Assembly: GCA_958510825.1 (NCBI GenBank)
Contig: OY294045.1
Coordinates: 8,111,916-8,175,915, forward strand
Reading direction: 5' to 3'
Origin: Brachypterus glaber
Taxonomy: Eukaryota; Arthropoda; Insecta; Coleoptera; Kateretidae
Length of the DNA stretch: 64,000 bases
Notes under the pieces: model-generated
Databases searched by the model: none
Seen by the model: only the letters and a program-made list of their open reading frames with translations
What the model was told of the DNA's origin: nothing
Made by a program: the position numbers and the translations under genes
Shown here: positions 1-64,000 of the stretch, in pieces
Numbering within the stretch: position 1 is the first letter of the stretch
How the letters are laid out: every line of letters starts with the position of its first letter

Positions 1-897
1 AATATGAAACACTGGCTTTAAACTGCGGACAAGATTAAAAACAATATTTTTTGTGACTCGACATTGTAAATGCAACAAAACACGTATTTTTAAATAAAGC
101 AATTAATGTTATTTAATAATTTTATCAAATCAGTACTTAAAAAGATTTTTATTTAATTTTAGCATATATTTACAAATTATAATGCAAAAATTGAAGGTTA
201 TGTCAGATTGTTGTGACAGATAACGGGTTTAAATATTTAACAACAGATGGAGCAGTTTTAATTTTTTGAACTAAATTGATAAAAAACTGATCAAATATTA
301 AGAAAAACTAATAAACTTTATGTAATTTTAACGCAAAACTTTAAATTGCATTAAATTATTCAATATTTCATGTTAAAATATATCGTCGGCTTACAAGTAA
401 AAGGCACTAAGTCACTTTTTTGCAAAAATGGGATTTTTATGGTACTGTAATTAATTTTTGATGATCTGTCTACTGGTAAACCGAACTAACTTCTAGGTGG
501 ACTGCCAAGAGAGTTACACACTATACAAAACGCACCAATTTGATTTTGATTAAAATGTTATCTGGCAATAGGAACTAAGTCACTTAGTGCACTTAGTGCG
601 TTTTACTTGTAGATTATTTAAAATGTTTCTGCACTAAGCGACTTAGTGTTTGTTTGGCGAAACGTGAATTTTTGTAACAATTATTACAAAAATTAAAAAA
701 ATTAAAACAACAGTGAAAGTTAAATTTATCAATATCTCAAAACCATGTTTTTGGACTTAGTGCTCTTTACTTGTAAGCCGACGATATATATTTTTGCTAA
801 TTTTGCTACAGTTTTCTTTACTTTTATAAACAAGAGATGCATTCATTCTGTGTTTGAAAAATGTGTGTATTTGCTTACATTCTAAAGCAGTTGTAGA
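1..897. mobile_element. Hairpin-element family 3, body copy 1 (interrupted)
   Basis: This copy matches 52601-53157 almost continuously, starting inside the body at the window edge. The match is broken only by the 400-bp MITE at 384-783. The right end near 880-895 reads GCAGTTGTAG, the inverted counterpart of CTTCGACTGC at the start of the second copy. No coding sequence is recognisable. The adjoining hairpin seen at 52503-52600 would lie outside the window. Confidence 0.7.
384..783. mobile_element. MITE with CGTCGGCTTACAAG termini, copy 1
   Basis: The ends are inverted: CGTCGGCTTACAAGTAAA at the left and its complement at the right. The related sequence at 52980-53000 lacks the element and reads ATATATAT there, so it is an empty site. 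The target is AT-rich, and a TA or ATAT duplication fits. The interior repeats motifs such as CACTAAGTCACTTAGTGC. Longer relatives are at 26980-27933 and 23913-26979. No ORF. Confidence 0.8.
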
Positions 898-1326
898 AAA
901 AAGTTTATTTTTCTGAACAATTTTGCAAAATGCAATAATCTTTTTTTTATTTGGTTTTTAACATAGGTATTATTATATATTATATATATATATTTCTACC
1001 CCGCAAATCGGGGGCCAATAATTTTAAATCTTTATAATAATTTCATATTTTTTATATACATATAAATATATTTGTTTTTGAGGTGGCGAGATTATTACGT
1101 TCTAGTTTTTAAATATTAAAAATATAATTAATTTTAACACGAAATTTAATACGTCGACACCCTAATGGATGGGTGTCTATGTAAATATTGTCCTTACGTT
1201 ACCTGCAAGTCGTGTTTGGCTTGGTTCAGGGTTATTTTATTTTCTCGCATGTCAGGATTCATTTAAATGCTTAGTAATCGATAAATTGAAAACTCGTGGA
1301 TATATTTAAAGTTGTTTTATTAAAAT
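898..1326. other. No gene seen
   Basis: AT-rich sequence with a short TA-rich run near 975-995. I see no ORF, RNA gene or repeat shared with the rest of the window. Confidence 0.5.
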
Positions 1327-1725
1327 TTGGATTTGAAAATTTTGAAAATTTTCAAAATTTCATGCAAATGTTCAAAAAAAAATTTTGCGAATTTTTATTT
1401 TATGACGTTTTATGTCAATATAGGTAAATCAATTTTAACCAAAAAAAAAAAATTGTCGGTCGGTCGATTGATCGGTTGTTCTGTCCGGGAAATCTTGTGG
1501 CCACGATAACTAAAGCGTTGAAATTTGGCGTATTTTATTAAAAGTTCTCGCTCGGGATTATTTTTGGTAAACATTGGGGGTGGGGCGAGGGGACAAATGG
1601 GGAAAATAAAATATTTTTCACTAAAATTTGAAAATTGCTATATAGGGTTTTTTGAGGCGGCTGAAACTAAATATAAAAATGTAGCATTGCTTGGTTTTAA
1701 CCGTGTAATATTTCAGAACTTTTAG
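1327..1725. repeat. Dispersed repeat containing a CCACGATAACT motif
   Basis: Shares an ordered series of blocks with 32214-32600: TTTTGAAAATTTTCAAAATT, a GTCGGTCGGT-like run, CCACGATAACT, a TTCTCGCTCGGGAT block and a GAAAATTGCTATAT block. The short open frames here are not conserved between copies, so I do not call genes. A shorter relative lies at 33110-33260. Confidence 0.65.
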
Positions 1726-1911
1726 GACTAAAATAGCATATAACGTTTATTATTTCAACATTGAATTATTATTCTGTAAAAGGAACGTGAAATAAGAAAT
1801 TTAAAAGAGTAACTGCTCGCTTAAAATATTTTCCACAGATGACGCTAAATGACATCAGAATATATTTTATAAATTATGTATATTTTATACGTGACATGAA
1901 TCACGTGGGCG
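1726..1911. other. No gene seen
   Basis: AT-rich spacer between two repeats. It includes a CACGTG core near 1902. Confidence 0.4.
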
Positions 1912-3150
1912 TAGGGTAGATACCCCAGTTATGACCACCTTAAGAAAAATTCTGTTTTTAATTCTTTTTATTATGTTTCATTATAATGTTAAGGTTGCAA
2001 GTTTTGGTTTTTCTGAAACTGAAACAAATATATCTCTACTATAAAATAAATGTTTAAACAATATAACTTCAGCTGATATGTTATAAAATAAAAAACAAAC
2101 AAAATATTACTAATTCTCTAGTTTTAGCCACCCAATCACCGGTTTTAGCCATAAAAATTCACCAGATATAGCCACCATTAAAAAAAACTAAAAAGATGTT
2201 AAAAATAAATTGTTTATATTGTTGTAACAGTTTACCATTTAAAATTTATAGTATTTAAAAATATATACTTCTTAATCAATATTTAAAATGATTTCGTTTT
2301 TTATTACATTTTTTCTTACATACATCTTTTCTTGGATAATTATCCGATAATTATAAATATTTATTAATTTTATTTATTTTTTATTTATTTGTTTAAAGTC
2401 TTTTTGGGATCTGAACCAGCTGGTAGTTTATACCATATTCGACACTATAAGTTTTATAAAAAAATTTATATAAATTTCACATTGTGACATGTTTAGTTTT
2501 CAGCTTCAGTCTTGAATCATTGGAGTCATTTTGATGGCCCGTTCTCGACTATATTTTGTATAATACTCCTCCTTTTTTAATTAAAATGTATTATTGGGTA
2601 TTATTTAAAGGTGGTTTTCGATAATATCTTTATTATTTGTACAGTAATTTTGACATATTGATATTTTTTGACATTGGCTATAACTGGTACTATTTAGGTT
2701 CCAATTTTAGCCAATTATGTGGCTATAGCTAGAAAGAGAAGCATATTAGTGTCCCAGTTATCGCCTTGCAAATTTAAGAATAAATTCTGCAAAATATGTA
2801 TTAAAATATTAATAAAGTAACTGTTTAATGACTTACCTTTAACTTGATATAAATGTTTTACGAATTTAATTTTACCTGAATTAGATATTTAAAATTATTT
2901 TTCTGGCGGTTTCTTAAGAAAAAACATAAGAAATTACATTTTTTTCAAAATCAAAATTTTAAATAAGCGCTGTATTCGTTTCGCTACAGTTAAAACTTAT
3001 TTAACATATTTGTTGTCCCAACTTTTATCATTCAAATCGGATTTAAACGATAATTTTGATCTAAAGTCTCCTATTTCTTAGCTATACCCAAAAAACTACT
3101 CTGACTGGCTAAAACCGGTGCAGTGGCTAAAACCGGTGATCCTACCCTAG
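1912..3150. mobile_element. Motif-rich inverted-terminus element
   Basis: The left end reads TAGGGTAGATACCCCAGTTA and the right end, on the other strand, CTAGGGTAGGATCACCGGTT, so the ends are imperfect inverted repeats. Both subterminal zones repeat a GGTTTTAGCCA-like motif, at about 2121, 2141, 2165, 2687, 2703 and 2720 and twice at 3104-3140. No ORF is recognisable. It is probably a non-autonomous DNA element of unknown superfamily. Confidence 0.55.
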
Positions 3151-4407
3151 TTTAGACTATCTAAATCATTTGCTCGTTACTTTTTTCATGTTTAATGAGC
3201 AAAAAGTTTTTTGATTTTTTTAGTTAAATAAAGAAAAATTCCTATATTAAATTGCAATAAATGTACAGGGGCTGATATTTTAAAGGGTAGTAGTAGTGTA
3301 ATAGCACGTTGGTCCCAATTAAAGCCAAAAATATTAATTATCTAAGACATTAATTTAGAACCACACAATATTATTTGGAGGCGTATCAAATACAAATAGC
3401 TGTATAGTTGCTATTTGGGTAGCGTGTCACCAGTAATAATATTACATAATATTATCACAATATCATGTATCATATGATAACAAATGTTAATATAAGAATC
3501 TAATTACTACTTAATACTTATCTGACTTTCTTATTCCAGCGAAGACTTCTTCTTATAACACAAACTGTAGATATGCGAAAGGTAAAAAACTTCAAATATA
3601 TTTTAAATTAATTAAAATATATCTTGCCAATAAAACAAAAGGATTAAACAACAATTAAAAGAATTTAATGAAAAAAAAAATGAAAAGTTAAAAACAAATT
3701 AAAAACAACAAAATATTTTAATTTGAAATGAAAAAATTATGAATAAATAGCATCTTTACCCTTCAGATATCTATACGCGCGACTCTAAATTTTACTTTAA
3801 ATTTTCACATATTACGTTAATTCTAAAATTCCCCTAAGACCCAACTTAACTAGACGACTACATATTTCCGAATCCCCTTTTTTGACCATAACCAAAAACA
3901 GGCAAAATTTCCCTTCCCAGAGATGCCGATATACCAGTCATAAAACTATTAACGTAGATATCTGAAGAGTTTTCTTCCAAAACGTTATTTATCATAAAAA
4001 TAATATTAATTGAAAAATTACTTTAAATCACTGAAAATGAATTTAAATTTAATTAAGAGAAATGATTAAAAAAACTACTTCTACATTTTGATTGATATTG
4101 ATTTTTCATGACATTGCTTCGAAGTAGAAAAAACCATTTTTACAAACAATCCCTAACTATTGCCAGTATCTAAAACAACATCATTAAAGATATACCCATA
4201 TTTATTAATTAAGAAAACCGAATTAACCAATTAATTAGTCTAATAAAAATGTACACCCTTTTTATGTAAACGCCTCAATGACGTAAAATTTAAGAGTACC
4301 AAATATAAGATAAACATCTGCAAAAGCAAACTTCCTGTTTAGAACAATAAGTTTATCACTTAAAATAATAATAAAATAAAAATACTCAATATATACAGGG
4401 TGACCAC
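3151..4407. other. Unannotated stretch, partly insertion sequence
   Basis: No gene is seen. Bases 3241-3299 match the left terminus of the foldback at 28689-29580, while the continuation of that foldback resumes near 4420. About 1.1 kb of other DNA therefore separates the two parts. I could not find clear termini for it. Confidence 0.4.
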
Positions 4408-4417
4408 TCTGTTACAG

Positions 4418-5043
4418 TGGATGCTAACAGAACACTCCTGTGTCTGCTATCTTGAATTTTAGGGGTGACTTGCTTAATATGAATCTTACGATAAAAATAC
4501 ATATAACTAATTTTGTTAAGGAAAAAATTTCAACAATTTTTGTTTTAATAATTTTTTTATTATATTAATAACAATCGAGTTATAAATATTCAAAAATGAC
4601 CATGTTGGGGGTGAAATTGGTTTTTTTTGATTTTTCAGCCAAATTATTCGTCGAAGGATAAAAGTGGTTATGGGCAAATTTGTAGCTCTTGAAATTCTTT
4701 ATAAGTTTTATATATTATGCGTTTTCATAAGTATTTTGTTACAGTTACAGTGTGCGGTGAAAGTCGAGTTGCGCCCTCTGTAACCGTACCAAAGTACCTA
4801 TGAAAATTTATGGTATATGAAACTTATAGAGAATTTCAGGAGCTACAAGTTTGCTCATAACAACTTTTATCTTTCGATCAATAACTTGGCTGAAAAATGA
4901 AAAAACCAATTTCACCTCCAACATGGCTATTTTTAAATTAACTCCATTACTATTAATATATTAAAAAAATGATCACAATAAAAATTGTTGGAAATTTCCT
5001 CTTTAACAAACTTGGTTATATGCATTTTTATCGTAAGATATAA
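4418..5043. mobile_element. Foldback element, broken copy of the 28689-29580 family
   Basis: The arms are inverted: a segment at 4590-4630 (CATGTTGGGGGTGAAATTGG) pairs with 4905-4930. Outer parts include AACACTCCTG near 4430 and a CTATCTTGAATTTTAG block, all present in the copy at 28772-29470. The right end is cut near 5043, where another repeat begins. Confidence 0.65.
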
Positions 5044-5920
5044 GAATACGCAAAATGCGTGTGATTATGAGCTTATAAGAGTCGCAAAATAGAAAAATAT
5101 AATTAAAGGTTTTTATTAGGTAGTTATTTTTGTAATAAACTTACAAAATTTTCATTTTAGTTTTAGAGGAACTACTATTGGCTTAGTGTAAAAGCTAAAA
5201 GAATAAATTCAATGCATGAAAATATTGTCAAAGTAGCTTAAACAAATAAACTTTAAATTTGTCTTTATTAAGTATTCATAAAACAACTTGCTCTACATCA
5301 AGGCCTTATCTTGCAAGGTACGGAAAACGTGTATAGTAAATATGTAGGTTCAGCAAGCTTGAAATAGAGATAGAATTTTAATATATGTCAAGCATCAAGC
5401 CGAATTTTTGGATAACATTTTATACATATACATTTTATTTCCCATTAACCCTTAGCTATTATATATTTTTTCTATTTTGCGACTCTTATAACCTCATAAT
5501 CACACGCATTTTGCGTGTTTTTGTAGGCCCATAAGAGGTCTTTACTTTTTTTTTTTTGGGTTAGCAACAGACAAAAGTCTATCTCTTGACGTTTGCCGTG
5601 CAATTGTGAACTTCGGTTTAAAGTTTAATTTTCTACAAAATTTTGTGTTTAGGTTATGTTTTACAGTGTTAAAATTGTGGTTTGGTTACTTGCAGGGGAA
5701 AAGAGAAGAAATGACAGCAAAATAAATTAAAATAATATTCGTTTCTAGAATTTTAAACATGGCGAAAACTTTAATGCCAATTCGAAACAAAAATTCCTAA
5801 ATTAGTCATCAATTTAAATGTAAGTTTTTTAAAATTTTAGAGCAAAATAGAAAAAATTGTATAAAGCACTCGTGCGCTAAAATCGTATGTTATGAAACTA
5901 GTACTTTAATATACTATTAC
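5044..5920. repeat. Dispersed repeat with inverted segments, relative of 28006-28445
   Basis: Bases 5470-5885, read in reverse, match 28006-28445, including GCAAAATGCGTGTGATTATG and the edge CATAACATACG. Bases 5044-5095 repeat the GCAAAATGCGTG block in the opposite orientation, so this copy forms a large imperfect hairpin. No ORF. Confidence 0.6.
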
Positions 5921-6345
5921 GCCTAGGCCTTGACATGGACAACCAAACTTTTTTACTCAGAAGAGCGCCAAATAAGCTTTAAGCTTAAGAAACGGATTAA
6001 ACTATAAACCAGTTATATTTTTAAAATTTTAACAACTTTTTAACTTTTAAAAGTAGGCAAATTTTTAAGCCGCAGGGCGTCTGTATCAAGGTTCCTATAA
6101 GGGCCACTTGCACCAAACATGATTTAAGCTTAAACTCGGATTAAGTTAATGGTTTAAGAGTTAATGTTGCACCATTTTTTAAACCAAGTTTATTTGTCTT
6201 AATCTCAGAATAAATGTAATCGTTCGAGTTTGATGGTTTATGTCACTTAAACCTGGGTTATATCAAAACATAACCTAACTTTAGGTTTTTATCTGTCATT
6301 TCGTACCCGTGAGTGTTTTCCTTTGGTTTTACGAAATTACCTGCA

Positions 6346-6570
6346 ATGATGGCAGAAGCCGATTTATTAGATGAAGACTTGTTGGAATTGGAAATATTTG
6401 ATGATGGTTTCTGTACCTATCATGAGCGACAAAACTATTTTGAAAGTATGGATAATCTAACATTTTTTCAAAAATTTAGGTTATATAAAGAAACAGTGGC
6501 CAATATTCTTGTACGTATTGAAGAACAACTGGAATATCCCAATTGCGTCCGTTTTTTTTGTTTTCGATAA
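6346..6570 (+). pseudogene. Harbinger transposase, N-terminal fragment
   Basis: The frame is open from 6313; the ATG at 6346 (MMAEADLLDEDLL) is used because it is kept in copy B. The fragment has an acidic start, then YHERQNYFESMD, then a helix-rich TFFQKFRLYKETVANIL segment and EEQLEYP. This order matches the region before the DDE domain of PIF/Harbinger transposases. The catalytic D, D and E residues are absent because the gene is cut near 6545. The final residues (about CVRFFCFR) come from the antisense of the neighbouring Myb/SANT-like gene. It cannot encode an active transposase. Confidence 0.75.
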
Positions 6571-6676
6571 CAATATTGTATTGTGCCACAATTTTAATTA
6601 ATAAAGCTTTATCATTTATAGTATAATTGGGCGAACGTTTTTTTTTATTTTCATCTTTTTCTTTAGGCATATCCAT
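6545..6676 (-). pseudogene. Harbinger Myb/SANT-like accessory protein, N-terminal fragment
   Basis: Starts at MDMPKEKDENKKKRSPNYT and continues through NDKALLIKIVAQYN and VIENKK. This resembles the first two helices of the Myb/SANT-like DNA-binding protein that Harbinger elements carry beside the transposase. The reading then runs into the reverse of the transposase gene. A frame difference in a T-run separates this copy from the one at 13671-13802, which reads ENKKTDA, the expected family sequence. Only about 44 residues remain. Confidence 0.65.
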
Positions 6677-7158
6677 TGCTACTTTTTAGCTTACAGAACA
6701 CAATAACACATAACACAATAAGTTACTGTCAATAACTAACAGCTTTTTTTGAAAATATAATAAACCAAATGATATAAACGTCAAACGTCAAAATAATGTG
6801 AAGTTAGCTACATTCAAATAACACTAAAATTAGAGATGTGTGCTCGGTTGAACTAAACTTTGTTTAACTTTCATTGGTGCAATGCAAACATATTTAACCA
6901 GAGATTATTTTTTAAACGTAGATTAATTAAACCTTGATCAAAATAAAATTGGTGCAAGTGGCCCTAATACGGCATCTGTAACAGAATGTTAATTAAGTGT
7001 TTTCCTAATTAAAAATCCTTACACCAATGTATATAATGCGACTTTTTAAATTGACACTTAATTTTCATGAAAATGGTATATCGACACCTCAGTTCTAAGC
7101 TGTTGTTACTCTAGCTGGTACAATAAAATAACGCAAAAGAAATACCTAAAGGTAAAAA

Positions 7159-7802
7159 ATAGTATATTGTTTTACTAAGAGGAAAAGTGAAGCTTTTTTT
7201 TACTAGTCTCTAGAATTTACGGACGACGCGAAGCGGAGTCCGGAAACTAAAGACGAGTAAAAAAGCACTTTTCCTCTGAGTGAAACAAACTATTTTTTCT
7301 TCAAGCATCCTATTTATTTTTTTAAATATTAATTTTTGGAATTTAATTTATTCACTAATAAAGTATGTTTTTTTATTAAAATAGGCCAATAAAACCCTTT
7401 CGAAAAAAACTTAAACCTTCCTTAGCTAATTTTAAATATTTTTCGTAGGCTAAATCGTACACTTTTCGCGATTTTGATGGTAAATTGTCTAATGTAGCAT
7501 TTGCAATTTCGGAGAGATTTGTAGGTGTATAAACCATATATTATTCTTCAATCATTTTTAATCAATTTCACACAAGGTTTTTGCACAAAATCTCGAGTCA
7601 ACCACCTGTTTATATAATAAACAAACAAGTTTGAAGTATGGCTGTCATCAAAGTCAAAGAGTGCTGCCGCCAGTGGTAGTATTGCTAACTAACTTTTTTT
7701 GACGGCGTACAACAATAAACTCATTTTTTTACTGTAAAAAAATAGATCACTTCTAACTAGTGTGTTCAGTTATAAAATATGAACATTTTAGTACGCTTGA
7801 AG
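7159..7802 (-). mobile_element. Hairpin element family 1, copy A
   Basis: On the minus strand the body runs from CTTCAAGCGTAC (7802) to GGATGCTTGAAG (7299), with short inverted ends. A roughly 135-bp hairpin follows (7294-7159), edged by TAGTATATTG. The hairpin tip is GACGCGAAGCGGAGTCC. The ORF remnant starts at 7555 but stops at codon 5. Past that stop it reads on in frame, and the codon that is TGA in other copies is TTA here. Other copies: 21755-22405, 22797-23454, 33939-34580, 38665-39293, 59339-59957, and an end fragment at 42746-42812. Confidence 0.8.
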
Positions 7803-8175
7803 AAAAAAAAAATATTTTTGAGTTTTTAGATGCATAGAAAATTTCTAGGTCTATATGTAAATTAATTCAAACAAATTTTTGCCCCCTTATAAATAATTAT
7901 TACAACAAATTAATCGCCTATTGTAAATTATTAGGTATTATATTTTAGACGTTTAAATTATTACCCAAGTATACCCAAGAATTATAATAGGATTATAAGG
8001 ACAATTTATTTCCCTTTCATATTAAATGTAGTGTAGAATCCCTACCAGTGCACGGATCTGTGGCACGGGTATTAAACAAATGAGATTAAATCAATTTAAC
8101 AGTTTCAAATATGCCTATACTAAATTGTTTTATCATTATTGACTTTTAAAAGCTCAATTAACCTTTAAAGGTTGA
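7803..8175. other. No gene seen
   Basis: AT-rich spacer without recognisable features. Confidence 0.4.
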
Positions 8176-9508
8176 AATATATCTGGACCCCGGAGGTAAA
8201 GGACACCATGTACATTTTTTTGTGAAATAGTTAGCACCATTTTCTTGATGTGCATTTTTTGCTTTATATACAGGGCACTTTGTCCAGTTACTATAAATAA
8301 AGGAAATAATGCAATAGAAAACAAAACCATGTCCATTTTCGTTGGAGATAAAGAACACCATGTGGACTTGACTATTCATTCATTAAAGCTTGCCTGGGAA
8401 TGCTACGAAACCCTCAAACAACTGGCAGAAACCAACAAGGTTTCCTTGATGTGGGTGCCAGGACACGAGGGTGTTGAAAGCAATGAGGCTGCGGACTCTC
8501 TCGCGAGAGAGGGAGCATGCACTCAATTTATTGGCCCTGAACCTTTCTGTGGCTTTAAAAAAAACCATCATGTAGAGGAAATTAAGGAATGGGAAACCAA
8601 AATCAAAACTCGATATTGGAAAGACCAAAACTTAAGAAAAAGGCCAAAATATTCAAAAATTAATAGTTACCCGATCTTAGCAAGACGGACCTAAAGACCT
8701 ATACAGGGCGGTTAACCGGACACTGCCCGTTAAGATATCATCTTAAAAAAAAATGGCAAAATCTGAAATCGACACTTGCCGTTTATGCTCAGAAGCACCA
8801 GAAACGGCCGAACACATTTGTGCTTCTGCGAAGCCATTGCTAGCAAAAGGCTACAATATATAGAACAGGTATATCCCAAGTAGCCCCCAAAAAACTCTTA
8901 GGCTTCTTTGAAAGTCTAAAGTTTGATGTGGACTAAATTGCAAAGGGGATTCACAATAGATCCCATTGGTCGCAATGATTTGAAAGGCAGTACCATGCCT
9001 CATAACCCCACTTGTATTGTATTGTATTGACTATTCATTCAAGGGAAACGAAATGTTCAGAAAGAGAAGTTTTTTCTGTCAAGCACATACTATTGATTTT
9101 TTTTCACTGAATTCTAAAAACTATTGTAAAGTTTAAGTTTGTACTTTTAAGAGTTTATTCAGTAATAAACTGCATTTTGATTATTTAATGCTTGGCCTAT
9201 TTTTATGACCTATCACAAACTATTATAAATAGTGTAACTTTCAAAACTAATATTATGTACAAAGTGCAATCTTCAGTCCCAAAGGTGTACAACTCTATGT
9301 CTACAATTTTTTTTTAAATAAATTGTCAAAATATACTATTAAAAACAGTATTTCCATTTAGCGTATAATACCATTAATAATGTGTTACAGTTTCGTAAAG
9401 CAATTCCTATTGGTTGTGAAGAAACTTGAATTTAAAATCGAAAACTTGCTCTCCTGAAAAATTACGTTTTTGTGACATGGTGTCCTTTACCTCCGGGTCC
9501 GGATATAT
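8176..9508. mobile_element. Inverted-terminus DNA element hosting a LINE
   Basis: The ends carry an inverted repeat of over 30 bp around CCGGAGGTAAAGGACACCAT (8190-8210 and 9475-9500). A weaker copy of the same motif (GGAGATAAAGAACACCATGT) lies inside at about 8344. The element is split by the LINE at 8383-9026. Apart from the LINE it holds no coding sequence. Superfamily unknown. Confidence 0.75.
8383..9026 (+). pseudogene. 5'-truncated R1-type LINE: RNase H end and zinc-knuckle tail
   Basis: The translation from about 8388 reads KLAWECYETLKQLAE, then WVPGHEGVESNEAADSLARE, the last part of an RNase H domain of the kind found after the reverse transcriptase in R1/LOA-group LINEs. Downstream, across frame breaks, a CRLCSEAPETAEHI segment resembles the C-terminal zinc knuckle. 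The 3' end is a short TTGTA repeat. The flanks carry a perfect 15-bp duplication, TTGACTATTCATTCA (8368-8382 and 9027-9041). It is a dead-on-arrival insertion and encodes no RT domain. Confidence 0.85.
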
Positions 9509-10494
9509 TTTTAATACATTATTTTACAATTAATTAATCTTTTTAATGTGAATTTATAATTTTATTAAATAGTTATAGATAAAACTATAAAATTCTACTG
9601 GATTTTATTTTTATGTTATTATCATATGTATTAACTGCATTTTCGCGGTTCTTTCACACGTGTTTTTTTTTCAACGAATCTGAATTTTTTGTGTATTCCT
9701 ACATGAAATTAACCTTATTGCTATTTTTTCCTTAATCGGGAGCCAGAATCAGCCCCCAGCTACCAAAACATTATACCTTGTCAGAAAAGCCGTTTTTTCT
9801 TAATACTTGTATAACATTGTTATTATGAAATATCTTGATTTGAAATTTAGAAAACACGTAACCCTCATATATGACGTATAAGTTACTATAATTAAAAAAA
9901 AAAAGATTTTAACGCATATGGTCAATTTTTCTTAAAATTGGAGGGCAAAATGCAACAATGTTCAGAAAAGTCATGACTATATATCATGAAAGAAAGTCTC
10001 CGACGAAAGGGGGAAGAATCATTTTCACTCTCTTCTTTCCGTCAAGAGCGTTATAAAGCGTGCGTGCCTACAACGGGCCTCCCACTTGTACACACATTCA
10101 AACATATTTCCCGTAGCCACAAATCCGTGCGTCAAACTATATGGGTGAAACTCTTTAGTTTAAAGTGAATCCAAACCATAGTCCTATCGAAATTAAGGTT
10201 TACCCAGTTTATCTGTCAATTATTTACTTGATAAAAATTGATTCTTAGCTTAGCCTTTTGCTGTATTAAATGAATCAAAATTAATCGTCACGACGCGTCG
10301 CGATTTTGGAACTAATATTTACTAAATAGTAGAATTTGCAATACTTAGTGGCAGTTTTGAAGCTAACAGCTTCCCCATTTATGTTTTCATTATGTGGTGT
10401 AGCGGACAAAACATGGGTTTAGGGTAATAGGATTATATCTTTCATGAAGTTTCATATGTACACCTGATTGTTAAAGTAGTGTAGTATAATGGAG
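9509..10494. other. No gene seen
   Basis: Slightly less AT-rich around 9980-10150, where a 60-codon frame is open, but the product matches nothing I know and has no second copy. Otherwise featureless. Confidence 0.4.
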
Positions 10495-10553
10495 CTCTCT
10501 ACAACTAGAATTATAAAACAAAAGACGTCTACCCTATCTCTATCTCATTTGTG
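10495..10553. repeat. Dispersed 60-bp repeat
   Basis: The run from CTCTCTACAACTAGAATTAT through GACGTCTACC to TCTATCTCATTTGTG recurs at 46619-46680 with few differences. Here it leads directly into a hairpin. Confidence 0.65.
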
Positions 10554-10642
10554 CTACACTTTCCAGCCAACCAAATAAATACTGTATTTGTTTTTCATAC
10601 AACAAATACAGTATTTATTTGGTTGGCCGGAAAGTGTAGCAC
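10551..10642. repeat. Long hairpin
   Basis: Arms of about 42 bp, starting GTGCTACACTTTCC and containing CCAACCAAATAAATACTG, are separated by a few bases (TTTCAT). One position mismatches near the base of the stem. Confidence 0.85.
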
Positions 10643-11001
10643 TGAGCGGCACGAACGAACATAGCTAATGTGAATCTGTAGAATAAGATAATTCTACTAA
10701 AATTTAGATGGCGCCAGTAATTTCTTTAATAAAAATAATATTGTTACACTTTTCGCCGGGCCAAGTAAATATTGTATTTGTTCAACAAAGAACAAATACA
10801 GAATTTGTTTGGTTGGGTGGAAGTGGGAGTGTATGTATGTCTTCTATCCTTTTTGGGTAGAACTTTTGTCCCTGTCTTATCTAACGGGAGAAATCGCCAT
10901 TAAGTTGAAATATAATTTAAATTTCATTTAAAAGAGCTTATGGTCTTTGTTTACAAAACTTTGTCTTGTTTAGGGTGGTCCATCACAGCCTTGATGATTA
11001 T
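10643..11001. other. No gene seen
   Basis: Holds the second hairpin (10745-10829) and otherwise unremarkable AT-rich sequence. Confidence 0.4.
10745..10829. repeat. Second hairpin of the same family
   Basis: A diverged relative of the hairpin at 10551-10642. The arms contain ACACTTTTCGCCGGGCCAAG and AACAAATACAGAATTTG. The two hairpins are about 100 bp apart. Confidence 0.7.
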
Positions 11002-12293
11002 TAGGGTGGGTCAAAAAAAACGACTATTTTTTTTTACTTTGTACTCTATAAAATCGATTGCTAGACACCTCTAGAAAATTCTTACCAAATATGAGCTCTT
11101 AATTTTGATAAGAAGGTCCTCCGCTTTACAATTTTCCATTTTTTCCTTAGAATTAGAAACAAAAATTCATATCTCTTTGACAACTGTTCGTTCTTACAAT
11201 TTTTTCGTAAACCTCAACGTTTAAAAGATATCAAAGGTTAAAGTTTGATTATTTTAGGAGACTTTTCTGTTTTGCTTTTGAGTTTTATAACTCGCTTACA
11301 AAAAATTGTTATGAATTTCGCCATTCATAGTTTTGTAGGAAATTAACTGCTCTACAAAAATAGTCTCTTATGATTTGTCGATTAAATTAAGCATTTAAAA
11401 GATATTCATCGTCAAACTTCAATGCATACTAATTTTAATAGTTTTTGGTGAATATTTCGATAAATTTCAATTTAATTTATGAGTTTCACGAAAATTTATA
11501 CAACTTTGAGTTCCTATGAAAAGAGAAATGTTTTAAACTATTTGTCTCTTTTTTTTTAGTCCTACGTATGTTTGGTTATATTGAAAAAGAAATTATTGCA
11601 TTATTTCTAACTCAGTGTCAATGATTTATTAAATTTTGAAAAAAATAATAAAATAATAAGTTATTATAAAGATAAATTTTATGAAAATGTTATTAAAATA
11701 AAAAATTTTCAAATAAATTTTCGAAAGGGAAACTTCTATAAGAGTTATTCTTACGATAGAAACTCAAATTTGTATAAATTTTCGTGAAACTCAGAAATTA
11801 AATTGAAATTTTTCGAATTATTCATCAAAAACTATTAAAATTAGTATGCATTGAAGTTTGACGATGAATATCTTTTAAACGCTTAATTTAATCGACAAAT
11901 CATAAGAGACCATTTTTGTAGAGCAGTTAATTTCCTACAAAACTGTGAATTGCGCAATTCATAACAATTTTTTCTAATCGAGTTATAAAATTCATAAGCA
12001 AAACTGAAATGTCTCTTAAAATAATCAAACTTTAACCTTTGATATCTTATAAACGGTGAGGTTTACGAAAAAATTGTACGAGACCTTTTTTGTAGAGCGT
12101 TCGATTTCCTACAAGAATATGGGGAAATAACGAACATTTGTAAAAGAGATATGAATTTTTGTTTCTAATACTGAGGAAAAAATGGAAAATTGTAAAGCGG
12201 AGGACCTTCTTATCAAAATTAAGAGCTCATATTTGGTGAGATTTTTCTAGAATACAAAGTAAAAAAAATAGTCAGTTTTTTTGACCCACCCTA
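11002..12293. mobile_element. 1.3-kb foldback element, TAGGGTGGGTCAAAAAA ends
   Basis: Two arms of about 500 bp (to roughly 11515 and from roughly 11757) are inverted copies with scattered differences, around a spacer of about 240 bp. The ends TTAGGGTGGGTC and GACCCACCCTAA suggest a TA or TTA/TAA target. No transposase is present. The terminus resembles that of the foldback at 47861-48928 (TTAGGGTGTGTCAAAAAA), so the two may share a mobilising enzyme. Confidence 0.8.
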
Positions 12294-12657
12294 ATATATA
12301 CGTTTTCAAGGTCATTTTAAGATCAACTTTGTTTTTTTAACTACAAACATATATTTTTTTACTGTTATTTAATTTCCATCAAAAAATAAAAATCTTTTGT
12401 AAAAAACTTTTTTTGATCGGACTTTTAGTTCCAGAGATAACACAGCCACACAAAATTAAAAAAGTTGCATCACCGACTTTTTAGTCTATCTAGTCAATTC
12501 TTATGAATCCGAATCTGAGGTCGAAATTTAAAAGTTAGCTCTTATTTTTACCATAACCTCAAAAAACATATCATATCATTGCGAAAAGTATGTTTCTTTT
12601 TAAATCAATTTAAAAGTGTTAAAAAGTGTGCTATGTTGGGAAAATGTAAACCTGTAA
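12294..12657. other. No gene seen
   Basis: AT-rich sequence without features shared elsewhere in the window. Confidence 0.4.
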
Positions 12658-12659
12658 TA

Positions 12660-12958
12660 CAGGGTGTATCAGAACTCACGTTAAAAAAATTACATATGTA
12701 CTTATACAAAAATAAAAAGAAATTCAGCGAAATTTCAGAGGGGGGTGTATGTATGAAATTTTGAGATAAGAACGTTTTGTTTCCATCAATCCCAGAAGCT
12801 GTTACAATTACCTATAAAAGTGGATAAATCGCCCATTTGGTTTCTATGGAAACATACCAGTAACTGAAGGTATGCCCGTCTGAAATTATGCTCAATTTCT
12901 TTTTATTGCTGTGTAAGTACATATGTAATTTTTTTAACTTAAGTTCTGATACACCCTG
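12660..12958. mobile_element. 299-bp MITE, TA target, CAGGGTGTATCAGAACT ends
   Basis: The inverted ends extend over about 65 bp (CAGGGTGTATCAGAACT at the left, its complement at the right with a few differences). TA flanks both sides. The length, TA duplication and CAGGGTG start are typical of mariner-type MITEs. No ORF. Confidence 0.8.
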
Positions 12959-12960
12959 TA

Positions 12961-13065
12961 TAATATTATTTCGTACGCATATGAAATGTGGATGTTTCTT
13001 ACTCTCTAAATCATGTGAAATTTGTTGTTTTTATGGATGGTCGTATGAAAAGTATCTTTTAGACG
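12961..13065. repeat. Dispersed 100-bp repeat
   Basis: Begins TATAATATTATTTCGTACGC and includes GTGAAATTTG and TGGTCGTATG blocks. A diverged copy lies at 37968-38065. Confidence 0.55.
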
Positions 13066-13472
13066 ATTAAATTATCACCGGAAAGTTAACGTTATTAAAC
13101 CGGATTATAAGAGAAATTTATTTTCCTGTATAGTAGATGTTATTTAGAATGATGTATGGGTCTTAGCTAGTAGGATTAATTAAATTAAGCGCTTCCTAAA
13201 TACGAAGTTGTCTTAGGGCCACTTGCACCAAACATGATTTAAGCTTAAACTCGGATTAAGTTAATGGTTTAAGAGTTAATTGACGTTTCGCTGTTGCACC
13301 ATTTTTTAAACCAAGTTTATTTGTCTTAATCTCAGAATAAATGTAATCGTTCGAGTTTGATGGTTTATGTCACTTAAACCTGGGTTATATCAAAACATAA
13401 CCTAACTTTAGGTTTTTATCTGTCATTTCGTACCCGTAAGTGTTTTCCTTTGATTTTACGAAATTACCTGCA

Positions 13473-13727
13473 ATGATGGCAGAAGCCGATTTATTAGATG
13501 AAGACTTGTTGGAATTGTAAATATTGGATGATGGTTTCCGTACCTATCATGAGCGACAAAACTATTTTGAAAGTATGGATGATCTAACATTTTTTCAAAA
13601 ATTTAGGTTATATAAAGAAACAGTGGTCAATATTCTTGTACGTATTGAAGAACAACTGGAATATCCCAATTGCGTCCGTTTTTTTGTTTTCGATAACACT
13701 ATTGTATTGTGCCACAATTTTAATTAA
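13473..13727 (+). pseudogene. Harbinger transposase N-terminal fragment, copy B
   Basis: Corresponds to 6346-6570. The codon after ELL..EL is TAA where copy A has GAA, so the frame stops after 15 residues. The rest, from MDDGFRTYHERQNYFESMD (13524), stays open. Like copy A it lacks the DDE catalytic domain. Confidence 0.75.
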
Positions 13728-13802
13728 TAAAGCTTTATCATTTATAGTATAATTGGGCGAACGTTTTTTTTTGTTTTCATCTTTTTTTTTAGGCATATCC
13801 AT
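13671..13802 (-). pseudogene. Harbinger Myb/SANT-like fragment, copy B
   Basis: Reads MDMPKKKDENKKKRSPNYT, then NDKALLIKIVAQYN and VIENKKTDA. The KKTDA ending is the family sequence at the end of helix 2. After it the frame continues into the antisense of the transposase (IGIFQLFFNTYKN). The deletion junction therefore lies just after KKTDA. Confidence 0.7.
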
Positions 13803-14273
13803 TGCTACTTTTAAGCTTACAGAACACAACAACACATAACAAAATAAGTTACTGTCAATAACTAACAGCTTTTTTTGAAAATATAATAAACCAAATGATA
13901 TAAACGTCAAACGTCAAAATAATGTGAAGTTAGCTACATTCAAATAACACTAAAATTAGAGATGTGTGCTCGGTTTAACTAAACTTTGTTTAACTTTCAT
14001 TGGTGCAATGCAAACATATTTAACCAGAGATTATTTTTTAAACGTAGATTAATTAAACCTTGATCAAAATAAAATTGGTGCAAGTGGCCCTTAGTAGTGT
14101 AAGTTTGTAATGAAATTAAGCCTATGTCTATACATCCATTTTTCTCGCAAAACTTTCTAGTTCGTATGTCAAAAATTATAGCTGTCAAAGGTATTTGCGT
14201 CACTTTGTTTTTATCACTTTATCGCAATTGTTTTTACAGTATGTGACGCAGATATAGTGTGTAAATACTATAG

Positions 14274-14853
14274 TCCGTCCAATTATGCAAGATAGTAGTT
14301 TAAAATTCCAGTGATTTTTAAGCTACATCATTGGTTAAAAACTCGCACCTTTTAACAAATAAAATATTGTGACATTTTTTGTCTCTCATTGTCACTGACA
14401 ATGGTTGACGGTCGTTAAAGCTAATTAAAGAAGAGAAAGTTACATAAAAAAAAAGTTATACTTAATGTTATTTTGTATGGTATTGAAAAAGCTACTTTTT
14501 TGGTTTATTCTTCATACACTTCATACTAAATTAGCATATTCTACATATTGTACAAACGTAAATTATATTGAACACAAGGAAAACGTCAAATATTTGGTTA
14601 AAATTACAACTTAAGGCCTATCGCATAACAACCATTACAAGATACATGACGACACATCAAGCCAATTCTGGCATCGCATTCTTATGTACTCTGCTTGTTA
14701 TGCGAGTCTTTGGATAATAGGCTCTTTCCAGGAAAAAAGTACCGACATCTGTTAAATTTTTGATACACTACGATTTATGCATAATTATGCTATTTATGCG
14801 CTTTGTGGTGTAAAACGGGCCGCGTCCTTTACTATCTTGCATAACTGAACGGA
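14274..14853. mobile_element. 580-bp MITE, CCAATTATGCAAGATAGTA ends
   Basis: The 24-bp inverted ends lie at 14274-14297 and 14830-14853 with a few differences. TA precedes and follows. There is no ORF; the interior is AT-rich. Confidence 0.65.
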
Positions 14854-15565
14854 ATATATATCATAAATATTTATGACCGACTTCTTGTCCCTGAATCTTA
14901 TCATCCTGGGTTATTTTCCCGGTAAGATACAACTAGGTATTATTATGTCCTTCACTTTTTGACGAAAAGGTATTTAAGAATAATTTAAAATACTGAATAC
15001 TGAATTATACTATCCATATAAGCAATTTACAAAAAACTGTAATGATGCCTAATTTTTCATGTTATTTGTAAATTTTAAGTTAAATCACAGGTTAGATTGT
15101 AATATCCCTTGAAAAAAATAGGAAGTGCTTGTAACAATAGCTTAAATTCACAGTAACATTAAAAAAAAACAGAACAACTGTAAAAAAAGCTGTAAAAATA
15201 CGACTGTATAGAGTCAAACGCTTTAAATTTACTTTAAAAATTAAGGTATTTTTATAATCGCTATTTAAAAATACAGTTAGGCTTAATGCAAAACGGTTCT
15301 AACTCAGTTAGAACACTGTTGTACTACTACTTATCATAGATTTTTAGGTTATTAAAGTTCCAACTGATTATTTATTTTAGCTAATATTTAAAATATCAAC
15401 AAAATGTGTATTATAGATACTAATTTATCCTAATATAAGCCCATCCCAGCATAATACACCTCTCAATTATGAAATTTAAGGTAAGTTTTATGATTTTAAA
15501 GCTTTGATTGATCATAGCTCAAATCTATAATTTATACAGTTGAAACCTTGTTGTTCTCATACGAC
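14854..15565. other. No gene seen
   Basis: AT-rich spacer. No repeat partner found within the window. Confidence 0.4.
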
Positions 15566-15912
15566 GATATGTCCCCAAATGAGCCGTTTGGGCTGTAGAG
15601 CAAAAAAAATGATTTGGAATTATTTTACAAAAATTTTTTAGGACATTAATTAAATCACTTTTTTCTCATTTAGTACTTTGTTTTATTGACAAATAAATGA
15701 TGGTTTAAAATTGTCAAAATGTTGACCATTTGTTGAAAATTCACAATCACAAATTTTGAGGACAATCTGTATCGGGTTATAAATTTGTATGGGGCTAGGA
15801 AAAATTATTTGATACTTTTTAGTCTATTTTAAAAACGTGTTAAGAATATTATTTTTTTTATTTAATAATTATTTTTGCTCTACAGCCCAAACGGTTCATT
15901 TACGGACATATG
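15566..15912. mobile_element. 350-bp MITE, TGGGCTGTAGAGCAAAAA subterminal repeat
   Basis: The inverted ends span about 45 bp (GATATGTCCCCAAATGAGCC inward to GGGCTGTAGAGCAAAAA), with three or four differences between sides. No ORF. Confidence 0.75.
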
Positions 15913-16086
15913 TTTACTAAACAAAAAATGTTTGTTTTGATGTCCTCTACCACCTTAAAGTTTGTCGGTATATTTTCGGGAATATTCGCAATTTTGGCGA
16001 AGGCGCTAGCATGACTAAATCGAAAAAATGGGTTACCTGAGGTAAAAGGCTATCCCCAACTCATATTTCCAAACGCTAATGTTAGT

Positions 16087-16940
16087 TGGTAAAAAATACC
16101 AAAAAAGCGGAAAAAAATCATCAAGCGTCGAAAGTCTAAATGATGTCTACATTTTTTTGAAAATGTTTGCGGTCTCGCTTAAAAAATTAAATTTAAATGG
16201 CACACTCCATACCGGGTGGGACATTTAAACGGTTAAAAGTCGATATCGCAGAAACCGTACAAGGTATTTTTTTGAAATTTGCTATTAAGCTTCAATATCA
16301 AGGGGACACCTTTTTATCAAAGCAGGTTTTTTTTTCATCCACACCCTTAGGCGGGAGAGGGGGAAATTTTTAAATAGAATGAGGTTGTTTTTTATTCAGA
16401 TTCAAATTCAGTATAAAAAATTACATAATTGACTGAAAAAGTTTTTTTTTGAACCTCAAATTAGGCTGTTAAAAAAACTAAAATAAAAAAAAAACGCCAT
16501 TTAAAAAAATTGAAAAATTTGAATATTTTAGTAGTTTTCTATTGTTTAGGTTAATTCATTGTTTTAAACCTAAAAATATACAAAAGACAAAAGAAATCAA
16601 ATCTGAATTTTTTCCAAAAATTTAAATTTTTTTACCGGATGCGTCCGGACGCGTCATGACGGGTCCGGACATGGAGATAATACCTTTCTATAATTTAATA
16701 GCCCATATTTGTACTATATTTTAAAATTTAAAAAATACAGCCCTAAAAAAAATTAAGTGTAAGATATTGTATATATGCACTTAAATTTAATTTTTTAAGC
16801 AAGACCGCAAACATTTAAAAAAAATGTATATACATCATTTAGAGGACACTATAAGGTTTATAAATATTCAACTTTCGACGCTTCATGATTTTTTTTCCGT
16901 TTTTTTTTGGAATTTTTTACCTGTGTGTGAGGCGTTGGTT
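16087..16940. mobile_element. Foldback element
   Basis: The left arm contains AAAATCATCAAGCGTCGAAA and GTTTGCGGTCTCGCTTAAAA. The right arm has the complements at 16795-16890. The arms are about 120 bp and the middle is unique. The short frame at 16824-17015 lies inside the arm and is not a gene. Confidence 0.7.
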
Positions 16941-17399
16941 ATTTATTTTAATTTTTTAATTACATTGTTCTTATTTATTCAAATTATTTTTTTTAAGTCT
17001 GATGTTACCTTTTAAATTTTATGTTAATGAACCTACTATGACAATACTTGTTTATTTAAATTAAGCATGGGTATAATTTTATCTCGAGGCATCTTTTGTA
17101 CTTTTTTTTTTAATTTAGAATAAAATTAACATCAACTTGACTTAAAATACAATTTAAAATACAAGGTTCTGAATATACATTTTATTCTGCTGACAAAGGT
17201 TAATTATAATAAATAATTACTATACATTTTAATTTTATTTATATAAATCAAAAAGTATGAAAAGCTGACTTAGCAGTCTTTTCCTTTTTGATGAAAACAG
17301 GGTATGGTGCGACTTAGAATATACTTAGAAAGCTAAAATTTGATGCACATGCTTGCGGTTGACAATACAATTTTATACAAAACTTATCTTGTTAAACTT
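16941..17399. other. No gene seen
   Basis: AT-rich spacer. Confidence 0.4.
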
Positions 17400-17605
17400 T
17401 AAGCGTTAAGTAATAATCAAATAACGCCTTATGGTAAAATCACAAAATTTATCATTTTCTTTTGGTTTGGACTTTTTTTTTAATATTACAGGTCCAAAGA
17501 ATGAAGTTTAGAGGCATTTAAAAGATTTTTGGTGTGCCGCAATATTTCAGTGACCCCTTAATCAAATTATCTGGCTTATCCGAGTTATAGGATATTTCTC
17601 TAAAA
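17395..17605. repeat. Dispersed repeat, relative of 59046-59236
   Basis: Shares AACTTTAAGCGTTAAGTAAT, the GGTCCAAAGAATGAAGTTTA block and CAGTGACCCCTTAATCAAAT. The last part, with TTATCTGGCTTATCCG, looks like the CAGTG-GATTATCCGG type of end found in Tigger/pogo elements. A matching second end may lie near 17680-17710 (TTATCCGGCTTACCCGG). Superfamily assignment is tentative. Confidence 0.5.
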
Positions 17606-17931
17606 ATTTGGTTGGTAGTAGAACCAAATTAAGCCGTTTTTAAGTAAAATTGCGTTAAAATTATTAGATTTATCTTAATTATCCGGCTTACCCGGCATTA
17701 TCCGAGCGTCAAATTAAAACGGGACCACCTCATGAATACCCTCTTTAAGTTGCAAGAAGTTTCATCAAATTCCGTTCATTAGTTCCAAAGTTATGCGGGA
17801 AAAATAAAAAAAAGTCACACGTCGAATTTATAACCTTCTTCCTTTTTGGAAGTCGGTTAAAAATTACAGTCCTCACTAAAAATAACCGATCTTGTTGGAC
17901 ATACTTTGGTTTCCAAAATAAATAGCGAAAA

Positions 17932-18303
17932 ATAATAATTATGTACCAAGGTAGAGAAAATATTTTTATAGCCAAGCGTATTAAATTTAAGAGTACTAGG
18001 CTATAATAGTCTTCTCTACCGTGGTACATATATTATTTTTTTCACTACTAGCTCATATATTCTTCTTATTTAACATTTTTATATCAATAATAAACTAAAA
18101 TCTTTGCTGGATCCTAATTAACCAGGCAAAAACAAGTAGGCTTTGAAATTGTCATTTCTTAAAACAAATTAATAAATTGATTAATCAATTGTTTATAAAA
18201 TTTACTCCTACTATGAGAAAAAAATATTGCTATAGGTGAAGAAAATTGATTTCACAGTTCCAAAACATGATAAATAATGGTATGTTCTAAAGCTAGTAGC
18301 GGA
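17932..18303. mobile_element. Hairpin element family 2, copy 1 (hairpin plus short body)
   Basis: The hairpin at 17932-18030 has arms of about 50 bp (ATTATGTACCAAGGTAGAGA and its complement), but its tip has lost the GC cap. The body at 18043-18303 begins CACTACTAGCT and ends AGCTAGTAGCG. The blocks match 34960-35120 and 35380-35788, with two segments of that longer copy absent here. Confidence 0.65.
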
Positions 18304-18642
18304 AAAAAAATAATTATTTCACAATTCCAACAAGTAACACGCGAGTGAAAAATTCTAAATTTTTTCATATTTATATAAAAAGTCACATAAGGTAACTCAA
18401 ATTACAAATTGCTATTATACATGCTAGATATATCTACTTAGCAATATATATTTAAGGCAGGTAATTTATGTTTTTTTTGTACCCCTTTATAATTTATTTT
18501 TTATATTTTTAATGGAATTTTTTTTTCAACAAACGTGATTAAACAGTAATATTTCTAATATTATACAAAAATATTTTTTTCTTACCTCTTTAAGTGCCGT
18601 GTGGCACAGTAAATTTATCCAGGCTGCCGTGTGACCTATATA
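18304..18642. other. No gene seen
   Basis: AT-rich spacer. A small palindrome, GTGCCGTGTGGCAC, lies at about 18595. Confidence 0.4.
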
Positions 18643-19494
18643 CAGTACGTGCATTAAGTCTGGAATCACCCGAATAACTTTTTAGTTACAAGTAAAATAA
18701 AAAAATCCTCAGACAGGTCGATTTATATTTTTAATTCTGCAAATTTTGGTCTAAAAAAAGTTATCAAAATTGGCACCCCCTTGCACCCTCACTCCCCAAC
18801 TTTTTTTTTCAAATAGCAACCTACCCCTTGTGATACATCATTGGAAAGGTAATTTAATAAGCTTTCCAACAGTGTATGATAAAGCCTAATTTGTTAAAGG
18901 GTCTATGAAAAAACGCATGTTTTATTTAAACATTGTTTGTGTGAAATATTACGCATAATATGGTAATTGTTGCCCTATTTCCTACTTGGCACCTTACTGA
19001 GAATCTAAATAAGGTTGTTTTAAACTTATTGTAATATTTTATACCCTGTTGAAAAATGCAATTTTTTTTCTTTTTATTGACCAATTTTATGTTTACTATT
19101 TAATCGATTTTAATCCCGTTTTTTTACTGTCCACTGTCAAAGAGCTGAAGGACATCAATTTGAACATTTATAGTGAACTAAAGTTATACTTTACATGTCT
19201 TTATAATAAACTAAATTGTGCATTTTATCATTAGCCCTTTACCAAATTAGGCTTTATTATACACCGTTGGAAAGCTTATTAAATTACCTTTCCAACGAAG
19301 TGTCACAAGGGGTAGGTTGCTATTTGAAAAAAAAAAGTTGGGGGGTGAGGGTGCAAGGGGGTGCAAATTTTAATAACTTTTATTACACCATAATTTGCAA
19401 AATTAAAAATAAAAATCGACCTATCCGAGGGTTTTTGTGTTTTACTTGTAACTAAAAAGTTAATCTGGTGATTCCAGACTTAATGCACGCACTG
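18643..19494. mobile_element. 852-bp mariner-type foldback, TA target
   Basis: TA flanks both ends. The termini are CAGTACGTGCATTAAGTC and CTTAATGCACGCACTG read inward. The inverted arms run about 255 bp, to the CAAATTAGGC block. The arms include a GC-richer run (GCACCCCCTTGCACCCTC). The middle, about 330 bp, has no recognisable transposase. The frames at 19049-19455 lie in the arm and middle and have no family match. Confidence 0.8.
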
Positions 19495-19754
19495 TATAAT
19501 GCAAGGAAATTCCTACATTGTAGGTTAAAAAAAAACAGAAATTTATAACTCTTATTTGCAGCAAAAAATAAAAATTTAAAGTGAGGTTAGTTACTTGTCA
19601 GGATCCTTGGATTTAAAGATTTGAAATATGCCGCGTTACGTAAAATTTTCATACCCGGCTATAAAATTCATATTAATGGACTGCCGCCTAGATTAGATAA
19701 AGAAAGAAGTTCTACAAAAAGAGATAAAAGTATAATTATTATTCTACTGAAATA
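19495..19754. other. No gene seen
   Basis: Spacer before the LINE. The LINE's 5' boundary lies somewhere near 19755. Confidence 0.35.
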
Positions 19755-21165
19755 AAATTATGCATATTTTAGCGCTATGTTTTTCTTCAATGCTTTCTCA
19801 TGGTTATGCACCTGCTGCTCTTACGAAGACGATAATTACACCCATCGTTAAAAACAAAAGTCGGGATATTTCTTCTTCGGCTAATTACCGGCCTATTGCT
19901 ATTTCTACTACGTTTTCTAAAGTACTTGAACTAATCATACTCAATAGATGTAGGCCCTTTTTCCAAACCAGTGACAACCAGTTCGGTTTTAAAAGATCTA
20001 CGGGAGCTGTAGATGCAATTTTTTTATTGAAAGAAACAGTTAGCTACCACCTTAAGAAGAAAACTCCTGTGTATGCAATATTCCTGGATTTAAGTAAAGC
20101 CTTTGATAGGGTTCATCATGTGAAGTTAATCAGAGCCTTAATAAGCCGGAAAGTACCTAGCTATGTTTGCCGCTTCTCACAAAGTTGGAACTCCAAAGCC
20201 ACGGCATCTGTTCGCTGGGGATCTGCCACTTCATCTGACTTCAGTCTACACAACGGTGTACGACAAGGAAGTTTAATTGCCCCTGATGCCTTCAATGCCT
20301 ACATTGACGACCTTCATACTCTCCTGGCTAAAGCCCCTGCTGGATGCTTTCTTGGTGGCCTAAAAGTCAACTGCATCAGCTACGCCGATGATATGGTCCT
20401 TCTTTGCCCCTCACTTCAAGGTCTACGTATGCTTATAAAAATATGTGAAGACTTTGCCAAATCACGTTCTCTTAAATACAATAGTAATAAGAGTAAAGTT
20501 TTAGTGTTCAAGTCCACAAATTATAGAGACCTCTGTGTTCCTCCTATTTATTTAAATAACTCTGTTGTTGAACGCGTGTTCGAAATCAAATACCTAGGTC
20601 ACGTTATCAATGATATGCTAAGTGACAACTCTGACATTCAGCGTCACAAGAAAAACCTTTGTGCCCGCGCAAACATGTTAGCTAGAAAATTCTCTAAGTG
20701 CTCTGTCGAGGTTAAGAACTCTCTTTTCAGGACATTTTGTTCTAACGCATACTGTGGTGAAATTTGGCTTGATCATACGGTGGCCTCGTGGCGAACTCTT
20801 CGCGTATGCTATAATGATGCATATCGCATTATCCATAGACTACCGCGCTATAGTAGTGCCTCGGAAATGTTTGCCTCTGCCCGAATAGATACCCTGGATG
20901 CTCTGAGACGCAAGTTGCTCGCCTCTTTTGTGAAGCGGCTACTCTCCAGTCCTAATGTTTTCCTAAAAGCGTTTGTATCTTCGGACTGCTTTTGGGTTTC
21001 TTCACAAATCGCCACTTGGCGACGCCTTTGTTTCTTACAAGTGACCTAATCATTTTATTTATTTATAAATTATAATTATTTTGTTTTGCTTTATTTTTAT
21101 TTTTATTCATTTTATTATTTTATAGTATATGGCCATTGTGCTGTAATAAAAATTATTATTATTAT
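19755..21165 (+). mobile_element. 5'-truncated non-LTR retrotransposon
   Basis: Consists of the RT frame (19760-21049), a short 3' UTR and a tail of ATT repeats at about 21148-21164. The endonuclease half is missing, as is usual for LINE insertions. No clear target duplication was found. Confidence 0.85.
19760..21049 (+). CDS. Reverse transcriptase of a CR1/Rex-like LINE, lacking its endonuclease
   Basis: The frame is open for 429 residues. Seen in order: ANYRPIAISTTFSKVLE (fingers, about 41-57), LDLSKAFD (109-116, first catalytic Asp), NGVRQGSLIAPDAFN (165-179), and SYADDMVLL (207-215, catalytic Asp pair). A C-terminal segment with KYLGH, and conserved Cys/His later, follows. The start ATG is simply the first after the truncation point; a full element would begin with an AP endonuclease. 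The open frame means the copy is fairly young. The CR1, Crack/Daphne and Rex1 clades are all possible. Confidence 0.85.
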   Translation: MHILALCFSSMLSHGYAPAALTKTIITPIVKNKSRDISSSANYRPIAISTTFSKVLELIILNRCRPFFQTSDNQFGFKRSTGAVDAIFLLKETVSYHLKKKTPVYAIFLDLSKAFDRVHHVKLIRALISRKVPSYVCRFSQSWNSKATASVRWGSATSSDFSLHNGVRQGSLIAPDAFNAYIDDLHTLLAKAPAGCFLGGLKVNCISYADDMVLLCPSLQGLRMLIKICEDFAKSRSLKYNSNKSKVLVFKSTNYRDLCVPPIYLNNSVVERVFEIKYLGHVINDMLSDNSDIQRHKKNLCARANMLARKFSKCSVEVKNSLFRTFCSNAYCGEIWLDHTVASWRTLRVCYNDAYRIIHRLPRYSSASEMFASARIDTLDALRRKLLASFVKRLLSSPNVFLKAFVSSDCFWVSSQIATWRRLCFLQVT

Positions 21166-21754
21166 TAGGTAAAAATAACATTTAAGATTATATTTTAAAT
21201 TACACAAAGGTAAGATATTTGTTTCTTTTTAAGTAAAAAACTATTTTTTTATTTTTATAACAGCTATGTGTGCAGTAAGTCTAAAGTTTCCTAGGGAACT
21301 TATGACCTACTCCTTAATTTGTCAATACATTGATAATACACCATTGAGTGTGAAGATTTTGTACTTGTTTTTGGGTTTATTAAGCTGTTTTTGTGTATTC
21401 TTCAATAATTTTGCATATAATGCACATTTTTTGTTGCACTGTGATAAAATCCAAATATAATATTTTTAGGGAATTTCGTTTTTGGGTTGGTATTGATGAC
21501 CTAAATTTATGATGCCTAATGTATTGGACTGCTGTCCATTTAAGAGATCTTTTTACCTTCAAATTTTAAAAATATTTAGTTTTTTAAAAAAAATTTTTAT
21601 ATAGAAAGAAAAAAGATATCATATCGACAAATTTTAAAAAAAGATAATTAAGAAAGATGTGTTTCGATTTTTTTAAAGTTTAGTAAGTTTTTTTGATTTT
21701 TTTATGAAAAAATATTTTTTTTTTCGAAAAACAAGAAACAAAAAATTCAAAAAT
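21166..21754. other. No gene seen
   Basis: AT-rich. Short open frames here show no family features. Confidence 0.4.
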
Positions 21755-22405
21755 TAGTATATTGTTTTACTTAGAGGAAAAGTGAAGCTTTTTTTTACCA
21801 GTCTGTAAAATTTAAGGACGACGCGAAGCGAAGTCCGGAAACTACAGACAAGTAAAAAAAGAGCTTTTCCCCTAAGTGAATCATACTATTTTTTCTTCAA
21901 GCATCATATATATATATATTTTTTTTTTTATATTAATTTTTGAATTTAATTTATTCAGTAATAAAGTATGTTTTTTTTATTAAAATAGGCCAATAAAACC
22001 GTTTCGAACTAAACTTAAACCTTCCTTAGCTCATTTTAAATTTTTTTCGTAGGCTAAATCGTACACTTTTCGCGATTTCGATAGTAACTTGTCTAATGTA
22101 GCATTTGAAATTTTGGAGATATTTGTAGGTGTATAAACCAAATATTCATCTTCAATCATTTTTAATCAATGTCACACAAGGTTTTTGCTCAGAATCTCGA
22201 GTCAACCACCTGTTCACATAATAAACCAAAAAGTTTGAAGTATGGCTGTCATCAAAGTCAAAGAGTGCTGCCGCCAGTGGTGGTTTTGTTAACTAACTTT
22301 TTTTACGGCGTACAACAATAAACTCATTTTTTTACTGTAAAAAAATAGATCACTTCTAACTAGTATGTTCAGTTATAAAATATGAACATTTTAGTATGCT
22401 TGAAG
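21755..22405 (-). mobile_element. Hairpin element family 1, copy B
   Basis: A full copy: hairpin at 21755-21890, body at 21895-22405 with CTTCAAGC and GCTTGAAG ends. It lies in inverted orientation to copy C, about 390 bp away. Its 42-codon ORF is intact (22031-22159). Confidence 0.8.
22031..22159 (-). CDS. 42-residue LPxKS-type ORF remnant
   Basis: The product starts MIEDEY, continues YTPTNISKI and then LLSKSRKVYDLAYEKNLK before TGA. Other copies have LPSKS where this one has LLSKS. The pattern LPxKSxxxYxxAY recalls the start of tyrosine-recombinase-like (Crypton/DUF3504-type) proteins abundant in insect genomes. In those a Trp follows at the place of the TGA. Presumably a truncated remnant kept because the element is copied as a unit. 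There is no evidence that it is expressed. Confidence 0.45.
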   Translation of the reverse strand: MIEDEYLVYTPTNISKISNATLDKLLSKSRKVYDLAYEKNLK

Positions 22406-22796
22406 AATTTTTTTTTTTAATTTTATTTTACAAAAAAAAATAAAAAAATAAATTAAAAAAAGAATTTTCTACATCAGCTCATTTTTCTGTAAGAATATTA
22501 TAATATTTTTAGTATACAAAAATAAAAATTGATAAAACTTTTAAAAAGGGTCTGTATTTTTTTTCTGATTTAAAATTCACTACGACGCTTTTATATTTAT
22601 TTGTAAATTAAAAATTAAAAACTTCCAACTTCAGTCTTTATTTTAACGCGTCATTAGCTCTTGTCATAACAAAAACCTTTTGGACAAAACAAAGTTTTCC
22701 AGATAAATGAGCTCCTTCTTTTTTATATTACTTGTTTCCAATAATAATAATAAAAATTAAACAAGCAATCAAAATCTGTTATAATTCGCATTAATT
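22406..22796. other. Spacer between inverted hairpin elements, no gene
   Basis: Very AT-rich. It would form the loop of a giant inverted repeat made by copies B and C. Confidence 0.5.
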
Positions 22797-23454
22797 AGTT
22801 CATTGTTGTACGCCGTAAAAAAAAATTAGTTAGCAAAACCACCACTGACGGCAGCACTCTTTGACTTTGATGACAGCCATACTCCAAACTTGTTTGTTTA
22901 TTATGTAAACAGGTGGTTGACTCGAGATTCTGTGCAAAAACCTTGTGTGAAATTGATTGAAAATGATTGAAGAAGAATATATGATTTATACACCTACAAA
23001 TCTCTCCGAAATTGCATATGCTACATTAGACAAGTTACCATCGAAATCGCGAAAAGTGTACGATTTAGCCTACGAAAAAAAATTAAAATGAGCTAAGGAA
23101 GGTTTAAGTTTATTTCGAAGAGGTTTTATTGACCTATTTTAATAAAAAAAAACATACTTTATTACTGAATAAATTAAATTCAAAAATTAATAGTTAAAAA
23201 ATATATAGGATGCTTGAAGAAAAAATAGTATTTTATGATTAGAAAATAGATTGATGGAATAATAAATTAATATTTTTATAATTTTGTTTAAAATTAAAAT
23301 TTTCTGTCCTTAAAAAATAGTATGTTTCACTCAGAGGAAAAGTGCTTTTTTTACTCGTGTGTAGTTTTCGGACTCCGCTTCGCATCGTCCGTAAATTCTA
23401 CAGACTAGTAAAAAAAAGCTTCACTTTTCCTCTTAGTAAAACAATATACTATTT
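22797..23454 (+). mobile_element. Hairpin element family 1, copy C (5'-truncated)
   Basis: Lacks about the first 90 bp of the body, starting at AGTTCATTGTTGTACGCC. Extra AT-rich sequence of about 110 bp lies between the body end (GCTTGAAG, near 23219) and the hairpin (23319-23454). The ORF at 22963-23091 is intact. Confidence 0.8.
22963..23091 (+). CDS. 42-residue LPxKS-type ORF remnant
   Basis: Same length and same TGA as at 22031-22159 and 59576-59704. The product begins MIEEEYMIYTPTNLSEIA and ends KLPSKSRKVYDLAYEKKLK. L25, P26, K28, S29, Y33, A36 and Y37 fit the pattern given for the copy at 22031. Confidence 0.45.
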   Translation: MIEEEYMIYTPTNLSEIAYATLDKLPSKSRKVYDLAYEKKLK

Positions 23455-23912
23455 TTGTATTTTGTGTGTTGTCCTAAGTAAAAAAAAAACATACTAAAAT
23501 TGTGGTTTTATTTTTTATAAGCGAGTGCCCTTTTAAGGGTTAAGTATTTTAAAGTCGTTATCTGAACTCGTTTAAAAGACGAGAGGTCACATTTGAACCG
23601 CACGGTATAATACTACCAGCTAGAGTGAAGATCATAACAATATTACAAAAGCGTTAAAACCATTATTTTAAAATGTTTTTTTTTTTGTAAACTGTCAAAA
23701 GAATAATGTGTATGATTAAGGTCGCAAGGAAACTCCTAAATAGGTCAAGTTCGACTATCGTTCTTTTTCTTTTATTTATCGTCTTGTTTTCGATAGTTAG
23801 ACTAGCTTTGTAGCCCCTTTATTGCTTATATTCTCAATTTCCCAGCATGTGGACAAAAAGGGATCAATTTTCATTCATAAACAAGCGTAATAAATTTAAG
23901 TGTGTACTATAT
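23455..23912. other. No gene seen
   Basis: AT-rich spacer without repeats shared in the window. Confidence 0.4.
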
Positions 23913-24090
23913 CATCGGCTTACAAGTAAAGAGCACTAAGTCCAAAAACATAGTTTTGAGATATTGACAAATTTAACTTTCATTGTTGTTTTTTAATTTT
24001 TGTAATATTTCTTTTTGAAAAAAAACTACCACAAATTGCAATGACATGTTTGGACATAATAATGTCCCATTTACAGTTAAATAAAGAAAA

Positions 24091-24768
24091 TATGAAGTAG
24101 TTCACAACTACAACCTTGCTGGCCATTATGGACGTACAGAACAGGGGGGTGGGGGTGTTGTAATACTTGTGCGTAGTGACCTAAAATTCAGAGAAGTAAA
24201 TATTAATGATGTCAAACTTAAAGATAAAATGTTTGAGGCTGTCGCAGTGAGTATTGAATATAATAAATCTAGTTTTTACATTTGTAACTTGTATAGATCA
24301 CATAGTGATCTCAAGACAAATCACGAACTTTTTATCAATTCCCTTGAACAACTTTTAGATAGGTTAATGGTGGTTAAGGGGCCCAAATTTATCTGTGCAG
24401 ACTTCAATTATAACTTTTTAGAACCAACAAATATCAATACATGCAAAGTCTTGAATATGTTTACTTCTTATGGATATTTTCAGGGTTTTCATGAGATTTC
24501 AAGGGTTATTTCGGGAACTCTGCTGGATAATATTTTTACTACAGTTGACTTAAATTTAATTACTACTAAAACCATAGATTTCGGGTTTTCTGACCACAGT
24601 GCTCAGATTCTCAATCTAAATACTGATGGTCTTGCAGATTCTGAAAAATCTTCTCATAAACGGCTTTTTAATAAAAATAATAAGACCTTTTTTTCTATCT
24701 TCTTGATTGTGAATCTTGGGACCAAGTTTATCAGGCTGATGATGAAAACAAGTTCTCATATTTTTTAA
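24091..24768 (+). pseudogene. LINE AP-endonuclease, C-terminal part
   Basis: From 24091 the frame reads YEVVHNYNLAGHYGR, GGGGVVILVRSDLKF, then VSIEYNKSSFYICNLYRSH, ICADFNYNF (the GDFN-type motif), LLDNIF and GFSDHSAQI (the SDH motif with the catalytic His). These are the last motifs of the endonuclease in jockey/CR1-group elements. The N-terminal metal-binding motif is missing because the insertion is 5'-truncated. The frame closes at 24768, and the linker to the RT has shifted frame. Confidence 0.85.
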
Positions 24769-25147
24769 GTAAATTTAACAATATATTTAATACCGATTTT
24801 CCCCTTAAGGAGGTTAAAAATAAATCTAAAATTAATAAAAATCCCTGGATAACTAAAAATCTTATAGATGAGGGAGATTTTATCAGGGTCGTTTATAACT
24901 TTTATAAAAGAACTGATGATCCTTACCTCCACGACTTTTATAAACTTCTGGTTAAAAAACATGAGCTGAATATTAACTTTTAGCAAAAAAACAATATTAT
25001 GACGATTTCTTAAACAACGCGGATGATCAAAATAAAGCTGCGTGGAGTATAATAAAACAAAATTGTAACCTTAAATCCAAAAAAGAAAATTTACCAAGAC
25101 TTTCAGGTGCCCAAAAAAATATATTAAATCCAACTGATACGGCGGAT

Positions 25148-26203
25148 TTGATAAATGATCATTTTGTAAACTCTGTAAAATCTCTCATTTCAACAAATGT
25201 CCCTTCTAGTCTTGCCTCACCAAAAATCCCTGTAAATAATAAATCTTTATTTTTGAGTCCTGTCACCACCCATGAAGTTAAGAATATAATAAACTCTGTC
25301 TCAAAGAAAAAATCTGCTGGAGTGGATGGAGTTCCCTGCAGTCTGATTAAGGAAGTGTCTGATCAACTTCTAGAACCTCTTACACATCTAATAAACTGTT
25401 CCTTTGAAACAGGATATTTCCCTAGAGAATTGAAGACGTCAATGGTGGTCCCAATATACAAAAAAGGCAATCCTGACCTTGTGGAAAAGTATAGACCTGT
25501 AGCAATTCTCTCGGTTTTTTCAAAAGTTCTTAAAAAAGCTTTTTATTCTAGATTATTAGATTTTTTTATACTGAACAACCTGCTATCTCCCAGACAGTAT
25601 GGTTTTACTAGGGGCCGGTCCACACAAGATGCAATTTTTTCAATGTTTGATAAAATCTTAGAAAACTTTAACAATAGGCAAAAAACAGGTGGCCTTTTTT
25701 ATGACCTTTCAAAAGCTTTTGATACTATAAACCATAAGTTACTATTAGAAAAGTTATTTGCATATGGAGTACGTGGACCTGCCCTCAGGTGGCTGGAGTC
25801 CTACCTGTCTGGGAGATACCAGATTGTAAAAATGTCAAATATATTTTCGAAGAAGCTTTCTTGTGAATCAGGTGTACCACAGGGAAGTATATTGGGACCA
25901 TTATTATTCATAATTTTTATTAACGATTTGTCTTTTTTTATTAATGAACATCTAATATTATTTGCTGATGACACTTCTGAGATCGTTTCTGCAGGGGATT
26001 TCACCTCACTCAGTGAAAAATTAAATACCTGCATTCTAAATATGTCAACTTGGTGTACTAATAATGGACTAATTTTAAATTCTTCCAAAACCAACTTTAT
26101 TTTGTTTCACCCGCTGAGATCAAATCCTAATCTGAGTATTCTGGTCAAATCTGGTAAAAGTATTGTCCAGCAGAGCGACAGTGGTAAATTTCTGGGTATT
26201 TAA
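25148..26203 (+). pseudogene. LINE reverse transcriptase domain
   Basis: A frame of 351 residues: SAGVDGVPCSLIKE (56-69), VVPIYKKGNPD (100-110), KYRPVAILSVFSKVLKK (114-130), YDLSKAFDTINH (185-196, first catalytic Asp), SGVPQGSILGPLLF (241-254) and LFADDTSE (271-278, catalytic Asp pair). FLGI near the end starts the thumb. A TAG then interrupts it and the C-terminal domain continues from about 26204. The RT core itself is intact, but the protein is split from both its endonuclease and its tail. Confidence 0.9.
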
Positions 26204-26740
26204 ATAGATTCTACCCTTTCATGGAAGTGACATATAGAGGGTCTGGTTAAGAAGTTGGCTACAAAGTGCTATTGTATTTCTCAAATTAGAGATACAGTCA
26301 GTCCTTCTACACTTAAAAAATATTATTTTGGATGCATAAATTCATTACTTACATACGGTCTTCTTTGTTGGGGTGCCCACATTAGTAAGGTTTTTATTCT
26401 TCAAAAAAGAATTATCCGTTTAATGTTCAAAGGCTCGTTTAATTCCTCTTGCAGGACACTGTTTAAACAGCATAGAATTCTCACTATTTATAGTATGTAT
26501 ATACTTGAAAGCGTTGTTTACATCAGGAAAAATTTAGATAGTTTTGTTAACTGTGGGGATGTTAGTTTGTACGTCACTCGTCAATCAGATTCTCTATATG
26601 CCCCCCCTTATAATCTGGTTCAGGTAGGTAGGGGCCCCAAGCTCACCGCCATTGGGCTGTATAATAAGTTGCCTAATTTTATCAAAAGCTCTGGCAGCCT
26701 CAACCAATGTTCTGTATTTACAGAACAAAAAATTATCTGA
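26204..26740 (+). pseudogene. LINE C-terminal domain after the stop
   Basis: Continues the RT protein after the TAG: first a diverged DSTLSWK segment with an internal TGA, then from 26255 a run with CYCISQIRD, YFGCINSLLTYGLLCWG and LQKRIIRLM. These are the usual C-terminal blocks of jockey-group ORF2 proteins. LYNKLP near the end is also typical. Confidence 0.75.
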
Positions 26741-26979
26741 GCGAAAATTGTTTTTACTTTCTCTCTGAATTTTATGGTCACTAAATTTTAATTTGTGTGT
26801 ACTTATTTATTATAATTTTATATGTTTTTATACTGGCTAATATTGTATTGACTACATCCGATTTGTATTATACATCAATGGATCTGAATAAATCTAATCT
26901 AATCTAATCTAATCTAATTTAATTCAACTAAATCTGGAAAAAGACATGGACTTAGTGCCTTTTACTTGTAGGCCCACGA

Positions 26980-27933
26980 CGTCGGCTTACAAGTAAAGAG
27001 CACTAAGTCAATAAAATAATATAAAAAACAACTATTTAAAATTAAAACCCTTCTATTAATTAAACGTAATGTATAACTATAAACTTGAATCGCGTATTGT
27101 GACAAAACGGCAAAATATTTAAAAAAAAATGGTATTTATTTTTTTTGTAGAAAATTAAGCAGTCTTTATTTTATTTTTAATAATATTTTTATTACATATT
27201 TAGAAATAGCTGATATATAGACAAATAATTAAAAAGGTGCAGATTTTTATAAAAAAAATCTAAATTAAAAAAAACTAACTCATAGATTTTTTTTTTAATT
27301 TTGCTCTTAAATCGTTGGTTATTACATAAATAATAAGAATATAAAGAAAAACTAAAGTTTGCCGCAAGTTCGGAAAACACCCCTCAGAAATGCACCGAGA
27401 CTTTGAACTTAGTGTGAAGGCTTTAAATTTAGTTTTGAAATATTATCTGATAATAAAAAAACTAAAAATTAAATTAAATTAAATTATTACCTACACGTCG
27501 AAAGGAAACGTAAAAAGCATTGTCATTTTACAGGTAAAGTTCTGTTTCTCTGTTCTGTCTCTATTCCATCAACTTTAACATAGCAAAATTTGAATGCGTT
27601 TGTCAATACAATAAATAACGCTATATTGTATCATATAAATGATTCAAGCAATCATATTTTTATAAAGTAACTCTTTTTAGAAAGTCGCTTAGTGCAGAAA
27701 CATTTGAAATAATCAACAAGTAAAACGCACTAAGTGACTTAGTGCCTATTGCCAGATAAAATTTTAATCAAAATCAAAGTGGTGCGTTTTGTATAGTGGG
27801 TAACTCCCTTGGCAGTCCACCTAGAAGTTAGTTCGGTTTACCTATACATAGATCATCAAAAATTAATTACAGTGCCATTAAAATCCCATTTTTGCAAAAA
27901 AGTGACTTAGTGCCTTTTACTTGTAAGCCGACG
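26980..27933. mobile_element. CGTCGGCTTACAAG MITE, copy 2 (long form)
   Basis: 954 bp with the same inverted ends as copy 1. Its right 270 bp match copy 1 in reverse, including CTTGGCAGTCCACCTAGAAG. The longer AT-rich middle holds no gene. Copy 1 is probably a deletion derivative. Confidence 0.8.
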
Positions 27934-28005
27934 ATATACACTATACCGAGACGAAAAAGGTCAAAAAATTATTTTTTTTTGTAAAATTCAGTAAAAAAGT
28001 TATAT

Positions 28006-28445
28006 TAGTATATTAAAGTACTAGTTTCATAACATACGTTTTTAGCGCACGAGTTTTCTAAAGTACTAGTGCGTTAAAAACATGTTATGAAACGAGTGCT
28101 TTATAAATTTTTTTCTATTTTGCTCTAAAATTAAAAAAAAAACTTACATTTAAATTCCAAGAACAAATTATATTTTGATATATTTTATAGTCATCTCTTA
28201 TCTTTTTCACTGCAATTAACCAAGACACAATTTCAACACGGTAAAAAATAACCTAAACACAAAATTTTGTAGAAAATTAAACTTTAAAGTGACATTGACA
28301 TTTGCACAGAAAACATCAAGCGATAGGTTTTTCTCTGTTGCCAACCCAAAAGAAAAAAAAGTAGAGACCTCTTATGGTCTATAAGAACAAGCAAAATGCG
28401 TGTGATTATGAGCTTATAAGAGTTGCAAAATAGAAAAAAAATAGT
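28006..28445. repeat. Dispersed repeat with hairpin edge, relative of 5470-5885
   Basis: Opens with GTATATTAAAGTACTAGTTT, then CATAACATACG and a short hairpin (GTTTTTAGCGCAC against GTGCGTTAAAAAC). Ends with GCAAAATGCGTGTGATTATG. The opening hairpin unit also recurs at 39478-39560 and 39960-40080. Confidence 0.65.
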
Positions 28446-28688
28446 AATATATTTAGTGAAACTCACCTGCAAAAATGTAGACTGTAAAAAATTGAGAGGC
28501 AAGCCCATTTGGCTTTTAAGTTTTTATTTTTTCTATTTTCTAGTTTTAATTTTTTTAAGCCTATAGATATAGGTTTTCGGTACTATATTAGCTTTGAGTG
28601 TAATTTTTTGCCATTTTTAGTCCCAAGAAGGGGTAAAAAACATTCTGATTTTGTTTTTTTATATAAAAAAATAACTTTCCCATATAAT
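28446..28688. other. No gene seen
   Basis: AT-rich spacer. Confidence 0.35.
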
Positions 28689-29580
28689 CCAGTCAAATAA
28701 CGAAAAATTCCTATGTTAAATTGCAATAAATGTACACGAGCTGATATTTTAAAAAGTAGTAGTGGATAGTAGAACACTCCTGTTAGTTTTTCACCTTGTG
28801 ATTTGCGTAAGGGGTGTCTACTATCTTGAATTTTAGAGGTGAGTGCGGTTATCTCGCTAAATATGCATCTTACGATAAAAATGCATATAACCAATTTTTT
28901 AAGGAGGAAATTTTTAACAATTTTTGTTTGAATAATTTTTTTAATATATTAATAACAATCGAGTTATAAATATTCAAAAATGGCCATGTTGGGGGTGAAA
29001 TTGTTTTTTTCGATTTTTCAGCCAAATTATTTATAGGAGCATAAAAGTGGTTATAAGCAAACTTGTAGCTCTTGAAATTCTCTATAAGTTTTATATATTA
29101 TGCATTTTCATAAGTATTTTTTTACGGTTACAGTGAGCGCTGAAAGTCAAGTTGCGCCCTCTGTATCCGTACCAAAGTGCCTATGAAAATTTATAATATA
29201 TGAAACTTATAGAGAATTTCAAGACCTACACGTTTGATCATAACCACTTTTATCGTACAATGAATAATTTGGCTAAAAAATGAAAAAAACAATTTCACCT
29301 CCAACATGGATGTTTTTGAATTAACTTGATTGTTATTAATATATTAAAATAATGATCCAAACAAAAATTGTTGGCAATTTTCTCCTTAACAAAATTGGTT
29401 ATATGCATTTTTATAGTAAGATGCATATTAAGCAACTCACCCTTAAAACTCAAGATAGCGGACAACCCTTGCGCAAACCACACTGTAAAAAACTAACAGG
29501 AATATCTGTTACCATCCACTACCCTTTAAAATATCAGCCCGTGTACATTTATTGCAATTTACATTTATTATTTGACTGGA
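28689..29580. mobile_element. 890-bp foldback element
   Basis: The outer inverted repeat begins CCAGTCAAATAA and includes GCAATAAATGTACACG. The inner arms contain CATGTTGGGGGTGAAATTG and CTATAAGTTTTATATATTATG. The frame at 29352-29759 runs through the right arm and is not a gene. A broken copy lies at 3241-3299 plus 4418-5043. Confidence 0.8.
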
Positions 29581-30077
29581 ACAATACTACAACTTTTTTT
29601 ACTAGTCGTTATGGATTAAAAAAAAAAAGAGTAGGCTTAATATATACTGTAAAAAGTATAGGCATTACAAAAAATATACTAAAATTAAATATAATAATAT
29701 CTTTAGGAAATTGGACAAATAGAACATTCGTTCCGCAATTTTTAAACCAGTTTCGCTAGGCGCCATGCGTTCTTTCTGACGTTAGGATAAAAATACCTAC
29801 TTTTAGTTTATATTCTTAATTTATCATTTTTGTATTAAAAGTTATTAATAAAAGCAGGAAACCAAACTGCTTATTGAAAAGAGCTGCAAATTTTGTTTTG
29901 GAAAGAAATATATGTCAAAAAGGGAACATTGAATCCCATTGGGATATTATCCCATTATAACTTTATTTTATAAATATTTCTTACTGAGCGGACAAGTTTA
30001 GATACATTTAAAGAACTTTCATAGTTAACTTTGTAGAAAAATTCGATTTCTTGGTTAAATTTATTCTATAACTTTAA
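29581..30077. other. No gene seen
   Basis: AT-rich spacer. It ends in TTAA (30074-30077), the target of the next element. Confidence 0.4.
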
Positions 30078-31048
30078 CCCTTCGTTAGGCGCGCTTGTTT
30101 TAGTTACGAGATTAGTCGCGTGGTCTACACTTGTAGACCATTTTATTTTTTGTTTAAAAAAAAACACATTTATATTTTTAAAAACCAAATATCTTATGTT
30201 ATTTATTTGGTTGTATTTAAAAGTTATTTACATATTTTTTCAAATTATTATTGTTTTAGTAAGTGTTAAGGGTAAAAGAAAAATGATATACAATTCTAAC
30301 ATATATTTTACATCTGTACGGTAATTTGTAAAAAAATTAAAAATAACTTAACAAACTTTCTAAAACTAAAACATTTATTTTTTTTTTAACATGTACGATT
30401 ATAAAAAAAATAAAAAACACCTACATTAAAAGAAAAAAATATTATAAAATTTGACTCGAAATCATGCAATATTTTTGTAACTCATGCGCCTTGTACATGT
30501 GCTCTTTGCAATCGTAGTTTTGATATTTTGAGCATTTTTTTTTCGATTTACTTTCCCTTCTTAGGCACATTTAGTGTCCAAAGTAATTTTTAGTTTTATA
30601 GAACAGAAAATTACCTTATCTATCAAAAACATTACGTATGAGCTCTTTCATGCCCAAAAAGACTCGTGCCAGTGTCTTCCTATAAACCGCTATTTTTTTT
30701 GGTGGTAAAGACATATTGTATCTTTAATTTATCTTTAAACTAATAAACTAACTTTGAAAAACAATATTCACAAAAAGAAACCATAAAAACTTACACAAAA
30801 TAAAAAAATGCAAAAATAAAAAAGGTAACGTGGTTAGTCGCGCGGTCTACAATTGTAGACCAGGCAGGTTTCAATATGAATAAAAACAATATTATACCCA
30901 TTCAAAGTGTGAATTATTACTGATCTAATAGATTGATGCATAATGCACAGCTACTCGAAGGGGCGCAAGCGTAAACACTCCGTGTAAAAAGTTACCCAGC
31001 TAAAAAAAAGCATGGTCTACGATCGTAGACCGCGCGCCTAACGAAGGG
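30078..31048. mobile_element. piggyBac-like MITE with three GGTCTAC palindromes
   Basis: The 19-bp inverted ends are CCCTTCGTTAGGCGCGC at the left and GCGCGCCTAACGAAGGG at the right. TTAA precedes and TTTAA follows, so a TTAA duplication with one extra T is likely. CCC-starting ends and a TTAA target fit piggyBac. Inside, GGTCTAC-N4-GTAGACC occurs at 30122-30139, 30844-30861 and 31014-31031, each next to a CGCG run. No transposase is present. Confidence 0.75.
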
Positions 31049-31176
31049 TTTAAGGCTGGTTCATCCAATATTTAACACCAAACTTGGAATTTGACCAATG
31101 CCATTTCAGATTTATTTGTCACATTTTCTTTAATTTTATTCCATTGCTTAAATTTTTATAAAGTTTATTTTTTTAA

Positions 31177-31559
31177 GGTATAGTTATTTTAAACCTTCCC
31201 GCTTGTAAACAATCTCGAAATTACCATAGCAACGTAAGATACGCATGCGTTATAAGCGAAATGACTAGACGGAATTTACACAACTGTAAAACGTTGACGT
31301 GCCATTAACAAAAACAAAACAATGGTTAATTCCTCTAAATTACTAGAATAAAAGCAAATTTTGTTTCTACAGGAGTACAAAAGTGTTTTTAGCAACAGCT
31401 TTATCAATTCTCTTTTTTTTACATCAAAACATCATAAAAACAAAGTAAGTAAACAAAAATTATAAATTTTGGTTATGTTGACATTCAAAACAAGCCACAT
31501 GCTCCAGTGTAAATCGGACTTTGTGGAGTATTTAGCGGCAAATTTAAAATAACTATACC
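31177..31559. mobile_element. 383-bp TTAA-flanked MITE
   Basis: TTAA lies at 31173-31176 and 31560-31563. The ends are GGTATAGTTATTTTAAA and its complement. The flanks beyond TTAA are also inverted (AAGTTTATTTTT), so the inverted repeat may be longer and the TTAA internal. Confidence 0.65.
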
Positions 31560-31676
31560 TTAAAAAAATAAACTTTAACCACAATTAGTGTGTATTAAAA
31601 ATAAACTGGCTATTTATACGTCGGACGTATACTAAGCTAAGCATGCGTCCTCTATTATGGCTGAACAAGTTACGTT

Positions 31677-32012
31677 AATATATTACACACAGCGCCTGCG
31701 CTAGAATAATATTATACGGTAGTTTGGAATTTTCAATAATCGTCCTAGTCAAAAAATGCGTGGATATATATTTGTTTAAAAAAAAGTAGCAACTTTTTTT
31801 TGAAATGTTCGTCCGTATGTCGGTTAAGAACAAATAATCCGATTGACTTAAAATTTTCATAAAAAATCAAGTTCTACGAGGAAAGATCCTATTGTTTTTG
31901 AAAGTAATACCCCCAAAAACAAAAAAGTTATGGGGGGTTAAACTTCTAAAAAAATCGAAAAAAAGTTGAAATAAAATTGCGATTAACGTAACTTTTTCAG
32001 GAGAAATTACTT
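31677..32012. repeat. Dispersed repeat, empty-site relative of 61500-62110
   Basis: Inverted relative of 61500-62110: shares CAGCGCCTGCGCTAGAATAA, ATCGTCCTA, AATCCGATTGACTTAAAATT and CAAAAAAGTTATGGGGG. It lacks the MITE that splits the other copy, so it serves as the empty site. Confidence 0.7.
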
Positions 32013-32213
32013 TTATTATAAAGATCAAATCTACCAATTCTACTTAACTACAAAAAAGTTATGGGGTTTAAACTTATCTTTTAAAATAAAAAATCTATCA
32101 TCTAAAAAATAATAAAATAAGAATACAGGACGTATACTTAGCTTTGTACAAGTCAGCCGTATAAGTAGTCTGTTGCCATTAAAAAATCGTCGCTTAAAAT
32201 TTTGCTTTCCCAT
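32013..32213. other. No gene seen
   Basis: AT-rich spacer. GGACGTATACTTAGCTT near 32127 echoes GGACGTATACTAAGCTA at 31623. Confidence 0.35.
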
Positions 32214-32600
32214 TTTGAAAATTTTCAAAATTTCGGGAAAGCCTTGTATTGGTGCAAAAATTTTTTTTGCGTATTTTTGCGTTTTATGAAGTTTTTTTGT
32301 CCATATAAATACATTTCAAGCAAAAAAAAATGTCGGTCGATGGATCAATCGGTTGTCGTTCTGTCCGGAAAATCTTTTATCCACGATAACTTAAGAACAC
32401 TTTAAGCTAGAGACTTAAAATTCGGCATATAGGTATGTTAACAAAAGTTCTCGCTCGGGATGGTTAACACTGGGGTTGGGCAAGGGGGTCAAATGAGGAA
32501 AAATACAATAGTTTTTACAAAAATCTGAAAATTGCTATATAAAAAGACCTAAGGGGCGGGGGTAGTTTTAGTGAAATTTGGTATATTGAAAATTTTAAGG
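32214..32600. repeat. Dispersed repeat containing a CCACGATAACT motif, copy 2
   Basis: Matches 1327-1725 block by block. The order of a GTCGGTCGAT run, CCACGATAACTTAAGAAC and GAGACTTAAAATTCGG is repeated in short form at 33110-33260. Confidence 0.65.
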
Positions 32601-33109
32601 TTGCTGAAAGTGAATCTGAAATTAAAAAAAAAAAACATTCCAAGCGCGGAGGTGAAAATGGGAAAGCGGTTTTACTGGGCAGTGTATTTTTCTTGGAAGG
32701 GTAGTAAATAAGTATTTATAATGCTTAAGTATTTTATCAGAAAACCTGAAACACATAGGAAAATATTTTCACAAAATTAAGTATGCAGGTATTTCACCAC
32801 TACGAGTTTCTTTATAGAGTCAATTAATAAATGTACTTCTAAATATATACGGTCACGCAATTTATGTGAAGGAAAAAGAAAGCAACGAAAAAAAAACAAG
32901 CTTACTATTCCTTATACTCAAAAGAAGAAACACGTATTTGCCATAAGATCTTTTTCAGGTGACATGATAACAAAACAATATGATTTTATTTTTCGTTACA
33001 TTCTTTTTTTTTATTTTTTATTAGAATACTTTATCTTTTCAAGAATCAGTACTTTTTACTTTCTCATCCTATTATTTCCTGAAAAGTCGAGACAAATCAA
33101 AATAAGAAA
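32601..33109. other. No gene seen
   Basis: AT-rich spacer. Confidence 0.35.
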
Positions 33110-33260
33110 AAAAAAATGATGTCTGTCTGTCGGTCTGTCTGTCTGTATCCACGATAACTTAAGAACGCTTTGAGCTAGCGACTTGAAATTTGGTATGCAG
33201 CTGTATATTTATATTATCTTTCGAAAAAGTTGGTATTTCAGTAAAATCGGTTGGGGGAAG
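33110..33260. repeat. Dispersed repeat containing a CCACGATAACT motif, short copy
   Basis: A GTCTGTCTGTCGGTCTGTCT run, CCACGATAACTTAAGAACGC and GCGACTTGAAATTTGGTATG. Confidence 0.6.
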
Positions 33261-33938
33261 GGGGTAAAAGTCCAAAATGATCAAAATTTGGGTTACGTAA
33301 TACTTGAACGTTCCCTTATGCTAAGAACCTTTTCAAATGAACCTTTAAAAATCTTCTTAGGATGAAGTGCGTTATCAGGGGCTTAGACACCCTTCTACCA
33401 ATATTGCTTTGACCATTCTTTAAAACTTAAATTGGCTCTGGGACTACCGTGTTCCTGTAATAAATTATAAAAGTACACAAAACTTGAAAAATATATCTGA
33501 GTAAAAAAATTATAATTCCTAAAAACATTTTATAGTTCAAATAAATCATAAAATTTTATATTTTAAAATTTTGTATATAAATTTATTGAGACAACAAATT
33601 TCCGTCATAAAAATTGAATAAATTCATTTTTTACGACTGCGTAAACCGTAAATAAATATTATTTATAACATAATATTTTATTAGAATAGGTAAATTCATT
33701 TTAAAATAAATAAGTTAAATTTATTACACTACTTGGAGAAGTTTCCAATACTTGTAAAGTAGTTATTCAAAGAACTAGCAGAATATTTTATATAAAGATT
33801 ATTATAAGTTTAGAACTAAAAGGATACACAGAGTTAAGTTTTAAAGGGTCTTAGAGGTAAAATACCTGAGGCATGTAGGATCAAAAGGTAATAAGTTTAA
33901 CTAAGTTTACTTTTCGAAAAAGCAAAAATTCCTTTTTT
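33261..33938. other. No gene seen
   Basis: AT-rich spacer. Confidence 0.4.
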
Positions 33939-34580
33939 CTTCAAGCGTACTAAAATGTTCGTATTTTATAACTGAACACACTAGTTACAAAATAATCTAT
34001 TTTTTTACAGTAAAAAAATGAGTTCATTGTTGTACGCCGTAAAAAAAGTTAGTTAGCAAAACCACCACTAGCGTCAGCACTCTTTGACTTTGATAACATC
34101 CATACTTTAAACCTGTTTGTTTATTATGTAAACAGGTGGTTGACTCAAGATTCTTTGCAAATACCTTGTTTGAAATTGATTAAAAATGATTGAATATATG
34201 GTTCATACACATACAAATCTCCGAAATGTCAAATGCTACATTAGACAAGTTACCATCGAAATCGCGAAAAGTGTACGATTTAGCCTACGAAAAAAAATTA
34301 AAATGAGCTAAGGAAGGTTTAAGTTTATTTCGAAAGGGTTTTATTGGCCTATTTTAATAAAAAAAAACATACTTTATTACTGAAAAAATTAAATTCAAAA
34401 ATTAATATTTAAAAAATATATATAGGATGCTTGAAGAAAAAATAGTATGTTTCACTGAGAGTAAAAGTGCTTTTTTTTACTCATCTGTAGTTTCCGGACT
34501 CCGCTTCGCGTTGTCCGTAAATTCTACAGACTAGTAAAAAAAAAGCTTCACTTTTCCTCTTAGTAAAACAATATACTATT
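33939..34580 (+). mobile_element. Hairpin element family 1, copy D
   Basis: Full-length body and hairpin. The ORF remnant at 34186 is frameshifted (the copy lacks an EEE codon stretch and bases around codon 14), so it is dead. The hairpin tip reads CTCCGCTTCGCGTTGTCC. Confidence 0.8.
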
Positions 34581-34674
34581 GTACGACACCTGTGTCATTT
34601 TATTCAGCTTTATGTGAGTTATTATTGGTGCAAAAATTGCCAGATTTCCTTTTTGGACATCAACATCAAACATA

Positions 34675-34895
34675 TTGCTGGGGGAATTACCTAAGCATTT
34701 AAAAATTATTACCCCTGCCCCCGGGGGAGGATTTATAAAATATTTTTATCAGATTCAGCCACACCAGAAACCCTTACAATGTAAGGCTTACACAGATTTT
34801 TCACGGAAATATTGTGAGCATTTAAAAATTATTGACTCCACCCCCGAGGGTGGACTTAGATTATCAGATTCAGTTTTACGGACATTAAAAACACC
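34675..34895. repeat. Imperfect tandem duplication, 126-bp period
   Basis: The block GCATTTAAAAATTATT followed by a C-rich/G-rich palindrome (CCCCCGGGGG, then CACCCCCGAGGGTG) and TCAGATTCAG occurs twice. The first starts at about 34693, the second at about 34819. The frame at 34675-35079 spans it but has no family match. Confidence 0.6.
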
Positions 34896-34904
34896 TATAC
34901 ACAT

Positions 34905-35788
34905 ATACATGGCCGAGCGTATTAAATCCCGAGCAGCGAGGGATTTAAGAGTACGAGGCTATAATAGTCTTCTCTACCGTGGTTTATATATATTATTTTT
35001 TTCACTTCTGGCTCATTTATTCTTATTATTTAACATTTTTATCAATAATAAACTAAAATGTTTGCTGGATCTTAATTAACAGCGCAAAAACAAGTAGACT
35101 TTGAAATCGCCATTTCTGAAAACAAATGAATAAATTGTATTATTCACTGAAAGTTAGCAGTTCTAGTGGGTTGCATTTTGATATTTTTTTAAATTTGTGA
35201 AAACATAGGTAATACTTTATTTACTGAATATTAGGTTATATTCTATTATAATTAATTCATTTATAATATTTGCCATGCTTATTTTTTATCCAATAGCAAA
35301 ATATTGTTGTGTTTTGTCCATTAAAAATTATAAGCAATGACATGTCTTTGCAGTTCAAGGAAAATCAAGTAGCAGATATCAGTTGTTTATAAACTTTACT
35401 CCTACTAGGAGAGAAAAAATTATTATTGATATAGGTAATAATTATTTATTATTATTTAAAGCAGGTTAATTTTCGAGAGGGCAATATCGGTTTACCCATG
35501 AGTGCCATACAAGGTTTTATCCAATAAATAGCTTAGGAATTCATATTTTTATTAAAAATTTTAATGACATTTACAAGAAAATAATTTGACAAGTGACAGT
35601 TGAGTGGGTAAAATAAATAATTATCCCCTCAATAAAGTAAAAGCCACGCGGGGGTTATTACTGAGTTTATCTATTTAAAATAAAGCTGGTAATTGTCTTA
35701 TTATCTGTATGTATTGGATAAAGAAAATTGATTTCACACTCTGAAAACATGATAAATAATGGTATGTTCTAAAGCTAGTAGTGATAAA
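34905..35788. mobile_element. Hairpin element family 2, copy 2
   Basis: The hairpin at about 34908-35000 is capped by AAATCCCGAGCAGCGAGGGA. The body runs from CACTTCTGGCT (35013) to AGCTAGTAGTG (35788). It holds about 240 and 300 bp that copy 1 (17932-18303) lacks. No ORF is recognisable in this body. Confidence 0.65.
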
Positions 35789-35794
35789 TAGTAT

Positions 35795-35940
35795 ATTATT
35801 TACCAAGTGAGAGAAGTTTAACATTTTTGACCTGCGTCAAATTGCAGGATGAGCGCGCTAGCGCGAAGCCCGCAAGACGCGGTCTAAAATGTTAAATCTT
35901 CACTCACGTGGAAAATATAGTATTTTTTTCACTACCAGTA
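35795..35940. repeat. GC-capped hairpin of family 2
   Basis: The edges TAGTATATTATTTACC and AAAATATAGTATTTTTT pair, as do AGAGAAGTTTAACATTTT and GACC..GCGTC..TTGC with bulges. The tip has the 12-bp palindrome CGCGCTAGCGCG followed by AAGCC. It lies between two bodies with similar termini, as if both share it. Confidence 0.75.
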
Positions 35941-36613
35941 CAATTAATTAGCTATTTATTTATTTATTTTACTAAAATTTAATGAAAAAGCTTATAAATT
36001 TAAAATATCACGCTGGCCGTTCGCGGCCATTAAAAAAACAAATGAATAACTTGACATTTCTGGCAGAAATTTTCTGTTGATCTGCTAAAATTATTAAGTT
36101 AGAAAGTGTTTCCGTGTTAAGTATAATAAAATATATAAAAATGGAAAGTGAAATGCAAAATGATGATTCTGGTACTCCCCCAGAAATAGGGGACAGGCGA
36201 AAACTGTGAGGGAGAATCTATTGCCTCAAAAATCAATATATGGGGGTTGTACCTCTAGTAATCTATGATCCTTATGGTAATATATGGGTTGTATAATCTA
36301 TGATTGAATATGATGGACCAATGATTTTCACTTTTCGAAGTGTTTTTTGTAAAACATGTTTTATAGGTACTAATTTAGTTAATATTTTTTAATTTATCAT
36401 GCAATAAATAAATTTGGCGCCTAAAGACGCTAGTAAATAGCAATGTGATTTAATAATTAAGTGAAACGTCATATGCCAAAACAGCTGAATAAAAATTCAT
36501 TATTAACCATGGTGCAATTTCATTATTTTTAGAACCCCTGACGTCATAGGTAGAGAAATAATATTTCTACCAATGAAAAGAAGAGTAATAAAGATGTGCT
36601 TTTAGGCTGGTAG
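35941..36613 (+). mobile_element. Hairpin element family 2-like body with ORF remnant
   Basis: Begins CACTACCAGTAC and ends GGCTGGTAGTG, so the termini are inverted as in the neighbouring body. Unlike that body it keeps a promoter-side region and the start of an ORF (36141). A GC-rich palindrome, TGGCCGTTCGCGGCCA, lies at 36015. Confidence 0.6.
36141..36209 (+). pseudogene. LPxKS-type ORF start, frameshifted
   Basis: ATG starts MESEMQNDDSGTPPEIGDRRKL and then TGA. In the next frame the sequence goes on as KTVRENLLPQKSIYGG. Joined by a one-base shift this gives TPPEI, VRENLLPxKS, the order I associate with the start of tyrosine-recombinase-like (Crypton/DUF3504-type) insect proteins. The same LPxKS motif marks the ORF of family 1. 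Recognition is from memory and no profile was run. Confidence 0.45.
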
Positions 36614-36861
36614 TGATAAAAGAATATTATAGGACAGCGAGGTTTAAACAGTTGGAATATACAAAATAACATGCTATAATATAATCTAAAACATGCACAT
36701 AGGTAATCTAAAATGTAATTCAAATGTTGCAAACAATGTCAGTGCTTTTGTAACGAAATGTTTAGATAGACAACTAGCAAAACATTCTAGGTATTCATCA
36801 TAAAAGTTTTACAGCGATAGTAAATGAAAAAGCTTTACTAGTAATAGGATGTCGATAATAT
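36614..36861. other. No gene seen
   Basis: AT-rich spacer. Confidence 0.35.
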
Positions 36862-36990
36862 CGTGGGCTTACAAGAAAAGATCAAAGAGTCATGATATAT
36901 TGACAAATTTAACCTTCATTTTAAGTTTTTATTTTTTGCCATAATTGTTTTTGAGAAAAGAACTACTGCAAATCGCAATTACATGAATAG
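36862..36990. mobile_element. CGTCGGCTTACAAG MITE, end fragment
   Basis: Starts ATCGTGGGCTTACAAG and continues with the GATATATTGACAAATTTAAC block seen at 23950. The rest of the element is missing. Confidence 0.55.
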
Positions 36991-37657
36991 GGTGGTGCGA
37001 AAAAAATTAATTTTCAATTTGCTATACCGCGGAAAAGTTGCCTTAGGTGTATACTAGCATAACAAAAAAAAAAAAATATATCAAAATCGGACGATATCTT
37101 TCGTTCAAGCAAAACGCCGAAAGTTTTAAAAAATGACGAATTTGACAGTTTTTTCGTTGTTTTTTTTATTTTATCTGGAGTTTGTATTTTTAAGCGCTAT
37201 AGTGCTAAACCGTTAGTACCAGTACTGAATGGCCTGCAAAAAAATATCACTGCTTTTGCAGCATATCTTCCGAACGCGCAAAACGTCTGAATATTTGCAA
37301 AAATTCATATTTATATATCACTGTTTACATACAAATGCGCAGCTCTTCGCTTGCTTAGAAATAATCTAATTAATTTTAATTTTAAAATCTAAACAACCCA
37401 GAACTCACCACGAGGAGGTGGCTGTACTTTTGGTTCCATCCACACTCCTTCCCTCCATGAAGCAACGCTGTCAATGGTTGGATGGATCCATCCAACCATT
37501 AAGAATGTTGATATTTACAATATTTACAATTCATCCTCGTCTTATTTGTTTATGCCGATGCCACTTTGTAATCTGCCTTATTTGTGAATTGCTTGATCAG
37601 GTCTCTCTATTTAAGTGTCGTTCTAATGTATCCGACCCTTGATTAAAGTCCGCATAC
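36991..37657. other. Unassigned stretch with a perfect palindrome
   Basis: No gene is assigned. GC content rises around 37390-37640, and a 74-codon frame is open there without a family match. A possible mobile-element end starts near 36988 (AGGGTGGTGCGAAAAAAA). Confidence 0.35.
37473..37500. repeat. 28-bp perfect palindrome
   Basis: AATGGTTGGATGGA followed directly by its reverse complement, with the BamHI-like core GGATCC at the centre. Confidence 0.9.
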
Positions 37658-38343
37658 CTTACACAGAAAAAAAGGATATCTTGAATCAAAGCAAAACGAT
37701 CTTGAACCAAGGCCGCCATGGCTTTCGATATGTTCAACGCCATCACTGTCTTGGATCAAGTCCGCCGTGATCTTGGCATTTGAGGTCCTAGATTTAAGGA
37801 CATTTCCTTAAATCAAAGCCATATTATCTTAAACCAAGTATGTAATTATCTTGATTTAATATCATATTATCTTTATCCAAGATCATATTATCTTACACCA
37901 AGTCTTGGTTTAAGATTCCAGGGTTAATAGAATGGTAAATATTTTGAAAAAAGTTCCCACACATGTATAATATTATTTCGCACGTCTATAAAATATGATA
38001 CTTTCTTACTCTGTTAATCGTGTGAAATTTGGTTTCATAGGTGGTCGTAGGAAAAAGCACGTATTTTTGAAGAAAAACTTGTTGCAACGCTATTGCAAAA
38101 TGGCGCTTATAGGTATAAATTATTTAAAGCTACTATTACTATTTTAAATGTCATGCATTTAAGGAAAAAATCCTTGACACAAGGATTTTTCTACCAAGAG
38201 AATAATTAAAGGAAACCAAAGTCACAGATAATCTTAAACCAAGGATACATGATCTTAAAAGAAGATTATTACCTCGATTTAAGATAATATAAATCCAAGA
38301 TAATTTATTATCTTCTGCCAAGATAATCTTTTTTCTGTGTAAG
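37658..38343. mobile_element. Foldback element built of degenerate ATCTTRAAYCAAG repeats
   Basis: The ends are inverted over about 25 bp: CTTACACAGAAAAAAAGG and its complement. Within, a unit close to ATCTTGAAYCAAG recurs every 20 bp or so through the left arm (to about 37920). The complementary form AAGATAAT recurs through the right arm (38170-38330). The middle matches a dispersed 100-bp repeat (37968-38065). No ORF. Confidence 0.7.
37968..38065. repeat. Dispersed 100-bp repeat
   Basis: Diverged copy of 12961-13065, lying inside the foldback at 37658-38343. Confidence 0.5.
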
Positions 38344-38664
38344 TGAAGCTTCAGTTACTAGCTTCACGCAACGCTTTACGGGTTGCGTCTGACATGGGAA
38401 CTCTTTTATTTCCCAGTCAGGGACCTCACACGATTGTATGAAGCTTTTAATTTTTTCATTACTTACCAAGTACTTACTTAATAAAAAGTTGATACAAAAA
38501 AAAATTAAAATTAGGTCTCAAAGGGTTAAGGATATTTCAGACAGCGAGCTGAAAGTAAGAAGACGAGTAGGTAGGCCTAGAATGGAATACTGCTCACAAA
38601 TAATAAAATATGTAGGGTGTAGAAATTTTAGAACAGATAACTTGATGAAATAAATATATTTTTT
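38344..38664. other. No gene seen
   Basis: Spacer with an open 71-codon frame (38438-38653) that is basic but matches no family I know. Confidence 0.35.
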
Positions 38665-39293
38665 CTTCAAGCGTACTAAAATGTTCATATTATATAACTG
38701 AACACACTAGTTAGAAATGATCTAATATTTTACAGTAAAAAAATGAGTTCATTGGTGTACGCCGTAAAAAAAAGTAAGTTAGCAAAACCACCACTGGCGG
38801 CAGCACTCTTTGACTTTGATGACAGCCATACTTCAAACTTGTTTATTTATTATGTAAACAGGTGGTTGACTCGAGATTCTGTACAAAAACCTTGTGTAAA
38901 ATTGGTTAAAAATGATTGAAGAAGAATATATATAACTACAAATCTCCCCGAAATTGCAAATTCTATATTAGACAAGTTACCATCGAAATGGCGAAAAGTG
39001 TACGATTTAGCCTACGAAAAAAATTTAAAATGAGCTAAGGAAGGTTTAAGTTTATTTCGAAAAGGTTTTATTGGCCTATTTTAATAAAAAAAAAACATAC
39101 TTTATTACTGAATAAATTAAATTCAAAAATTAATATTTAAAAAAATATATATAGGATGCTTGAAGAAAAAATAGTATATTTCACTCAGAGGAAAGGTGTT
39201 TTTTTTACTCATCTGTAGTTTCCGGACTCCGTAAATTCTAAAGACTAGTAGGAAAAAGCTTCACTTTTTCTCTTAGTATAACTATATACTATT
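38665..39293 (+). mobile_element. Hairpin element family 1, copy E
   Basis: Full-length body. The ORF at 38912 stops after MIEEEYI. The hairpin has lost its GC cap (GGACTCCGTAAATTC), so the tip can no longer form as in the other copies. Confidence 0.8.
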
Positions 39294-39411
39294 AAACTTT
39301 AAAAACACCAGTTTACCTACTACTAAAATAAATCATATAACATTACAGAAATAAAAATTTTAAGGTTTAAAAAATACCGGTAAGCTTTTTTAAATAAGTA
39401 TTCTCAGCATG

Positions 39412-40135
39412 AAGCTGAAGTTTGCAACGTGTTTTTGCATCGAAAATTCAAATAAAATAAAATTAAACAAGTGATTTAATAACACGTTTTTAGCGCAAGC
39501 GGCTTGTTTTTTAAACTTGTGCTCGTGCCCTAAAAACGTATGTTATGAAACTAGTACTTTAATATAGGTAGGTACTATTTGAATTTTCAATGCAAAAAAA
39601 ACCTTGCAAACTTCAGCTTCATTACTCACCGTCTATTTACATCACTTTAAAGTATTAGGAATAGTTAAATATTTATAAGTAAAGACCAGTCGACCGGTAT
39701 TGCAGTTTTAATATTCATATCAAACAAACCTTTTGGGGTGTGCCAACGGAAACTTACCCCAAGGGCGTACCGAGTAAAGGGAGCCTTTCCCCATCCCCTC
39801 TTGAAAGGTTGGTAAATTTGGATTAATCTGTTCTATAAAATAGCTTATGTTATGAAACTAGTACTTTAATATACTATTTGAGTTTTCGTTGCATAAAAAC
39901 GTTGCAAATTTATGACGCTGAAGTTTGCAACATCGAAAATTCAAATAGTATATAAAATCACCTGTTCAATAACACGTTTTTAGGGCACTAGTACTTTAGA
40001 AAACTCGCCACAAGCGGCTTGTTTTCTAAACTTGTACTCGTGACCTAAAAACGTATGTTATGAAACTAGTACTTTAATATAAGTAGCTACTATTTGAATT
40101 TTCGATGCAAAAAAACGTTGCAAACTTCAGCTTTA
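39412..40135. repeat. Nested hairpin units with AAGCTGAAGTTTGCAAC arms
   Basis: Units read GAAGTTTGCAACG, CGAAAATTCAAATA, a central stem (ACACGTTTTTAGGGCAC against GTG..CCTAAAAACGT), then the complements. One unit lies at 39412-39620 and a second at 39840-40135. The edge CATAACATACG links them to 28006-28445. The unit between 39660 and 39830 is unrelated. Confidence 0.65.
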
Positions 40136-40609
40136 TTCAAATTTTTATTGTATATTTGGAGAATATAAGTCTTACCCCCATACCTCCAACATTATAAATA
40201 TCAACCCCCTCTTTTTACATTCTAAACTACACAAATTTATTTATTATAAAAGTAATAAGAATTAATTGACCTACCTTTACTTGGGGTGCAGGTAATTTTT
40301 TTATTAAAATTAACCCAGGGTAAGAAGGGGTAAAGAGATTTGTTTTTATTAACATAAAGCATATTTGATACCCTAAAATAAACGGCATAAGAGCCAGAGC
40401 CCCCTTAGTCGCCCTCTTTGAGCGTTTCGCGGGCCCCCTTTGCCTATTTTGCGGCCCTCCTTTGGCCATTTATCGGGCGCCTGTGGACCTTGCGGTCAAA
40501 AAATGTTCAAGTAACCTAAAATTTGGCATGCAAGCATAGTTTTTCAATTGAAACAACATAGGAGCGGTGCATATGAAAAATTAGGAAAAGGCCAGTCCGC
40601 CACCGATGG
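40136..40609. other. No gene seen
   Basis: Somewhat C/G-richer at 40390-40490. No family match for the 80-codon minus-strand frame. Confidence 0.35.
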
Positions 40610-40870
40610 ACTAGATTAGATTAGATTAGATTTATTCAGATCCATTGATGTATAGTACAAATCGGATGTAGTCAATACAATATTAGCCAGTATAAAAACA
40701 TATAAAATTATAATAAATAAGTACACACAAATTAAAATTTAGTGACCATAAAATTCAGAGAGAGAGTAAAAACAATTTTCGCTCAGATAATTTTTTGTTC
40801 TGTATTTAAATTGGTTACAAAACTATCTAAATTTTTCCTGATGTAAACAACGCTTTCAAGTATATACATA
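40610..40870 (-). mobile_element. 3' end fragment of the 24084-26925 LINE
   Basis: On the minus strand it matches 26500-26915 of the larger copy but skips the coding segment between TTTTGTTAACTG and CCAATG. It ends in AATCT-type repeats (40610-40632). So this is a 5'-truncated insertion with an internal deletion. Confidence 0.85.
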
Positions 40871-41037
40871 CTAGTTAGCTATAAAAGTTACACGGAAAAA
40901 TCAATAGTTGTTGAGAAAGTGTGAAGCTATAAAAGCCACTAATACCATTAAAGAACCACTTCAAGTGAGGATTGCCAATATAATTCTCATTAAAAGTAAC
41001 CGTTTTACACTGTCATAAAATATTTCGAGAGCATAAA
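40871..41037. other. No gene seen
   Basis: Short spacer leading to the tandem array. Confidence 0.4.
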
Positions 41038-41050
41038 TCATTTTTTTTAA
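41038..41050. repeat. Left 13-bp direct repeat flanking the ribozyme array
   Basis: TCATTTTTTTTAA; the same 13 bases stand at 42475-42487 on the far side of the array. Probably a target-site duplication. Confidence 0.7.
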
Positions 41051-41292
41051 CCGACAAACGTGCAGTATATATTTTTATAGACTGTCAATTCTTAACTTAT
41101 TTAACTCTTCTTAACCGGCTAAAGGTTCATATAATGGTTTAGGTCCGTGGCTTTTTGAATGCACGTTACTGTACACCCTAAATTGTGGCGATTTGCCTTT
41201 TGGGAACAAGTGAACAGATAACAGTGACCACATCAATAGATGGAACCATGCTTTTATATCTATCTAACGTTTTATTTGAATATTAGCAACAT

Positions 41293-41355
41293 ACAGGATA
41301 CACAGTGCTGATGATTCCCAAAAAGGATGAAATGGTACTATTCACTGTTTCCTGT
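41293..41355 (+). ncRNA. Type I hammerhead ribozyme, unit 1
   Basis: Stem I is formed by ACAGGA-TAC-ACAGTG (41293-41307) with CACTGT-T-TCCTGT (41343-41355), 6+6 bp around an internal loop. The core CTGATGA lies at 41308-41314. Stem II is TTCC-CAAAAA-GGAT (41315-41328), three pairs with a U-U mismatch at its base, where G-C is usual. GAAA follows at 41329-41332. Stem III is minimal (AU/AU around a short loop), as is common in animal type I forms. Predicted cleavage is after AUU, between 41342 and 41343. The U-U pair and the AUU triplet may lower activity. Confidence 0.72.
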
Positions 41356-41654
41356 CCATTTGATTTTAACGACAGATAGATAACTTTCTTATATATATTT
41401 TTCGGTTATTAACCGACAAACGTGCAGTATATATTTTTATAGACTGTCAATTCTTAACTTATTTAACTCTTCTTAACCGGCTAAAGGTTCATATAATGGT
41501 TTAGGTCCGTGGCATTTTGAATGCACGTTACTGTACACCCTAAATTGTGGCGATTTGCCTTTTGGGAACAAGTGAACAGATAACAGTGACCACATCAATA
41601 GATGGAACCATGCTTTTATATCTATCTAACGTTTTATTTGAATATTAGCAACAT

Positions 41655-41717
41655 ACAGGATACACAGTGCTGATGATTCCCAAAAAGGATGAAATGGTAC
41701 TATTCACTGTTTCCTGT
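41655..41717 (+). ncRNA. Type I hammerhead ribozyme, unit 2
   Basis: Identical by eye to the unit 1 motif, exactly 362 bp downstream. Cleavage at both would release a unit-length 362-nt RNA. Confidence 0.72.
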
Positions 41718-42016
41718 CCATTTGATTTTAACGACAGATAGATAACTTTCTTATATATATTTTTCGGTTATTAACCGACAAACGTGCAGTATATATTTTT
41801 ATAGACTGTCAATTCTTAACTTATTTAACTCTTCTTAACCGGCTAAAGGTTCATATAATGGTTTAGGTCCGTGGTATTTTGAATGCACGTTACTGTACAC
41901 CCTAAATTGTGGCGATTTGCCTTTTGGGAACAAGTGAACAGATAACAGTGACCACATCAATAGATGGAACCATGCTTTTATATCTATCTAACGTTTTATT
42001 TGAATATTAGCAACAT

Positions 42017-42079
42017 ACAGGATACACAGTGCTGATGATTCCCAAAAAGGATGAAATGGTACTATTCACTGTTTCCTGT
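42017..42079 (+). ncRNA. Type I hammerhead ribozyme, unit 3
   Basis: Same motif at the same phase as in units 1 and 2. Confidence 0.72.
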
Positions 42080-42378
42080 CCATTTGATTTTAACGACAGA
42101 TAGATAACTTTCTTATATATATTTTTCGGTTATTAACCGACAAACGTGCAGTATATATTTTTATAGACTGTCAATTCTTAACTTATTTAACTCTTCTTAA
42201 CCGGCTAAAGGTTCATATAATGGTTTAGGTCCGTGGCTTTTTGAATGCACGTTACTGTACACCCTAAATTGTGGCGATTTGCCTTTTGGGAACAAGTGAA
42301 CAGATAACAGTGACCACATCAATAGATGGAACCATGCTTTTATATTTATCTAACGTTTTATTTGAATATTAGCAACAT

Positions 42379-42441
42379 ACAGGATACACAGTGCTGATGA
42401 TTCCCAAAAAGGATGAAATGGTACTATTCACTGTTTCCTGT
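42379..42441 (+). ncRNA. Type I hammerhead ribozyme, unit 4
   Basis: Same motif. This unit differs from the others elsewhere (TTTATCTAACG for TCTATCTAACG), outside the ribozyme. Confidence 0.72.
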
Positions 42442-42474
42442 CCATTTGATTTTAACGACAGATAGATAACTTTC

Positions 42475-42487
42475 TCATTTTTTTTAA
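42475..42487. repeat. Right 13-bp direct repeat flanking the ribozyme array
   Basis: TCATTTTTTTTAA, identical to 41038-41050. The T-run makes part of the match cheap; the TCA and AA edges add weight. Confidence 0.7.
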
Positions 42488-42745
42488 ATTTTAAAGAATC
42501 CCACTTAGAGTTTTTTTTTAAGTTTAAAAAGTACTTATATTACAATAAGTATACACGGTTCTTTTTTGGGGGTATTTTTTGTTTTTTTCGAAACACTGAA
42601 TTTTCTTTACCATTCGATAGTACCGTCCATTTATATAATTTTCAGCGAAAGGAAAAACAAATTAAAAAAATTGTTGAAATTTTTTTAAAGTTTTTTATTT
42701 ATTTTTTTTTTTAATAATTGGAAAAATGCATTATAAAATGTAAAA
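42488..42745. other. No gene seen
   Basis: T-rich spacer. Confidence 0.4.
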
Positions 42746-42812
42746 AAATAGATCACTTCTAACTAGTGTGTTCAGTTATAAAATATGAACATTTTAGTAC
42801 GCGTGAAGAAAA
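42746..42812 (-). mobile_element. Hairpin element family 1, terminal fragment
   Basis: Only the 5' end of the body in minus orientation, from AAAAATAGATCACTTCTAAC to GTACGCGTGAAG. Everything else is missing. Confidence 0.75.
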
Positions 42813-43016
42813 AATTAATTAAACAAAATTTTAAAATGTAGAATATCTCTTTTCTATAAAGCTTTGCCTTGAAATGACTATTTCATACATTAATTTTAGA
42901 ATAAAAAAAAAGATAAATGGTAACAGTGCTCATTTAAAAAAGACTCCTAATGTAATGGCAATGTTCCAATATTTTAAGAAATTTAAAATTTATAAGAATA
43001 TAAAAATTTCAACAGC
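42813..43016. other. No gene seen
   Basis: AT-rich spacer. The frame at 42874-43083 is not recognisable. Confidence 0.35.
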
Positions 43017-43447
43017 TAAGGCGCCTTTTCACGGAGCAATTTGTACGCAAGTTTGGTGCTATGCAATTTTGTTGCAAGAATGATTCAGTCACTGCGCATG
43101 CCTTCAGGCAAATTTGATGCTATTTTCTAGCCATCAAATTATTAGAACAAGTTCTATTTTTCGACGATTTTCATGCAAGATTTATAGTTATTTTCGTGGT
43201 ACCAACCTGGAAAAAAGTTACTAAATCGATTTCTTTTTACTAATATAGTAGCAACTGGACATGTAAATAATTATTATTAATAATATGCCGGTCTGTCTAA
43301 CTAAAAAGCTTCATTAAAAAAGCAAATGCTAGGTTATGTTTGTGTCAAAAAATGCAGAGACACGTCAAAATTGTCTGGTTGGCAGCATTATTAAACTTGC
43401 AATATAAAGCGTCAAACTTGCGTATAACTTGCTCCGTGAAAAGGCAA
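43017..43447. mobile_element. MITE, CCTTTTCACGGAGCAA ends
   Basis: The left end is GGCGCCTTTTCACGGAGCAA; the right end (43390-43445) is its complement with differences. A second right end stands alone at 44210-44272, where the match to the left end is better (GCTCCGTGAAAAGGCGCC). So either two elements or an extended one was split by the palindrome. Confidence 0.65.
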
Positions 43448-43505
43448 ATGAATGTATAATTATAAAACATTTTTCTATTCCTTAAAACGACTTTTGTTTG
43501 ATTAA

Positions 43506-43589
43506 CGCAGTCGTCCCTCCGAAGTGACTGATCGGTTTCGTGCTTTTTAGCACTCTTCAGAGCCACATATCGGTAGTAGGGACAACTAC
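43506..43589 (-). ncRNA. Hammerhead-like motif, left arm
   Basis: Mirror image of the motif at 44003-44086, with CTGAAGA on the minus strand at 43560-43554. Equal sequence in both arms means either strand's transcript would contain one. Confidence 0.45.
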
Positions 43590-44002
43590 GAAAATCAAAT
43601 CTTTTCCATATATCTCTATATAGAGTTTAAAAATCGTTGTAAGGAAAAGCAAAAACAGCTAGCGACATCTACTGCTAAAAGCAGAGACTGGATAAACCTA
43701 TCGACAGTCCAAAAAAGGAAGCAGTATTGGTTTCAAGAACCTATGGCACGCTGTCGATAGGGGGCAGATTAATCAATGCCACAGGATTCAATTGGCGGCA
43801 ATGTCCACCGTGGCATTGATTAATCTGCCCCCTATCGACAGCGTGCCATAGGTTCTTGAAACCAATACTGCTTCCTTTTTTGGACTGTCGATAGGTTTAT
43901 CCAGTTTCTGCTTTTAGCAGTAGATGTCGCTAGCTGTTTTTGCTTTTCCTTACAACGATTTTTAAACTCTATATAGAGATATATGGAAAAGATTTGATTT
44001 TC

Positions 44003-44086
44003 GTAGTTGTCCCTACTACCGATATGTGGCTCTGAAGAGTGCTAAAAAGCACGAAACCGATCAGTCACTTCGGAGGGACGACTGCG
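44003..44086 (+). ncRNA. Hammerhead-like motif, right arm
   Basis: Core CTGAAGA (44032-44038, fits CUGANGA), stem II GTGCT-AAAA-AGCAC (44039-44052), GAAA (44053-44056), then a tiny stem III AC/GT with the triplet GTC (44064-44066). Outside, CGTAGTTGTCCCT (44002-44014) pairs with AGGGACGACTGCG (44074-44086) over 13 positions including two G-U pairs. These pair only in this sense. CCGA (44019-44022) can pair with TCGG (44070-44073). The pairs next to the core in stem I are poor, so activity is uncertain. Penelope-like elements are known to carry hammerheads with tiny stem III. Confidence 0.45.
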
Positions 44087-44209
44087 TTAATCAAACAAAA
44101 GTCGTTTTAAGGAATAGAAAAATGTTTTATATAGATTTTTTATATTTGTAAATATCAAACAATTTAATTTAGTTTATGAATGTATAATTGTTCTCATGCT
44201 ATATCTGGC

Positions 44210-44272
44210 AGCAAACTTGCATAGCACGAAACCTGCGTACAAATTGCTCCGTGAAAAGGCGCCTTTATAATA
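44210..44272. repeat. Solo right end of the CCTTTTCACGGAGCAA MITE
   Basis: TTGCATAGCACGAAACCTGC to GCTCCGTGAAAAGGCGCC, the inverted partner of 43017-43068. Confidence 0.7.
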
Positions 44273-44545
44273 AAAAGAAAAAATTAAAGCTTGTGTATTT
44301 TTACTTAAGGAAATTCATATAATATAAAATAAATAGAATATACCAATATACTTTCCACACTTAACTGCTATAAAATTTACGTATATTCAACCTAAATCGA
44401 ATTTCAATACGTTTTTATGTTTAAAACAATAACAAAATTGATTGTTAAATTTTATTATCTGCTATTTACTTGAATAATAGAAAATTAAGTTGTTTTTATC
44501 CTATATATCTTTATTTCCAAAATTATAGTGTTTTTACAAAAAATA
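44273..44545. other. No gene seen
   Basis: AT-rich spacer. Confidence 0.4.
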
Positions 44546-46306
44546 CACTTCTGCTCAAAAATATCGGCCCACCTAAAAAAATACACATTTTTGAATGCAA
44601 ATATCTCCAAAACTATTTAATGGATTTATTCGATCTTTTTTTTATTTTGAAGCTTGAACTTTTAGCTCTTACTTACTGGAATAAAAATTATCAAACATCT
44701 TTTTTTATACCGGCAGCAATGAAAAGTGCACAGCTATGTTTTTTTACTGCACCTTTCGATATGCGCATGGTTCGCCACTGCATATTTTTTTACAATTTAA
44801 TTAATTGATTTTATAGCCTAATTAAATGGAAGTAATCTCTTTTTAAATTTTTTAATTTTCCTTTTCTCGTTTAGGAGATATAAGGTTTTTTCTAAAAATT
44901 TACATTTTTGCAAGTAACAAAAAAACTACGCAATGGATTTAATTGATTTTTTTTTTAATTTGAAGCTTAAATCGTAAACTTTTATTTATTTAATTTAGGT
45001 TTCTGTTGGAAACATGTTTAAACTGAGTTTACATTGCTTAAATAGTCATGTTTTTTTTACTCGATCTTTTTTGTTGCAATTTAAACACAAACTCAAATCT
45101 TTCCATAAGTTTTAAAACTTATTCTAATAGCCACACTTATTGTGACTGATTCCGTCTTTTATTTTTTATCATAAGTCTTCTCATTTAGGAGAAATTATGT
45201 TTTTTTGGTAAATAAGGACTTTTTAAGTGGTGGGCTAGTGCCACCCCTGTAACTAACTTTTTTATGATTGACAAGACTTGTCACTTATGTGATAATACTT
45301 TTTTAACTCGTTAAAATTTTATTTAATTGTATTATTTAAATGGAAACAAGTCCGGAAGTAGCTGCCCAAGCTGTAGCTCTGCTACAAGAAGGGCACAGTC
45401 AGCGTTATGTTGCTCAACAGTTAAATATTACGAGAGCATATATATATATCGACATATATGCCTCAAAACGCAGTCTGAGCTGGGAACCAAAAAGTTGCTA
45501 ACGCAGAAAACGTGTCAATTAAATGTATTTATTTAAGCTAAAGTTATAGAAGTGCAATAGATCTTTATTTTCTATCGACGCTTTTCCGTCATATACAGTT
45601 TTACAGGGGTGGCACTAGCCCACTGATTAAAAAGTCACTTTTTCCGAAAAACTTTAATTTCTCCTAAATGAGAAGACTTATGATAAAAAATAAAAGAAGG
45701 AATCAGTCACAATAAGTGTGGCTTTTAGAATAAGTTTTAAAACTTATGGAAACATTTGAGTTTGTGGTTAAATTGCATCAAAAAAGATTGGGTAAAAAAA
45801 ACATGACTATTTAAGCAATGTAAACCCAGTTTAAACATGTTTGCACCAGAAACTTAAATTAAATAAATAAAAGTTAAGGACTTAAGCTTCAAATTAAAAA
45901 ATAAATCAATTAAATCCACTGTGTAGTTTTTTTGTTATTTGCAAAAATGTTTATTTTCAGAAAAAACCGTATATCTCCTAAACGAGAAAAGGAAAATTAA
46001 AAAGTTAAAAAAGAAATTACTCCCATTTAATTGGCCTATAAAATCAATTAATTAAATTGTAAAAAAATATGCAGTGGCAAACCGTGCGCATATCGAAAGA
46101 AGCAGTAAAAAAACATAGCTGTGTAATTTTCATTGCTGCCGGTTTAAAAAAAGATTTTTGATAATTTTTATTCCAGTAATTAAGAGCTAAAAGTTCAAGC
46201 TTTAAAATAAAAAAAAGGTCAAATAAATCTATTGAATAGTTTTGGAGTTATTAGCATTTGAAAATGTGTATTTTTTTAGGTGGGCCGATATTTTTGAGCA
46301 GAAGTG
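44546..46306. mobile_element. 1.76-kb Tc1/mariner-type foldback, TA target
   Basis: TA flanks both ends. The termini are CACTTCTGCTCAAAAATA and the complement. The arms are inverted over about 670 bp each, to the GGACTTTTTAA block. Within lies a second inverted pair (45226-45625, GTGGGCTAGTGCCACCCCTG type) enclosing a transposase start. Either a Tc1-type element is nested in the foldback, or the foldback formed around its own remnant. Confidence 0.8.
45340..45501 (+). pseudogene. Tc1-type transposase, N-terminal helix-turn-helix fragment
   Basis: A 53-codon frame starting METSPEVAAQAVALLQEGHS, then QRYVAQQLNITRAYIY. This is the first helix-turn-helix of Tc1-type transposases (LLQEG.S.R.VA..L....), whose DNA-binding region starts in just this way. 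After it the frame degenerates and ends at TAA. The catalytic DDE domain is missing. The overlapping longer frame from 45327 is a shadow. Confidence 0.7.
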
Positions 46307-46618
46307 TAGTGTAAAATTTGGCTTAAATTTTAACGTAATATTACCATAGAAGTCATGTATCATAGAAAACTTTTAAAATAGTGTAAAAATAAAGTATTTA
46401 TAATGTAATAATTTTCGTCATAAATTATGTAAAACTTTACATTACTAATAATGTAAATTTAAACTTCTTTATATGTAAGACATAACCTTACTTATTTTTT
46501 ACGCTTAATGGCGCTAAATGGCTGCACTCAAAAGAATTTCCAATTACCTAGCTTTGTTTTGTGCAAAATAACAGGTAAGTACAATAAGTTTGTTGGTGGC
46601 GTATGCAAATTTCAATAG
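46307..46618. other. No gene seen
   Basis: AT-rich spacer. Confidence 0.35.
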
Positions 46619-46680
46619 AGCTCTGTACAACTAGAATTATAAAACAGAAGACGTCTGCCCTATCTCTATCTCATTTGTGC
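46619..46680. repeat. Dispersed 60-bp repeat
   Basis: Second copy of 10495-10553 (CTCTGTACAACTAGAATTAT, TCTATCTCATTTGTG). Here no long hairpin follows. Confidence 0.65.
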
Positions 46681-47698
46681 ACGGCACTCCACTACCAACT
46701 TAAATAAATTAAAAAAATATTGCATTTTTTTCAATTTAAATCGACAATTACCGTTGATTTTTGTAAATAAACCTAAATTTTTTGCTAAGAAATAAAACGT
46801 AATTAATACTACTCAAACTTGTTTTATTTTTATGTTCTATACTATATAAAAATTTTTGGATAATTTCAATAGAAAATATAAAAAAAGCTTCTAAAGCTTG
46901 CAAATGTGCAATTTTAAAGTTTTCGATATATAGCATATATGCCAAATACTTGCAGGTTTGCAAGCCCTAGAATATTTAGATAATTTCGAAAATATGATTT
47001 TTTAAAATTTATTTCAAAAATACATATTCTTTGTCAAAAATGTGAAATTGACGTGCTATAACTCAAAAACTATTTAACCTAGAGACTTGCGGTTTTCAAC
47101 TAAAAAAAAAATTTTCTTATTGTTTTTTATTTTCTCAAGATAGCGGCCATTTTCTCAAAAACTCCATTTTTGTTTCAAAATGTCAGGATAATGATGTGTA
47201 CTTTAATTTAAAAAATTAAAAAATAGAACTTTTTTGTTATTCCTTTGCTATAACCAATAATGTGGCCAAAAAACTTAATTTGGCCTAATGACTTTAAATG
47301 GCCATAGTTTTTTTATTTGGCTTGGACTTTTTCTAAGCTGGGATTGTTTCTGGTAAAAATCGGGGTTAATAAACTACCGATATGCATTTGTTTCTACCTT
47401 GGAATGTATGATGTAAATCAATAAATAAAAAACCTTATTACGATTTTAAATAAAAAAGATTATAAATAATAATAATTCTTTGAAAATTTAAATCATCGAC
47501 GTCAAACACAAGAGGAAATTAAATAATGGAAAAAATTACCAGGAAAAATTTTGCATAACGTCATCGCTTGCATGATAAGAATGCTTGCGTGTTTACCTAC
47601 ATTCTGAATAAAACAAAAGACTGAAATATATGTTGTTCTTAATATTATTATTATTTCATGGTAATATGTGGACATTGTTTTGGAAATATAACTACCCG
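46681..47698. other. No gene seen
   Basis: AT-rich. A GTGCTATAACTCAAAAACTA stretch near 47052 is the kind of text common in insect repeats, but no partner was found in the window. Confidence 0.4.
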
Positions 47699-49818
47699 GT
47701 TATCCAGAACATATACATATAAATATGCATACTTCCACAAATTTTTAAAACAAGGACGTTTCTAGCTCTTGAGCTCTTGGAAACCTTTTAATATTTTGAA
47801 GTGAATTTATTAGTTATTAGTAATAACTTATTACTGTTGCTAGCCAAATGCGAGTTTTTATTAGGGTGTGTCAAAAAATCCGGAATTTCGAAATTGAAAA
47901 CGGTCTCTGGCTCAAATTTGCTTCTTGGTAGAAATCGGTGGCCACTCCAAATCGATTAATGTTTAGAGGTAGCTCAAAGCACTCACACTTTGAAAAATGT
48001 CGCTACCTGTTTTTCGGATAAAAACTGATTGTATATAAAACTGAGAAAAATTTTGAAGATTTCTTTGGTAATATTTAGAAACCATACTAGTTGGAAGAAA
48101 CTAAAAAAAATGTATCCCCCTCCCCCTAAGTTTAAAAATAACGCCAATTGTAATATAATCTTCAAATAATTATTTGAAGATTTCGCGAAAATTTCATTTT
48201 TGCAAGTTTTAAAAAGTGCATATAAAATAGTTTTAAACAAAAAATCTGCAAACTTATATATTAGTATATAAGTATATATACATGTTAACCTACCTGACTA
48301 TACAGATGACATTATTTGTTTCCGCAAGTCGAGCAAAAAAAAATTCAATTCGAAACCGGGTGGATTTTCTGTTTTTTGCCTAAAAATTTTTTCGGTGTAT
48401 TTTTTTTATTCTTTTTTATTGGAATATACTTTTCTATGTATAAATACACAAAAAAGTTCCTGTGGTGTAAGATCGCAGGTTTAACCCTTTTAAAGATAAA
48501 TGCATTTAAAAGTAAGTTTTTACGCATCAAGAAGCAAAAATAAAAAAAAAATAAAAAATATAAAGCCAAAAACAAATAAAATAAAAACAGAGAACAAATT
48601 TTAATGCACTTTGGTCAAAAAATAATTAAAAAGCCCTTAAGTTAGAACATAAAAAATCTCCATTTATTGGAAGTTTTAAAAAGTACATAAAAAATAGTTT
48701 TAAACAAAAAACCTGCAAACTTATATATTAGTATAAAAGCAACAGTCAGTTTTTATCCGAAAAATAGGTGCCGATTTTTTTCAAAGTTTGAGCGCTTTGA
48801 ACTACCTCTAAACATTAATCAATTTGGCTCATTTTTGAGTGGCCACCGATTTCTACCAAGAAGCAACTTTTGAGCCAGAGACCGTTTTCAATTTCGAAAT
48901 TCCGGATTTTTTGACACACCCTAATAAAAACTCGCATTTGGCTAGCAACCGTAATAAGTTATTACTAATAACTAATAAATTCACTTCAAAATATTAAAAG
49001 GTTTCCAAGAGCTCAAGAGCTAGGAACGTCCTTGCTTTAAAAATTTGTGGAAGTATGCATATTTATACAGGGTGATCCATAACTGGCATGCCAAAATTTA
49101 AGAGGTGATTCTAGATCCAAAAATATAAAAAAAGTTCCTATAAAGGTTGGTCCGGAAATGAGCCCTAAGGGATCTAGGGCCCTTTAAAATTGTAATAAAA
49201 ATAAGGTTTTTAATTAATAACTCGGGTACCGTTTAAGCTAGAGCGGCGAGCTTTTGCATGTATACTAGTATTAATAAGGGCAATAAGTTTATGTTAATTT
49301 ATTTTTTTAATTTATCCAGAGGCGTGCCCAGACGGACAAAATATATGAGGCTTAAAACATTTTTGCCCCAAACTTTTCTATGTGTATGTTTTTTGGATTT
49401 GTTGTAAAAAATATAGATTTCTAGAGTAAAAATACATATAAAATATCATATAGTAACACTGTAGGAGCAACTGTTATCAAAAAAAAATGCAATTAAGAGG
49501 AAGTAACATTTTGTGCCACTAAAAACGTTACTTTTTAAAAGGCTATTACTCCTTTAATATTAAATTTAGGTGTTTTGGTGTATAATACTTTTTTGCTTAG
49601 TTTTAAATGAAGAATCACCCTGCAGCATTAAAATTTTATTGGTGCTTTTTTTTGTTCCCCATTCAATACGTCATCTTCGAAGGGCCGTAGCTCCCTTAGG
49701 GCTCATTTCCGGACCAACCTTTATAGAAACTTTTTTTCATATTTTTGGATGTAGAATCACCTCTTAAATTTCGGTACGCGAGTTCTGGAACAGGCTGTAT
49801 GTATATGTTCTGGATAAC
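47699..49818. mobile_element. Large foldback with a nested element in its right arm
   Basis: The arms begin GTTATCCAGAACATATAC (47699) and end GTTCTGGATAAC (49818). They run inward through GAGCTCTTGGAAACC and GCCAAATGCGAG to an inner pair starting TTAGGGTGTGTCAAAAAA (47862 and 48928). The inner part has a direct repeat of about 75 bp (48196-48272 and 48669-48742). The right arm is interrupted by 49068-49797. No ORF is recognisable. Confidence 0.8.
49068..49797. mobile_element. 730-bp MITE nested in a foldback arm
   Basis: TA on both sides. The ends are CAGGGTGATCCATAACTGGC and the complement of CGCGAGTTCTGGAACAGGCTG-type sequence. The inverted arms extend about 120 bp (through GGTCCGGAAATGAGCCCTAA). 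The opposite foldback arm shows the unoccupied site at about 47720. Confidence 0.85.
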
Positions 49819-50109
49819 GCTTAAACCGCCACGACCACCGCCTGACTTATTTGTACAATTTTTTAGAAATGACTGACTGTCTCCTCAATATCAGCTTTTG
49901 TTGTTAACTATTGGTTAAATAATAAATAATTATTACTTTACACCAAAAAACCGTATTAAATAAAAATATAGATAATATTTACCTTACAATTTGTATAAAA
50001 CGGTAGTCAAGAAGCATAAAATATAAGTATTTATTCCCTTTTCTATGGTCTAAATACAACACAGTTTAAACAGTAGGTATAAACAGTCTTTTCTTCTTCT
50101 GCTTCTCTA
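49819..50109. other. No gene seen
   Basis: AT-rich spacer. Confidence 0.35.
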
Positions 50110-50887
50110 CCCAGCAAACACACCAGCAATGGGCCGGCAACGGCACAATGCCGTAAGCCGATAAAGAGTCATCGGTGCGTTGACGACATGCCATTACCGG
50201 CCCGGTAATGGAAGTGTCGCACAAGCCGATAACTGGCCGGTAATGGTTAGCCGGCAGACTTTTTGTTGGAGGTTGGATCAGTATTTTACCATGGCATAAA
50301 AAAGAACGATAATATCGATCGTTTTAGAATATTATTCTGAATAAGTTTTTATATTTTAGTACCTACGGAACCTTAACGAGCTTCTTTCCCGCCCCGGTAT
50401 CTTAAATGCGACTTAAATGCAAGTGAATGAATTGTTAATTTAGTATTTAATAAAAAAAATGTAATTACTTACTTTTTATCTTCAAAAATCATTATTAAGA
50501 ATTGTAAATAAACACATGCCACAGAAAATTTTCATTAATGAACTTTAAAGTTATAATTATCACTGACGCAGCAAAATCACAACACAAGAGGCCAGTTTGA
50601 GTTGAAGCTCTCGGAGCATAGTTCTATCTCTTTCTAACTACTTGTTTTAAAAGAGATAGAACTATGCTCCGAGCGCTCCAAGCTTCAACTCAAACGGCCC
50701 TAAGAACACAACCCGCGCAAAACTTGCGCATGCGTCTTGACTTCTTCTCCTTCTACGCAAGATCATATTTTAAATTGGAGTTGTATCGTCGGCCACAGAT
50801 CGGTCCTTTACAGGCTAGCCGATAATCGGCAAGCCAGCAATGGGCCAATAATTATTTATGCCGATTATCGTACGGTGGTTTGCTGGG
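50110..50887. mobile_element. 778-bp element, CCCAGCAAAC ends, GC-rich subterminal repeats
   Basis: TA flanks both ends. The short inverted ends are CCCAGCAAAC and GTTTGCTGGG. Subterminal zones are unusually GC-rich, with repeated CCGGTAATGG, GCCGGC and CCGATAAYCGGC motifs on both sides (50125-50270 and 50790-50880). The frame at 50737-50937 crosses the end and is not a gene. Confidence 0.65.
50596..50695. repeat. Hairpin inside the CCCAGCAAAC element
   Basis: GAGTTGAAGCT..CGGAGCATAGTTCTATCTCT pairs with AGAGATAGAACTATGCTCCG..AGCTTCAACTC, about 35 pairs with a small asymmetry. Confidence 0.8.
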
Positions 50888-50889
50888 TA

Positions 50890-51108
50890 TATTCAAAATC
50901 CATAAAATTTCATACGAACTTTAATAAAATTTGTTAGTTTCGTAACTTTTAGTAAAACTACCATTAAAATAGCCAACAAGTAGTTAACTAACGGTTAGCT
51001 ATCAACGTTAAGTTAACTAACCAGAAGTTTAACTGACGATTGAAATAACTACTGTTAAAAATAAAACTAAAATAAAACTGGGTAAATTGTCAGTAGTAAT
51101 GTCATAAG
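50890..51108. other. No gene seen
   Basis: Contains scattered GTTAACT/AGTTAAC motifs (50970-51050), no gene. Confidence 0.35.
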
Positions 51109-51300
51109 TGCATGTTGAATTATTCATATTTTTTTTACTGTATTAAAAAAATATTTTGCTTGGCAATTGTTTGAGTGCATTTTTCGTGTTACAAAATTCC
51201 GAGGACGAGGAATTTTGACAAAAAATGCACGAAAACAATTTCCTTAAGCAAAATATTTTTTTATATACAGTAAAAAAAATATGTATAATTCAACATGCAC
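51109..51300. repeat. 192-bp hairpin with GAGGACGA loop
   Basis: Arms from GTGCATGTTGAATTATTCAT through TACTGTAT and GCATTTTTCGTG to AAAATTCC pair with the complements on the other side. The tip is AAAATTCC-GAGGACGA-GGAATTTT. Same plan as the hairpins of families 1 to 3, but no body was identified next to it. Confidence 0.75.
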
Positions 51301-52502
51301 GAATGGTATTTTGAAAGACTATTTCACAAACAAATTAAGGAAGTATATAATTTTACAATGTTTTATGTTGTTTTATATTTAAATTAAAAATTTAAGAACT
51401 AAACAACAATATTACTTTACAACTATAATTAAAAATTTAAATCTCAAATTTGCCGCGCTTTTTAAATCCACTTGTTCGCGAATGTTGCCAAGTCTAAACT
51501 TTCCTCGAGGGATATTTTATGCTTGAGATTATTCCAATAAAATAGTTGTTATCACATATATTAGCATTTAAATAAAGATCATTGATGTTTTTGTTTAAAA
51601 AGTTTAGTTTTCAACTGAAAAAAAACAATTTCCTATCGGTTTCTAATAAATTTTGGCAACGCTGTACTGGTACAGTCATTTGATGTTTTGATTTCCGTAA
51701 TTCTTTACTGCAAATATATTTTTAATAAATAAGTGTTTAAATTAGTTTTTAGTGGCCTTTTTTTAATACCAAGATTCAATTAAATAAATTAAAATTTATG
51801 AATATCAGTGATTTAAAGCTTTTAGGATGGAAAGTGCATAAAATATAATATATTATCTGAAATTAATTAGGGTTTATACCTAGGATGTTTTGGTAATAAA
51901 ATAAGCATTTATATTACTCATCAATAAAAATAAATCAACAAAAGGTAAGCTTCAAAAATTAAAACACATTTTGAAAAAATATTTATTATTTATATTATTA
52001 TTATTTATATTATTATTATTTATATTTATTAATATTTATATTTATTAATATGTCAGTAACTGTCAGTTTCTTGTTTCCATAGTAACCAAGTGATAATTGC
52101 ATTGTGAAAAAATTATCAGATTCATTTTGATCTGATTGGTCAAGAAACTAAAATTGCAAGGTTTTGATAAGCCTATATTTTTGTGAAATAGTCTCATAAA
52201 TATGGGTGAATCGAGTAGAATTTGTAGGACCAACATTTATAGCTAAATTAAACTTAAATAAGCAAAGCCAAACTACACAATGCACTTAGTTAAATGAACT
52301 AATAATGTTTCTGTAATGTGTGCTATTTACATTGCGTTTAGTTTCCTGGGGACGTTACATTGTTACCCTGAACGTGGAGATAACGAGATATACGTTAACA
52401 TGTTGTTTACAGGCGATTAAACTTTATGCATAAAATAGCTAATCGCAAACAAATACATAATTTACTGGTAGATAGATATTTATAATAGAAGTACACACAT
52501 AA
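51301..52502. other. No gene seen
   Basis: AT-rich, with a TATTATTATTTATATT-type simple repeat at 51975-52050. Confidence 0.45.
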
Positions 52503-53157
52503 ATAGTATATTCTATAACTAGTATGGAATAGACAATATTCCGCGCGAGCGGAAAGTTTGTCATACGAGCCGGCGTGTTGTAGACTATACTTTTTCTTCG
52601 ACTGCAAATATGAAACACTGTATGGCTTTAAACTGCGGACAAGGTTAAAAACGATGTTTTTTGTGACTCGACATTGTAAATGCAACAAAACACGTATTTT
52701 TAAATAAATCGATTAATGTTATTTAATAATTTTATCAAATCAGTACTTAAAAAAGATTTTTATTTAATTTTAGCGCATATTTACAAATTATAATGAAACA
52801 TTGAAGGTTATGTTAGATTGTTGTGACAGATGACAGGTTTAAATATTTAACATTAGATGGAGCAGTTTTAATTTTTTGAACTAAATTGATAAAAAACTGG
52901 TCAAATATTAAGAAAAACTAATAAACTTTATGTAATTTTAACTCAAAACTTTAAATTGCATTAAATTATTCAATATTTCATGGTAAAATATATATATTTT
53001 TGCTAATTTTGCTATAGTTTTCTTGACTTTTATAAATAAGAGATGTCACTACATGTGCTCATTCTTGATACGAAAATTCATACCGTATCTAGAGCTAGAA
53101 TTGATTCATTCTGTCTTTGAAAAGTGTGTATATTTGCTTACATTCTAAAGCAGTAAT
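52503..53157. mobile_element. Hairpin element family 3, copy 2 (hairpin plus body)
   Basis: The hairpin (52503-52600) has edges AGTATATTCTATAAC and GTTGTAGACTATACT and the tip TTCCGC-GCGA-GCGGAA, a GNRA-type loop. The body starts CTTCGACTGC and ends near 53145 with GCAGTAATAC. The body lacks the MITE present at 384-783 and so provides the empty site. Compared with copy 1 it has about 50 extra bp near 53045-53095. Confidence 0.7.
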
Positions 53158-53420
53158 ACAAAAAATTAATTCTAAATCCTTACTTATGGGTATTTCTATG
53201 AAAATCGGTTAACTTCATGCAATGCTATGCAACTTTATGCAATGCTATTTTATCCGAAGTTAAAGTTTGCGTTGGATCTCCCGGTATATTTAGAATTCTA
53301 TCAGGCGAAAATACAAGTACTTTATCGTCCTAATAATAAATGTTATATATCAAATTAGGATTATTTAAAAAAAATTCCTTACTTATCTATTTAAAATATA
53401 AGTCTCTTGTCGTGTCACCA
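53158..53420. other. No gene seen
   Basis: Spacer before the LINE tail. Confidence 0.35.
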
Positions 53421-53424
53421 TTAC

Positions 53425-53463
<39 letters not shown>

Positions 53464-55405
53464 CTTTATTTCATTAATAAAAACTGAAATATCTAGTACA
53501 AGTATTACAGGGATACACAGTTTTGAATATGAAATTAGTCAAAGTTTTGTAAATTGTTCACCAATCGGTATAGTAATCAATACACAAACATAATAAAATA
53601 TATAAATACATGAAAAAAATAAATAAATAAATAAATACATTTAAAATTAGACATTTACAATTATTAAACATATTCAGACATAGAATAGGGTTCCAATTCC
53701 AATAACAATGCATGAACTTGTTTTTTATATGTGTTAAAATTTCTAGATGACTTAATGCTATTAGGCAATTTGTTAAAAACCGATATACATGAATATAAAC
53801 AACCCTTTTCAAACTGTGTAAGTCTATGGATGGGAAAATTATAATTAATATTCCTTGTGCTTGAGCTCAACATATTATGAAATAAAGAATTGTTCTTGTG
53901 TATGAAAATTAGAAGTTCGTAAATGTAAAGACCTGTGAAAGTTAAAATATTGTTCTTTTTGAAATGACCTCTGCATGACTCATTATATCTCAGACCCAGC
54001 ATAGCTCGTAAAGCTCGTTTTTGAATCGTAAACACCTCCTGCACGTTTGTGCTTTGGCCCCAGAACATAATACCAAATTTTAAAATTGACTGGAAGTTAG
54101 AAAAATATACAATTTTTAATGTATCCAAAGCAACGTATGATTTAAGGACGCGAATAGAATAAACGGATTTATTTAACTTTTTGCAGAGTTCTTCAAGTTG
54201 ATGGTTCCAATTTAGGTTTTCGTCCAAAACCAAACCCAAGAATTTAGTTTGGTTGCAAGTATCTACTTGAAAATTCTCAAAATGTACCTGTTCTGGTGTC
54301 ATAACGTCTTAAACATAATAATGTTTTGTTTTTATTTAAAATTAGCCTGTTCATCAAAAACCACTGAAATAGGTCTTTGAGCGTTGTTTCTAGCAATCTC
54401 ATTAAGTCACAGTAGTTTTTTGCCTTTATGATAAGGTTAGTGTCATCGGCAAAGTTAATTAAATTTCCGTATCTAATCGACGATATTATGTCGTTCATAT
54501 AAATAATAAATAAAACTGGTCCGATTACACTACCTTGTGCAATTCCTACTGTGACTTCAGAAGACTCGGAAGTACAAGTGTGCCCGTCTTTAACGACTTC
54601 CACTTTTTGAAATCTATTTCTTACAAACGATTTGATCCACTCCAGTGCCTCTCCTCTCGAGCTTTGTAAATAAGATTTCATGATCTATAGTACCATATGC
54701 CTTAGATAAATCAAGAAATGTACCTATGATGTATTCTAGATTTTCAAAGCCCGAGAGTATTTCGTGAGTGAAGCTATGCACTGCAGTATTTATAGATCTG
54801 TTTTTCAGATATCCATGTTGGCAGTCGTTAAATAATTGATTTACATTGAAGAAATCCACAATCCTATTTGCCATTGCTGTTTCAAAATTTTTTGAAAAAG
54901 ATGACAATAGGCTGATAGGTCTGTAATTCCCTATCAATGCTGGATCACCCTTTTTATAAACGGGTTTTACTAATGCAACCTTTAGACTTTCTGGAAAGAC
55001 ACCATACGTGCAAGAGTTGTTTACAATATAGGCAAGGGGGCTACAAATTTCAGGAATGCAAAACTTGATCACTGAGGTCGGAATTTCATCAATACCGCTA
55101 CTTAGTTTGTTTTTAAGGTTTCTTACAATATCTTGAATTTCTAGGCAAGAGACAGGTTTTATAAAGATTGATTTTGGGTTATTTTTTACGTTGCATTCAA
55201 ATTCTACTTGCTCTAGGTCATTAATAAGTGTTTTCGCAGCATTGATGAAAAAATTGTTAATATCAGCTGCCAATCTTTTCGCATCACCTGGAATCCGAAC
55301 ACTATCCTTCCCTTTTCCGCCCTTTACGTCTTTTATTATATTCCAAACCGTTTTGCTTTTATTTTCTGAGTTCTTTATTTGATTTGAGTATACTTTTACA
55401 ATTAT
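53421..55405 (-). mobile_element. 5'-truncated jockey/CR1-type LINE with ATT-repeat tail
   Basis: On the minus strand: RT and C-terminal coding region, a 3' UTR and about twelve ATT repeats at 53428-53463. TTACAATAAT (53421-53430) and TTACAATTAT (55396-55405) may be the remains of a target duplication. Confidence 0.8.
53664..55397 (-). pseudogene. LINE reverse transcriptase in three frames
   Basis: The first segment (from about 55397, open to 54614) reads SKTVWNIIKDVKG, then SSGIDEIPTSVIK, VKPVYKKGDPALIGNYRPIS, and FLDLSKAYGTIDH. Here the usual DLSKAFD has become DLSKAYG, so the Asp-following residues are altered. The second segment (54681-54277) has GIAQGSVIGPVLFIIY and NFADDTNL, the catalytic Asp pair. 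The third (54302-53664) has FLGLVLDENLNW, GIMFWG and FNKLPNSIKSS. Two frameshifts separate these. Same protein group as 25148-26740 but a distinct, diverged element. Confidence 0.85.
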
Positions 55406-56699
55406 TAAAAATTAAATGCTTATATTTTTAAAATTATTAGGTTTTTACAGTTGTTTTAATTTTAATTATTTTTAAGGATACTCTTTAAAGTATTAAGGAT
55501 CAATTAATTTAAATTCTAAAATAATATTTCTCACTTTCTTTTAAGTTAAAGTAGCGTACTTAACATCGGGCGTCCCTTGACACATGTGAAATTTCAAAAT
55601 TTTCGGTTTTTTGCAGTGCTCAAAAGTTAATAGTCTATTCTCTATAAAAGAACGACTTAAAGTTAGCAGTAAACACTATTTGTTGCGAGTCAGCCATAAC
55701 AAATTTAGTGCTAGACACGTTCTTGTGTTGAGACACGAGGTGGTGACGATCAATATATCAATCCCTTGGTGAGTAATTCTGTTGTAATTTATTGGTACTT
55801 GTTTTTGATTAATTTTAATTTAACTTTTTTTTTGTGTGAACAATTAGTATAGAAACTAAAAACGCCAGTATTTCGTTTTAATCAGAAGATTTTCTATGTT
55901 TTTTACGAAATTTATTATTCTTACGAGGGGTAAACCGTTGAGGAATTTAGGTGTACAAATTGGAGGGAATCTTGGAGGTAACTTCTCGAGAAAATCCGAG
56001 GAAATCAAATCTTTACAAAATTTGGAACCTTTTTTAGGTTATTTTCAAGATTTTTAGACGTAATCTTGAAGGAAATTCCAAGAAAATCTTAAGGGAATAC
56101 CTCCAAGTAGGAATTTAGATGTATAATTCTTTTTTAGCGGTTTAACTCTCAATTTATTATTATAAATGTTCAAAAATGTAATAAAAAAAATCTTCAAAGG
56201 GACCAAAAAGAATTTTAATTAGCCTATCAAAGCAAAGCCCCCTTAGGAACACCCCAACTTTGTTTTTTACAGTAGCACTACACTCTTTTTGAGCGATTAT
56301 TAAAGTGCAATAAGTTCTTATTTTAACGATACCAACACCCACCCTCAACCTCTATTTTATCTGAGTAATACGTGGGACGGAGTGAGTCACAGAAGGTGGT
56401 TGTTTATGCGGCAACTATTTTTTTTTTATTTTTTTTAACCAATATTTTTTTTGTGCAAAAAACAAGAGAATAATAAATTGTCTCTATTTTATTTTATTTT
56501 ATTTTATTTTAATAGACTTCCACTCGAGTAGCAGCCCCAAATAAAGTGAAATTGAACTACGCTTCTGTGAAGTTTAATGTAATTTGGTTTAGGCTAACTG
56601 CGGATAAAAGTGTTTACATCATTCAATGTAGGATTCAGTTCCCTTTAATAACGCTCAAAAAAAAAGTGGCATGTTAAAAAAAAACAAAGTTGTGGTGGT
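55406..56699. other. No gene seen
   Basis: AT-rich, with a TTTTA simple repeat at about 56485-56512. A GAATTTAGRTGTA block appears twice (55935 and 56110). No gene. Confidence 0.45.
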
Positions 56700-57455
56700 C
56701 CTAGGAGGGTGAGTTATTATAGGGTAGGTTTTTATAGGGTTTGCATTTTCTTAAAATATTGTCAATGTTATCAATTTGATATTGATATTTAGGGCACCAA
56801 ATAATGCTTACATATTCCAGTTTAGGTAAAACAAAAGTATTAAAAAGCGTAAATAAAAGTGTTCTATCATTGAATCCATAACAGTTTCTGATAACAAAAC
56901 CAAGGCTGCGATATGCTGAAGATACTATATTCTCAATGTGTAAGTTAAACTCTAATTTACTATCGAATGTCACACCCAAATCCTTAATTTCAGTTACCCT
57001 CATAATAGATTTATCTTGAATTTGATAGTCAAAAAAAACCGTGACATTGGACATATAGGTACCTTTCTAGCAAGTATGAAATGAAAAAATAAATAAGTGG
57101 AATGGAAAAGCCTATATCATACATTGCCTGTAAGAGAATAGGGTGTTTAAGTACATCAAAGGCCTTAGAGAAATCAGTATGGATTACGTCAACTTGCCCT
57201 CCATTGTCAAGAGTGTCAGAAATATATTGGGTAATACAGCAAAGATTTGTTGCAGTTGACCGTCTCTTTAAGAAACCGTGCTGTTTTTCAGATAGCCAGT
57301 GTTTTATGTTTGCATAAATTAATTTGTGGAGAACAATCTCAAACACCTTGGCAAAATTGGATATTATCGTAATGGGACGATAATTTTCCACATATTTTTG
57401 TCTCCCTTTTTAAAAACTGGAACAATTTTTGCTAGCTTCCACTTCTAAGGGAATT
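56700..57455 (-). pseudogene. LINE RT remnant with the catalytic centre deleted
   Basis: On the minus strand, from about 57450: WKLAKIVPVFKKGDK, then after a one-base frameshift ENYRPITIISNFAKVFE, GFLKRRSTATNL and HTDFSKAFDVLKHPIL. At RYLYVQCH (about 57050) the sequence jumps to FFDYQIQDK, RVTEIKDLGVTFDSKLEF and the thumb-like LPKLEYVSIIW. The GxPQGS and YADD blocks between are gone. The deletion removes the catalytic Asp pair, so the copy is certainly inactive. It differs from the LINE at 53421-55405. Confidence 0.8.
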
Positions 57456-58091
57456 TACAACATTTTAAGGGCAGTTTAAAGAGACAGGTTAAAGGAAAGG
57501 ACAGAACCGGGGCACAGTCCTTAAGTAAAAAGGATATTATTATTATTATTAGTGCTATTTGATATTATTTTTTGATCAATTTTTTATCTTTTATAAAAAA
57601 CTTTAGAACACCCTGTGTATTGTTAAAATATTTGCTTAAATTAATTATACTTTAGTATGCTGTGTATAAATGACATTTATTTGTCTGTTTGCTTTAAATG
57701 TATCTCGTGACATTATGACAAAAACCTAGGCGTTAATATGTTAACACAGCTGTGTTAATTTATAATTCTACCAGAATTCCTAAAAAAATATAATTTTTAT
57801 TCAAAAATGTTTTTAATTTGGGATGAATTAAAAGTCAAATGCTGACACGCAAATAAAGAGTCTCTACAGACCGTAGCATTTATCAAATGTTCAAGTTTCA
57901 TGATTATTTAACAGCAATTTTACTAAGTGCACTAGGAATATATAAAGTAGTCTCATTTCTAAATTAAATGCATTAGTCATTCGGAAGATTTTCATTTGAC
58001 TTGTAATAGGGTGGTAATATCTTAAATTAAGTGTAAGAAAACTAAGTGGGTTTGTTTTGCTTCCTTAAAATCCCAGTTTTAAACTGACTAA
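57456..58091. other. Possible LINE 3' tail, otherwise no gene
   Basis: GGACAGAACCGGGGCACAGT, then CTTAAGTAAAAAGG and an ATT repeat (57537-57552) look like the 3' end of another LINE. No coding part precedes it. The rest is AT-rich. Confidence 0.35.
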
Positions 58092-58226
58092 GGGCCACTT
58101 GCACCAACGATGGTTCAACTTTAAACTCGGATTAAATTGACGATCTACCAATCAGTACGCACCATTTTTAACTTAAACTCAGTTTAGTCGAGATAATCCC
58201 AGTTTAAGAGTTAGTGCAAGTGGCCC
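58092..58226. mobile_element. 135-bp Harbinger MITE
   Basis: GGGCCACTTGCACCAA start and the complement at the end, as in the copies at 6101 and 13216, but with only the terminal 60 bp of each side. Flanks are TAA and TTA; since CTAAGGG and CCCTTAG are themselves inverted, the exact duplication is unclear. Confidence 0.75.
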
Positions 58227-58227
58227 T

Positions 58228-58500
58228 TAGTCAACGAACTAATAACTCTTTTCTCTAGAATAGGCATTTCATTCGTAAAAACTGACAAAAACGTAGCCAA
58301 CATATACATTTGTCTGTCTTACTCGCACAGCTTTGTTCTAACAGAGACAGCAATAAGAGTTACTGGTTATTGTTATTGTTCAGGCCTGAATATACTAACT
58401 ATTTGTTTACAAACAAACCGAGATGTTGGTGATAATTTATATTAACGGTATGCGTATTCTAGAGAGAAGAGTTATTAGTTCGTTGGACTTAGTTCAACTC
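58228..58500. repeat. Inverted repeat next to the Harbinger MITE
   Basis: CAACGAACTAATAACTCTTT (58232) pairs with the complement at 58473-58492; the arms continue to CTCTAGAATA. The loop of about 190 bp is unique. Confidence 0.7.
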
Positions 58501-58535
58501 CGCCTTCGGCATCACTGCGCCTAAATATCTAAATA

Positions 58536-58845
58536 AAAACTTTTCGCAAAAAAAAATGAACCGACTTCTGTCTCTAAAAAGTAAAAAATAAAACATAAGC
58601 CGGTGTCAATTTCACCACTCCCTAAATTAAATACTAACAACTATTTTTGTTGTTAAATTGTTTGCTGTGAAATTGATACAAGATACAAGATACAAGATTT
58701 TATTGGCTTCTCAACATACATGTTATGCGCAAGTCAAGTCAGTTGGCACCGACTTATGTTTTATTTTTTTACTTTTTAGAGACAGAAGTCGGTTAATTTT
58801 TTTTGCAAAAAGTTTTTATTTTTTACTTTTTAGAGACACAGAACT
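58536..58845. mobile_element. Inverted-repeat element with CTTTTTAGAGACAGAAGTCG arms
   Basis: AAACTTTTCGCAAAAAAAAA and CCGACTTCTGTCTCTAAAAA at the left, their complements at the right, with the GCCGGTGTCAATTTCACC block inside the arms. A related, shorter element lies at 60782-61016. Confidence 0.65.
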
Positions 58846-58902
58846 TGTAGATTTGTAACGTCACCTAAGCCAAATAGTTGTCCTTCCATCTCGGCAAGCT
58901 GC

Positions 58903-58939
58903 TGACGTCACAACGCACTATTAGTGCGTTGTGACGTCA
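58903..58939. promoter_or_regulatory. 37-bp palindrome ending in two TGACGTCA sites
   Basis: TGACGTCACAACGCACTA, then TTAGTGCGTTGTGACGTCA without the first base's partner mismatch: all but the centre is symmetrical. TGACGTCA is the consensus of CREB/ATF sites, but no promoter is seen nearby, so the match may be incidental to the palindrome. Confidence 0.55.
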
Positions 58940-59039
58940 TCATCTTAAAGATAAATTTCTAAAAAATAAATTTAGTAGTATTTTTATTTCAGCGCACAAG
59001 AGTCCAACCAACCTTATTTTAAACGAAATACTAAAGAAA

Positions 59040-59240
59040 ATCTTTGTTAAACTTTAAGCGTTAAGTAATAATCAAATAACACCTTATGGTATAATCAAAA
59101 ATTTTATAATTTTCTCTTGGTATTTTAATATTACAGGTCCACAGAATCAAGTTTAGAGGCATTTAAAAGATTTTTAGCCTGCCGTAATATTTGAGTGACC
59201 CCTTAATCAAGTTATCCGGCTTATCCAACTACTAGCAGCT
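59040..59240. repeat. Dispersed repeat, relative of 17395-17605
   Basis: Shares the AACTTTAAGCGTTAAGTAAT, AGTTTAGAGGCATTTAAAAG and GTGACCCCTTAATCAA blocks. It stops near 59236 after TTATCCGGCTTATCC, which marks one edge of the family. Confidence 0.5.
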
Positions 59241-59338
59241 GCTGAATTTTTTGTTTAGTTAACGAGGACTTCGTTACTCTTAGAACTCTAGAGATCTTCA
59301 ACTTCGTGATGTTTTTTTTTCTTTTTAATAATTTTTTT

Positions 59339-59957
59339 CTTCAAGCATATTAAAATGTTCATATTTTAGAACTAGTTAGAAGTGATCTATTTTTTTACAG
59401 TAAAAAAATGAGTTCATTATTGTACGCCTCAAAAAAAGTTAGTTAGCAATACCACCACTGGCGGCAGCACTCTTTGACTTTGATGACAGCCATACTTCAA
59501 ACTTGTTTGTTTATTATGTAAACAGGTGGTTGACTCGAGATTCTGTGCAAAAACCTTGTGTGAAATTGATTAAATATGAATGAAGAAGAATATATGGTTT
59601 ATACACCTACAAATCTCTCCGAAATTGCAAATGCTACATTCGACAAGTTACCATCGAAATCGCGAAAAGTGTATGATTTAGCCTACGAAAAAAAATTCAA
59701 ATGAGCTAAGGAAGGTTTAAGTTTATTTCGAAAGGGTTTTATTGGCTTATTTTAATAAAAAAAAAACATACTTTATTACTGAATAAATTAAATTCAAAAA
59801 TTAATATTAAAAAAAATATATATAGGATGCTTGAAGAAAAATTAGTATGTTTCACTCAGAGGAAAGGTGCTTTATAGTTTCCGGACTCCGATTCGCGTAA
59901 TTCTACAGACTAGTAAAAAAACCTTCACTTTTCCTCTTAGTAAAACAATATACTATT
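59339..59957 (+). mobile_element. Hairpin element family 1, copy F
   Basis: Full-length body with intact 42-codon ORF (59576-59704). The hairpin (about 59848-59957) has a shortened cap. Confidence 0.8.
59576..59704 (+). CDS. 42-residue LPxKS-type ORF remnant
   Basis: The product begins MNEEEYMVYTPTNLSEIA and ends KLPSKSRKVYDLAYEKKFK. Third intact copy of the same length, so the TGA predates the spread of the family. See the copy at 22031 for the family argument. The upstream 240 bp, with a GGCGGCAGCACTCTTTGACT block, is also conserved in all copies. Confidence 0.45.
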   Translation: MNEEEYMVYTPTNLSEIANATFDKLPSKSRKVYDLAYEKKFK

Positions 59958-60203
59958 TTTGTAAAAAAATTAAGTTTCCAGGAAACCAGATAACGTCCCC
60001 GACGTCAGTTTTAGGTTACATTTGTGATGACATACATACATACGACGCATATCGGACGTCAACAAGACTTCAGTTTTTGGTTAAAACTTGACTTCATCAA
60101 AACTGAACGTTGCTGGGACGTCAATTTAATGCTAAGGCTATGGGTGGCGTCACATATTGTTTTAGCTAAATATTGGAAATTTATTCGTTTTTATAATTAA
60201 AAA
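59958..60203. other. GACGTCA-rich spacer
   Basis: GACGTCA occurs at about 60000, 60055 and 60118, in a region also holding ACTTCAGTTTTTGGTTAAAA. May be a decayed MITE. No gene. Confidence 0.35.
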
Positions 60204-60290
60204 ACTTAGAACCGCCATTTTAACCGTTTAGATGTCAATTTTTGGCAAAGTAGAACCGCCATTTTTACGGTTTAGATGTCAATTTTCTAT
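60204..60290. repeat. Tandem duplication, about 45-bp period
   Basis: TAGAACCGCCATTTT followed by GGTTTAGATGTCAATTTT occurs twice in a row. Confidence 0.75.
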
Positions 60291-60781
60291 CTATTGTTAT
60301 TACCCAGCGCAGAACCCTGCGCAAACGTTTATTTCCTCTATATATTCTCTAACTATGTGCTCATAACGCAGAGATAGCACTAGAAAGCTTAATAAATTAT
60401 TTGAGGTTTTACGACTTTTTCTAAATACAGTGTTGGCTGCTCAAAAACCTAAAATTATTATTTATTAAAAGAATATTTTTAAATGACAATTCACCTTAAT
60501 CAAAATCGGACCGATAAAACAATTGGTTATAAATTTAAATTGCAAAACAATACCCAATTTGAAAGAAAAGCGCCAAAAAATGCAAGCAAAAAGTTCTTGT
60601 TGAAATGTAGCAATTTATCACATAGGTTTGATACATCCAATTGGAACTTTGCCATCGATATGTAATCTTTGTGCGCTTTATTTTAAATAAATATTCAAAC
60701 AGACAAAGAGGCAGACACTTTATGAGTATGTATACATACTAGGGTTTCAATAAACCTCCCATTAAATTTTATCAAAAAAAA
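60291..60781. other. No gene assigned
   Basis: The 60-codon frame at 60483-60665 is lysine- and asparagine-rich and matches no family I know. Coding status is undecided. Confidence 0.3.
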
Positions 60782-61016
60782 AATACGTTTGGACTTTTGA
60801 GCGCGAATTGACCTCTAAAAAGTAAATAATAAAAAATACTTAAGTCGGTGCCAGTTTCACAGCAAACAATAATAAAATAATAAAAAAATAATTGTTAGTA
60901 ATTAATTTAGGGAATGGTGAAATTGGCACCTACTTAAGTATTTTTTATTTTTTACTTTTTAGAGACATAGAAGTCGGTTAATTTTTTTGCGAAAAGTTTT
61001 TATTTTGACATGAATA
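60782..61016. mobile_element. Short relative of the 58536-58845 element
   Basis: CTCTAAAAAGTAAATAATAA and CTTAAGTCGGTGCCAGTTTC pair with complements at 60925-60980. It ends AGAAGTCGGTTAATTTTTTT. Confidence 0.6.
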
Positions 61017-61499
61017 TAGGACAGACAGTGTCAGACACACAAATTATATAATTAATTATTTAAATTCACGAGAGATTAGGTGACCTCGTTTACTAAATAT
61101 TTAATTCATTTCCACACGTGTGATCACGTGCTCACAAATAGCAAATATTGCAAATATATTCATAAAGTAGTTAAATTATTCCCTCTTTATTAACTTATCA
61201 GTTGTTTTATAAATGGTATATTGTACTCCCCAAATACAAAAAATAATAATTCTCAAAGAAAAAATGGAAAAAGATCTTTTTTGAAAAACGAAAATTATTG
61301 AAAAAAAAAATTTAAAAAAAGTTATGGAAAAACATAAAAAAATTAAAAGTTTTTCAATTTTTTTTATTAAATTTTCTTTTTTGCAAAAAACATCTCAAAA
61401 ACAAAAATTCAAGAAAAGCTTTAAAAAATTTCAAAATTTATTTATATTTTTTTATTTTTTTTGTTTATTTATTTATTTTTTTTTGTAGAATTCACCCTT
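61017..61499. other. No gene seen
   Basis: AT-rich spacer. Confidence 0.35.
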
Positions 61500-62110
61500 A
61501 TAATAAAAGCAATTTTTCCTGAAAGAATTACGTTAATCGGATTTTTTTTTAGCTTTTTCGATTTTTTTAAAGGTTTAACCCCCATAACTTTTTTGTTTTT
61601 GGAGGGATTTGTTTCAAAAATAAAGGGATCTTCCCCTAGCAGAACTTAATTTTTCCTGAAAATTTCAAGTCGATCGGATTATTCGTTCTTGTTTATCTTG
61701 TCCACAAATATTGTGACATCAGACGAAACATTTGAAAAAATAAGTTGATAATTTTTTCATGGAACAAATTTATATACAAGAATTTTTTGTCTACACTGTA
61801 AAAAAAACGTGTAAATTTACATGCTAAATCAGAAGTAATATGTTGCCAAGCATATGCACGTAAAATTTACGAGATTTAACTTGTAATTTTACAATTTGCT
61901 AGGAATATTACGTACATGTACATGTAATATTCCTATAAAATTGTAAAATTACAAGTTAAATGTCTAGATTTTAAGTGCACCTGCTTGGCACCTCTGATTT
62001 AGCATGTAAATTAACTCACTTTTTTTTACAGTGTAGGACGATTTTTAATTTTTTTTGAAAATTCGAAACTACAGTATAATATTATTCTAGCGCAGGCGCT
62101 GTAAGGGACA
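61500..62110. repeat. Dispersed repeat split by a MITE
   Basis: Inverted relative of 31677-32012: CCCCATAACTTTTTTGTTTT, AATTTCAAGTCGATCGGATT and TATTCTAGCGCAGGCGCTGT. The MITE at 61794-62033 interrupts it at a TA. Confidence 0.7.
61794..62033. mobile_element. 240-bp MITE, CACTGTAAAAAAAA ends, TA target
   Basis: TA at 61792-61793 and 62034-62035. The inverted ends run about 40 bp (CACTGTAAAAAAAACGTGTA, then ATGCTAAATCAGA). The centre is itself a palindrome (GTAATATTCC and GGAATATTAC). The relative at 31737 reads CGTCCTAGTC, the unoccupied site. Confidence 0.85.
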
Positions 62111-62286
62111 AAATTCAGTAATGGGAGAAAATATGTCTCTAGCTCCAAAAAAACTTAAATATGGACTTTTTGTGCAATTTAGTTAATGAAATGTCTTTAA
62201 TATTAACTAGTTTTGATACTCAGTTACTAAAGCTTCTATATTTATATCGTCTGTTTTGAAAATCTGATATATTAACCTAAAAAACG
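62111..62286. other. No gene seen
   Basis: AT-rich spacer. Confidence 0.35.
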
Positions 62287-63188
62287 TAACGACGGTCCCT
62301 TGTCTCCCACAACCTTTTTTAACATACAATTCATATTTATATGTAGATTACCTTAATTGAACTTTGCAAAATATTTTTTAGTTAATCTAAGAACTGTTAA
62401 CTTACGTCATAAGACTTATTTACTTGGAAAATCTTATACTGGTTTGAATAAAAAAAATAATAACTTATGTCTCCCAATTTTAATCGAGCGCTTCTTATAT
62501 TAGTAAAATCCAACACTGCTAGAATGCCGATCGTGGTACGTTAAAATTATTAGTAGAAGATCAATACCAAGTATTTTCATTACGTGTTAAGAGCGATAAG
62601 TACTTCTAATTGTAAATATGCATTTAAGAAATTTAGTTTAAGCGATGTTATTTTAATGCGTACTTTTTTAATGAACAACGCCGGACCCTAATATTATCTT
62701 ATTTTTTTTTAATTATATCTCAGACTAAACATTTTAGATTTGTACAATAACATATACAATACCTAACCTCAAATTTGCAGGAACTGATCTCAAAGACCTT
62801 GATCCAAATCCCACTAATTGTGTTTAAAGGCAACGACGGTCCCTTGTAACGACGGTCCCCACGAAAAGGAACCGTTGTTGCTAACATAGGGAACGTCGTT
62901 ACATATTTGAAAATTTATGCAAATTTTTACTCTGTTAACATTGTTCTTTCTAAAACTCTTGCAGAATATAAGAAATAAATATATTCCAAACTCAAAAAAA
63001 CAATATAATGCCTAAAATTAATCTTAGAGAAAGCCAATTGGATGAAAAGGGGAGTGAGAAATATAAAAAATATTATATTAAAAATATTAATTTTATTTTT
63101 AAATTGAGAAAATTTTGTCCCCTTTGATAAGAACATCGGTCCCTATAAAAAAATAACGACGATCCCTATAAATAATAACGACGGTCCC
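62287..63188. repeat. Cluster of TAACGACGGTCCCT motifs
   Basis: At least eight forms: 62287, 62832, 62847, 63132 (AACATCGGTCCCT), 63154 and 63175 on the plus strand, and 62869 and 62888 on the minus strand. Spacing is irregular. No gene lies between; the frame at 62927-63136 is not recognisable. Purpose unknown. Confidence 0.6.
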
Positions 63189-63379
63189 TCTAAGAATAAT
63201 AAAATTGTTGCTAATCAACTGTATGTACAACCCTATTGGATTTCATCTTTTATTACAATATGAAGAATAACTCTGACAATTTTTTCTTTTTTTAATATAT
63301 TTTTTTTAATTTATAATTATTAAACCAATTAATACCATTATTAAATTTTATCCCGTAAATAATATAATAATAAGAGATG

Positions 63380-63412
63380 CATCGGCACTCTCAGTAGTAC
63401 TAAGTGCCGATG
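63380..63412. repeat. Short hairpin
   Basis: CATCGGCACT and AGTGCCGATG, 10 pairs around a 13-nt loop. Confidence 0.7.
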
Positions 63413-64000
63413 TAATAATAAAGCTGGGATTGTTTTTTTTTAATCGTAAAATTATTCGTGATTTTTTTTTATTGCAACTGTTTGTTTAATCAAGCGTTAC
63501 TACAAGAATATCAAAAAGGAAAAGACGAACAAGCTTTAAAGAAAAAGAAGCCGTGAAGATATGCAATGCTTCGCATTCCATAGTATACTATTCAGTGCAT
63601 TGCGTTTTCTCGATATACAAGGTGGCCCATAAGTCACTTTACCATTTAAAAATTGAATAACTTTTTTGTTTGTCTTTTTTTTTATTTATTTCTTTTACAA
63701 TATAGAGTACAGGAAAGGGATTTTTTTTTGGACTATGTATGAAAAGTCATGTCTTTTAAATTAGGTCCATTTTCCGCTTTGCAAGCACGGGCATTAGATC
63801 ATATATCCCCTCCTAGATGCGCCGTGAGTCCCCGTCAAACCGAAATGTTTTCATTGCTATATCCAGGTAGATTTCACCTTCCCGCTTCTGGTCACCATCC
63901 ACCGCTATAGTGGTTTGTTAACAAATATCTTATACTTCACCTCCTCGCAACCTCACCGCTATAGTGGTTTGTTTACAATTGGCTTTGTATATGTTCTACA
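63413..64000. other. No gene; possible element end and a 54-bp-spaced repeat
   Basis: ACAAGGTGGCCCATAAGT at 63618 resembles the ACAGGGTGGCC start of many insect elements; its partner would lie beyond the window. ACCGCTATAGTGGTTTGTT occurs at 63901-63919 and 63955-63973 and is a near-palindrome (ACCGCTATAGTGGT). Confidence 0.4.

Follow-up and report, generated by a model that had tools for sequence, protein, structure and literature searches.

A beetle retrozyme with two fixed 3' ends and head-to-head arms: insertion anatomy in Brachypterus glaber suggests mobilisation by a Penelope-like enzyme

Animal retrozymes and Penelope-like elements (PLEs) are the closest described systems to the element reported here. 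According to the available text of PMC7229834, animal retrozyme relatives are mostly circular in vivo, and that text, like the available part of PMC7761336, leaves open both the enzyme and the template by which animal retrozymes are inserted. The latter source, a review from 2020, states in its available part that no motif reveals the partner of a retrozyme (PMC7761336). For PLEs, a protein studied in vitro in 2024 cleaved and extended both strands of an AT-rich target, and its starts lay at two adjacent internal sites, the interval between them corresponding to the genomic 'tail' (PMC11167929). In that assay 5'-ATT-3' was favoured, the start site was non-homologous to the cut DNA and did not differ between the strands, and ribozyme mutants were still inserted (PMC11167929). 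The accessible part of PMC3846280 describes EN-containing Penelopes with head-to-head pLTRs, an optional tail and, in the cases quoted, duplications of 8-10 bp. Self-priming on an antisense template had been proposed for PLE insertion (PMC3846280).

The locus described here lies in a stretch of 64,000 nucleotides from the beetle Brachypterus glaber (contig OY294045.1, positions 8,111,916 to 8,175,915), hereafter the window. A preliminary description, made from the sequence alone, had proposed a retrozyme-like array of four near-identical units with a strict period of 362 bp between 13-bp direct repeats. The analysis confirmed this: Tandem Repeats Finder gave an array at 41047-42475 with period 362, 3.9 copies and 99% matches, and the element between the two identical copies of TCATTTTTTTTAA measures 1424 bp, or 3.93 units, i.e. 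three whole units and one lacking 24 bp, with four hammerhead ribozymes within them (Table 1). The GC content of the element is 0.34, and no stop-to-stop frame of at least 110 amino acids was found within 41038-42487. By its TTAA the 13-bp repeat may overlap the element, which would point to possible microhomology at the 5' junction. Elsewhere in the window there are frames of LINE-type reverse transcriptase and endonuclease (19751-21049, 24085-26740 and, on the minus strand, 53664-55411 and 56701-57409). In a Pfam scan of three window stretches RVT_1 was found in 19751-21046 and 24977-26200, and Exo_endo_phos below cut-off in 24085-24765; the minus-strand frames were judged by eye.

Table 1 Features of the retrozyme insertion in the window (positions are those of the window)
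Feature	Position	Strand	Remark
Target-site duplication, left copy, 13 bp, TCATTTTTTTTAA	41038..41050	.	identical to 42475-42487
Retrozyme insertion, 3.93 units, locus L046, single A-ended arm, 3' end ..GATAACTTTC	41051..42474	+	
Hammerhead, unit 1, predicted cleavage after 41342	41289..41365	+	Rfam RF02275
Hammerhead, unit 2, predicted cleavage after 41704	41651..41727	+	Rfam RF02275
Hammerhead, unit 3, predicted cleavage after 42066	42013..42089	+	Rfam RF02275
Hammerhead, unit 4, predicted cleavage after 42428	42375..42451	+	Rfam RF02275
Site B, internal example, TTCTTAACTTA then TTTAAC	41451..41461	+	arm 3' ends
Site A, internal example, GATAACTTTCTTA then TATAT	41741..41753	+	arm 3' ends
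Target-site duplication, right copy	42475..42487	.	identical to 41038..41050

The type I hammerhead that had been claimed for each unit was also recovered. When an E-value threshold was applied to 40700-42800, the model Hammerhead_HH9 (RF02275) matched end to end in 4/4 units, at 77/77 positions and with 29.8 bits and an E-value of 6.6e-5 each. The score is below the curated gathering score of 52, and the window thus has no Rfam match at the gathering threshold; a search with the hammerhead model, proposed earlier as a check, scores the units, though under the curated cut-off. Both the 6+6 bp stem I and the U-U pair at the base of helix II can be drawn as claimed, and the predicted AUU cleavage triplet is where it had been placed, at 41340-41342 in unit 1. 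Helix III is short (A-U, U-A, G-U, closed by the loop GUAC), and such a weak helix with a palindromic loop would be expected to act better as a dimer. For the 77-mer, the minimum-energy structure is more stable than that of the ribozyme by 4.3 kcal/mol. The folding energy of the unit is ordinary (z -1.2), and in circular folding the two sites A and B described below are mostly unpaired.

The family is dispersed in the genome (648 Mb, 842 contigs). At least 89 retrozyme matches were found on 11 contigs (C1, C2, C4, C10-C12 and C15-C19), a lower bound since scoring covered only 39 of the 1411 candidates from a first look and the sample consists of the best matches. The 38 regions fetched cover every listed match place, the window locus included. 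The copies are dispersed multimers with differing flanks and with target duplications, which supports the retrozyme identity of the element and does not fit a single satellite array, the alternative for which a genome-wide check had been proposed. The window element is thus a dispersed retrozyme of the animal type rather than a satellite; it is a real, new animal retrozyme of an already known kind. Identity between arm and unit reaches 100% in L038, which suggests that the family has been active recently. At one locus (L015, C12:21084500-21092500) two retrozyme arrays lie 2 kb apart and abut an identical flank of 14 letters, which suggests a local duplication after insertion. Apart from the retrozyme, the assembly holds the mitochondrial genome as a tandem in one contig (G000 contig C223, L082). 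The tandem is probably an assembly effect; the copies are about 21.9 kb each by COI spacing, which is large for an insect-like genome. The COI gene can be read with table 5 and was judged to resemble that of insects.

The structure of the insertions was determined from their arms, with phase 0 of the unit set at window position 41411. The count covers 58 arms from 34 loci; arms shorter than 60 nt and the loci L024, L029, L043 and L045 were excluded. In 57/58 of the counted arms the 3' end is at one of two sites: 32 end at A (phases 330-3, about 341), 25 at B (phases 45-66, about 52) and 1 elsewhere. The 5' ends are uniform over the unit (KS p 0.48, n=58). The stretch from A to B, which we call the tail, is about 70 nt. 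Clean head-to-head insertions of two arms with the 3' ends outward are present in 23 of the 38 loci, and in 23/23 there is one A end and one B end, never A with A or B with B; for a free choice between two equal sites the chance of this would be near 1 in 8 million. The remaining loci comprise 10 with A only, 2 with B only, 2 complex ones (L029 and L045, the latter with further pieces beyond its A and B ends) and 1 without a terminal motif (L024). The window copy is one-armed and A-only, whereas the commonest clean form in this genome is two-armed. The excess of A-only loci suggests that A is primed first.

Some of this classification was made by eye. Where the array ran on beyond a motif hit (L010, L013, L018, L024, L029, L041, L045), the hit was set aside in this way, as was a weak motif hit outside the element in L014. 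No poly-A or simple-repeat 3' tail was found at the ends. The inner junctions of the 23 clean loci were also inspected by eye. In 15 loci the two BLAST pieces share 0-9 bases, a count without an overlap control, and in L025 and L039 they share 23 and 43 bases. The pieces are 2 bases apart in L013 and L016, and L012, L018 and L037 have gaps of about 568, 1080 and 63 bases, respectively. The A arm of L028 is about 19 nt and was missed by BLAST, and two loci, L009 (14.6 units) and L011, have arms of more than 10 units.

Target duplications of 11-15 bp, most commonly 12, flank 22 of the 23 clean two-ended loci, the exception being L016, whereas an identical search of mismatched flank pairs gave a duplication of at least 11 bp in only 2/506. 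For L012 and L025 two determinations of the duplication length were one base apart. Among the 12 single-ended loci a repeat of 11-13 bp was present only in L022, L040 and the window locus, and one of 9 bp in L017 and L019; the others had no trusted flanking repeat. The nick is followed by GTT in 16/44 cases, 8 on each strand, against a background of 0.018 in the flanks. The same preference on both strands suggests that the two nicks are made alike, as by a symmetric enzyme. The exact start varies by a few bases at both sites, A and B, and the target end and the RNA match there over short stretches, for which there was no chance control. On the minus strand the target of the window copy reads TT and then eight A.

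Rare variants were used to compare the templates of the two arms in 21 two-arm loci, L018, L024, L029, L043 and L045 being excluded. In 9/21 loci the arms have rare variants in common and thus share a template; 19/45 variants are shared, while permutation gave a mean of 2.6 and a maximum of 16, with 0/5000 reaching 19. When the commonest variant, at phase 195, was left out, 15 shared variants remained (permutation mean 1.3, maximum 14, 0/5000). The phase-195 polymorphism is uniform within 30/33 loci, compared with 8.1 at random, and in L030, L036 and L038 the sharing is limited to it. Examples are L014, one arm of which carries four family-rare variants in 5/5 laps while its other arm, a single lap, has them too, and L033, where seven family-rare variants recur in laps and in both arms. 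No shared variant was found in 12/21 loci, which slightly lowers our confidence in the reading preferred below; six of these loci have no variants in the shared stretch. The other six (L016, L020, L032, L035, L041 and L042) have only unshared variants, which may be later mutations. Along the arrays of L016, L023, L015 and L013 variants switch in blocks, best read as jumps of reverse transcription between templates. A variation hotspot at phases 103-104 of the window array was suspected to reflect modification of a base in the template, but this was rejected, as over all loci these phases are not among the most variable. Taken as insertion scars, the arms indicate that both cDNAs can derive from one RNA source.

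The arms also pass over the ribozyme cleavage site. It is crossed by 56/58 arms, in 157 crossings, and in 1/58 arms, with 1.8 expected, the 5' end is no more than 5 nt away from that of the ribozyme. The template was thus continuous at this site, being either circular or a multimer that had stayed uncut. We favour the circle by analogy with relatives, as reported in the available text of PMC7229834. Copying of the retrozyme via RNA is well supported, and copying via an RNA circle is suggested.

The genome contains possible sources of the enzyme. There are 31 GIY-YIG matches above cut-off, and one frame (L047) combines RVT_1 with GIY-YIG. A single PLE protein gave 64 genome matches, several in stop-free frames longer than 800 aa and up to 861 aa; long open frames were observed in the families of L047 (C556), L048 (C11), L057/L060/L061/L064 and L052-L059/L065. 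Six PLE copies were inspected by eye. Four of them (L048, c57, c64, c65) have the anatomy of one A and one B end, with flanking repeats of 11-18 bp; c60, one of the five two-ended copies, has B and a third site, and the sixth, c61, has B with no inverted arm seen within 3 kb. In two PLE families a minimal hammerhead, recognised by pattern only, has its GAAA 70-72 nt before A, compared with 59 nt in the retrozyme, and the tails of these two families are 27 and 38 nt, compared with about 70 nt. No Rfam hammerhead was found at the PLE loci, family F47 (L047, L048) included. A partner PLE sharing its start-site sequence with the retrozyme was not found among the PLEs compared: of 17 PLE-start stretches, at least 5 of them without a clear frame start, 16 matched the retrozyme unit no better than shuffles did and the remaining one (L068) gave a weak, AT-rich match, and blastn-short of the unit against the PLEs gave a best E-value of 0.049 and no convincing match. 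Upstream of a PLE match, at L068:204-236, 13 bases are identical to part of the retrozyme sequence that precedes site A; the match is AT-rich and possibly due to chance.

We consider it probable that the element is a non-autonomous retrozyme, inserted by a PLE-type enzyme with priming by the two target strands at A and B of one circular RNA. The tandem array would be transcribed and its hammerheads would cut the RNA into 362-nt units, which, by analogy with reports on relatives, would presumably be closed into circles. A protein of PLE type, combining reverse transcriptase with GIY-YIG endonuclease, would make two nicks in an AT-rich target, one per strand and about 12 bp from each other, each nick preferring GTT next. 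One of the target strands would then prime with its 3' end at A, and the other, probably later, at B on the same RNA, and each transcript would run backwards round the circle, over less than one lap at the least and about 14 at the most. Head-to-head joining of the cDNAs would follow, and the duplication would arise when the 12-nt overhangs were repaired. If the B arm failed, a single A arm would be joined to the target, as may have happened with the window copy. A more general proposal, on which our judgement is evenly divided, is that PLE enzymes carry out a concerted integration on two strands, each target-strand 3' end priming at its own dedicated site on a single RNA, and that retrozymes exploit this by means of circles. 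On that proposal each insertion would consist of two head-to-head rolling-circle cDNAs, and a separate second-strand synthesis of a linear copy would not be needed.

Priming at two sites by two strands could also have taken place on linear multimer transcripts that were never cleaved, the ribozyme being unneeded for insertion. This would also explain the crossing of the cleavage site; source arrays are near-uniform, so that a linear transcript would also yield uniform laps, and the block changes of variants in four loci would come easily from a mixed-array template. Insertion of ribozyme mutants in the PLE assay (PMC11167929) points the same way. However, the ribozyme is kept in 4/4 window units, the 14.6-unit arm of L009 would need a source of the same or greater length that had escaped many ribozymes, and the relatives are reported, in the available text of PMC7229834, as mostly circular in vivo. 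We therefore regard linear multimers as rather unlikely.

We give much less weight to mobilisation by an ordinary LINE, in which twin priming would occur by chance, as in the 5' inversions of L1, even though the window has frames of the required LINE type. L1 insertions too show duplications and head-to-head junctions, and the target of the window copy resembles an L1 target. A poly-A or simple-repeat tail is nevertheless missing from the ends, the priming sites are fixed, with one of each in every clean two-ended locus, and the GTT preference is identical at both nicks. Tandem units of 362 bp and the two very long arms might instead recall a satellite spread as DNA, through unequal crossing over or as extrachromosomal circles, the repeats on either side being there by chance. 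This we find extremely improbable, as duplications flank nearly all two-ended loci, 3' ends are fixed while 5' ends are scattered, and the places are on 11 contigs. A transposon with terminal inverted repeats was rejected: at their tips the A and B ends of the retrozyme do not mirror each other as such repeats would, B being longer by about 70 nt.

Priming of both target strands on a circular RNA by a PLE-type enzyme, our preferred reading, has consequences for both kinds of element. PLEs had previously only been proposed as mobilisers of retrozymes, and the insertion scars are structural evidence in favour of them. The scars tie the retrozyme to PLE chemistry, and the start sites and nick preference that they reveal are open to assay, so that an open guess on the mobilising enzyme becomes a testable mechanism. 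The rule of one A and one B also bears on the insertion of PLEs themselves. Literature searches, with many closed-journal papers outside their scope, found no description of a two-site, two-arm retrozyme insertion, and the anatomy is new as far as these searches show.

Compared with PLEs, the retrozyme copies are similarly arranged head to head with one end longer by the tail, and they share AT-rich targets, duplications and hammerheads. They differ from PLEs in having no protein gene, in being much shorter and in forming arrays of several laps, and further in the helix III of the hammerhead, the longer tail and the GTT after both nicks. The GTT, the short matches at the starts and the strict pairing of A with B also distinguish them from the PLE studied in vitro (PMC11167929), which counts against the preferred reading. 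Plant LTR retrozymes likewise have hammerhead ribozymes, and their spread by circular RNA is reported in the title of PMC4918200; they carry LTRs, type III hammerheads and 4-bp duplications, as stated in the available text of PMC7229834, whereas the hammerheads here are of type I and the duplications are of 11-15 bp. With the animal non-LTR retrozymes, as described in the available text of Cervera and de la Pena (2020, PMC7229834), the element has in common tandem units of 150-450 bp, low GC, a lack of coding capacity, a type I hammerhead with a short helix III and duplications of more than 4 bp. The same text shows the U-U pair at the base of helix II in HHR_Amex2, one of the two axolotl retrozyme ribozymes. 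The words 'inverted' and 'head-to-head' have no occurrence in the main text of PMC7229834 as available; unlike the animal non-LTR retrozymes as described there, the beetle element has an insertion resolved into two arms with two fixed starts.
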